Shown here in pieces: positions 1 through 31,374 of a stretch of 31,374 nucleotides of DNA. Position 1 is the stretch's first letter. Every line of letters starts with the position of its first letter. The notes below the pieces were generated by a model. It saw only the letters and a list, made by a program, of their open reading frames with translations, did not search any database and was not told where the DNA came from. Source of the stretch: a virus; the IMG/VR virus record IMGVR_UViG_3300029309_000202, positions 1-31,374 of that record; one strand, given 5' to 3'. The position numbers were made by a program, and so were the translations under genes.

Positions 1-540
1 GGGCGAGCCTGTCAGAATGCGTCTAAATTTTGACGCTTGGCCCACCTTGATCAAGTTCTTGGTCCGCTGGGCACCCTTGTTCTTGATGGTTGTCGATTCA
101 TCCAGAATGGTCAAACAGTTGGGGTTCAGTTTCACAAACCGCTCTGCCGCTGTCGCGCCTTTTGAGGTGCTAAACGCCTCTGTATTCATCACCAGTATGT
201 GTAAAAACCCCGGCTGGCGCTGCTCTGGGTCAGCAATCGCTTGTATCGCCTCACGGAACTTCTTCGTAAAATTCGGTTGCCATTTGACCATCTTGGTCTG
301 GATGCGCTCGGGCAGATGTGCCGGGATCTCTTTCTTTACCCAGTTGTCAAACACGCCCTTCGGTGCAATCACTAAAGCTGTGTTAATCTCACGCGCCTCG
401 TACAGCGCCCCCATGGTGTCGATAGCAACCTTTGATTTGCCGGTGCCCATCTCCATAAACAGCCCAAAGTAAGGACGTTGCCATGACATGTCGAAAACTT
501 GACGCTGATGCGCGTAGGGCTCTGTCGCAAAACTATACAT
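1..540 (-). CDS. SNF2/DEAD-type helicase, N-terminal part (cut by window edge)
   Basis: The first 180 residues of an SF2 ATPase are visible on the minus strand and the frame is still open at base 1. A Walker A loop (MEMGTGKSK) lies near residue 30, a DExx-box variant (ILDEST, as in SNF2-like proteins) near residue 150, and motif III (LTGSP) at the cut edge. The family moves along or remodels double-stranded DNA using ATP; in phages such proteins usually act in replication or recombination. The start at 540 follows AAGGGG with good spacing; an in-frame ATG at 567 has no ribosome-binding site. It is the only minus-strand gene seen and is divergent from the replication operon. The C-terminal RecA domain lies outside the window, so the exact subfamily is uncertain. 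Confidence 0.85.
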   Translation of the reverse strand, partial: MYSFATEPYAHQRQVFDMSWQRPYFGLFMEMGTGKSKVAIDTMGALYEAREINTALVIAPKGVFDNWVKKEIPAHLPERIQTKMVKWQPNFTKKFREAIQAIADPEQRQPGFLHILVMNTEAFSTSKGATAAERFVKLNPNCLTILDESTTIKNKGAQRTKNLIKVGQASKFRRILTGSP

Positions 541-556
541 GTGATCCCCTTCATGC

Positions 557-594
557 TTGACCCCCATGATATGCGATGGTAGCCTGCTCGTCCA
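557..594. promoter_or_regulatory. divergent promoter region between the minus-strand helicase and the plus-strand operon
   Basis: On the minus strand TGGACG (594-589) and TATCAT (571-566) are 17 bp apart and fit a sigma70 promoter for the helicase. On the plus strand TTGACC (557-562) has only a weak partner, TAGCCT at 580, 17 bp away. The same stretch holds TATGCGAT at 570-577, the octamer that recurs upstream of genes at 14553, 15548 and 16335. Both calls rest on pattern matching only. Confidence 0.4.
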
Positions 595-628
595 GCCCTC
601 AAAAAAAGGGCCGAAACAAGGAGAGAAG

Positions 629-1204
629 ATGGAAGATATATTTGCAGAAATGGAGGCAGACTCAGCCACAGCCTCCGGAGTTGAAAAACTTGGTGATGAC
701 AAGCTTAGTGCCGTCTCCCAACTAGCTGAAAAATTGCGACTTCAAGCAGAATCGGTGGAAGATATAGAACAGAGCTTGAAGGATGCAAAAAAAACCCTCT
801 ACAAACTTCGTGATGACACTTTACCCACCGCGTTGCAGGAGTTGGGCCTAACCGGGCTGACTTTAGAAGACGGGTCAAAGGTCACTCTCAGGCCCACCTA
901 TGGTGGCCACATCTCGGAAGACAACCGTGAAGAGGCTCATCGCTGGCTTAGAGATAATAACTACGATGACATCATAAAAAACACGGTGTCGTGTCAGTTT
1001 GGCCGGGGTGAAGATGAAGACGCTGCCAAGTTTTACGAGGAATTGACTCGGCAGGGCATGGTAGCCAGCCAAAAAACCCAAGTTCATGCACAAACGCTGA
1101 AGGCATGGGTAGGGGAGAGAGTAGAAGCTGGGGATAGTTTCCCCATGGAATTATTCGGCGCGTTCGTCGGCCAGCGGGCCGAGATCAAAAGGAGCAAGAA
1201 ATGA
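629..1204 (+). CDS. conserved phage protein, coiled-coil N-terminal half, function unknown
   Basis: This 191-residue acidic protein has a predicted helical, coiled-coil-like segment around residues 30-75 (heptad-like leucines between EKLRLQAESVEDIEQ and KKTLYKLRD), then a compact C-terminal part. I recognise the type from the replication regions of podovirus-like phages but know no function. The ATG at 629 is chosen because AAGGAGAG precedes it at ideal spacing; the frame is open further upstream, to 557. Its stop overlaps the next start by ATGA, so it is the first gene of a translationally coupled operon leading to the ssDNA-binding protein and primase. A structural or DNA-metabolism role is possible but not shown. 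Confidence 0.7.
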   Translation: MEDIFAEMEADSATASGVEKLGDDKLSAVSQLAEKLRLQAESVEDIEQSLKDAKKTLYKLRDDTLPTALQELGLTGLTLEDGSKVTLRPTYGGHISEDNREEAHRWLRDNNYDDIIKNTVSCQFGRGEDEDAAKFYEELTRQGMVASQKTQVHAQTLKAWVGERVEAGDSFPMELFGAFVGQRAEIKRSKK

Positions 1205-1431
1205 GTGAAAAATCAGTCAAAAAGCAAAAAACCTCAGAAATCGTGGCGCTTGACGCCGACTTATTTGAGCAGGATGCGGGTCAAGGGCGGGCGCGAAACC
1301 CGGCGATATTTACAACAATGCGACGAATCAATTTTTTGATGGAGCAACAGGTATTCGTGTCATACCGGTTTCTTATCATAGGCGCTTTCTTGAGTGGAGC
1401 CCTCGGGATGATGATGCAAACTATCCTTTGA
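1201..1431 (+). CDS. small membrane protein, unknown
   Basis: A 76-residue protein with a charged N-terminal half and one hydrophobic segment at the C-terminus (about residues 55-75, including LIIGAFLSGALGMMM), so it is probably tail-anchored in the inner membrane. It starts inside the ATGA overlap with the upstream gene and its TGA overlaps a TTG that may start the next gene. Nothing in the sequence identifies a function. The overlaps on both sides and the clean reading frame support it as real. Confidence 0.6.
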   Translation: MSEKSVKKQKTSEIVALDADLFEQDAGQGRARNPAIFTTMRRINFLMEQQVFVSYRFLIIGAFLSGALGMMMQTIL

Positions 1432-1439
1432 ACATCTTT

Positions 1440-1907
1440 ATGCCCACCGACAACCTTCCAGAAACACAGCGCAACGACGAAAACAAGGATATGATTGTTG
1501 GCAGCCCCAATTATCTGGAAGATACCCGAAACCATTACGTTTTGGTGGTTGATGAAGATGGCATGGCCCAGCCCGGTCTAATGTCGCTCACCTCCTCTCA
1601 ATTGAAAAAAAGCAAAAAGTGGAACGCCATGATGTCCTCCCGATATATGACGGGAAAAAACGGCAAGTTCCTTGCTCCTTCTTATAGCCATATTTATCGC
1701 GCAAAAATCGTTGAAGAGGGTAACGCGAAAGGCGATTGGTATGGCTGGGAGTTCTCCGTAGAAAACGTGATTGAAGACGTTGGTCTTTATCAACAAGCCA
1801 AAGCCTTCGCTGAAGCGGTTGCCAGTGATGAAGTCACTGTAAAGCATAGCCGTGATGACGAGGGAACCGTGGACGGTGATGTTATGGGAGATGACGCACC
1901 GTTTTAA
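1440..1907 (+). CDS. putative single-stranded DNA-binding protein with acidic C-terminal tail
   Basis: About 155 residues. The C-terminus is strongly acidic and ends in GDDAPF, the arrangement used by bacterial SSB (DDDIPF) and T7 gp2.5 to recruit partners. The centre (residues ~50-105) has basic and aromatic residues (KKSKKWNAMM, GDWYGWEF) suited to an OB-type fold. It sits directly before the primase, where phages often place their SSB. Function is inferred from tail and context; no OB fold can be proven by eye. Start choice is open: TTG at 1428 overlaps the upstream stop, ATG at 1440 is the first ATG, and ATG at 1491 follows AAGGAT. Confidence 0.55.
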   Translation: MPTDNLPETQRNDENKDMIVGSPNYLEDTRNHYVLVVDEDGMAQPGLMSLTSSQLKKSKKWNAMMSSRYMTGKNGKFLAPSYSHIYRAKIVEEGNAKGDWYGWEFSVENVIEDVGLYQQAKAFAEAVASDEVTVKHSRDDEGTVDGDVMGDDAPF

Positions 1908-1915
1908 AGTAAACA

Positions 1916-1938
1916 GGGGCCGCAAGGCCCCTTTCTTT
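1916..1938 (+). terminator. intrinsic terminator between SSB-like and primase genes
   Basis: A perfect 6-bp stem GGGGCC/GGCCCC with a GCAA tetraloop is followed by TTTCTTT. It lies only 12 bases before the primase start, so read-through or attenuation must supply primase mRNA unless a promoter is hidden within the upstream gene. Confidence 0.75.
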
Positions 1939-1950
1939 GGCGAATAAAAA

Positions 1951-3489
1951 ATGTCTGATGCAAACCGTTTCTCGGCTATCTTTGATGGCCTCAAACAGGC
2001 TTATGGCACGTTTGAAATCGACAGAACAAGCTCCAACGGAAAATCACAAGGTAAAGCGCGAGTCATCCGCGAACCACGAACCACGGAACATTTCCAGCAA
2101 CATCTGGCTGGAGAAGGGGCAGGGATCGGGATCATTCCGATTAATGAAGATGACAAGTGCATTTGGGGTTGCATAGACATCGATGAGTACCCACTGGACC
2201 ATGCAAAGCTGGTTGAACGGATTCGTCACGCCAAACTACCTCTGGTAGTCTGTCGGTCCAAAAGCGGGGGCGCACACTGCTTTATCTTCTGCACAGATTG
2301 GGTGCCCGCCAAGACCATGCAGTCCACACTTCAGCATCTAGCTAGTGGGCTGGGCTATGGCGGTAGCGAGATATTTCCGAAGCAAATCAAACTTTTTCTA
2401 GACCGAGGCGATATCGGTAACTTCTTAAATATGCCGTATTTCAATGCGGAAGAGGGGTTGCGCTACGCTTTTAACGACGATGGGTCCGCCGCGACATTGC
2501 AGGAGTTCTTTGGCTTACATGCCGCGCACGTCCAGACCCCAGAGCAACTACAAGCACTCACGCAGGCCACCGTCGAAGGAACAGCGATTGTGGACGGCCC
2601 GCCCTGTCTACAAACCCTATGCTCCCAGAAAATCAGCGAAGGAGGCCGAAACAACGGACTCTTCAGCGTAGGCGTGTACCTGCGAAAGGCTCACCCCGAT
2701 ACGTGGCAGGACGAAATCCTGCACCACAACATGGCCTACATCGACCCTCCGTTGCCTCTGAATGAGGTCAATATCGTGGTCAAACAGCTAGAAAAGAAAG
2801 ACTATGCCTACCGGTGCAGTGAGCCACCCATCCAGCCGTACTGCAACCGAGAGCTATGTCAGACGCGCAAATTTGGTGTTGGGGCGGCTGTTAGCGACAT
2901 GGCCGTAGCGAACCTACGTAAATATAACTCCATCCCGCCCGTATGGTTCCTAGACGTGAACGGTGTACCGCTGGAATTGGACACTGACGCGCTCCAGAAC
3001 CAGACCGTCTTTCAGAAAGCCTGTATCGAACAGCTTAACTTCATGCCTCAAACCATGCCCCGACGTGGCTGGGAGGGCCGTATCAATCAGCTTATGAAGG
3101 AAATGGCTGAGACAGACGGTGCCATCATGGAGGTCAGTGAGGACGCCAGCATCAACGGGCAGTTCTACGAGTATTTGGATGAGTTCTGCACGTCCACGCA
3201 AAAAGCGGAGGACAAAGAAGAAATCCTGCTCCGCCGCCCGTGGGTGGACGAAGACAACGAAGCCGTGCATTTCCGGCTCAAGGACTTTGAAGGCTTCCTG
3301 CGTAAAAACCGCTTCAGTGAATTTAAAACCCACAAAGTGGCCCAGCGTCTACGGGACATCAACGGCGAGGCTGTTGTTTTAAAAATAAAAGGAAAAGCCA
3401 CCAGAGTATGGCGCGTACCGTTGCCAGAGGCTCCTACTGGAGGACCAGAGTCCAAAAGCTTTGAACCACGGACCCCGGACCCGTTCTGA
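1951..3489 (+). CDS. archaeo-eukaryotic-type (AEP) DNA primase
   Basis: This 512-residue protein carries AEP primase landmarks: the metal-binding IDID motif (D76, D78) and the SKSGGAH motif (S103-H109) typical of the second catalytic motif. A PriCT-like helical segment follows (about residues 230-285) and then a cysteine cluster (C289, YC, LC near 289-304) that could bind metal. The role is primer synthesis at the fork, together with the helicases and family A polymerase nearby. No Walker A motif is present, so it lacks the fused helicase half of many phage primase-helicases; the helicases are separate genes. The start ATG has only weak upstream pairing (GGCGAATAAAAA). Its stop overlaps the next start. 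Confidence 0.8.
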   Translation: MSDANRFSAIFDGLKQAYGTFEIDRTSSNGKSQGKARVIREPRTTEHFQQHLAGEGAGIGIIPINEDDKCIWGCIDIDEYPLDHAKLVERIRHAKLPLVVCRSKSGGAHCFIFCTDWVPAKTMQSTLQHLASGLGYGGSEIFPKQIKLFLDRGDIGNFLNMPYFNAEEGLRYAFNDDGSAATLQEFFGLHAAHVQTPEQLQALTQATVEGTAIVDGPPCLQTLCSQKISEGGRNNGLFSVGVYLRKAHPDTWQDEILHHNMAYIDPPLPLNEVNIVVKQLEKKDYAYRCSEPPIQPYCNRELCQTRKFGVGAAVSDMAVANLRKYNSIPPVWFLDVNGVPLELDTDALQNQTVFQKACIEQLNFMPQTMPRRGWEGRINQLMKEMAETDGAIMEVSEDASINGQFYEYLDEFCTSTQKAEDKEEILLRRPWVDEDNEAVHFRLKDFEGFLRKNRFSEFKTHKVAQRLRDINGEAVVLKIKGKATRVWRVPLPEAPTGGPESKSFEPRTPDPF

Positions 3490-4991
3490 TGTTCAGGATA
3501 TTCGGCCCTCCCGGCACCGGGAAAACTACTACGTTGTTGAACATGGTGGAACAAACCCTCGACAAAGGCATCCCGCCCTCACAGGTGGGCTTCTTTGCGT
3601 TTACCCGTAAGGCGGCTACAGAGGCCAAAGAACGTGCCGCCATGCGGTTTGACTTAGACCCTGACAAGGATTTGCCGTACTTCCGCACCATCCACTCTCT
3701 CGCATACCGGCTGATGAGCGTGAAAGACACGGAGTTGATGGGTTCGCAGAACTACAAAGAGTTATCGCAGGCCATAGGTTTTGCTCTTAATAGTTCGGCC
3801 AGTGAGAATGAGGATGTGTCGTTTAAGGCTACAGATCACCCGATCTTGCAACTAATTAATCTGTCGAAGACCAAGAAAACCACGCTGGAGCATGAGTACA
3901 ACCACTCTAACGTCAACTTTACATGGACAGAAGTGAAGTACGTGGCGGACTCCTACGCCAATTACAAAAGCACTTTTGGCCTGATGGACTTCACAGACCT
4001 GATCATCCGGTTTGCCAATGAAGCAGACCACCTGATGCCGCCGCTGAAGATATGCTTTCTGGATGAAGCACAGGACCTGTCGCCCCTACAGTGGGACATA
4101 GCCCATAAGCTGGATGAAAAATCCGAGCGGATGTACGTGGCGGGCGATGACGATCAGGCTATCTACCGTTGGGCCGGTGCGGACGTTGATCACTTCATTA
4201 ATCTGCCCGGTGGTGCAGAAGTTTTAGAACAAAGCTACCGCGTCCCTGCGGCTATCCACGCTTTGGCAGAGAAGATTGCCTCTCGCATACAGAACCGGTT
4301 TCCAAAGGTCTACCGACCTCGGCAGGAACAGGGGCAGATACTGCGTGTGCCGGACATCCGCACAATAGACATGTCAGAAGGTAGCTGGCTGATTATGGCT
4401 CAAGCCCGTTACATGTTGCGGGACGTTGAAGTAGAGCTAAAAAACGGCGGCTACCTGTATGAACGACAGGATTCATCACGCTCTATCCCCGAAAAGATGT
4501 CGCTGGCCATCAATGGCTGGGAAACCATGCGTAAAGGCCGGGCGATCCCTTTTGGTGCGGTGCAGGCTATTTACGGATACATGACCGGAAACGGTGCACG
4601 AATAAAACGTGGGCACAAAAACATAGTTGCAGACGATGAGGACATGTTCGACCTCAAGCAACTGCAAGAGTATTACGGCCTGCTGGCCACTGACGAAATG
4701 ATCTGGCATGAGGCCATGGACCGCATCCCAGACGCCGACAGAGCCTATGTAACGGCTCTCCTGCGACGTGGCGAGAAGTTTAATGCCAAGCCCCGCATCC
4801 GACTGTCCACGATCCACGGGACAAAAGGGGGCGAAGCAGAGAACGTCGTCATCATGCCTGACCTCACTGCCGCCGCTATGGAAGAAGGCGGCGATGACCT
4901 ACACCGTGTTTTTTATGTGGGGGTCACCCGCACATTGAAAAACCTCTACATCCTTGAACCGGACGACTATCTAAGGGCCTATGCGTTATGA
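3489..4991 (+). CDS. UvrD/Rep-like SF1 helicase
   Basis: A 500-residue SF1 helicase with Walker A GPPGTGKTTT (residues 6-15), motif Ia region FAFTRKAATEA, Walker B DEAQD (192-196), motif III GDDDQAIYRWAGA (about 219-231), motif IV region LEQSYRVP, motif V STIHGTKGGEAE, and motif VI VGVTRTLKNLY near the end. The complete set indicates an active 3'-5' type ATP-dependent helicase, smaller than cellular UvrD (about 720), as usual for phage versions. It starts within the primase stop (TGATG) and its own stop overlaps the zinc-ribbon region, placing it in the replication operon. It could be the replicative helicase or a Dda-like accessory; the sequence does not decide this. Confidence 0.92.
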   Translation: MFRIFGPPGTGKTTTLLNMVEQTLDKGIPPSQVGFFAFTRKAATEAKERAAMRFDLDPDKDLPYFRTIHSLAYRLMSVKDTELMGSQNYKELSQAIGFALNSSASENEDVSFKATDHPILQLINLSKTKKTTLEHEYNHSNVNFTWTEVKYVADSYANYKSTFGLMDFTDLIIRFANEADHLMPPLKICFLDEAQDLSPLQWDIAHKLDEKSERMYVAGDDDQAIYRWAGADVDHFINLPGGAEVLEQSYRVPAAIHALAEKIASRIQNRFPKVYRPRQEQGQILRVPDIRTIDMSEGSWLIMAQARYMLRDVEVELKNGGYLYERQDSSRSIPEKMSLAINGWETMRKGRAIPFGAVQAIYGYMTGNGARIKRGHKNIVADDEDMFDLKQLQEYYGLLATDEMIWHEAMDRIPDADRAYVTALLRRGEKFNAKPRIRLSTIHGTKGGEAENVVIMPDLTAAAMEEGGDDLHRVFYVGVTRTLKNLYILEPDDYLRAYAL

Positions 4992-5005
4992 AAGAGGAAA
5001 CCGAA

Positions 5006-5146
5006 ATGAGTCACATCCCGTGTCCCAAGTGCAAAAACAAAGCCGAGGAAATCATTCTTGCTTCAGAAAACAAGCGTGTGGGGTGGTGGTGCAGAGCCTG
5101 CGGCCACTTCCAGAAAGCTATCCTGCGAGAGAGGAAAGTCGCATGA
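5006..5146 (+). CDS. zinc-ribbon miniprotein
   Basis: A 46-residue protein with two CxxC knuckles, CPKC near residue 6 and CRAC near residue 29, separated by about 20 residues and flanked by WW, the layout of a small zinc ribbon. The ATG at 5006 is preferred because AGAGGAA precedes it at good spacing; an alternative start at 4988 (ATGA overlap with the helicase stop) adds six residues. The next gene starts in its stop codon (ATGA). Such ribbons bind nucleic acid or protein. Its place between helicase and polymerase suggests a replication accessory or transcription-related role, but this is inference. Confidence 0.65.
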   Translation: MSHIPCPKCKNKAEEIILASENKRVGWWCRACGHFQKAILRERKVA

Positions 5147-7044
5147 CGAAGTTACAGATGGCTATGTTCCCGCCCAAATCCGATTGGGTGCCCCCGGTAG
5201 AGCTACCGGATATCTTTGACGCCGACGAAATAGCCATAGATGTTGAAACACGCGACCCTAACCTGAAGCAGAAAGGACCGGGCTGGCCAACGAAGGACGG
5301 CGAGGTGGTGGGCTATGCAATAGCCGTGGGCGGCTGGAAGTGCTACATCCCCGTGGGCCATGCAGGCGGCGGCAACCTAGACAAGCGCATCGTCAGCAAA
5401 TGGCTCAAGAAGGTTTTTGAGTGCCCCGCCGACAAGATCATGCACAACGCTCAGTACGACCTCGGCTGGCTACGTGCGGAAGGCTTTGAAGTTAAAGGCC
5501 GCGTGATAGACACCATGATCACGGCCAGCCTGATCGACGAAAACCGCTTCAGCTATAGCCTGAACGCCCTGTGCTACGACTACCTCGGCAAGACCAAGTC
5601 CGAAAAGACGTTGGTAGAAGCCGCCAAAGAGTTCGGCGTAGACCCCAAAGGCGAGATGTGGAAGCTCCCCGCCATGTACGTCGGCCCCTACGCGGAGACA
5701 GACGCTAAGATCACGCTGGAGCTATGGAATCATTTCAAGACCTTGCTCAACCGCGAAGACCTGTGGGACGTGTGGAACCTAGAGATTAGCCTGCTCCCGC
5801 ACCTCGTAGAGATGACCATGCGCGGCATCCGGGTGGACTTGGACCGCGCTGAACGGACCAAGCAAGTTTTGATCAAGCAGGAAAAAGAAGCCATCAAGCA
5901 GATCAAGTCACTGGCAGGCATGGACGTAGAGATCTGGGCCGCGCAATCTATCTCCAAGGCTTTCGACAAACTGAGCATTCCCTACCCCAGCACAGAGAAA
6001 GGGGCACCCAGCTTTACCAAATCGTTCCTGTCAGAACATAACCACGACCTCGCCAAGTGGATCGTTAAAGCCCGCAACCTCAACAAAACCAGCGGCTCCT
6101 TTATCGATGGCATCCTGAAGTACGTGCATGACGGCAGAATCCACAGCCACATCAACCAGCTACGGTCTGACGACGGGGGCACCGTCTCAGGCCGCATCTC
6201 CATGAACTCACCCAACCTGCAACAGATCCCGGCCCGCGATCCAGAGCTAGGTCCCATGATTCGCTCGCTATTCCTACCGGAAGAGGGCCAGCAATGGGCG
6301 GCTGTAGACTTCTCGCAACAAGAACCACGGATCTTGGTCCACTTCGCCAAAAACTACGGCGACTACAAAGGTATGCCGTTGGAGGGCGTCGAGGCTTTCG
6401 TGGAGGCGTATCGCACAGACCGCAACATGGACTTTCATACCATGGTCAGCGAGATGGCCCGCATTCCCAGAAAACAAGCAAAAGTCATCAATCTTGGTAT
6501 GATGTATGGGATGGGTGTCAATAAATTGTCAGATCAACTGGATGTCAGCGTGGACGAGGCAAAAGCTCTGACACAGCAATACCACAAGCGCGTACCGTTT
6601 GTGAAAGGACTCATGAAAGGCGTACAAAAAAAACTGGAGGACCCCCGGTCATCCGGCAGTGTGCGCTCCCTGCGCGGTAGGAAATGCCGCTTTGACCTCT
6701 GGGAACCCGACGCGTTTGAAATGCATAAAGCCCTGCCCCGCGACGAAGCAATCGCGGCCCACGGGCCAACGACCAGACTACGACGGGCCTACACCTACAA
6801 AGCCCTGAACCGTCTGATCCAAGCATCCGCCGCAGACATGACCAAGCAGGCTATGGTTAATGTGTGTGAAGCAGGTCACGTGCCCATGCTACAGGTGCAC
6901 GATGAGTTGGCGTTCTCTGTTGAGAGCAAAGAGCAAGCCCGCGAATTAGCGGATATCATGGAACAAGCAGTACCTTTGCAAGTTCCCAACAAGTGCGACA
7001 TGGACTACGGTCCAAGCTGGGGTGAGGGTGAGGAGGTTGACTAA
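5143..7044 (+). CDS. polA: family A DNA polymerase with 3'-5' exonuclease
   Basis: A 633-residue PolA-type polymerase. Exonuclease motifs are intact: Exo I D33/E35 (IDVET), Exo II HNAQYD (101-106), Exo III YAETD (183-187). Polymerase motif A is DFSQQEPR (D389), motif B is KVINLGMMYG (447-456), motif C is VHDEL (585-589). There is no 5'-3' exonuclease domain, as usual for phage replicases. The residue matching E. coli Phe762 is Leu451, a variant reported as common in marine viral polymerases and linked there to a less lytic or temperate lifestyle. The start at 5143 follows GAGAGGAAAG and lies in the ATGA overlap with the zinc-ribbon gene; the frame is open upstream to 4981 but without supporting signals. 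Confidence 0.95.
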   Translation: MTKLQMAMFPPKSDWVPPVELPDIFDADEIAIDVETRDPNLKQKGPGWPTKDGEVVGYAIAVGGWKCYIPVGHAGGGNLDKRIVSKWLKKVFECPADKIMHNAQYDLGWLRAEGFEVKGRVIDTMITASLIDENRFSYSLNALCYDYLGKTKSEKTLVEAAKEFGVDPKGEMWKLPAMYVGPYAETDAKITLELWNHFKTLLNREDLWDVWNLEISLLPHLVEMTMRGIRVDLDRAERTKQVLIKQEKEAIKQIKSLAGMDVEIWAAQSISKAFDKLSIPYPSTEKGAPSFTKSFLSEHNHDLAKWIVKARNLNKTSGSFIDGILKYVHDGRIHSHINQLRSDDGGTVSGRISMNSPNLQQIPARDPELGPMIRSLFLPEEGQQWAAVDFSQQEPRILVHFAKNYGDYKGMPLEGVEAFVEAYRTDRNMDFHTMVSEMARIPRKQAKVINLGMMYGMGVNKLSDQLDVSVDEAKALTQQYHKRVPFVKGLMKGVQKKLEDPRSSGSVRSLRGRKCRFDLWEPDAFEMHKALPRDEAIAAHGPTTRLRRAYTYKALNRLIQASAADMTKQAMVNVCEAGHVPMLQVHDELAFSVESKEQARELADIMEQAVPLQVPNKCDMDYGPSWGEGEEVD

Positions 7045-7065
7045 TCTCATATCCTACCTTATATT
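7037..7065 (+). promoter_or_regulatory. sigma70-type promoter overlapping the polymerase stop codon
   Basis: TTGACT (7037-7042) and TATATT (7060-7065) each match consensus in five of six positions and are exactly 17 bp apart. Predicted transcription would begin near 7072, just before the CGGAGG ribosome-binding site of the gene at 7088. This is the best promoter match I found in the window. Confidence 0.65.
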
Positions 7066-7087
7066 ATCCGATACGGAGGATTACTTT

Positions 7088-7423
7088 ATGAAATCTTTAG
7101 TTTTTATTGTTACCTTGCTGGCTTCTTTTGGAATATCGGCCCAGACCGTCATCTACTACGAAGATGGCTCTGTTTACACTGTCCAGCCGAATGAAAAAGT
7201 TTTTGTTGAAACAACCAGTGAGTTGTACACGAAAAAAGATTATTACAACGGTGACGTTTATTTTGAACAAGCGGCTCCCAGCGATAAAGTTGACTACGAG
7301 GAGCAACCCTATGATGGGATGGAAAAAGGTTCAGAAGAGTGGTGTGAAGAGTACGCGCCATTTTTGTTCGCAAACGGTTACACGTTTGATGATCAGATTT
7401 ACGTTCGATATTGCGGGGACTGA
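7088..7423 (+). CDS. small exported protein, unknown
   Basis: A 111-residue protein with a clear signal peptide: K near the N-terminus, a hydrophobic core (LVFIVTLLASFG) and a likely signal peptidase cut after ISA at about residue 18. The mature part is acidic and rich in Tyr and Glu, with two cysteines (in EEWCEEY and RYCGD) that could form a disulfide in the periplasm. The ATG at 7088 has a strong CGGAGG 8 bases upstream and its own promoter. An exported early protein could act in superinfection exclusion or envelope modification, but no family is recognised and this is a guess from location only. Confidence 0.7.
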   Translation: MKSLVFIVTLLASFGISAQTVIYYEDGSVYTVQPNEKVFVETTSELYTKKDYYNGDVYFEQAAPSDKVDYEEQPYDGMEKGSEEWCEEYAPFLFANGYTFDDQIYVRYCGD

Positions 7424-7848
7424 TGAAGCCTGACTTCCGGTATGCGGCGTCCGTAGTGCGGTGCGTGGACGGCGATACAGTGACTCTGGACGTTGATTGT
7501 GGATTTTCTATCTTCACGCGCCAAACTACGCGGTTGATGGGGTTGGACACAGCGGAGACAAGAATGGTCCGGGGCGGATCTCAAGATCTCAAAAGCCTTG
7601 GAAAACTGGCCAAACAGTTTGTTCAAGATGCATTGCCCGTGGGTAAGGAAGTCACGATCAAGACTCACAAGGAAGGTAAGTTCGGGCGTATCTTGGCCGA
7701 AATCTACATCAACGGTGGGGAAGACAGCCTCAACGAACTGCTTTTAAAAAAGCAGTTAGCGGTAAAATATTACGGTCAATCTAAAAGTCTGATTTTAAAG
7801 CAACACAAAGTCTGTATTGCCCACCATAAAAAAATGGGAAATATCTAG
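7423..7848 (+). CDS. SNase-type (micrococcal nuclease-like) nuclease
   Basis: A 141-residue thermonuclease-fold protein. The active-site pattern of staphylococcal nuclease is preserved: DGDT (D16, D18), RLMGLDTAET (R37, D42, E45) and GKFGRILAEI (R89). No signal peptide is visible, so it probably acts in the cytoplasm, for example on host DNA or RNA or in DNA turnover. It starts in a TGATG overlap with the exported protein and lies under the same promoter. A TTG at 7411 in frame could add four residues but the ATG is preferred. Confidence 0.85.
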   Translation: MKPDFRYAASVVRCVDGDTVTLDVDCGFSIFTRQTTRLMGLDTAETRMVRGGSQDLKSLGKLAKQFVQDALPVGKEVTIKTHKEGKFGRILAEIYINGGEDSLNELLLKKQLAVKYYGQSKSLILKQHKVCIAHHKKMGNI

Positions 7849-7857
7849 GAGAATCAA

Positions 7858-8088
7858 ATGGATACGACGAAATGGAAATCCACTTTGTTACCTCGGGAAG
7901 TGTACGAGGAACTGGTGGTCATTGCCCGTGTCGAAGGCCGCACGATCAGCGGACAACTGCGCTACATCCACGAACAGTGGAAGATGCAGAACCTATCCAA
8001 TCGTGATCAGGAATACATCTCTGAACAAGTGGACACGTTCAAGAAAGAGAACGATACCCCATTGAGTTCCAAGAGCTTTAGCATATGA
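7858..8088 (+). CDS. ribbon-helix-helix (Arc/CopG-like) DNA-binding protein
   Basis: A 76-residue protein whose first half fits the ribbon-helix-helix pattern: a beta strand (KWKSTLLP), a helix (REVYEELVVIARVEG), a turn (RTIS) and a second helix (GQLRYIHEQWK). Such proteins dimerise and repress transcription at short operators, so this is the only candidate transcription regulator seen in the window and a possible partner for the operator-like repeats found elsewhere. AGGAG precedes the ATG at good spacing. The assignment is by pattern only; a non-regulatory small protein is possible. Confidence 0.6.
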   Translation: MDTTKWKSTLLPREVYEELVVIARVEGRTISGQLRYIHEQWKMQNLSNRDQEYISEQVDTFKKENDTPLSSKSFSI

Positions 8089-8258
8089 CCATCCAGCAAG
8101 AGTTTGATAAAGCCTTGAAAAAGTTTGAGCGAGACTTTGAAAAAGGTGCAGTGTCTAAGGATCAATTTGATAAGCTGGAGGTCTGGCAACAATTGTTAGA
8201 TGCCAAAGGCGAGGCACAGCGGGAGCAAGATGCAAAAGATGTTACGCGACATGGTTAG
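8085..8258 (+). CDS. small charged helical protein, unknown
   Basis: A 57-residue ORF, start overlapping the ribbon-helix-helix gene (ATGA). It is rich in Lys, Glu, Asp and Gln (FDKALKKFERDFEKG, QFDKLEVWQQLLDAKGEAQ) and is probably two amphipathic helices. It overlaps the next ORF in another frame. The operon position supports it; no function can be read from it. Confidence 0.5.
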   Translation: MTIQQEFDKALKKFERDFEKGAVSKDQFDKLEVWQQLLDAKGEAQREQDAKDVTRHG

Positions 8259-8418
8259 AAACGCTACGCACCATTTGGACGACGTACTGATCTCCCTACA
8301 AGCCGGGCAACAGACCGCCAACCGACTAAAAAAGCCTGTGGCAATTCAAAAAGATTTGTCCGTTGTGGTATTAGAAAACGCAACGATGGAAGTTCTTGAA
8401 ATTATCCGACCCGAGTGA
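8230..8418 (+). CDS. small conserved-looking protein, unknown
   Basis: A 62-residue ORF. The ATG at 8230 is chosen for the GGGAG four bases upstream; earlier in-frame ATG at 8200 lies inside the upstream gene, and ATGs at 8239 and 8251 are alternatives. The protein is a helix (MVRNATHHLDDVLISLQAG) followed by a basic and then hydrophobic segment (IQKDLSVVVLENATMEVLEII). It is the last gene before a terminator. No family recognised. Confidence 0.45.
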   Translation: MQKMLRDMVRNATHHLDDVLISLQAGQQTANRLKKPVAIQKDLSVVVLENATMEVLEIIRPE

Positions 8419-8504
8419 TATTTTAAAGATGGCTCCTAAAAGCCTGCTAAACGTTGTAGGGATCTCTTAGTTTTCTCCCAAAGTGAACGATGGCCCTGAT
8501 CCCG

Positions 8505-8533
8505 ACCCGGCCCCCTAGAGCCGGGTTTTTTTT
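8505..8533 (+). terminator. intrinsic terminator closing the 7.1-8.4 kb transcript
   Basis: A stem ACCCGGC/GCCGGGT with an 8-base loop is followed by eight T. It ends the unit that starts at the 7037 promoter. The rest of the 8419-8560 gap shows no gene; TATGCT at 8550 lies six bases before the next ATG and could be a -10 box for a leaderless transcript, but no convincing -35 is seen. Confidence 0.8.
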
Positions 8534-8560
8534 GCCTTCAACTTCTGTGTATGCTAACTT

Positions 8561-8908
8561 ATGAGGCTCATCGTACAACGCCACAGGAGAACTCTCATCC
8601 GGTATAACCGTTTTTATTACAAGCCTTTACCCGATTACTTGACCGTGGCCGAGAGTGATGTAGAGGGTTTGGGTATTTTTGCTTTGGAAGACATTGAAGC
8701 AGACATTGATCTTGGCGAAACCCATATCAAAGTCCCCATGATCCAAGGCTACATACGAACCCCGTTAGGCGGATTTGTTAATCATTCTGAAGAACCAAAT
8801 TGTGTCTTGATGCTGACTCAAGATTGGGACGATTATCGCGTCTATAATCTTGTGACTACACAAGACATCCAATCCGGTGAAGAACTTACGTTGAATTATG
8901 ACAATTAG
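8561..8908 (+). CDS. SET-domain protein (putative lysine methyltransferase)
   Basis: A 115-residue protein made almost entirely of a minimal SET domain: an N-terminal GLGIFALEDI segment (36-45), the pseudoknot motif NHSEEPNC (74-81) and GEELTLNY (106-113) with the catalytic-type tyrosine. SET enzymes use S-adenosylmethionine to methylate lysine. The pre-SET region is very short and there is no post-SET cysteine cluster. Free-standing SET proteins occur in some bacteria and phages with unknown substrates; a host nucleoid, ribosomal or GroEL protein could be modified, but that is speculation. No ribosome-binding site precedes the ATG, so start choice or leaderless translation is uncertain. Confidence 0.8.
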   Translation: MRLIVQRHRRTLIRYNRFYYKPLPDYLTVAESDVEGLGIFALEDIEADIDLGETHIKVPMIQGYIRTPLGGFVNHSEEPNCVLMLTQDWDDYRVYNLVTTQDIQSGEELTLNYDN

Positions 8909-8917
8909 GAGAGCGTG

Positions 8918-9133
8918 ATGGCTAAACAAAAAAGAGCACGAACTAAAAGCGGACAATTCATAGCCGATAACCCCGACACCCCGGAGAACGAAGCTTGGGT
9001 AACAGTGGGCGGCGTCGGAGCGTCAGGGACCACGGACCCCGAGCCAAAAAAGTTTAAGCCCATGGGCTGGAAGGAATATGCCATTTTAGGCGGCATCCTT
9101 TTAATCATGAGCTTAGTAGGAATTGTGGGGTGA
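8918..9133 (+). CDS. tail-anchored small membrane protein, unknown
   Basis: A 71-residue protein: a basic N-terminus (AKQKRARTKSG), a soluble middle and one transmembrane helix at the C-terminus (about residues 52-70, YAILGGILLIMSLVGIV). AGGAGA five bases before the ATG at 8918 supports this start over GTG at 8915. Its stop overlaps the GTG of the next gene. Role unknown; an internal virion or membrane-associated protein are both possible. Confidence 0.65.
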   Translation: MAKQKRARTKSGQFIADNPDTPENEAWVTVGGVGASGTTDPEPKKFKPMGWKEYAILGGILLIMSLVGIVG

Positions 9134-9450
9134 GTGAATCAAAAATTGTCGTGGACATTTCTGGGTTAGATATAAACCACTACCCCCGAGCCAAAAAAGC
9201 TTTAAAACAAGCCGGTTTTTATGTCATCGATTTGATTGATGGCGTGTCCATGGCAATCAACGCTCTGATCGGCGGTAACCCCGCCGAAACCCTATCCAGC
9301 CGCGCCTTCAGAACCGACACGCGCATCTGGAACGTTTTTGGTAAAACCCTTGACTTAGTGCTGACGCCACGGGCAGACAACTACTGCTGTAAGTCATACA
9401 ATCGTTGCCTTGAAAGGTCCAAAGCCTTACTTGGCAACAGGTTTAGATGA
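9130..9450 (+). CDS. phage hypothetical protein
   Basis: A 106-residue protein starting with GTG in a GTGA overlap. It contains NPAETLSSRAFR near residue 50 and a Cys-rich CCKSYNRC segment near residue 85, a pattern I associate with small uncharacterised phage proteins often found near lysis or morphogenesis genes. A hydrophobic stretch around residues 28-46 could associate with the membrane. No activity can be assigned. Confidence 0.55.
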   Translation: MSESKIVVDISGLDINHYPRAKKALKQAGFYVIDLIDGVSMAINALIGGNPAETLSSRAFRTDTRIWNVFGKTLDLVLTPRADNYCCKSYNRCLERSKALLGNRFR

Positions 9451-9710
9451 GAGATTTGAGCGAGAAAGAACGTCGAGATATCGCCAAGCTTCTAGAAGAG
9501 GATGAAGCGTTTCTCGACTTTGTCCTCAACTCCACCACCAACGGTATGTGGGTTGGCGACGTTAACAGCAAAAATTTCATGACAACTCTGTTGGCGGAAG
9601 ATGAGCAAGAGTTCTTCGCCAGCCTGTGCCACATAGGCTTTGTCGTTTATACCGACTACCTTATGGCCGAAAGAGAACATTATCTTGCCGAAACAAAGGC
9701 GCTCCACTAG
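9447..9710 (+). CDS. small acidic protein, unknown
   Basis: An 87-residue strongly acidic protein (EKERRDIAKLLEEDEAFLDF) starting in an ATGA overlap. It is predicted mostly helical. The acidity could fit a nucleic-acid mimic or binding partner, but there is no family match by eye. Confidence 0.5.
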   Translation: MRDLSEKERRDIAKLLEEDEAFLDFVLNSTTNGMWVGDVNSKNFMTTLLAEDEQEFFASLCHIGFVVYTDYLMAEREHYLAETKALH

Positions 9711-9876
9711 AGCTTTAACGCGTGGCGATTGGATAACGCTGTCCTTGTTTATATTGGCGTTATTACTGAACGTGGCGTTAATGAATGACACCGCCCAGCG
9801 TAGCCTTGGGCTATGCGGCGACGGCTTTGCCAAAAAACCTTGCGAAGAAAACGTTGCGGAGGAAGTAAATGAGTGA
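9685..9876 (+). CDS. small single-pass membrane protein (start uncertain)
   Basis: About 63 residues if the TTG at 9685 is used; the frame is open upstream to a TTG at 9640, and no ATG precedes the membrane segment. It has a basic N-terminus (KQRRSTRALTRG), a transmembrane helix (WITLSLFILALLLNVALM) and an acidic periplasmic-type tail with two cysteines. It overlaps its neighbours. Positive-inside topology suggests the C-terminus is outside the cytoplasm. Confidence 0.4.
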   Translation: MPKQRRSTRALTRGDWITLSLFILALLLNVALMNDTAQRSLGLCGDGFAKKPCEENVAEEVNE

Positions 9877-9964
9877 CCGAATAGGACAACTGTTTGTTAG
9901 TGCCGCCGTAGTGGTGGCTGGAATACTTCTCGCTATCTGCGTGGGAGTGTTACTGATTCTCTGA
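9869..9964 (+). CDS. 31-residue membrane miniprotein
   Basis: A very short ORF with an excellent ribosome-binding site (GGAGGAAGTAA before ATG). It encodes a few charged residues (MSDRIGQ) followed by one long hydrophobic helix (AAVVVAGILLAICVGVLLIL). Its start lies within the end of the preceding gene. The strong signal makes it likely to be translated; function unknown. Confidence 0.5.
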   Translation: MSDRIGQLFVSAAVVVAGILLAICVGVLLIL

Positions 9965-9980
9965 CCACGGGCCTTTACCC

Positions 9981-10067
9981 ATGCATTTTGATGACATCCC
10001 TGAACACCTGTTTGCCCTCGGCATCGTCGCCGTCCTAGCCCTTTACTACGGTTTTTTTGTCCCTTGA
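9981..10067 (+). CDS. 28-residue membrane miniprotein (tentative)
   Basis: A short ORF with an acidic N-terminus (MHFDDIPEHL) and one hydrophobic helix (FALGIVAVLALYYGFFV). No convincing ribosome-binding site is seen. It is listed because it continues the run of single-helix proteins before it; it could be chance. Confidence 0.25.
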   Translation: MHFDDIPEHLFALGIVAVLALYYGFFVP

Positions 10068-10093
10068 CGTATGGGAGTAAAACGCGGTAACCT
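10064..10093 (+). promoter_or_regulatory. possible sigma70 promoter upstream of the 10128 gene
   Basis: TTGACG (10064-10069) and TAACCT (10088-10093) are 18 bp apart. A parS-like palindrome (10099-10114) sits where the transcript would start, an operator-like arrangement. The -10 is weak. Confidence 0.35.
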
Positions 10094-10098
10094 CCTTT

Positions 10099-10114
10099 TG
10101 TTCTACGTGGAACC
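10099..10114. repeat. parS-like palindrome, copy 1
   Basis: TGTTCTACGTGGAACC differs at one inner base and the last base from the perfect palindrome at 27119-27136, and 15 of its bases equal the reverse complement of the copy at 30075-30090. It lies between a possible promoter and the GTG at 10128. Confidence 0.55.
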
Positions 10115-10127
10115 AAGGGAGAAAACC

Positions 10128-11132
10128 GTGCAACGTCCAGACAAAGACATTATCCGCCGCGTTTTAACTCAAGCTAAAAAATTTAGCCGCCCGGAAGTTT
10201 TCAAAAACATTAAAGAAAGTGTAGAGCTAGCCCTAACTCTGCCTTTAGTTTCTTTAGGCGATCATTGTTTCGACTCAAGTTCTATGTTCAATTGGTATCA
10301 TGGCGATTTTTTAACGCAAGGTGGACGTGAACACGAAGTAGCAGAACCTGTTTTTGACGAATTCGTGTTTCATTTCAAAGATAACATTGCGTTTAGTCCG
10401 GAAGTTGGAGAAAACTTTCGTCATCACGAAGCCATTATTTGGGCGGTTTTTACTAACATTGATCAAAGTGAAAAACACCCTCGGAACCACTTGGATTATG
10501 AGGTTGGAAAATGGAAAGACGAACTTTTTGAAAACTGTCGGATAAAGTTTTTAGATTTATGCTTTTACGTTCCAACCGAGCCATCATTAAATATGTGCAC
10601 GTGGCGAGGTTTTGTGGGCTTTAAAGTAGATAAACTCGGGCAACTCAGCCTAACAAACCCCCAAATAATTCACAGTCAGCCTACCGATGAGACTCAAGAA
10701 TATTGGGGAGATATTGTATCTGGTATTAACGAACTCGCCTCCGGTGTTTTTGAAAAAGCGCAGATACTTTGGCTGTATGCAAAGTACGGCGATAAGCACA
10801 TCGTCGAAGTAGCCCCTACCAACAACAAGGCCAAAGCCCCGAAGAAAAGCTCCCTGTACAAAAACCGACCATGGCTCACGGCCAGCGGGCCACATATCCT
10901 GTTCCTCGACCGAATGCCCACCACGCAGAAAGCAGGGACCGGGACTCACGCTTCACCTAAACCACACCGCCGCAGAGGCCACTGGAAGACGCTTAACCAC
11001 CCACGGTTCAGGCACCACCCCCAGTATCAACAAAAGATTTACGTCAAACCCAGCTTTGTAGGACCTCGGCAAACGACCTATGAAGGTAATATCTACCGGC
11101 TCGTACAGCCACTAGAAGAGAGACTATCGTGA
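10128..11132 (+). CDS. large phage hypothetical protein with basic C-terminal motif
   Basis: About 334 residues from the GTG at 10128, preferred because GGGAG lies six bases upstream; ATG at 10071 would add 19 residues but has no such signal and would span the parS-like site. The first 230 residues show no motif I recognise. The C-terminal 60 residues contain HRRRGHWKTL and later KPSFVGPRQT, a basic, aromatic module I have seen at the end of many uncharacterised phage and mobile-element proteins. Its stop overlaps the next gene. A nucleic-acid-binding role is only suggested by the basic tail. Confidence 0.6.
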   Translation: MQRPDKDIIRRVLTQAKKFSRPEVFKNIKESVELALTLPLVSLGDHCFDSSSMFNWYHGDFLTQGGREHEVAEPVFDEFVFHFKDNIAFSPEVGENFRHHEAIIWAVFTNIDQSEKHPRNHLDYEVGKWKDELFENCRIKFLDLCFYVPTEPSLNMCTWRGFVGFKVDKLGQLSLTNPQIIHSQPTDETQEYWGDIVSGINELASGVFEKAQILWLYAKYGDKHIVEVAPTNNKAKAPKKSSLYKNRPWLTASGPHILFLDRMPTTQKAGTGTHASPKPHRRRGHWKTLNHPRFRHHPQYQQKIYVKPSFVGPRQTTYEGNIYRLVQPLEERLS

Positions 11133-11521
11133 TGGAAGCTACCGTACTGCTTAAAGTCCTTGAAGAAACCGACAAGTGCACCCTGTCATTCGACATGGAC
11201 GACTTCAATTTTTTGGTGCATACCAGCACCACCGCTTTTTTCTGGGAGAAACCGCTTCGTTTTGAGGTCTTGCGGTCCTCCGAAGGTTTGAAGGAATATG
11301 ACGAACACCTACACCTCAGAGTACCCCAAGAGGATAAAGAAGGCTGGCACATGTATTGGGTAGGTAATGGCAATGGAGGAAGCGACACAGATGCTTTGCT
11401 CGCTTGGAAAATCTTACTCAGCCAAGGATATGAAGGTCATCTCCTTTGGGATTGTGCCGCAGACGAATTGCGTGACGGCTGTCATGTGATTCTCACGGAC
11501 TACGTTGCATGGCAAAAATGA
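11132..11521 (+). CDS. hypothetical protein
   Basis: A 129-residue acidic protein starting at the ATG next to the upstream stop (TCGTGATG); a GTG immediately before it is an alternative start adding one residue. Beta-rich appearance with several Trp residues (FFWEKP, GWHMYWVG). No known family recognised. It overlaps the following gene by 13 bases. Confidence 0.5.
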   Translation: MEATVLLKVLEETDKCTLSFDMDDFNFLVHTSTTAFFWEKPLRFEVLRSSEGLKEYDEHLHLRVPQEDKEGWHMYWVGNGNGGSDTDALLAWKILLSQGYEGHLLWDCAADELRDGCHVILTDYVAWQK

Positions 11522-12069
11522 AACGGCACGGACTAGATGGCCGCTGGATTGGGGATAAATATCTCAGCCCTCCAGTAAAAGAAAGGCGTAAATTTTATAA
11601 GGCCCGCATAACTGAGAGTGAAATAAAATATGTGGTGTGGCTCAACAATCATTGCACTTATGACATTGAGCTTATAGACACGTTAGACCCAAACACTCTC
11701 TGCAACGATATGGTTCACAGCTACGGTGAACTGGTGGACTACGAGGGCCAGACTTGCGTGGACCGCTATAAGAGAAGGAAAAAACGCGACGATGTCAAAG
11801 ACATTGATATTCGACCTCCTTTACCAAAACAAAAATTTAAAAAGGGGATTGAAGACGGAATCATCCAAGCTACGAAGGACAAAAGCTTGGCTGAAGTGCG
11901 TGAAGAACGGTTACGGATGCATGAAGCAGCGTCCGCTACACAAAAACGCTGGAAGACACAGAGACTCGCTAAACGACTGCTGGTCAGAAAAATTAAGCAG
12001 TTGGTGGAAGAGAATAAGATTGAAGAAGCACGGGCGGCTTACGACTCGTTAAAACGCCTTTCTATATAG
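11509..12069 (+). CDS. basic hypothetical protein
   Basis: A 186-residue protein, basic overall, with clusters such as YKRRKKRDD (residue ~88) and a C-terminal helical half (SLAEVREERLRMHEAA, RLAKRLLVRKIKQLVEEN). It is the last gene before the iteron-bearing intergenic region, and its charge would suit DNA binding, so it is a weak candidate for an origin-associated protein. No HTH or catalytic motif is visible. Confidence 0.5.
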   Translation: MAKMKRHGLDGRWIGDKYLSPPVKERRKFYKARITESEIKYVVWLNNHCTYDIELIDTLDPNTLCNDMVHSYGELVDYEGQTCVDRYKRRKKRDDVKDIDIRPPLPKQKFKKGIEDGIIQATKDKSLAEVREERLRMHEAASATQKRWKTQRLAKRLLVRKIKQLVEENKIEEARAAYDSLKRLSI

Positions 12070-12271
12070 TGTTTTCCCAGAGAAATAAAAAAATAAAAAA
12101 TAAAATTGAAAAATGGCGTAACCGGCGTAACCGGCGTAACTCGGGCCTGAAGGCCGCATAAATACTGGGTTTTTGTGGTTACGCCAAGGTTACGCCGTTA
12201 CATTTATGCTTGTTCAGAGAGCTTAATCAAGCTATCCACATAAGGGCTTCTGAGTTTTGAAAAAAATATTT
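12070..12271. other. candidate replication origin (iterons, AT-rich tract, DnaA-box-like site)
   Basis: No gene is seen here. From left to right there is an A/T-only-like tract (about 12082-12113), three head-to-tail GGCGTAACC units (12115-12140), a small GGCC/GGCC hairpin (about 12144-12156), two inverted units GGTTACGCC plus a trailing GTTAC (12177-12201), and CTATCCACA at 12232-12240, one mismatch from the DnaA box TTATCCACA. Iterons next to an AT-rich tract are a usual origin design. Function is inferred. Confidence 0.5.
12115..12201. repeat. GGCGTAACC iterons, direct and inverted
   Basis: Units at 12115-12123, 12124-12132 and 12133-12140 (last truncated by one base) run head to tail; reverse-complement units lie at 12177-12185 and 12188-12196, followed by a partial GTTAC to 12201. 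The two arms could pair as a large cruciform. Confidence 0.85.
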
Positions 12272-12299
12272 TTGTTTTTCTGTAGAAATACTATATAGA
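12272..12299 (+). promoter_or_regulatory. possible promoter for the small terminase gene
   Basis: TTGTTT (12272) and TATAGA (12294) are 16 bp apart in an AT-rich stretch. Downstream, TAAGTT ATCGC AACTTA (about 12315-12331) is an inverted repeat that could be an operator. Match quality is modest. Confidence 0.35.
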
Positions 12300-12349
12300 T
12301 CGGGCTTTTTAAGTTAAGTTATCGCAACTTACTCGGATACGGAGGCCTT

Positions 12350-12961
12350 GTGGCTAAGAACAGATACGCCAATGTTTTGGACACCAAAGCGGCGGCATTG
12401 CCGGAAGCGAAGCGTCAGCAAACGAACCGACCCCCGCTAGCAGAAAAGCGCCTGAATCGTAGGCAGGAACTGTTTGTACGAGAGCTTGTAGCAAAAGACG
12501 GGCAGATCACCATGCGAGAGGCGGCGATCAATGCGGGCTATCCCGAGAAGTCTGCCCATGTCCGAGCCTCTGAATTAACTAACCCCCGTATTTCTCCTCA
12601 TGTGTGTAGAGCCATCCGAGAGTATCGGCAGGAGCTTGACCAGAAATACGGCGTGGAATACCAGCGGCACCTCCGTGATCTACAAGTCATTCGGGATGCG
12701 GCTTTGGAGAGCGGAGCGTTTAGTGCGGCAGTGCAGGCTGAATACCGCAGGGGTCAGGCGCAGGGTGACATCTACGTCAACAAGACGGAGATTCGGCATG
12801 GCACGATTGACCAGATGAGCAAGGAAGAGGTCATGAAAGCTTTGAACGAACTGAAGCAGACCTACGCTCCCTTGACACACGACGCTGGAGCAGAGGAAGC
12901 TGGAAACAGGAAGCGGGCGCGTGAACGTCTCGCAGAAGAGGTACAAGATGTTCCTGATTGA
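12350..12961 (+). CDS. terS: terminase small subunit
   Basis: A 203-residue protein starting with GTG after GGAGG. Residues 35-85 form a helix-turn-helix of the terminase small subunit type: LNRRQELFVRELVAKDGQ, then EAAINAGYPEKSAHVRASEL and NPRISPHV. A central helical oligomerisation part and a charged C-terminal tail follow. The subunit recognises the packaging site on phage DNA and passes it to the large subunit. Unusually, the large subunit gene lies 4.3 kb downstream beyond a block of accessory genes. Confidence 0.85.
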   Translation: MAKNRYANVLDTKAAALPEAKRQQTNRPPLAEKRLNRRQELFVRELVAKDGQITMREAAINAGYPEKSAHVRASELTNPRISPHVCRAIREYRQELDQKYGVEYQRHLRDLQVIRDAALESGAFSAAVQAEYRRGQAQGDIYVNKTEIRHGTIDQMSKEEVMKALNELKQTYAPLTHDAGAEEAGNRKRARERLAEEVQDVPD

Positions 12962-13133
12962 TTTACCGGCAAAGCTTTGGTACGGGAAGGAGAAGTGGGA
13001 ACGGATGCAAAAAGGCCCCGCGCCATCTCCGCCTGTGGAAGCCCCCAAGACACCAATCGATTGGATGGATTACCAAACCCGAGTAATGAAATTACATGAA
13101 GAACGACATCCTGCTCCCTACTGTAAAAAATAA
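12948..13133 (+). CDS. small hypothetical protein
   Basis: A 61-residue basic, proline-rich protein (GPAPSPPVEAPKTP), starting at an ATG with AGAGG upstream and overlapping the end of terS. GTG at 12921 is an alternative. It overlaps the nuclease gene by 38 bases. Function unknown. Confidence 0.45.
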   Translation: MFLIDLPAKLWYGKEKWERMQKGPAPSPPVEAPKTPIDWMDYQTRVMKLHEERHPAPYCKK

Positions 13134-13536
13134 GAAACAACGTGAAGCCAGCTTTTGGCAGGCCCTAAAGAAAGCCATGAGGGACAACTTCCCTGATTGG
13201 TCAGCCACCCGTTTAGAATCCAGAGCCACGTTGGGTGTGCCGGACGTTTTGATTATGGACAGTCAGGGCAACTGGCACATGGTTGAACTAAAAACCACAT
13301 CCAACATGAGCGTCAATATGTCTCCTCACCAAGTCGCTTTCCTGACTAAACACGCGAGGGGCAGTGTCTGGATAGCCGTGAAGCTTACCAGTGACACCGG
13401 CTCGGAGGTCTTTCTTTATCGTGGTGAGCGGGCCGTGGACGTAAAGCTAGATGGGCTGCGAGCCAAGCCAGACAAACACTTTAGCTATCCCGTTTCTTAC
13501 CGAGAGGTCTTGACCACTATTGCATCTATGCGCTGA
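13096..13536 (+). CDS. VRR-NUC-type PD-(D/E)XK nuclease
   Basis: A 146-residue protein with the core of a VRR-NUC/Holliday-junction-resolvase-like nuclease: an acidic residue E41, VPD (D50), and ELK (E64, K66), followed by SPHQVAFLTKH, which matches the usual helix after the core. Phage relatives cut branched DNA or assist recombination and packaging, a fitting neighbour for terminase. Its ATG lies in the 3' end of the preceding small gene. Exact substrate unknown. Confidence 0.75.
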   Translation: MKNDILLPTVKNKKQREASFWQALKKAMRDNFPDWSATRLESRATLGVPDVLIMDSQGNWHMVELKTTSNMSVNMSPHQVAFLTKHARGSVWIAVKLTSDTGSEVFLYRGERAVDVKLDGLRAKPDKHFSYPVSYREVLTTIASMR

Positions 13537-13585
13537 CCCGCATATAGTGTCGGTGGGCAATGTTGCCCGATGTTGGGAGAAAACT
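13520..13585 (+). promoter_or_regulatory. leader A: promoter, hairpin and TTGGGAG ribosome-binding stretch
   Basis: TTGCAT (13520) and TATAGT (13543) are 17 bp apart. A hairpin GGGCAA/TTGCCC lies at 13555-13568 and TTGGGAGAAAACT precedes the ATG at 13586. It is a diverged member of the leader family seen at 14501, 15494 and 16280. Confidence 0.5.
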
Positions 13586-13765
13586 ATGAACGCAGAATTG
13601 CTGACAAAAACGAACGAAGAATTGCTGACAAAAATGTTTCGGTGTCTGCTGAAGAACATAAAAAATCTGACGGGCAATGAAAATGCTTACGATGATGAAG
13701 TGGGCGACAGCGTATCTTTGGAAGACTGTGAAGCCATGCTTTTACGTTTGGAGGATAAGTCATGA
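13586..13765 (+). CDS. small acidic protein, unknown
   Basis: A 59-residue protein whose start is set by the TTGGGAG stretch of leader A; the frame is open upstream into the nuclease gene but without signals. It has a short internal repeat at the N-terminus (AELLTKTNEELLTKM) and an acidic C-terminus. Its stop overlaps the next start (ATGA). No family recognised. Confidence 0.5.
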   Translation: MNAELLTKTNEELLTKMFRCLLKNIKNLTGNENAYDDEVGDSVSLEDCEAMLLRLEDKS

Positions 13766-14220
13766 GCTTGATTACATTACAAGGTTGTCAATGGATTATG
13801 AAAACCGTTAATCAGGCGCTACCGGCAAACCGTGAGCGTATTGATTTGAAACAGGCCACGGCATACGCGGAAGACGCGGAGTATCAAATGTCGCTGGGGA
13901 ATCCCCCTTGCTTCGAAATGAAGTCTTGGGACACCGCCTCTAGACATACTCAGGAGTTTGAGGTTCCACAGCGATATGTTGATTGGGAGAAAACTATGAG
14001 CAACGTAACAGACGAGGTTTTTGAAAAACTTTTATATGTGGAGCGCGGTATTCGCACTCGGATAAACGACGAGTATCGCGAGCTACAGAAGAGGGCCGAC
14101 GCTCTTCTCGCCAGCCAAGACGATTTGCAGAGCGAGATGAGGGCCATTCATTGGAGACATCAAGAGGGACTGGTAGAAGGTTTGGAGTTAGCACTGTCAA
14201 TCATGAAGGAGCGAGCATGA
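13762..14220 (+). CDS. hypothetical protein, possibly two genes fused (internal start at 13996)
   Basis: The 152-residue ORF opens with MSLITL, a start shared with the next gene. Inside it, at 13983-13999, is TTGGGAGAAAACTATGA, identical over 17 bases to the ribosome-binding stretch and start of the gene at 13586. An in-frame ATG at 13996 would give a separate 74-residue helical protein (MSNVTDEVFEKLLYVERG onward). So the ORF is either one gene with an internal start or a fusion of two units after loss of a stop. No known family. Confidence 0.5.
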   Translation: MSLITLQGCQWIMKTVNQALPANRERIDLKQATAYAEDAEYQMSLGNPPCFEMKSWDTASRHTQEFEVPQRYVDWEKTMSNVTDEVFEKLLYVERGIRTRINDEYRELQKRADALLASQDDLQSEMRAIHWRHQEGLVEGLELALSIMKERA

Positions 14221-14468
14221 GCCTTATCACATTGTGGACCGTGGAGTCTGGAGAAAAGTGCCGTTGGTTCGTGGCGGAAGACGAAGCCAGACGGTTTGCC
14301 CGAGACACGTGGTTTAAGGAAGATGATGGTGTGCCTTTCGTCAGCCACAAGGTCATTTGGGACTCGGAGGAATTGTGCGAGATTCTGAACCACATCGAAG
14401 GCTTCACCGAGGGCCGTGAGCCGCAGGTGGGAGCTTTCCCATCGATTGATTTTAAGCGGTTGATCTGA
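14217..14468 (+). CDS. small hypothetical protein (MSLITL start)
   Basis: An 83-residue protein starting in an ATGA overlap and beginning MSLITLW, like the gene at 13762. It is acidic with several Trp residues (KCRWFVAEDEA, DTWFKEDDG). The matching first six codons suggest that 5' gene ends were duplicated in this block. Function unknown. Confidence 0.5.
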   Translation: MSLITLWTVESGEKCRWFVAEDEARRFARDTWFKEDDGVPFVSHKVIWDSEELCEILNHIEGFTEGREPQVGAFPSIDFKRLI

Positions 14469-14500
14469 ATTGTTTTCTTTCCTTGATCCGTAGGGCGCGG

Positions 14501-14552
14501 TATGCGATAGTCCGTCTGCGGCAATCCTGCCGCGAGCTTTGGGAGAAAAATT
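14501..14552 (+). promoter_or_regulatory. leader B of the repeated leader family
   Basis: TATGCGATAG at 14501-14510, a perfect hairpin GCGGCA/TGCCGC with loop ATCC at 14518-14533, then TTTGGGAGAAAAATT before ATG 14553. Layout matches leaders C and D. The upstream sequence (TTGATC at 14483) is not at a normal -35 distance. Confidence 0.6.
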
Positions 14553-15440
14553 ATGAGTGTTTATCAAAATCTAATGGGACAAATCGAAGATGCGGGTTTG
14601 TTGTTTAACGTCACAAGCCACTCTATGTTGGCCCGTTTAGAAAAAAACGAAGCCACCGGCACGTTTTCCACTTGTCCGATCCCAAATAAGCGCGCGCTGA
14701 TTAATGCTAAAAGCGGCGAAGTTATTAGCGTCGTTTCTGACCGGTACAAAGTAGTCACTAACGAGCAAATTTTTAGCAGTTTTTGCAAGTCCATAGAAAA
14801 CAGTGGCGTGGACGCCGAGGGTGCGCGAGTTAACGTTTTGCAAACTGAAACCGGAGGTCGCGCCATGGTGGACTTTGTTTTTCCTGCTCACCAGTTGCAG
14901 GTTGCTGGGGATGACAGTAGCACTGCACTGCAAATGTGCGCGCTAAACTCTTTTGATGGCAGTCACCGCTACACGGTAAAGGCGGGCGGCTTGCGGATGA
15001 AATGTTTAAACGGGCAAATTCTGGGGGACGTTGTAGGAAGCTATTCCTCCACACATACCGCCAGCTTAGATGTTCAGGCGAGTGCTGATTACATCGTTCA
15101 GATGATCACTGATTTCAATAAGGCGGGGGATTACTGGTCCCGTATGATGCAAACCCCAGTAACGTGGGAAGTAGCGGATGACGTCATCAAAATCTTTTTA
15201 GATTTACCCGAAGATTTTCACACCGGTGAAAAATTTAATGCGCGTTATGAGCACTGTGAGACGTTAGTCGGGCGCTACTTTAAGGAAATGGGGCCGAATC
15301 TTTATGCGCTATATAATGCGCTTACTGATTATGTCAGCCATCCCACTAGGCAATCGCAGAACCGTACCGTTAAAACCAATCGCGAGCGTTCTAAGGTTCA
15401 GTCTATTTTGAACAAATGCGAGGCGTATATCGGCGTTTAA
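14553..15440 (+). CDS. DUF932-family protein
   Basis: A 295-residue protein of the DUF932 phage/plasmid family, shown by the segment SGEVISVVSDRYKVVTNEQI (residues ~54-73), later VDFVFPAHQL and the LRMKCLNGQI region, and the usual C-terminal helical part. The family is widespread on phages and plasmids; its biochemical role is not established. It has its own leader (B) and is followed by a strong terminator, so it is a one-gene transcription unit. Confidence 0.8.
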   Translation: MSVYQNLMGQIEDAGLLFNVTSHSMLARLEKNEATGTFSTCPIPNKRALINAKSGEVISVVSDRYKVVTNEQIFSSFCKSIENSGVDAEGARVNVLQTETGGRAMVDFVFPAHQLQVAGDDSSTALQMCALNSFDGSHRYTVKAGGLRMKCLNGQILGDVVGSYSSTHTASLDVQASADYIVQMITDFNKAGDYWSRMMQTPVTWEVADDVIKIFLDLPEDFHTGEKFNARYEHCETLVGRYFKEMGPNLYALYNALTDYVSHPTRQSQNRTVKTNRERSKVQSILNKCEAYIGV

Positions 15441-15461
15441 ATCTACACTGCCCAAAGTGTG

Positions 15462-15486
15462 CCCCGCCATGGCGGGGTTTTTTTTT
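15462..15486 (+). terminator. intrinsic terminator after DUF932 gene (part of repeated cassette)
   Basis: CCCCGCC/GGCGGGG stem with AT at the centre followed by nine T. It is nearly identical to the terminator at 16248. Confidence 0.88.
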
Positions 15487-15542
15487 GGCCGCGTATGCGA
15501 TACCCTGGGCGGGCCGCGATTGGCGGCGACACTTTGGGAATT
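15462..15542 (+). repeat. terminator-leader cassette, copy C
   Basis: In order: terminator, T tract, GGCCGCGTATGCGATACCC, a GC hairpin (GCCGC/GCGGC, 15513-15527), then GCGACACTTTGGGAATT before ATG 15548. The copy at 16248-16329 matches it nearly base for base except for the hairpin itself, where sequence differs but pairing is kept. Confidence 0.8.
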
Positions 15543-15547
15543 TAAAA

Positions 15548-16240
15548 ATGCAATTACTTGATACGCGGGGCGCGAACCCCAAACTGAAAAAAACGGGCAA
15601 GGCGGCCCCGTTCCGCTATGCGGGGCTATCGCTTTATCCGGACGCGAAATTGTGCCCCGGATCGAAGGCGGCGGGATGCATGGCGGAGTGCCTTTCTGAG
15701 CAAGGCCGCGGGCGGTTCGATAACGTGCGAGAGGCGCGCCAGCGTAAGGCGGCATACTTGCATAATGATCGGGCGGGGTTTCTCGAGCAATTGCACCGAG
15801 AGCTAACAAACTTCACAAAGCTTTGTCAGCGCACCGGCGAGCGTGGCGCGGTCCGGCTTAATGTTCTTTCTGACGTTAAATGGGAGCGGTACGGTATACC
15901 GCAAGCGCATCCGGAGCTTTTGTTTGTCGACTATTCAAAGGTTGCGGCGAGACTTGGAAAAACCCCCGAGAACTACAAGCTAATTTTCAGCTATAGCGGG
16001 CGGCCCCAGTACCGCAACCAAAACCGGCGGGCATTCCAAACCGACGCCCCCGTGGCGGTAGTGTTCCGCGGCGGGTTTCCGCGGATGTTTCGCGGGCGGC
16101 CCGTTATCGATGGGGATCGGGACGATATCGCGAACGCATTCGCAAATGGGCAAATCGTCGGTCTGACTCCGAAAGGATCAGCGCGGCGGGATCGCACCGG
16201 TTTTGTAGTGGATAACCCCGATTTGATAGGGACCGACTGA
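15548..16240 (+). CDS. Gp88-family phage protein
   Basis: A 230-residue protein resembling the family of mycobacteriophage gene product 88. Landmarks are LSLYPDAKLCPGSKAAGC near the N-terminus with CMAEC, then GRGRFDNV, ARQRKAAYLHND, RLNVLSDVKWE and a C-terminal VGLTPKGSARRDRTGFVVD. The clustered cysteines suggest a metal or iron-sulfur site. Function is unknown. The ATG at 15548 is set by leader C. The gene is richer in GCG, CGG and GGG than its neighbours, which suggests separate acquisition. Confidence 0.75.
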   Translation: MQLLDTRGANPKLKKTGKAAPFRYAGLSLYPDAKLCPGSKAAGCMAECLSEQGRGRFDNVREARQRKAAYLHNDRAGFLEQLHRELTNFTKLCQRTGERGAVRLNVLSDVKWERYGIPQAHPELLFVDYSKVAARLGKTPENYKLIFSYSGRPQYRNQNRRAFQTDAPVAVVFRGGFPRMFRGRPVIDGDRDDIANAFANGQIVGLTPKGSARRDRTGFVVDNPDLIGTD

Positions 16241-16247
16241 AACCAGA

Positions 16248-16272
16248 CCCCGCCACGGCGGGGTTTTTTTTT
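16248..16272 (+). terminator. intrinsic terminator after Gp88-like gene
   Basis: CCCCGCC/GGCGGGG stem with AC centre followed by nine T, the twin of the one at 15462. Confidence 0.88.
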
Positions 16273-16329
16273 GGCCGCGTATGCGATACCCTGCCGGTGC
16301 GGTAATGATGCCGCGACACTTTGGGAATT
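16248..16329 (+). repeat. terminator-leader cassette, copy D
   Basis: Same order as copy C, with TATGCGATAC at 16280-16289, hairpin GCGGTA/TGCCGC (16299-16314, one G-U pair) and CGACACTTTGGGAATT, leading to ATG 16335. The hairpin arms differ from copy C while pairing is kept, which points to selection on RNA structure. Confidence 0.8.
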
Positions 16330-16334
16330 ATCTT

Positions 16335-16580
16335 ATGTACAACAAATTCGAAAATGAACTGCAAACCGTGGGCGTAGCGCAGACTCGTTGTTACGAGCTA
16401 ACCCGTGCCGCCGATCGTATCCACACGGCTGTTTGCGCGCTAGATATTGAGAACCGCAAAACGCTTGCAAAGCATTATCCCGCATTCCTTCAATTGGCCG
16501 AGGAATTCGCAAGCTTTGACGAGACTTTGCAGTCTGACATGGGCGTGGCGTTTTCTCGCGCGTTTGACCTAAACTCATGA
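16335..16580 (+). CDS. small hypothetical protein behind leader D
   Basis: An 81-residue helical protein (LQTVGVAQTRCYELTRAADR, LAEEFASFDETLQSD). The start is set by leader D. The next gene starts in its stop (ATGA). No family recognised. Confidence 0.55.
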   Translation: MYNKFENELQTVGVAQTRCYELTRAADRIHTAVCALDIENRKTLAKHYPAFLQLAEEFASFDETLQSDMGVAFSRAFDLNS

Positions 16581-16735
16581 GCGGCACCCAGTTGGAGCGG
16601 TTGCAGTTCCACCTGCAATTTATGGGCGTGATGGCCACGGCGGGCCGCGCAAAGGAGGCTGACCAGCAATACCGCGAGGCCCAGCGCCTACTGGCGGAGA
16701 TGATCGAAGCCGAGCGCGCCGCCACGGACCAGTAG
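16577..16735 (+). CDS. small helical protein, unknown
   Basis: A 52-residue ORF starting in an ATGA overlap; predicted as one or two long helices (MATAGRAKEADQQYREAQRL, AEMIEAERAA), possibly a coiled coil. It is followed directly by a terminator, so it closes the unit begun at leader D. Confidence 0.5.
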   Translation: MSGTQLERLQFHLQFMGVMATAGRAKEADQQYREAQRLLAEMIEAERAATDQ

Positions 16736-16752
16736 TGCCCGCTGCCGAACTG

Positions 16753-16777
16753 AACCCCGCCCCGTGCGGGGTTTTTT
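16753..16777 (+). terminator. intrinsic terminator closing the inter-terminase block
   Basis: AACCCCGC/GCGGGG(TT) stem with CCCGT loop followed by six T. It separates the accessory block from terL. Confidence 0.85.
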
Positions 16778-17214
16778 GTGCCCGTAACAACTGGCGCGGG
16801 GTCCGCGCCCCGTGAGCCGCCCGAAACGTACCGAGGGCCGCGCCCCGTGGGCGGTGGGCCGCGTATCCGGTTTCCTGCCCTGCCGCGTATCCGGTCTAGG
16901 CTTCTAACTTCCTTAAATTCCTATTTAAGTCAGTTAAAGCGTGGGACCCAGTCCGCGATTGCGTCAAACGGTTAGTGAGTACTTACTTCGGATTGCGCCG
17001 CGCGCGCCGCCGCCGTGGCCCGGCAAGCGGCATCAAGGTGCAGGTTTTTCACGAACAATACTGTGAGAAAACCATATGAATTTTTTAGAAAAAAACCGTA
17101 AGCCCCGGACCGTGGTCCCTGAAACGTGTTACGGTTCAAAAAAAACGCGTATAGGAGTCCCAGAGCCTCAAAAATTTTGCAAAAAATTGAGAGCTACCGG
17201 ATCGCATATATGTT
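16778..17214. other. noncoding control region upstream of terL
   Basis: No supported gene is present. It holds two copies of CCGCGCCCCGTG (16803, 16838), two copies of CCGCGTATCCGGT (16859-16871, 16883-16895; the first eight bases match the leader element of cassettes C and D), a perfect hairpin CTTAAAT/ATTTAAG (16912-16929), an operator-like 14-mer (16974-16987), a GC-only stretch (about 16995-17025) and a palindrome GGACC-GT-GGTCC (about 17106-17117). A 47-codon ORF at 17076-17219 lacks a ribosome-binding site and is probably chance. The region could be a packaging or control site. Confidence 0.55.
16974..16987. repeat. operator-like 14-mer, copy 1
   Basis: AGTGAGTACTTACT, an imperfect palindrome (one mismatch between half-sites AGTGAGT and ACTTACT). 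An identical copy lies at 17224-17237. Confidence 0.7.
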
Positions 17215-17237
17215 TATAATTAAAGTGAGTACTTACT
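17215..17237 (+). promoter_or_regulatory. terL promoter -10 box with overlapping operator-like 14-mer
   Basis: A perfect TATAAT at 17215-17220 precedes AGTGAGTACTTACT at 17224-17237, which covers the expected transcription start. TTGAGA at 17188 is 21 bp from the -10, too far for a classic -35. A protein bound here would block terL transcription, so this is a candidate repressor site. Confidence 0.5.
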
Positions 17238-17257
17238 AACCCCGAGAGCTAGTGTTT

Positions 17258-18736
17258 ATGCGGAATGATGGTTCTAGTTTTGAGTCCATAGAGGAAGCTG
17301 AAGAGAAGATCCTGAAGCTTGAGTATCGTTTGGCGCAGATTGAGCAGGTTGAGTCGTGTCAGGAGGATTATTTGAGCTTTGTCCGGACGATGTGGCCCGA
17401 GTTCATTGCGGGTCGGCACCACAAGATTATGGCGGAGAAGCTTGAAAGGGTGGCAAAGGGCGAGTTGAAGCGGTTGATCATCAACATGCCGCCGCGTCAC
17501 ACGAAGTCTGAGTTTGCAAGTTTCCTGTTTCCAGCTTGGATGATCGGTAAAAACCCTGCGATGAAGATTATTCAGGCTACGCACACCACGGAGCTTGCGG
17601 TCAACTTTGGACGGAAGATCAAGAATCTGCTGGAGAGGGATGATTATCTTGAAATTTTTCCCGATGCGGCGCTTTCTGCTGACTCAAAGGCGTCCGGCAG
17701 GTGGGACACGGCCCGTGGTGGTATGTATTACGGCGTGGGTGTGGGGTCAAACTTGGCGGGACGTGGTGGTGATTTGATCATTATTGACGATCCGCACTCT
17801 GAGCAGACGGCGATGTCGTTGAGTGGCTTTGATGACGCGTGGGATTGGTACACGGGTGGTCCTCGACAGCGTCTGCAACCGGGTGGAGCCATCATTGTGG
17901 TGATGACGCGGTGGTCGGAGAAGGATTTGACCGGTCAATTGATTCGGGCGCAGGGTCGGGATGAGTTAGCGGACACGTGGGAGGTCATTGAGTTCCCGAT
18001 GGAGATGCCGTCGGGGCAACCTTTGTGGCCGGAGTTCTGGTCTTTTGAGGAAATGCAGGCCGTGAAGGGGTCAATTCCTCTGCCGAAGTGGAATGCACAG
18101 TATCAGCAGAACCCGACGGGTGATGAGAACGCGATTATCAAGCGAGAATGGTGGAATGTGTGGGATAAACAGCAGATTCCGCAGTTGCAGTACGTGATTC
18201 AAAGCTATGACACGGCGTTTTCCAAGAATACGCGGGCGGATTACAGTGCCATTACGACTTGGGGCGTCTTTTATCCCGAGGAGGGGCAGGTTTCGGCGTT
18301 GATTTTGCTGGATGCGAAGAAGGGGCGCTGGGATTTTCCTGAATTGAAGCAAGTTGCGATGGATTCTTATAAATTTTGGGAGCCTGAGACGGTTATTATT
18401 GAAGCGAAGGCGAGTGGTATGCCTTTGACCCACGAATTGCGGAATATGGGCATTCCTGTGGTAAACTTTACACCTAGTCGTGGCAACGATAAGGTGTCAC
18501 GGGTGCATAGTGTGTCGCCACTTTTTGAGAGTGGGATGATTTGGGCACCGGATGAGTCTTGGGCGCATGATGTGATAGAAGAATGTGCGGCATTCCCTAA
18601 TGGGGAGTATGATGACTTGGTGGATAGCACCACGCAGGCCTTGATGCGTTATCGGCAGGGCAATTTCGTTCAGTTGCCGTCGGATTATTGGGAAGATGAG
18701 TCTACCAATCTTCGGCCAATGCAATATTACGGGTAA
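17258..18736 (+). CDS. terL: terminase large subunit
   Basis: A 492-residue packaging motor. The ATPase has a Walker A variant PPRHTKS (78-84), Walker B DLIIIDDP (172-179) and the coupling motif VVMTRWSEKDL. The nuclease half has SYDTAFSKNTRADYS with the first metal-binding Asp, IIEAKASG and a final YDDLVDS. This is the Terminase_6-like arrangement. It pumps DNA through the portal and cuts it. ATG at 17258 is nine bases after GAGAG; GTG at 17252 is an alternative. It has its own promoter region and is unusually distant from terS. Confidence 0.95.
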   Translation: MRNDGSSFESIEEAEEKILKLEYRLAQIEQVESCQEDYLSFVRTMWPEFIAGRHHKIMAEKLERVAKGELKRLIINMPPRHTKSEFASFLFPAWMIGKNPAMKIIQATHTTELAVNFGRKIKNLLERDDYLEIFPDAALSADSKASGRWDTARGGMYYGVGVGSNLAGRGGDLIIIDDPHSEQTAMSLSGFDDAWDWYTGGPRQRLQPGGAIIVVMTRWSEKDLTGQLIRAQGRDELADTWEVIEFPMEMPSGQPLWPEFWSFEEMQAVKGSIPLPKWNAQYQQNPTGDENAIIKREWWNVWDKQQIPQLQYVIQSYDTAFSKNTRADYSAITTWGVFYPEEGQVSALILLDAKKGRWDFPELKQVAMDSYKFWEPETVIIEAKASGMPLTHELRNMGIPVVNFTPSRGNDKVSRVHSVSPLFESGMIWAPDESWAHDVIEECAAFPNGEYDDLVDSTTQALMRYRQGNFVQLPSDYWEDESTNLRPMQYYG

Positions 18737-18741
18737 CTTTT

Positions 18742-21003
18742 ATGGGAATGTATTCCGGTATCGGCAGTTTTGCCAAAACGACTACTCAAAATCCAAGGCG
18801 ATTTAATTTGGGAGGCATAGCTATCCCTAACTTAACTTTGGAGCAATACACCGAGTTTTATAACAACAGCCTCCCGCTTCAAGAACAATATGGGTCTGCT
18901 CAAGAGGCGTACAACGCGTATCTTTCTTCAGGGTTTGGGAGGGGTAATCAAGGCTCCGGTAACGTTGTTATTGGCACTCCGGGTAATGCTCCTACTACCA
19001 GCACCAGCACCAGCACCAGCACTAAAAACCTACCGTCTTACATGAGCTTTGACGATAACGGAAACATTGTCATTCAACAAGGCACAACTAACCGACAGTT
19101 TGTTGAAGCTTTAAACAAGTTGGGTCTTCTAGGCGGGGATCATCCTGCCGGAACGGACTACGATTGGTTAATTCAATGGTTTGATGCGGGAAGTGAAGGT
19201 GCAGAAGATACTTGGCTCAATGTTTTCCTTAATGATCCAGACCGGCAATTAGATTTTGAAGCGGACTATGCCGATTCTGATTTAACCGCCGCAAACAAAG
19301 CAACCCTCCGCCGTCTTTATGACATCGTCAATAACGCTAGCGCGGCGGGCGGCTTTTTTACGCCAAGCCAAGGGTTCAAAAACACTTACTCAGATCCGAC
19401 CACCCCCGGTCAAAGTTACGATGGTGGAACAACCGCATCTAGGCCTGTTTTTATTGGTCAGCCGCCTAGAGGGGGCACCCCGGAGCAACCTTATTACAGC
19501 GCGTCGGATATTTTAGTTTCTTCGTCCGAGCAACCTAATTTGTATGACCGGTTTGACCCGTATCCGGAGGGTGGTTTTTCGCAAGTTAACCCGTATCAGC
19601 GTCCGGTAACAACTCAATATTCTTATCGCCCACCCTTAATCAATGTGGGTACTGATTTAGTTTCTCAAACAGGGGCTAGTGATCCTGTAGATCCGGTAGT
19701 CAGCCCGCCCGGTACGGACACGGGCACAGGAACGGGTACGGACACGGACACAGGAACGGGCACGGACACAGGAACGGGTACGGGTACGGGTACGGGTACG
19801 GACACGGGAACTGGCACGGACACAGGAACAGGAACGGACACGGGAACAGGAACGGACACGGGAACGGGCACTACTCCAACTACCTCAGTTAGTGGTTTGC
19901 CCTCATACGACGACATTTCCGACGCGATTATGAACGTGGAGGGTTTGGACCCTACTTCTACAGGGACGTTGGGCCTTTCTGGCCAAGAAAAGATGTATCA
20001 AAGAAACCGAGCATCACAACACGCTAATGATCTTTTTCGTCAATATTTAGGCCGAGATGCGGAGCAGGAGGCACGAGAATACTACGGCGAGAAAATTTTT
20101 CAGGCGTTCAATTCTGGTTCGCCACAGAGATACCAAGCTATTATAGACGACATAAGAAACTCCGAAGAAGGTCAATTATTTATTCAGAGGGGCGGTACTT
20201 CTTTAAATCCGACCATGGATTATTACGCGTCGGTCACGCCTTATACTAGCACCGGAACGGGTACGGCTCCCGCTTCGGGTTACATTAATTTTGCAGACGC
20301 ACGTGCTTATGGTGATGATTATTTGTATGGTCAGCGTGACGTTGGTTACCGAGGAGACGTACAAGCTCTTCTTGGCTCGCGACAGGATTTAACTGCCGAA
20401 GACTTCAATGCTTTGTTGGCACAGCAAGCGGGCGCATTTGGTGAAGGTTCTACGATGGCCTATGACCCTCGTTTTGGTATCTATAGCACGATTGGGGAAG
20501 ACCAGTTGGCGCAGTACCAAGCGGGTGAAATGGGGGGAATATATGGTGATTTAAACCCCAACCTGATTAGTGACGAAGACCGCATCAGACAAAACATGCT
20601 GGGAAGTTATCGCGATACGATTCGTTACACGGACGATGCAGATCGTTTTTTCTACATAAACAAGGATCGTCAGCGTCTTCGTGTTGGAGATACGCAATAT
20701 ATTATGAACCCCGACGGCACTGTCACGTCGTACACGGTTCGTGATACACCCCGCGATAGTGGACCCAGCTTTTTAGGGACTAATCGGAGCAGTACGCCGT
20801 CCGCCGAGGCAGGCTTTGCCGGAGGCGGTATTGTTGATGTTTACAGTGGCGACATGGCCAGTTTGCAGACTACCGGGGAAGGCATTGAGTCTTTCTTGAA
20901 CCCAGAGCGGTCGAAGGCGACCCTTCGCCGTAACCTCGCGAAACTTGCACCACGGCCCACGGCCCCTGTAATGCAACAGGGCATCATGCCCACGGCACGA
21001 TAA
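18742..21003 (+). CDS. large virion-type protein with Thr-Gly repeats and a DUF4214-like segment
   Basis: A 753-residue protein. Low-complexity TSTSTSTS occurs near residue 90 and a long Thr/Gly/Asp repeat at about 324-377. A segment around residues 425-475 (LFRQYLGRDAEQEAREYYGE) resembles DUF4214 repeats, which recur in the gene at 24539. Near the C-terminus AGFAGGGIVDVYSGDM matches a glycine-rich ending also seen in the next protein (YAMGGGVGSM). Its place between terL and portal, with flexible repeats, suggests a virion or tail-associated protein, but no function is known. ATG at 18748 is an alternative start. Confidence 0.6.
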   Translation: MGMYSGIGSFAKTTTQNPRRFNLGGIAIPNLTLEQYTEFYNNSLPLQEQYGSAQEAYNAYLSSGFGRGNQGSGNVVIGTPGNAPTTSTSTSTSTKNLPSYMSFDDNGNIVIQQGTTNRQFVEALNKLGLLGGDHPAGTDYDWLIQWFDAGSEGAEDTWLNVFLNDPDRQLDFEADYADSDLTAANKATLRRLYDIVNNASAAGGFFTPSQGFKNTYSDPTTPGQSYDGGTTASRPVFIGQPPRGGTPEQPYYSASDILVSSSEQPNLYDRFDPYPEGGFSQVNPYQRPVTTQYSYRPPLINVGTDLVSQTGASDPVDPVVSPPGTDTGTGTGTDTDTGTGTDTGTGTGTGTGTDTGTGTDTGTGTDTGTGTDTGTGTTPTTSVSGLPSYDDISDAIMNVEGLDPTSTGTLGLSGQEKMYQRNRASQHANDLFRQYLGRDAEQEAREYYGEKIFQAFNSGSPQRYQAIIDDIRNSEEGQLFIQRGGTSLNPTMDYYASVTPYTSTGTGTAPASGYINFADARAYGDDYLYGQRDVGYRGDVQALLGSRQDLTAEDFNALLAQQAGAFGEGSTMAYDPRFGIYSTIGEDQLAQYQAGEMGGIYGDLNPNLISDEDRIRQNMLGSYRDTIRYTDDADRFFYINKDRQRLRVGDTQYIMNPDGTVTSYTVRDTPRDSGPSFLGTNRSSTPSAEAGFAGGGIVDVYSGDMASLQTTGEGIESFLNPERSKATLRRNLAKLAPRPTAPVMQQGIMPTAR
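19711..19872 (+). repeat. in-frame hexanucleotide repeat (27 units)
   Basis: Tandem hexamers of the types GGNACG, GACACG and GGNACA encode Thr-Gly and Thr-Asp dipeptides. Being in multiples of six, length changes would keep the frame, so protein linker length could vary between isolates. Confidence 0.9.
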
Positions 21004-21893
21004 TGCCCGAAATAGAACAAGACCCCGAATTCTTAGCGGCTTTAGAACGCCAGCGACTTCGAGAGCAGGCGTTTGACAATGAGTTTGCTATTGAAGTCGC
21101 GGCTCAAAGCAACTATGCGGCGGACATAGACCCGTCTGTTTCTCGTTACTATGGGCTACCTGACGCCGCTCCCGGTTACGATGGTTTAAGGGGCTTTTAT
21201 GTGCGACCAGAAGAAAAATACCCAGAAGGCACTTTTTTAGACGAATACAACAGACATATTTTTTATGAGACAAACCCCGGCGCTCTGGGTGTTTCGACCA
21301 TAACTCCAGAATCTGGAACGGTAAACACAATAGAGGGACACGCCAACCCCCAGACCGTTGCCCATGAATATCGGCATAGACAATTTCCTGAATTAAACGA
21401 AAGACAAATTAGGGTCGCTGATCTTTTGACCGCTTTAGATGAGCGTCAATTATTTAAAAAGCTCCGTGACAATCGTACCGAGAAAAAGTCAGGGCTTGAT
21501 AACTTTCGTTATGCCTTGCGATTTGAAAGAGATAATCCGGGATACGGAGTTGGTGCAAAAATATTCGGAGCAGAATGGGATCGTGGCGCACGGTCCACGC
21601 GACAGGGAATGCAGGAAGACAGAGATGACTACATCCGCGCCCGTATCGAAGAATCACCGGCGATTAAACTTTTAAATCAGTACGAAGAACTAGAAGAGTA
21701 CAACGAAGATCTGCCGGAACAGAACCAAGAGCGTTTAGAGGAGCGACAAGAGCGCGAAGCAGAGGCCGCCGTTAAAAATTACGCCATGGGCGGCGGCGTG
21801 GGTTCCATGGCCCCCGTAGCACGGAACATGTTCCGAGGGTATGATATACGACGCGGCGTAGGCGCATACGCTCCATATGTTAGGAGGGCCTAA
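21003..21893 (+). CDS. HExxH-motif protein, putative zinc metallopeptidase
   Basis: A 296-residue acidic protein starting in a TAATG overlap. HEYRH at residues 121-125 (in QTVAHEYRHRQF) fits the HExxH zinc-binding motif of metallopeptidases; a third ligand is not obvious. The C-terminal part is a charged coiled-coil-like stretch (about 225-260) followed by YAMGGGVGSM, similar to the ending of the previous protein. Its position just before the portal suggests a structural or maturation role, such as prohead protease or an internal virion enzyme. That is inference; the HExxH match could be coincidence. Confidence 0.5.
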   Translation: MPEIEQDPEFLAALERQRLREQAFDNEFAIEVAAQSNYAADIDPSVSRYYGLPDAAPGYDGLRGFYVRPEEKYPEGTFLDEYNRHIFYETNPGALGVSTITPESGTVNTIEGHANPQTVAHEYRHRQFPELNERQIRVADLLTALDERQLFKKLRDNRTEKKSGLDNFRYALRFERDNPGYGVGAKIFGAEWDRGARSTRQGMQEDRDDYIRARIEESPAIKLLNQYEELEEYNEDLPEQNQERLEERQEREAEAAVKNYAMGGGVGSMAPVARNMFRGYDIRRGVGAYAPYVRRA

Positions 21894-24328
21894 TGGCCAA
21901 CGGTGACGATAAATCACAACTATCCTCGTTGATGGACACTACGGCCATGAGGCCGGAAATCAATGAAGAAGAGATGGAATTAGACATTGAGGTGGCCGCA
22001 CCGGGCACTTTTGTCGGCAAAGCCAATGAAATTTTGCCGGAAGGCATAGAAATTGAGCAGGAGCAAGACGGTGGCGTTACTATCGACTTTGATCCTATGG
22101 CCATGGTTGGCCTTGATGATGGCGATTTCTATCGCAACTTGGCAGAGGAGTTGGACGATAGAGAGCTTAGTCGCCTATCTTCAGAGCTTCTAAGCGAGTT
22201 TGACGCCAATAAAGCGTCTCGCTCTGAGTGGGAAGACGCGTATTCCAAGGGTTTGGAGCTTCTTGGCTACAACTACGAAGACCGCACAATGCCTTTTCGG
22301 GGAGCTACGGGCGTCACCCACCCCTTGTTGGCAGAGGCCGCTACGCAGTTTCAGGCACAGGCTTTCAATGAGCTTTTACCGCCCTCTGGTCCTGTTAGGA
22401 CGCATGTGGTTGGTGAGAAGACCAAGAGTAACGAAGCGCAGGCGCATCGTGTAAAAGATTTTATGAACTACTACATCACCAATGTGATGGAAGAGTACAC
22501 GCCGGAATTCGACCAGATGCTGTTTTATTTGCCGCTGGCTGGATCGACGTTTAAGAAGGTTTATTACGATGAGGCTATGAACCGTGCGGTCAGCAAGTTT
22601 GTGCCCGCAGAGGACATTGTGGTGCCTTACAGCGCGTCTGACGTGGATTCCTGCGAAAACGTAACACAAGTTTTGAAGATGTCATTTAATGATCTGCGTA
22701 TTCGGCAGGTCATGGGGTTTTATAGAGACATTCCGGTAATCCCATCTCAGAGTGACAGCAACGAAGTCACTGATCAGATGGACAAATTGGAAGGCGTTGA
22801 GCCGAGTAACGTGGATTATGACTGCACGTTGCTTGAATGCCATGTCAATTTGGATCTGGAAGGTTTTGAAGACATGGGGGAAGATGGCGAGCCAACGGGC
22901 ATTAAGATCCCGTATACCGTCACGATAAGCGAAGATAACGGCCAGATACTGTCCATTCGACGCAATTTTAGAGAAGATGATGATCTAAAGAAAAAGATTC
23001 AATACTTCGTACACTATAAGTTTCTGCCCGGTTTCGGGTTCTACGGCCTTGGTTTGATTCACACTATTGGTGGTCTGTCGCGCACGGCCACTGCGGCTTT
23101 ACGTCAGCTTATTGACGCAGGTACGCTGTCAAATCTACCGGCAGGCTTCAAGGCCCGTGGCCTACGGGTCAGAGACGATGAGGAGCCGCTACAGCCCGGT
23201 GAGTTCAGGGACGTGGACGCACCCGGTGGGGCTATCCGTGATTCGTTGATGCCTTTGCCGTTTAAGGGTCCGGACAGTACGCTGTTCCAGCTTTTGGGTT
23301 TTGTGGTTGATGCGGGTCGTCGGTTCGCGACGATTACGGACATGAAGGTCGGTGACGGCAATCAGCAGGCGGCTGTTGGCACAACGGTAGCGTTATTGGA
23401 ACAAGGCTCACGGGTCATGAGTGCGGTGCACAAGCGCCTGCACTATGGCATGAAGCAGGAGTTCAAGCTCCTTGCGCGGGTCATGTCGGAGTATTTGCCG
23501 CAGGAGTACCCGTATGCGGTGATGGGCGGTGATCGCACGATCATGCGCCAAGACTTTGATGACAGGGTTGATGTGGTTCCGGTATCAAACCCCAACTCCT
23601 TTTCGCAAGCACAGCGTATTTCTTTGGCGCAATCCCAGCTACAAATGGCCATGCAGGCCCCGCAAATCCATGATTTGCATGAAGCGTATCGGCGTATGTA
23701 TGAGGCCTTGGGCGTTGATGACGTAGACAGGATATTGATTGCGCCTTCTTCTGAGGACCCGATACCGAAAGATCCGGCGCAAGAAAATATGGATGTTATT
23801 GACGGTGTGCAATTGAAAGCGTTTGAGGGGCAAGACCATGATGCTCATATCATGGCACATTTAATTTTTGGAACGTCGCCTATGTTACAAGCCTTGCCGC
23901 AGGCGGCTATTGCGCTTCAGAAGCACATTATTGAGCACGTAAAGATCAAGTGTCAGGAGATGGCGACCGCGCAATTATTGCAACAGACGGGTGGTCAGGC
24001 ATTGACTCCGGATCTTGAGCTTCAGTTGGAGTCCATGGTGGCGCAATTGAACGCGCAAGAATTTGCTAAGTTGAAACAGCTTACTGCTCAAATAACTGGC
24101 CAAGGACCTGATCCGCTTGTACAACTCAAGCAACAAGAGCTTCAGTTGGATGCTCAGAAGCAACAGGCGGATATGCAGATCGATCAGGCTGAGTTGCAGA
24201 TGGATCAACAGCGCATGGCTAATAAGCAGACTGAGTTCCAGCAACGGTTGGCTAGCCAAGAGCGTCAAACACAAGCTAGAATTGATGCCGCACGTGAAAG
24301 AGAAATTATGAAAATGAGGAACAACTGA
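21893..24328 (+). CDS. portal protein (P22-like)
   Basis: An 811-residue protein with the features of the P22-type portal: an acidic N-terminus, SEWEDAYSKGLELLGYNYED, the FRGATGVTHPLLAEAATQFQ region (residues ~138-157), LAGSTFKKVYYDE, PAEDIVVPYSA, FVHYKFLPGFGFYGLGLIH (about 365-383) and GNQQAAVGTTVALLEQGSRV (about 485-504). The last 150 residues are Gln-rich and helical, as in the barrel helix of such portals. It forms the ring through which DNA enters and leaves the head. It starts next to the upstream stop (TAATGG, after AGGAGG). Slightly longer than P22 gp1 (725). Confidence 0.9.
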   Translation: MANGDDKSQLSSLMDTTAMRPEINEEEMELDIEVAAPGTFVGKANEILPEGIEIEQEQDGGVTIDFDPMAMVGLDDGDFYRNLAEELDDRELSRLSSELLSEFDANKASRSEWEDAYSKGLELLGYNYEDRTMPFRGATGVTHPLLAEAATQFQAQAFNELLPPSGPVRTHVVGEKTKSNEAQAHRVKDFMNYYITNVMEEYTPEFDQMLFYLPLAGSTFKKVYYDEAMNRAVSKFVPAEDIVVPYSASDVDSCENVTQVLKMSFNDLRIRQVMGFYRDIPVIPSQSDSNEVTDQMDKLEGVEPSNVDYDCTLLECHVNLDLEGFEDMGEDGEPTGIKIPYTVTISEDNGQILSIRRNFREDDDLKKKIQYFVHYKFLPGFGFYGLGLIHTIGGLSRTATAALRQLIDAGTLSNLPAGFKARGLRVRDDEEPLQPGEFRDVDAPGGAIRDSLMPLPFKGPDSTLFQLLGFVVDAGRRFATITDMKVGDGNQQAAVGTTVALLEQGSRVMSAVHKRLHYGMKQEFKLLARVMSEYLPQEYPYAVMGGDRTIMRQDFDDRVDVVPVSNPNSFSQAQRISLAQSQLQMAMQAPQIHDLHEAYRRMYEALGVDDVDRILIAPSSEDPIPKDPAQENMDVIDGVQLKAFEGQDHDAHIMAHLIFGTSPMLQALPQAAIALQKHIIEHVKIKCQEMATAQLLQQTGGQALTPDLELQLESMVAQLNAQEFAKLKQLTAQITGQGPDPLVQLKQQELQLDAQKQQADMQIDQAELQMDQQRMANKQTEFQQRLASQERQTQARIDAAREREIMKMRNN

Positions 24329-24329
24329 C

Positions 24330-24530
24330 ATGAAAGTCAAAGTTGACGGTGCACCACCCAACAATCCGCCTAATCCCGTTGCTAAAGCCGAGATTCAAGG
24401 TCAGGGCTCAATTCCTTATGCCGTAGCAAAGGAAGAAAAGACGCCCGATACTATGACGGGTAAGTCTACAACCGGCAAGAAACGTGGCATGGGTGCCGCG
24501 CTTCGCGGCTCACGCTTTACTAGCTGTTGA
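24330..24530 (+). CDS. small basic protein after portal, unknown
   Basis: A 66-residue protein: Pro/Asn-rich N-terminus (GAPPNNPPNP) and a basic C-terminus ending KKRGMGAALRGSRFTSC. Similar short proteins with a Gly-Ala-Ala-x-Arg-Gly ending often follow portal genes in marine phages. Possibly a minor virion component. Confidence 0.55.
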   Translation: MKVKVDGAPPNNPPNPVAKAEIQGQGSIPYAVAKEEKTPDTMTGKSTTGKKRGMGAALRGSRFTSC

Positions 24531-24538
24531 GGTAAGTC

Positions 24539-25411
24539 ATGACTGTTTCTAGAGAACGGTTAGACGCTTTATATAACGAGCTTTTTGATCGTGAAACCGG
24601 CGCGGACGACGCGGGTGCCGAGTACTGGATGAGTACGGGTTATACGGGAGAAGAGCTTCGGGACCAATTGATTGCATCAGCGCAGGGCGCGGATGCGGTT
24701 AGGTTTGAAGCCGGGCAACAAGCGTTGGCACAAGGGTCTTACGCACAACGAGCTTCTGATGTAGATCAGATGTATAGAGAGCTTTTTGGGCGTCCAGCCG
24801 AACAAGCGGGATTAGAATACTGGTTGAGCACCGGATTGTCAGGAGAGGCACTTCGGGATAATCTTGTGGCCGCCGCCTCATCGCAAGCGGAAGACTCAAC
24901 TGACCGGCAAAGTTTTATGGCCCGACAAGCCGCTTTAGCTGGCGGACAGACACCGGAAGGTTATCAAACGTATACGCCTACGACTGAAGGACCGCCGGAT
25001 TATTTTACAAATCTTGCTGATCAGTTTACTACCATGCAAGAGGAAATAGCGGCGCTTAGGGAGCTTTTGGCGGCACAATCATCTTCGGGAGGGGGCTCGT
25101 CTACCGTAACGGTAAGTCAACCGGGGGGACAGTCGGTAGGTCAATCGGGGGGAGGAACCACCACAATTCCTTCGGGTAGTTCTTATACAGCGCCTTCTGT
25201 TGTTTCGCCAATGACCAACCCCTATCTCGCACAATTACCTACTAACCCTCCTGTGGGATATATCCCTCCTACCCCAGAAATGCTAGACGCGTATCGTTAT
25301 CAGCAGTTTTACAATCAAGGCATGGCTACCCCTGTTGATCAAGGAATTGGATCTTTGAGCTATTTCGGTATTCCGCCGTCACAAATTCAAGCCTCACTGA
25401 GTGGATTCTAA
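24539..25411 (+). CDS. DUF4214-repeat virion-type protein
   Basis: A 290-residue protein with two DUF4214-like repeats: LYNELFDRETG...AEYWMSTG (residues ~11-45) and MYRELFGRPAE...LEYWLSTG (residues ~80-112). A short coiled coil, a Ser/Gly linker (SSSGGGSS) and a Pro/Tyr-rich tail follow. DUF4214 repeats occur in secreted and surface proteins and in marine phages. With the 18742 gene it makes two repeat-containing proteins flanking the portal region, suggesting exposure on the virion. GAGGTAAG precedes the ATG. Confidence 0.65.
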   Translation: MTVSRERLDALYNELFDRETGADDAGAEYWMSTGYTGEELRDQLIASAQGADAVRFEAGQQALAQGSYAQRASDVDQMYRELFGRPAEQAGLEYWLSTGLSGEALRDNLVAAASSQAEDSTDRQSFMARQAALAGGQTPEGYQTYTPTTEGPPDYFTNLADQFTTMQEEIAALRELLAAQSSSGGGSSTVTVSQPGGQSVGQSGGGTTTIPSGSSYTAPSVVSPMTNPYLAQLPTNPPVGYIPPTPEMLDAYRYQQFYNQGMATPVDQGIGSLSYFGIPPSQIQASLSGF

Positions 25412-25782
25412 TGTTACAAGCACTGATTGGCCCGGTTACGGGGCTTCTGGATAAGTTCATACCGGATGCGGATGAAAAAGCGAAGCTTGCACATGAAATT
25501 GCAACAATGTCTGAGCGCCATGCTCAGGAGATCGCGCTCCAGCAGATCGAAGTACTAAAGCTCGATGCGAAGGGGAACTGGTTTCAATCAAGTTGGCGCC
25601 CCCTTGCCGGTTACACATGCGTACTGGGGCTGATGGTCAACTTTTTGATTTCTCCCCTCGCCGCAGGATTTGGAGTTGAGGTGCCGCAAGCGGACGCTGG
25701 CGTGATGATGCCGCTTCTTTTGGGAATGCTTGGGCTTGGAGGTGCTAGATCCGTCGAAAGGATCAAAGGCGTAGGAAAGTGA
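25411..25782 (+). CDS. holin of the 3TM / gene-transfer-agent type
   Basis: A 123-residue protein with an amphipathic N-terminal helix (LLDKFIPDADEKAKLAHEI), the family hallmark NWFQSSWRPLAGYTC (residues ~51-65) and two to three membrane segments (LGLMVNFLISPL, MMPLLLGMLGLGGA). It matches the 3TM holin superfamily. It would form holes in the inner membrane and time lysis for the adjacent M15 peptidase. Starts in a TAATG overlap. Confidence 0.85.
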   Translation: MLQALIGPVTGLLDKFIPDADEKAKLAHEIATMSERHAQEIALQQIEVLKLDAKGNWFQSSWRPLAGYTCVLGLMVNFLISPLAAGFGVEVPQADAGVMMPLLLGMLGLGGARSVERIKGVGK

Positions 25783-25979
25783 AACCAGAAATACTTGATC
25801 AGTGGAGAATATTGCCTCGGCTGGTCATGTTTGTAATGATTTTCATGACGTACCGCGTGGTTGAGTGGTTTATGGATCTTCCTGACCCAAATCCAGAGCA
25901 AGCCGCATTGGTTTCTGTCATGACAGGGGCGCTCACGGGCGCTTTTGGTTTGTTTTTGGGGTCCGGCAAGAAAGAATGA
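25779..25979 (+). CDS. small two-helix membrane protein of the lysis cassette
   Basis: A 66-residue protein starting with GTG in a GTGA overlap, with two membrane helices (VMFVMIFMTYRVVEWFM and VMTGALTGAFGLFLG). The first helix ends in a conserved-looking WFMDLPDPNPEQ. Proteins of this type sit beside 3TM holins in marine phages; antiholin or pinholin roles are possible. Confidence 0.7.
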   Translation: MKPEILDQWRILPRLVMFVMIFMTYRVVEWFMDLPDPNPEQAALVSVMTGALTGAFGLFLGSGKKE

Positions 25980-26323
25980 CCTACAAATACTTCAAAGAAG
26001 AAGAATTTGCTTGTCAGGAAACCGGGGAAAACGAGATTGTTCCGGAGTTTATTGATCGTTTGGACGAACTTCGTGAAGCGTGTGCCTTTCCTTTTCACAT
26101 TACTTCCGGGTATCGATCCCCAAATCACACCTTAGAAAAAGCTAAAGTAAAACCCGGAACACATGCTCAAGGTATTGCCGCAGACATACACGTTGAAAAC
26201 GGCATTGAGCGACGGAAAGTTGTAGAAGAGGCCTTGAATTTAGGCTTTGGTGGAGTGGGTGTTGCAAAGACATTTGTTCATGTGGATATCCGCACTACGG
26301 GTCCCGTCATGTGGACATATTAG
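25976..26323 (+). CDS. M15-type peptidase endolysin
   Basis: A 115-residue single-domain M15 peptidase. Zinc ligands are in HAQGIAAD (H63, D70) and VHVD (H102 with D104); TSGYRSPNH (43-51) is the usual upstream motif. It would cut peptide cross-links in peptidoglycan. No signal peptide is seen, so release depends on the holin. It starts in an ATGA overlap. Such small M15 proteins can also be virion-associated, but the lysis context favours endolysin. Confidence 0.88.
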   Translation: MTYKYFKEEEFACQETGENEIVPEFIDRLDELREACAFPFHITSGYRSPNHTLEKAKVKPGTHAQGIAADIHVENGIERRKVVEEALNLGFGGVGVAKTFVHVDIRTTGPVMWTY

Positions 26324-26352
26324 TTGCTCGTTTTAGATTGTCGTGATATATA
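26324..26352 (+). promoter_or_regulatory. promoter for the head gene operon
   Basis: TTGCTC (26324) and TATATA (26347) are 17 bp apart, and TGA immediately before the -10 gives an extended -10 (TGNTATATA). It lies in the only gap between the lysis cassette and the head genes. Confidence 0.5.
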
Positions 26353-26379
26353 GATAAGACTTTCTGAGATGGAGCGCAT

Positions 26380-26577
26380 GTGGATTCATTATACTTGGTA
26401 CAGTTTGTTCAAAAGTCTATTAAGGACAGGCGCGTACAAGTCTTAGAATTGTTGGAAAACAATGGCGTTAAGTCGATGGAGCAGTACCAAAACCTTATGG
26501 GTGAGCTATCGGCTTTGAATTATGTAGCACAGGAACTCTCGGGCCTGCTAGAAAAACAGGAGCAACTAAATGACTGA
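26380..26577 (+). CDS. small helical protein, unknown
   Basis: A 65-residue protein starting with GTG after GGAG. Mostly helical (LVQFVQKSIKDRRVQVLELL, MGELSALNYVAQELSGLLEK) and probably a coiled coil or dimer. It begins the head operon and overlaps the GroES start. Similar small proteins precede scaffold genes in marine phages; no known role. Confidence 0.6.
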   Translation: MDSLYLVQFVQKSIKDRRVQVLELLENNGVKSMEQYQNLMGELSALNYVAQELSGLLEKQEQLND

Positions 26578-27016
26578 TCTAGCTGAAGAAATTGACCTAG
26601 AAGCCGCCGCAGAAGGCGTCAAATCCCTTTACAAAGCTCCACAACCCAAGGTACTTGACCCCAAGGCCATGGATAAAAGTCTTCTGGAGCGTATGCCACA
26701 GCCTACTGGCTGGCGAATGTTAATCCTCCCATACCGGGGCAAAGAAACTACCGAAGGCGGTATTGTCCTACCTAACCAAGTCTTAAATGACACTCAGCTT
26801 CAAACGGTGGTGGGGTATGTCGTCAAGCAAGGCCCGCTTTGCTACAAAGACGCGGATAAGTTTCCTGATGGCCCGTGGTGCACTGAGAAGCAGTGGGTAA
26901 TTTTCGCTCGCTACGCAGGTTCTCGGTTCCGTATTGACGGTGGGGAATGCAGGATTTTGAACGATGACGAAATCCTAGCAACTATTGACGATCCAGAAGA
27001 CATTCTTAGCCTGTAA
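26570..27016 (+). CDS. GroES-like co-chaperonin
   Basis: A 148-residue protein whose middle matches Cpn10/GroES: GWRMLILPYRG opens the barrel (47-57), a mobile loop with EGGIVLP (62-68; IVL at 65-67 is the tripeptide that binds GroEL), VGYVVKQGP (81-89), WVIFARYAGSRFRIDGGE (109-126) and RILNDDEILATI. It is longer than cellular GroES (97) because of an N-terminal acidic extension and an insert near 90-108. It would cap host GroEL and help fold the capsid protein, as T4 gp31 does, which fits its place directly before scaffold and capsid genes. Confidence 0.85.
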   Translation: MTDLAEEIDLEAAAEGVKSLYKAPQPKVLDPKAMDKSLLERMPQPTGWRMLILPYRGKETTEGGIVLPNQVLNDTQLQTVVGYVVKQGPLCYKDADKFPDGPWCTEKQWVIFARYAGSRFRIDGGECRILNDDEILATIDDPEDILSL

Positions 27017-27027
27017 AGGAGGAAACC

Positions 27028-27963
27028 ATGGCAGAGCCTGCTGAAAAAGGTCAATTTGAGTTAGACGTGGGGGATGCAGAAGCTACCGAAGTAGAGCTTA
27101 AGCAACCGGAAGAAGAGAATGTTCCACGTGGAACATCTGCGCCTGAATTGGAAGTAGAGGTTGTTGAAGAAGCCTCTAAAGAAGCTTCTAAAGAAGACGA
27201 AGAAATAGAACAGTACAGTGAATCTGTTCAAAAGCGCATCAATCGTCTTACAAAGAAAATGCGTGATGCCGAACGCCGCGAAGAAGAAGCCATCAAATAC
27301 GCACAAAACGTGCAATCTGAGGCTGAAAAAATTCGCCAGCGTATGGAAACGTTAGACCAAGGTTTTATGAATGAGTACGGTCAGCGTATTTCCATACAAC
27401 AACAGCAGGCAGAAGCTAATCTGCGGCGAGCCGTAGAGCTTGGAGACGCAGAGGGTCAAATTGCGGCCCAAAAAGAGCTAACCAATCTTACTATTGCCGC
27501 AGACGGGTATGCACGGGCGCAACGTCAAGCGGAATCTCGCACTAAGCAGGCTACACAACAGGTCCCACAACAGGTCCCACAGCAAGCGCAAGAGCCGCAG
27601 AGGCAAAGGCCTGATCCTAAAGCGGAAGTGTGGGCTGAAAAGAACTCGTGGTTTGGGAATGATGAGGCAATGACGTTTGCCGCCTTCGGAATTCACAAGA
27701 AATTAATTGAGGATGAAGGGTTTGACCCGCAGTCCGATGACTACTACAATGAATTGGACTCCAGAATTAAGCGGGAATTTCCGCATAAATTTGGAGAGGA
27801 GCAATCCACAGGCCGCAAACCCGCTCAGACTGTTGCCGGTGTCTCTCGCTCCACCAAAACTGGGCGCAATGGTAAAAGGGTCAAACTCTCTCAGACCCAA
27901 GTAGCAATCGCTAAAAAATTGGGAGTGCCGCTTGAAGAATACGCGAAATACGTAAAGGAGTAA
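27028..27963 (+). CDS. capsid scaffolding protein
   Basis: A 311-residue highly charged, helical protein: acidic N-terminal third, long coiled coil (about 65-175), a Gln/Pro repeat (QQVPQQVPQQ), and a basic C-terminal end with LSQTQVAIAKKLGVPLEEYA, a helix typical of capsid-binding ends of marine phage scaffolds. It lies before the capsid gene as expected. AGGAGG precedes the ATG. Codons 32-37 contain the perfect parS-like palindrome. Confidence 0.8.
   Translation: MAEPAEKGQFELDVGDAEATEVELKQPEEENVPRGTSAPELEVEVVEEASKEASKEDEEIEQYSESVQKRINRLTKKMRDAERREEEAIKYAQNVQSEAEKIRQRMETLDQGFMNEYGQRISIQQQQAEANLRRAVELGDAEGQIAAQKELTNLTIAADGYARAQRQAESRTKQATQQVPQQVPQQAQEPQRQRPDPKAEVWAEKNSWFGNDEAMTFAAFGIHKKLIEDEGFDPQSDDYYNELDSRIKREFPHKFGEEQSTGRKPAQTVAGVSRSTKTGRNGKRVKLSQTQVAIAKKLGVPLEEYAKYVKE
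27119..27136. repeat. parS-like perfect 18-bp palindrome, copy 2
   Basis: ATGTTCCACGTGGAACAT is a perfect palindrome inside the scaffold gene. Its core TGTTCCACGTGGAACA matches chromosomal ParB-binding parS sites of the Pseudomonas form, and differs from the general form TGTTTCACGTGAAACA by two symmetric bases. Related copies are at 10099 and 30075. Confidence 0.8.
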
Positions 27964-27967
27964 GAAG

Positions 27968-28450
27968 ATGTCCAAAGAGAAGAAAAGCTTTGAGGGCATT
28001 AACCGCTCCTCACGTGAAACAGCGTCAAGGGAGAAGCAGGGACGGCGTAAGCCTTGGGCTCCCCCGTCTATGCTAGATGCACCACCTGCGCCAGAGGGCT
28101 ACAAACATCGTTGGATACGCGCTGAAGTAAGGGGTTTTGACGACACCAAGAATATTTCAGCAAGATTGCGAGAAGGCTATGAGCTTGTTCGCCAAGATGA
28201 GTATCCAGATTTTGAATCCCCGGTAATTGAATCAGGTAAATATGAAGGTGTGTTTGGTGTTGGCGGATTGATGCTCGCTCGTATACCGGTAGAAACAGTG
28301 GAAGAACGCGCTGAGTACTTTGCTCAACGTAACGCGGACCAAATTGAAGCTGTTGAAAGCGATATGTTGCGAGAAAACGCTCATCCAACGATGACAATCG
28401 GAAAACCCGAGCGTCAGAGTCGTGTAACTTTTGGCGGCCCCAAGAAATAG
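27968..28450 (+). CDS. head-region conserved protein, unknown
   Basis: A 160-residue protein with a basic N-terminus (SREKQGRRKPWAPPSMLDAPPAPEG), a core with RWIRAEVRGFDDTKNISARL and VGGLMLARIPVE, and a short helical C-terminus (EERAEYFAQRNADQI). I recognise the pattern from phages carrying similar capsids, between scaffold and capsid genes. A minor head or assembly protein is likely but unproven. Confidence 0.65.
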   Translation: MSKEKKSFEGINRSSRETASREKQGRRKPWAPPSMLDAPPAPEGYKHRWIRAEVRGFDDTKNISARLREGYELVRQDEYPDFESPVIESGKYEGVFGVGGLMLARIPVETVEERAEYFAQRNADQIEAVESDMLRENAHPTMTIGKPERQSRVTFGGPKK

Positions 28451-28476
28451 GGCCGCACAGAATGGAGAACTAAACC

Positions 28477-29127
28477 ATGGCAAATCAAGAAACTGCCTTT
28501 GGTCTTCGTCCTGTAGGTCTTGTAGGAAGCGGTGCTAACAGCACAGGTGTTACTCAGTACGAAATTGCTAGTAACAACGCAAATGCTATCTTTAATGGAA
28601 GTATTTGTGTTCCCACTGCCGCAGGCGTCATAGACCAAGCTGGAGCTACCGATGGCGGCACTACGCAAGCCCTCGGTGTTCTAGTAGGGGTTGAATATCA
28701 AGATGCCACACAAAAGAAACCTGTGTTTCTTAATTATTGGCCCGGATCAGGAAGCGTATCGGTAGATACCAACTTCCCGGTAAAGGCTCTTGTGGCGGAT
28801 AACCCCGATCAACTGTTCGTCGTCGCGGCGGATGCTACTCTCACTGACCGAGCTACTGCATTAACGGCTGTTTTTGCTAACGCAAGCTTGGGAACTTCTG
28901 CTCGTACCGGTTCTACCGATACAGGTAAGTCAAATTCCCAATTGGGCGTAAGTACAATTAACACCACTGCAACGCTACCATTGCGTATCGTAGGTCTGGT
29001 TGACGATGATGCTAACAATGATTATTCGTCTGCGGGAGCGCACCTCCTTGTTCGATTGAACGCTCATTTCAACGCTGGCACACGTGGTTTTGCTTCGCAA
29101 ACCACTGCCGACTCAACCGGCATTTAA
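28477..29127 (+). CDS. virion structural protein (possible capsid decoration)
   Basis: A 216-residue beta-rich protein with a start typical of marine phage head proteins (MANQETAFGLRPVGLVGSGA). Rich in Ala, Thr, Gly, Asn and Val; no Cys except in SICVPTAAG. It lies directly before the major capsid gene, where decoration or head-stabilising proteins are often found. The family is common in environmental phage genomes; decoration is inferred from place and composition. Confidence 0.65.
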   Translation: MANQETAFGLRPVGLVGSGANSTGVTQYEIASNNANAIFNGSICVPTAAGVIDQAGATDGGTTQALGVLVGVEYQDATQKKPVFLNYWPGSGSVSVDTNFPVKALVADNPDQLFVVAADATLTDRATALTAVFANASLGTSARTGSTDTGKSNSQLGVSTINTTATLPLRIVGLVDDDANNDYSSAGAHLLVRLNAHFNAGTRGFASQTTADSTGI

Positions 29128-29140
29128 GGGGGATTAGGTA

Positions 29141-30046
29141 ATGGCTATTTCTCGCGCACAGTTGGCGAAGGAACTTGAGCCGGGGCTTAACGCTCTCTTT
29201 GGACTTGAGTATGATCGCTATGAGCAGGAACACGCTGAAATCTTTGAAGAAGAGACTTCAGATCGTGCTTTTGAAGAAGAAGTAATGCTGTCTGGCTTCG
29301 GCACTGCGCCGGTTAAGTCAGAAGGTGGTGCTATCTCGTTTGATGACGCGCAGGAAACATTTACTGCACGTTATACTCACGAAACGATTGCACTGGCGTT
29401 TTCAATCACCGAAGAGGCGATTGAAGACAACCTGTATGACCGCCTTGCTTCTCGTTACACCCGTGCTTTGGCACGATCAATGTCCCAGACCAAGCAAATT
29501 AAAGGCGCTTCAATTCTGAACAACGCCTTTAGCACCGGTTCTCCTGTTGGAGACGGTGCGGCTCTTTGCTCTGCGGCTCACCCGTCCCTTTCTGGGAACC
29601 AACGGAACCTGCTGTCAACCGCCGCTGACCTCAACGAGACTTCTCTTGAGCAGATGCTGATTGACATTGCTGGCTTCACGGATGAGCGTGGTCTGAAGAT
29701 CGCGGTACGTGGTATGAAGCTGATTATCCCGAAGGAACTGCAATTTATTGCAGAGAGAGTATTGAACTCCAATCTTCGACCGGGTACGGCGGACAACGAC
29801 CTCAACGCAAACAAGTCTATGGGTATGATCCCAGACGGTGCGGTGGTTAACCATTTCTTGACCGACACAGATGCGTTCTTCATTAAGACTGACGCACCTA
29901 ACGGCTTCAAGATGTTTAACAGAAGCCCCATCAAGACTGCAATGGAAGGTGACTTCGACACTGGCAACATGCGCTTCAAGGCGCGTGAGCGTTACAGTTT
30001 CGGTGTTTCCGACTGGCGTTGTGTCTTTGGCACACCGGGTGCTTAA
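29141..30046 (+). CDS. major capsid protein
   Basis: A 301-residue protein with the composition and order of an HK97-fold capsid of the Mu-gpT-like type: an N-terminal helix (LAKELEPGLNALFGLEYDRY), YTHETIALAFSITEEAIEDN (spine-like region ~77-100), RLASRYTRALARSMSQTKQI, HPSLSGNQRNLLS, a GLKIAVRGMKLIIPKELQF domain and a terminal YSFGVSDWRCVFG. Preceded by scaffold and followed by a strong terminator, as expected for the highest-expressed virion gene. Confidence 0.85.
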   Translation: MAISRAQLAKELEPGLNALFGLEYDRYEQEHAEIFEEETSDRAFEEEVMLSGFGTAPVKSEGGAISFDDAQETFTARYTHETIALAFSITEEAIEDNLYDRLASRYTRALARSMSQTKQIKGASILNNAFSTGSPVGDGAALCSAAHPSLSGNQRNLLSTAADLNETSLEQMLIDIAGFTDERGLKIAVRGMKLIIPKELQFIAERVLNSNLRPGTADNDLNANKSMGMIPDGAVVNHFLTDTDAFFIKTDAPNGFKMFNRSPIKTAMEGDFDTGNMRFKARERYSFGVSDWRCVFGTPGA

Positions 30047-30053
30047 AAACAAA

Positions 30054-30075
30054 GCCGCCTTCGGGCGGCTTTTTT
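30054..30075 (+). terminator. intrinsic terminator after the capsid gene
   Basis: GCCGCC/GGCGGC stem with the stable TTCG tetraloop and six T. The T tract runs straight into the parS-like site at 30075. Confidence 0.92.
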
Positions 30076-30090
30076 GTTCCACGTAGAACA
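30075..30090. repeat. parS-like palindrome, copy 3
   Basis: TGTTCCACGTAGAACA, one base from the perfect form. It lies between the capsid terminator and TATAAA at 30101, a possible -10 for the next transcript, so it could act as an operator there. Confidence 0.6.
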
Positions 30091-30160
30091 TTTATGTTAG
30101 TATAAATTTTTCCTGACAGTCTCATACTGAGGCTGACACTGGCCACGACAGGAGAACCTC

Positions 30161-30643
30161 ATGGCTAATACTACGTTTAACGGTCCCGTCCGTTCTGAAA
30201 ACGGTTTTCAAGATATAACCAAAAACTCCACTACCGGTGCTGTAACTAGCACAATGACGCTTTCTACTTATGAAACGACCATTACGGTAGCGGATGGTGC
30301 CACCACGGGAAAAGAGTCTGCGATTGGTATCCCAGATAACTTCATCCCTATGGGCGTCACAATCGCTGTTACTACAGCCGCCGCGAACGCCGTAAATCTT
30401 CAAGATATTGGCACAGACGCTGATACTGACGGTTTTGTTGATGGTATCTCAGCCGCTGTGAATTCGACCGGATTTAAAGGGTTTTTCCCCTGTAATGGTG
30501 TCCTTGGAATGTCGGGTGGTACAACCACTGCGGCTACGGGCACAGCAGATGAGGTTGAGCTTGTTGTTTCGGGTGATCCCGGTGGCGACACGGTCATTGT
30601 CTTGAAGTTTTTTGGAATATCCAGCACTTCTGACGCATCCTAA
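30161..30643 (+). CDS. virion-type protein, beta-rich
   Basis: A 160-residue Thr/Ala/Gly/Val-rich protein (MANTTFNGPVRSENGFQ start) without charged clusters. AGGAG lies 7 bases before the ATG. The opening resembles a family of phage proteins found after capsid genes; head fibre or decoration are possible. No motif decides. Confidence 0.6.
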   Translation: MANTTFNGPVRSENGFQDITKNSTTGAVTSTMTLSTYETTITVADGATTGKESAIGIPDNFIPMGVTIAVTTAAANAVNLQDIGTDADTDGFVDGISAAVNSTGFKGFFPCNGVLGMSGGTTTAATGTADEVELVVSGDPGGDTVIVLKFFGISSTSDAS

Positions 30644-30655
30644 CGGGAGATACCC

Positions 30656-30928
30656 ATGGCTAATTCAGACGTAAGATCAAAGCGTCTGACCGGGACGGGC
30701 TCTGCTGGTGTAGGGCCTGCTCGTATTCGTCAGATTCAAGTTTTTTCTGCTTCAGGAACGCCTCGTCTTACTGTGACAGACGGGAGTGGCGGAAGCACTG
30801 TATTGGACTTGGATTTTTCTGCGAGCGAGACACACTCGGTCAATATTCCGGATGAAGGCATCAAAGTCTCTGACATTTTTGTCAGTGTTTTAACTAACAT
30901 TACGGCAATCACGGTATTTTTTAGCTGA
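30656..30928 (+). CDS. small virion-type beta protein
   Basis: A 90-residue beta-rich protein (IRQIQVFSASGTPRLTVTDG, LDLDFSASETHSV, VSDIFVSVLTNITAITVFF). It resembles short structural proteins after the capsid gene in other marine phages. The next gene begins at its stop (TGATGG). Confidence 0.6.
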   Translation: MANSDVRSKRLTGTGSAGVGPARIRQIQVFSASGTPRLTVTDGSGGSTVLDLDFSASETHSVNIPDEGIKVSDIFVSVLTNITAITVFFS

Positions 30929-31212
30929 TGGCTACTACCAAAGACGTAAAAAGACTTCCTTCGGGTCGTTTGAGTTATCGTGGAGAAACGTTTTCTGGCT
31001 ACAACAAGCCGAAAAAAACTCCCGGTAAGTCAAAAAAAAGCGCGGTTTTGGCTAAAAAAGGCAAAGAAGTAAAGCTTGTTCGTTTTGGTGACCCCAACAT
31101 GTCTATTAAAAAGTCACAGCCGGGTCGTAGAAGTAATTTTAGGGCACGTCATAATTGCGATACGGCAAAAGATAAGTTTTCGGCACGATATTGGTCTTGT
31201 AAGGCGTGGTAG
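30928..31212 (+). CDS. small basic protein with conserved C-terminal motif
   Basis: A 94-residue very basic protein (KKTPGKSKKSAVLAKKGK). The end, PGRRSNFRARHNCDTAKD followed by ARYWSCKAW, is a motif I recognise in many marine phage proteins encoded near capsid genes; the paired Cys and His could bind metal. Internal DNA-associated virion protein is a reasonable guess. Confidence 0.65.
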   Translation: MATTKDVKRLPSGRLSYRGETFSGYNKPKKTPGKSKKSAVLAKKGKEVKLVRFGDPNMSIKKSQPGRRSNFRARHNCDTAKDKFSARYWSCKAW

Positions 31213-31214
31213 CT

Positions 31215-31374
31215 ATGCGGGTAGAAGACGTTTTATCTAAGCTGGAAAAGCATGAGGCAGAGTGTGCACTTCGCTATGAGCGCATTGGAGAGCGGTTAGA
31301 CGACCAAAAAAACTCCTTAAAAGCTTTAGACATAAAAATTTGGGGTTTAGCTGTTTTAATTATAAGTGTCCCTG
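31215..31374 (+). CDS. small coiled-coil membrane protein, cut by window edge
   Basis: The first 53 codons are visible with no stop. A heptad-like helix (VLSKLEKHEAECALRYERIG, LDDQKNSLKALDIK) leads into a membrane segment (IWGLAVLIISV). This layout, a coiled coil followed by one transmembrane helix, resembles XhlA-like and other small phage proteins. Confidence 0.6.
   Translation, partial: MRVEDVLSKLEKHEAECALRYERIGERLDDQKNSLKALDIKIWGLAVLIISVP

Follow-up and report, generated by a model that had tools for sequence, protein, structure and literature searches.

One-gene accessory cassettes (morons) arrayed in virus record IMGVR_UViG_3300029309_000202 probably form a co-regulated set. An antisense sRNA most likely represses them in trans, and the 9-mer TATGCGATA is most likely an operator as well. 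We hold this reading with reasonable confidence on the basis of sequence comparison between positions 1 to 31,374 of the record (the whole 31,374-nt stretch, hereafter the window) and about 1.6 Mb of related IMG/VR contigs. The new element in it is that the loop of an sRNA predicted elsewhere in the window complements the conserved SD block of the cassettes, CACTTTGGGAG, exactly. The comparison also revealed the promoter geometry, a covarying leader hairpin, modular gene exchange and co-change of the sRNA seed with the SD. The features concerned are as follows.

570–628, + strand: replication-operon leader; TATGCGATg and hairpin GCCCTC-loop-GGGC, without the TTTGGGA motif; operon ATG 629
7858–8088, + strand: Arc/CopG-like ribbon-helix-helix (RHH) protein, 76 aa; candidate TATGCGATA-binding regulator
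8396–8424, + strand: predicted sRNA promoter, TTGAAA-17 bp-TATTTT
8431–8533, + strand: predicted trans-acting sRNA, about 100 nt; seed TTTTCTCCCAAAGTG (8471–8485) in the loop of helix GGGATC (8459–8464)/GATCCC (8498–8503), then a terminator with T8
10064–10127, + strand: candidate further leader; TTGACG-18 bp-TAACCT, parS-like hairpin, SD AAGGGAGAAAA; GTG start 10128
13520–13583, + strand: leader A, assigned from sequence and the spacing rule; −35 TTGCAT (13520–13525), 17-bp spacer, −10 TATAGT (13543–13548), hairpin GGGCAA/TTGCCC (13555–13568) from the inferred +1, SD TTGGGAGAAAA (13573–13583); gene ATG 13586
13983–14220, + strand: extra start with the same SD (TTGGGAGAAAACTATG); ATG 13996, 75-codon ORF, without assigned promoter or hairpin
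14483–14552, + strand: leader B; −35 TTGATC (14483–14488), element 14501–14509, −10 GATAGT (14506–14511), hairpin 14518–14533, SD CTTTGGGAG (14537–14545); DUF932 gene ATG 14553
15451–15486, + strand: terminator before cassette C; CCCAAAGTG (15451–15459) on its 5' flank is the complement of the downstream SD
15494–15547, + strand: leader C; element 15494–15502, hairpin GCCGC/GCGGC (15513–15527), SD CTTTGGGA (15532–15539); GP88 gene ATG 15548
16246–16272, + strand: terminator before cassette D; its T-run lies where the following promoter would have its −35
16280–16334, + strand: leader D; element 16280–16288, hairpin GCGGTA/TGCCGC (16299–16314), SD CTTTGGGA (16319–16326); 81-aa gene ATG 16335

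An earlier note on this DNA had reported TATGCGATA at 14501, 15494 and 16280 with a diverged TATAGT at 13543, a hairpin and TTGGGA motif in each of the four leaders, and near-identical terminators ahead of cassettes C and D, all of which were found in the sequence. The octamer that it placed before the replication operon (570) is exact there and a hairpin is present, but the ninth base differs and TTTGGGA is absent; the same slot in relatives (L012, 560) carries the exact 9-mer. Two starts were not in that note, namely a fifth start with the common SD (ATG 13996), which by its sequence has an 11-nt complement to the sRNA seed, and the candidate leader of GTG 10128, whose 10-nt complement gives the second-best predicted sRNA duplex in the window. 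The strongest among window starts is that of leader B (−23.1 kcal/mol).

The exact 9-mer was found three times in the window versus 0.13 expected, and 24 times in six pooled relatives versus 0.7 expected, where it ranks first among 9-mers; the 8-mer with one mismatch, counted in the window alone, was not above chance (20 found, 20 expected). Across the related contigs, TATGCGATA or its reverse complement lies upstream of a TTTGG[GA] RBS motif at 159 distinct places, compared with a mean of 0.3 and a maximum of 3 for permuted 9-mer controls. The combination of element, hairpin and SD that the earlier note proposed to look for in related phages occurs there at fixed spacing. The promoter itself exceeds the element: it is of sigma70 type, with −35 TTGnnn, a 17-bp spacer and −10 GATAnT or TATAGT overlapped by TATGCGATA, and of the 47 leaders that lack a terminator T-run, 30 have TTG at exactly −18 (17-bp spacing), while each other offset was seen 0–3 times. 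Leaders without the 9-mer retain TTGCAT-17-TAATAT ahead of the hairpin (L112, 2208; G004, 13557). TATGCGATA was also found reversed, with a −10 two bases further on, or 1–3 bp behind a −35 with a separate downstream −10 (L042, L054, L064, L187, L297 and L309), in abutting inverted pairs (L174 and L199), and 27 nt ahead of the RHH start codon in L353/L354. Given its presence in other registers and in reverse, TATGCGATA is probably an operator laid over the promoter.

The leader hairpin begins 15–19 nt past the element start, at the inferred mRNA +1. In the covariation analysis of aligned leaders that the earlier note had called for, 170 of 170 cells were paired and all five pairs covary through double changes, with a score of 0.589 versus 0.193 after shuffling. 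The arms fall into 38 distinct pairs, yet the SD and the element are unchanged. A DNA cruciform was considered for the hairpin and dropped, since G-U wobbles speak for RNA.

Relatives have some 25 gene families standing in variable order between the terminase genes, every family equipped with a terminator, promoter, hairpin and SD of its own. A cassette order map over 36 contigs showed single genes present, absent or reordered between relatives, as in G002, where two additional cassettes separate the GP88 gene from the 81-aa gene, and GC hairpin plus T-run terminators end upstream of most leaders, some genes lacking one. Simple recent duplication was therefore dropped, the more so as the hairpin arms diverge and many gene families are involved. 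Several of the reverse-strand "leaders" that were listed automatically (families F7, F27 and F30) were artefacts of antisense CCCAAAG copies. Phage morons, for example those of lambdoid phages, are lone genes inserted between conserved phage genes, each bringing a promoter and a terminator; they are normally mutually independent and usually treated as self-contained. The cassettes here likewise have their own predicted sigma70-type promoter and terminator and are present or absent between the same neighbours, but differ from usual morons by a common leader, an operator-like site and an sRNA target. Thus, the modular expression cassette of the earlier note is supported by the element in relatives, by hairpin covariation and by gene presence, absence and reordering. 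Its further claim of independent units stands as to terminators, promoters and gene exchange; by contrast, a predicted sRNA encoded by the phage is complementary to the SD common to the cassettes, which argues for a co-regulated set.

The predicted sRNA, whose promoter and terminator are both conserved, lies about 0.6 kb after the Arc-like gene. A promoter of the form TTGnnn-16 to 18 bp-TAnnnT precedes 38 of 43 matched loci (the others being L218 and L328, the only sRNA loci without one, and three DUF932 3' ends), although its −35 TTGAAA lies within coding sequence, so that conservation may stem from coding. An 11-nt seed is near-invariant inside an otherwise diverged element, and in the predicted fold the seed core is unpaired with probability 0.97–0.99 over five bases, the flanks being mostly paired. 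Stability of the predicted sRNA alone is unexceptional (z −1.72), and RNAalifold on a MAFFT alignment recovered the terminator stem alone because stem spacing varies; covariation of the seed helix is suggestive rather than decisive, since chimeric halves fold nearly as well in 26–30% of cases. A search of Rfam gave no match at gathering score. The sub-threshold match to the Betaproteobacteria toxic sRNA (RF02278; 22.1 bits versus a gathering score of 50, E 0.013) covers seed and terminator and probably reflects a CUCC motif in common together with the terminator.

Per genome, 4–8 starts complement the seed over nine or more nucleotides, versus 0.1–0.4 for shuffled seeds. Seed and SD change together as CTCCCAAAGTG/CTTTGGGA, CTCCAAAGTG/CTTTGGAG and, in distant genera, TTCTCCGTAGTTGA/TCAACTACGGAGAA, and their variants are concordant in every contig where both were found. 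In the distant genera (G008 and G011), the TCAACTACGGAGAA of the leaders finds its complement in TTCTCCGTAGTTGA, carried by an sRNA some 400 nt past the RHH gene, and a word search after the RHH gene recovered the seed in eight genomes, L048 included. Promoter and intrinsic terminator, an exposed seed matching several mRNAs, and seed-target covariation are thus all read from these sequences for the predicted sRNA. Against the reading, the co-change of CTTTGGAG with CTCCAAAG is confined to one lineage, and one genome (G052) has mixed SDs.

The RHH protein carries the PF07878 signature (E 5.8e-5, just under the curated cut-off of Pfam), and its best PDB profile match is pArc (E 0.016); no homologue was found among cultured phages. 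A single-sequence AlphaFold model (pLDDT 58) was set aside. TATGCGATA is present in many carriers of the RHH gene but absent in G007, G033, G034, G040 and G041, which weakens the link between protein and operator; a strict rule that the beta-strand KWKS implies the 9-mer was contradicted and dropped. In some genera the sRNA promoter bears the same or a one-base-variant operator (L048, TATCGCATA; G008 and G011, TATCCCATA); in the broader form of the proposal put forward below, both layers would form a circuit.

We propose that each cassette runs from the terminator of the previous gene through a sigma70-type promoter with TATGCGATA, a 5' GC hairpin and SD CACTTTGGGAG to the ATG. With an exposed sRNA loop complementary to the cassette RBS sequence, a single RNA could control all cassettes together: TTTTCTCCCAAAGTG would pair with the SD of every cassette mRNA, most likely blocking ribosome binding. 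The 5' hairpin would protect the mRNA and keep the SD single-stranded, and the operator would be bound perhaps by the Arc-like protein encoded directly upstream of the sRNA. Transcription, repression as the direction of control, mRNA protection and the identity of the operator-binding protein are what we infer from these arrangements. The broader form, put forward tentatively as a possibility short of even chances, is an open plug-in regulon: whatever gene is acquired within a standard leader would automatically come under two phage-encoded regulators acting in trans, namely an sRNA directed at the SD, its seed co-evolved with the leaders across genera, and an Arc-like repressor bound at TATGCGATA.

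Could TATGCGATA instead be merely an extended −10 (TRTGn-GATAnT) bound by no regulator? All nine of its bases fit TATG + C + GATA, the −35 standing at the correct distance, and alleles without it have TAATAT at the same place, but the reversed copies, the shifted and separate −10s, the abutting inverted pairs and the copy ahead of the RHH start codon speak for an operator, and we regard the extended −10 as unlikely while giving it real weight. Far less credible, at a few chances in a hundred at most in our judgement, are N4-type hairpin promoters for a phage RNA polymerase: a small GC hairpin does adjoin a conserved short motif, but that hairpin follows a promoter with sigma70 spacing and contains G-U wobbles, which point to an RNA structure, and no RNA polymerase match was seen in the part of the window gene set that was scanned.

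The remaining rivals concern control in trans. Plain mobile promoter-terminator cassettes (morons, PeSL-like), with repeats homogenised by recombination and the SD conserved by descent, would account for terminator-promoter-hairpin units and gene shuffling, and recombination between copies could make the SD uniform within a genome. This is improbable in our view, given 38 arm pairs beside a fixed SD and element, and an SD complement conserved independently, within an element bounded by a terminator in another part of the genome, and co-changing with the SD, also between genera. Somewhat less probable still is that inverted leaders left the antisense element behind as a remnant, or that its action is confined to cis, with CCCAAAGTG sequestering the SD in read-through transcripts as the SDs of T4 genes e and soc are sequestered (review, PMC3014915). 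After the DUF932-slot gene, CCCAAAGTG indeed flanks the terminator immediately ahead of the next leader; in the fold predicted for read-through into cassette C, CCCAAAGUG and CACUUUGGG form one 9-bp helix, while the shorter transcript of the cassette itself leaves the SD free, and the pairing is maintained where the SD changed (L005 and L122). However, the main element at 8431–8533 has no downstream cassette, lies kilobases away and has its own conserved promoter, and G008 and G011 have no strong terminator-linked complement other than that following the RHH gene. A cis form may exist alongside the sRNA.

The phages with these cassettes are uncultured and mostly marine, and metagenomes are the sole source of their known close relatives. 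Cultured phages resembled the window at the terminase level only, GP88 relatives among them being below 60% identity, and exact patterns gave 43 scattered matches in 257 Gb of bacterial genomes, not above chance for 18 specified bases plus a variable gap, so that no prophage or host was called. A literature search for the 9-mer returned no relevant paper among the matches listed. A close parallel is the SAS/ESAS of Cluster K mycobacteriophages, a short sequence extending past the SD before many small non-structural genes, part of the set having a SigA-like promoter that overlaps an inverted repeat, the proposed site of an unknown repressor (PMC3203893; PMC11373665). Both systems have a sequence beyond the SD at many starts and a promoter overlapped by an operator-like site; sequence and host group differ, the 13-bp SAS consensus GGGATAGGAGCCC not being matched, and here a hairpin lies between promoter and SD, with terminators in most cases and a complementary predicted sRNA. 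T4-type PeSLs (Arbiol 2010; Comeau 2014) are composite promoter and stem-loop units that shuffle small genes; compared by description, they comprise promoter and stem-loop/terminator, the account in PMC4503421 that we drew on mentioning no common sRNA target site. Replication and packaging genes of the window match Pam3-type and other non-T4 families. Phage RNAs complementary to phage mRNA include c4 of P1/P7, which pairs near a ribosome-binding site via RNA loops, sar of P22 and OOP of lambda (review, PMC12197685); these have one target (ant or cII), whereas the predicted sRNA matches the common SD of many unrelated genes.

If the proposal is true, acquired genes could be integrated without disturbing the phage programme simply through a standard leader that subjects them to one sRNA, and perhaps to one operator. 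The SAS papers leave the recogniser of SAS open (PMC3203893; PMC11373665), and the predicted sRNA suggests what may recognise start-associated sequences of this kind. The seed/SD rule could be used to seek similar sRNAs in other uncultured phages.

Between the two terminase genes of this 31 kb IMG/VR contig, four genes stand behind leaders of common order (promoter, hairpin, SD block):

12350-12961, small terminase gene (PF03592), one border of the cassette region
13586 (start), short ORF
14553 (start), DUF932 gene
15548 (start), GP88 gene
16335 (start), 81-aa ORF
17252-18736, large terminase gene, the other border

The exact element TATGCGATA, placed at 14501, 15494 and 16280 by the earlier note, was found at all three sites, as was TATAGT, its supposed diverged copy, at 13543, and the four hairpins all pair as described. 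The same octamer claimed at 570 is there as TATGCGAT, but the next base is g (TATGCGATg), so this site is not an exact 9-mer. In six related contigs (168 kb), no 9-mer is more over-represented than TATGCGATA (24 copies versus 0.7 expected). Among all related loci it lies upstream of TTTGG[GA] at 159 distinct places, compared with a mean of 0.3 and a maximum of 3 for permuted 9-mers, with a narrow element-to-SD distance of mostly 36-40 nt; the association of the 9-mer with the SD is more than chance.

Across 36 contigs, the inter-terminase slots hold single genes differing in set and order. These genes fall into about 25 families, and almost every one has a leader of its own. The window order is DUF932-GP88-81-aa ORF, while in the related contig G002 two extra cassettes separate GP88 from the 81-aa gene, G005 has different genes downstream of GP88, and the DUF932 slot is occupied by two different families. 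Judged by architecture, the cassettes appear to be morons. About 0.5 kb ahead of the large terminase gene (window 16736-17251) has no assigned gene; the GTGAGTACTTACT motif recurs there, along with GC-rich repeats. Elsewhere, the replication genes include those for Pam3 gp33-like (629-1204, PF23984) and gp34-like (1428-1907, PF23977) proteins, which link them to families of Pseudanabaena cyanophage Pam3, and the structural gene region matches the Mu-gpT-DE RNA of Rfam (RF03012; 30111-30163 (+), 64.8 bits, E 4.6e-13).

In the profile of 28 non-redundant leaders, TATGCGATA hardly varies and a T-run spans -18 to -11, the latter because leaders with and without a preceding terminator were pooled. 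When a terminator lies upstream, the -35 position is covered by its T-run, which ends at -10 or -8. Of the 47 leaders without one (22 non-redundant), 30 (12 non-redundant) have TTG at exactly -18, and TTG is rare at other offsets. The leader promoter is probably of sigma70 type, with a 17-bp spacer from TTG to GATAnT and an extended -10. Leader A (gene at 13586) lacks the 9-mer but has this geometry (TTGCAT-17-TATAGT); so do relatives with TAATAT at that place.

The hairpin starts 15-19 nt past the element start, where transcription would begin, and mostly ends 3-5 nt upstream of the SD block. Among 34 distinct cores, 170/170 cells are paired, both-sided changes occur in 5/5 pairs, and the covariation score is 0.589 versus 0.193 when shuffled; G-U wobbles point to the hairpin acting as RNA. 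Given that a 5'-terminal hairpin protects mRNA in E. coli (PMC3997798), we infer by analogy that the leader hairpin may do likewise. A parS-like palindrome, TGTTCCACGTGGAACA (window ~10098-10116; also in relatives G002, G005, L121, L142, L293 and L363), sometimes substitutes for the leader hairpin, and related contigs contain its 10-mer ACGTGGAACA far more often than expected (24 versus 0.32).

Conservation of the SD block reaches well past the SD core. Searching for its complement beside terminators located a conserved element ~0.6-0.9 kb downstream of a ribbon-helix-helix (RHH) gene, predicted to be an sRNA:

7858-8088 (+), RHH gene, Arc-like protein of 76 aa (PF07878 slightly below curated cut-off; best PDB profile match pArc, E 0.016)
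8396-8424, predicted sRNA promoter, TTGAAA-17-TATTTT
8431-8533, predicted sRNA body of ~103 nt, terminator ending at 8533
8471-8485, predicted sRNA loop (seed) TTTTCTCCCAAAGTG, exact reverse complement of CACTTTGGGAGAAAA

Genes for a staphylococcal-nuclease-like protein (7411-7848, PF00565) and a SET-domain protein (8561-8908, PF00856) neighbour this pair. Over 21 aligned versions, the seed stays nearly constant against a mean column identity of 55%. The flanking helix has 17 different stem sequences (for example GGGATTA/TGATCCC, GGGTTG/CAACCC, GGATTC/GAATCC and GATTCAT/ATGAATC), which were picked by best-stem search and to which chimeric controls were only moderately inferior. The promoter is present at all sRNA loci except L218 and L328, and no Rfam family matched the sRNA at threshold. 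Near the RHH gene, loci L353 (1573) and L354 (2859) have another hairpin, ACTGACTATCTCCAAAGCGCAGTCAGT, whose loop resembles an SD complement; leaders matching it were not found in these short contigs.

Seed and SD change together. In every contig having both, seed CTCCCAAAGTG is always paired with leaders CTTTGGGA or CTTTGGGG, and in one lineage seed CTCCAAAGTG always with CTTTGGAG leaders. Leaders of distant genera have TCAACTACGGAGAA or close forms, and G008 and G011 each carry one strong terminator-bounded element, containing TTCTCCGTAGTTGA, ~400 nt past the RHH gene; these genera provided the independent test of the co-change. A search that presupposed no sequence, asking which words downstream of the RHH gene have complements that recur ahead of start codons, yielded the seed in G050, G051, G002, G005, G029, G008, G011 and L048. 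When start regions were scanned, cassette genes supplied most of the best sRNA duplexes, and each genome had 4-8 starts at which 9 nt or more are complementary, versus 0.1-0.4 for shuffled seeds. Beside the DUF932-slot gene terminator (window 15451-15486 and relatives' equivalents), CCCAAAGTG is complementary to the SD that follows and varies along with it, a possible cis sequestration or second sRNA.

The 9-mer is probably not simply a -10. In some other leaders and distant relatives it is reversed, the -10 then starting at +7 rather than +5; in others it follows a TTGAC -35 by 1-3 bp, and the -10 is a distinct motif further downstream. Abutting inverted pairs also occur. Such variety of register and orientation within core promoters is the pattern expected of a repressor site. 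As a hypothesis, the RHH protein may be the binder: its gene is kept in most long contigs having the 9-mer (absent from G003 and G006, both fragments), and in L353/L354 an exact 9-mer lies 27 nt upstream of its start codon. However, some genomes carry the RHH gene yet lack the 9-mer, which counts against this link. One of these, G007 (loci L358-L360), is instead enriched in words of its own around CCACGTAGTAAGAGCGCC (several 9-mers in 8 copies), which may be a further repeated regulatory element. The sRNA promoter itself carries the exact 9-mer in L048 and a one-base variant in G008 and G011.

Within the open-licence literature, we know of no phage sRNA directed against an SD that a set of exchangeable genes has in common. 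The loops of phage antisense RNAs such as c4 target a single ribosome-binding site (PMC12197685). The cassettes resemble the PeSLs of T4-type phages, as far as the description in PMC4503421 goes, and most closely the SAS/ESAS of Cluster K mycobacteriophages, whose recognising factor is unknown (PMC3203893; PMC11373665). A cis layer may coexist: in read-through RNA, the SD complement flanking the DUF932-slot terminator is predicted to pair with the SD that follows and so sequester it, similar to what has been reviewed for T4 gene e (PMC3014915). In the mechanism proposed here, every cassette would start and stop its own transcription, and its mRNA would open with a hairpin while leaving the SD open, as suggested by predicted folds. 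The sRNA would pair with this SD, most likely blocking ribosome binding, and one RNA would set all cassettes; direction and timing are our inference. The promoters may also be controlled by a regulator, perhaps the RHH protein.
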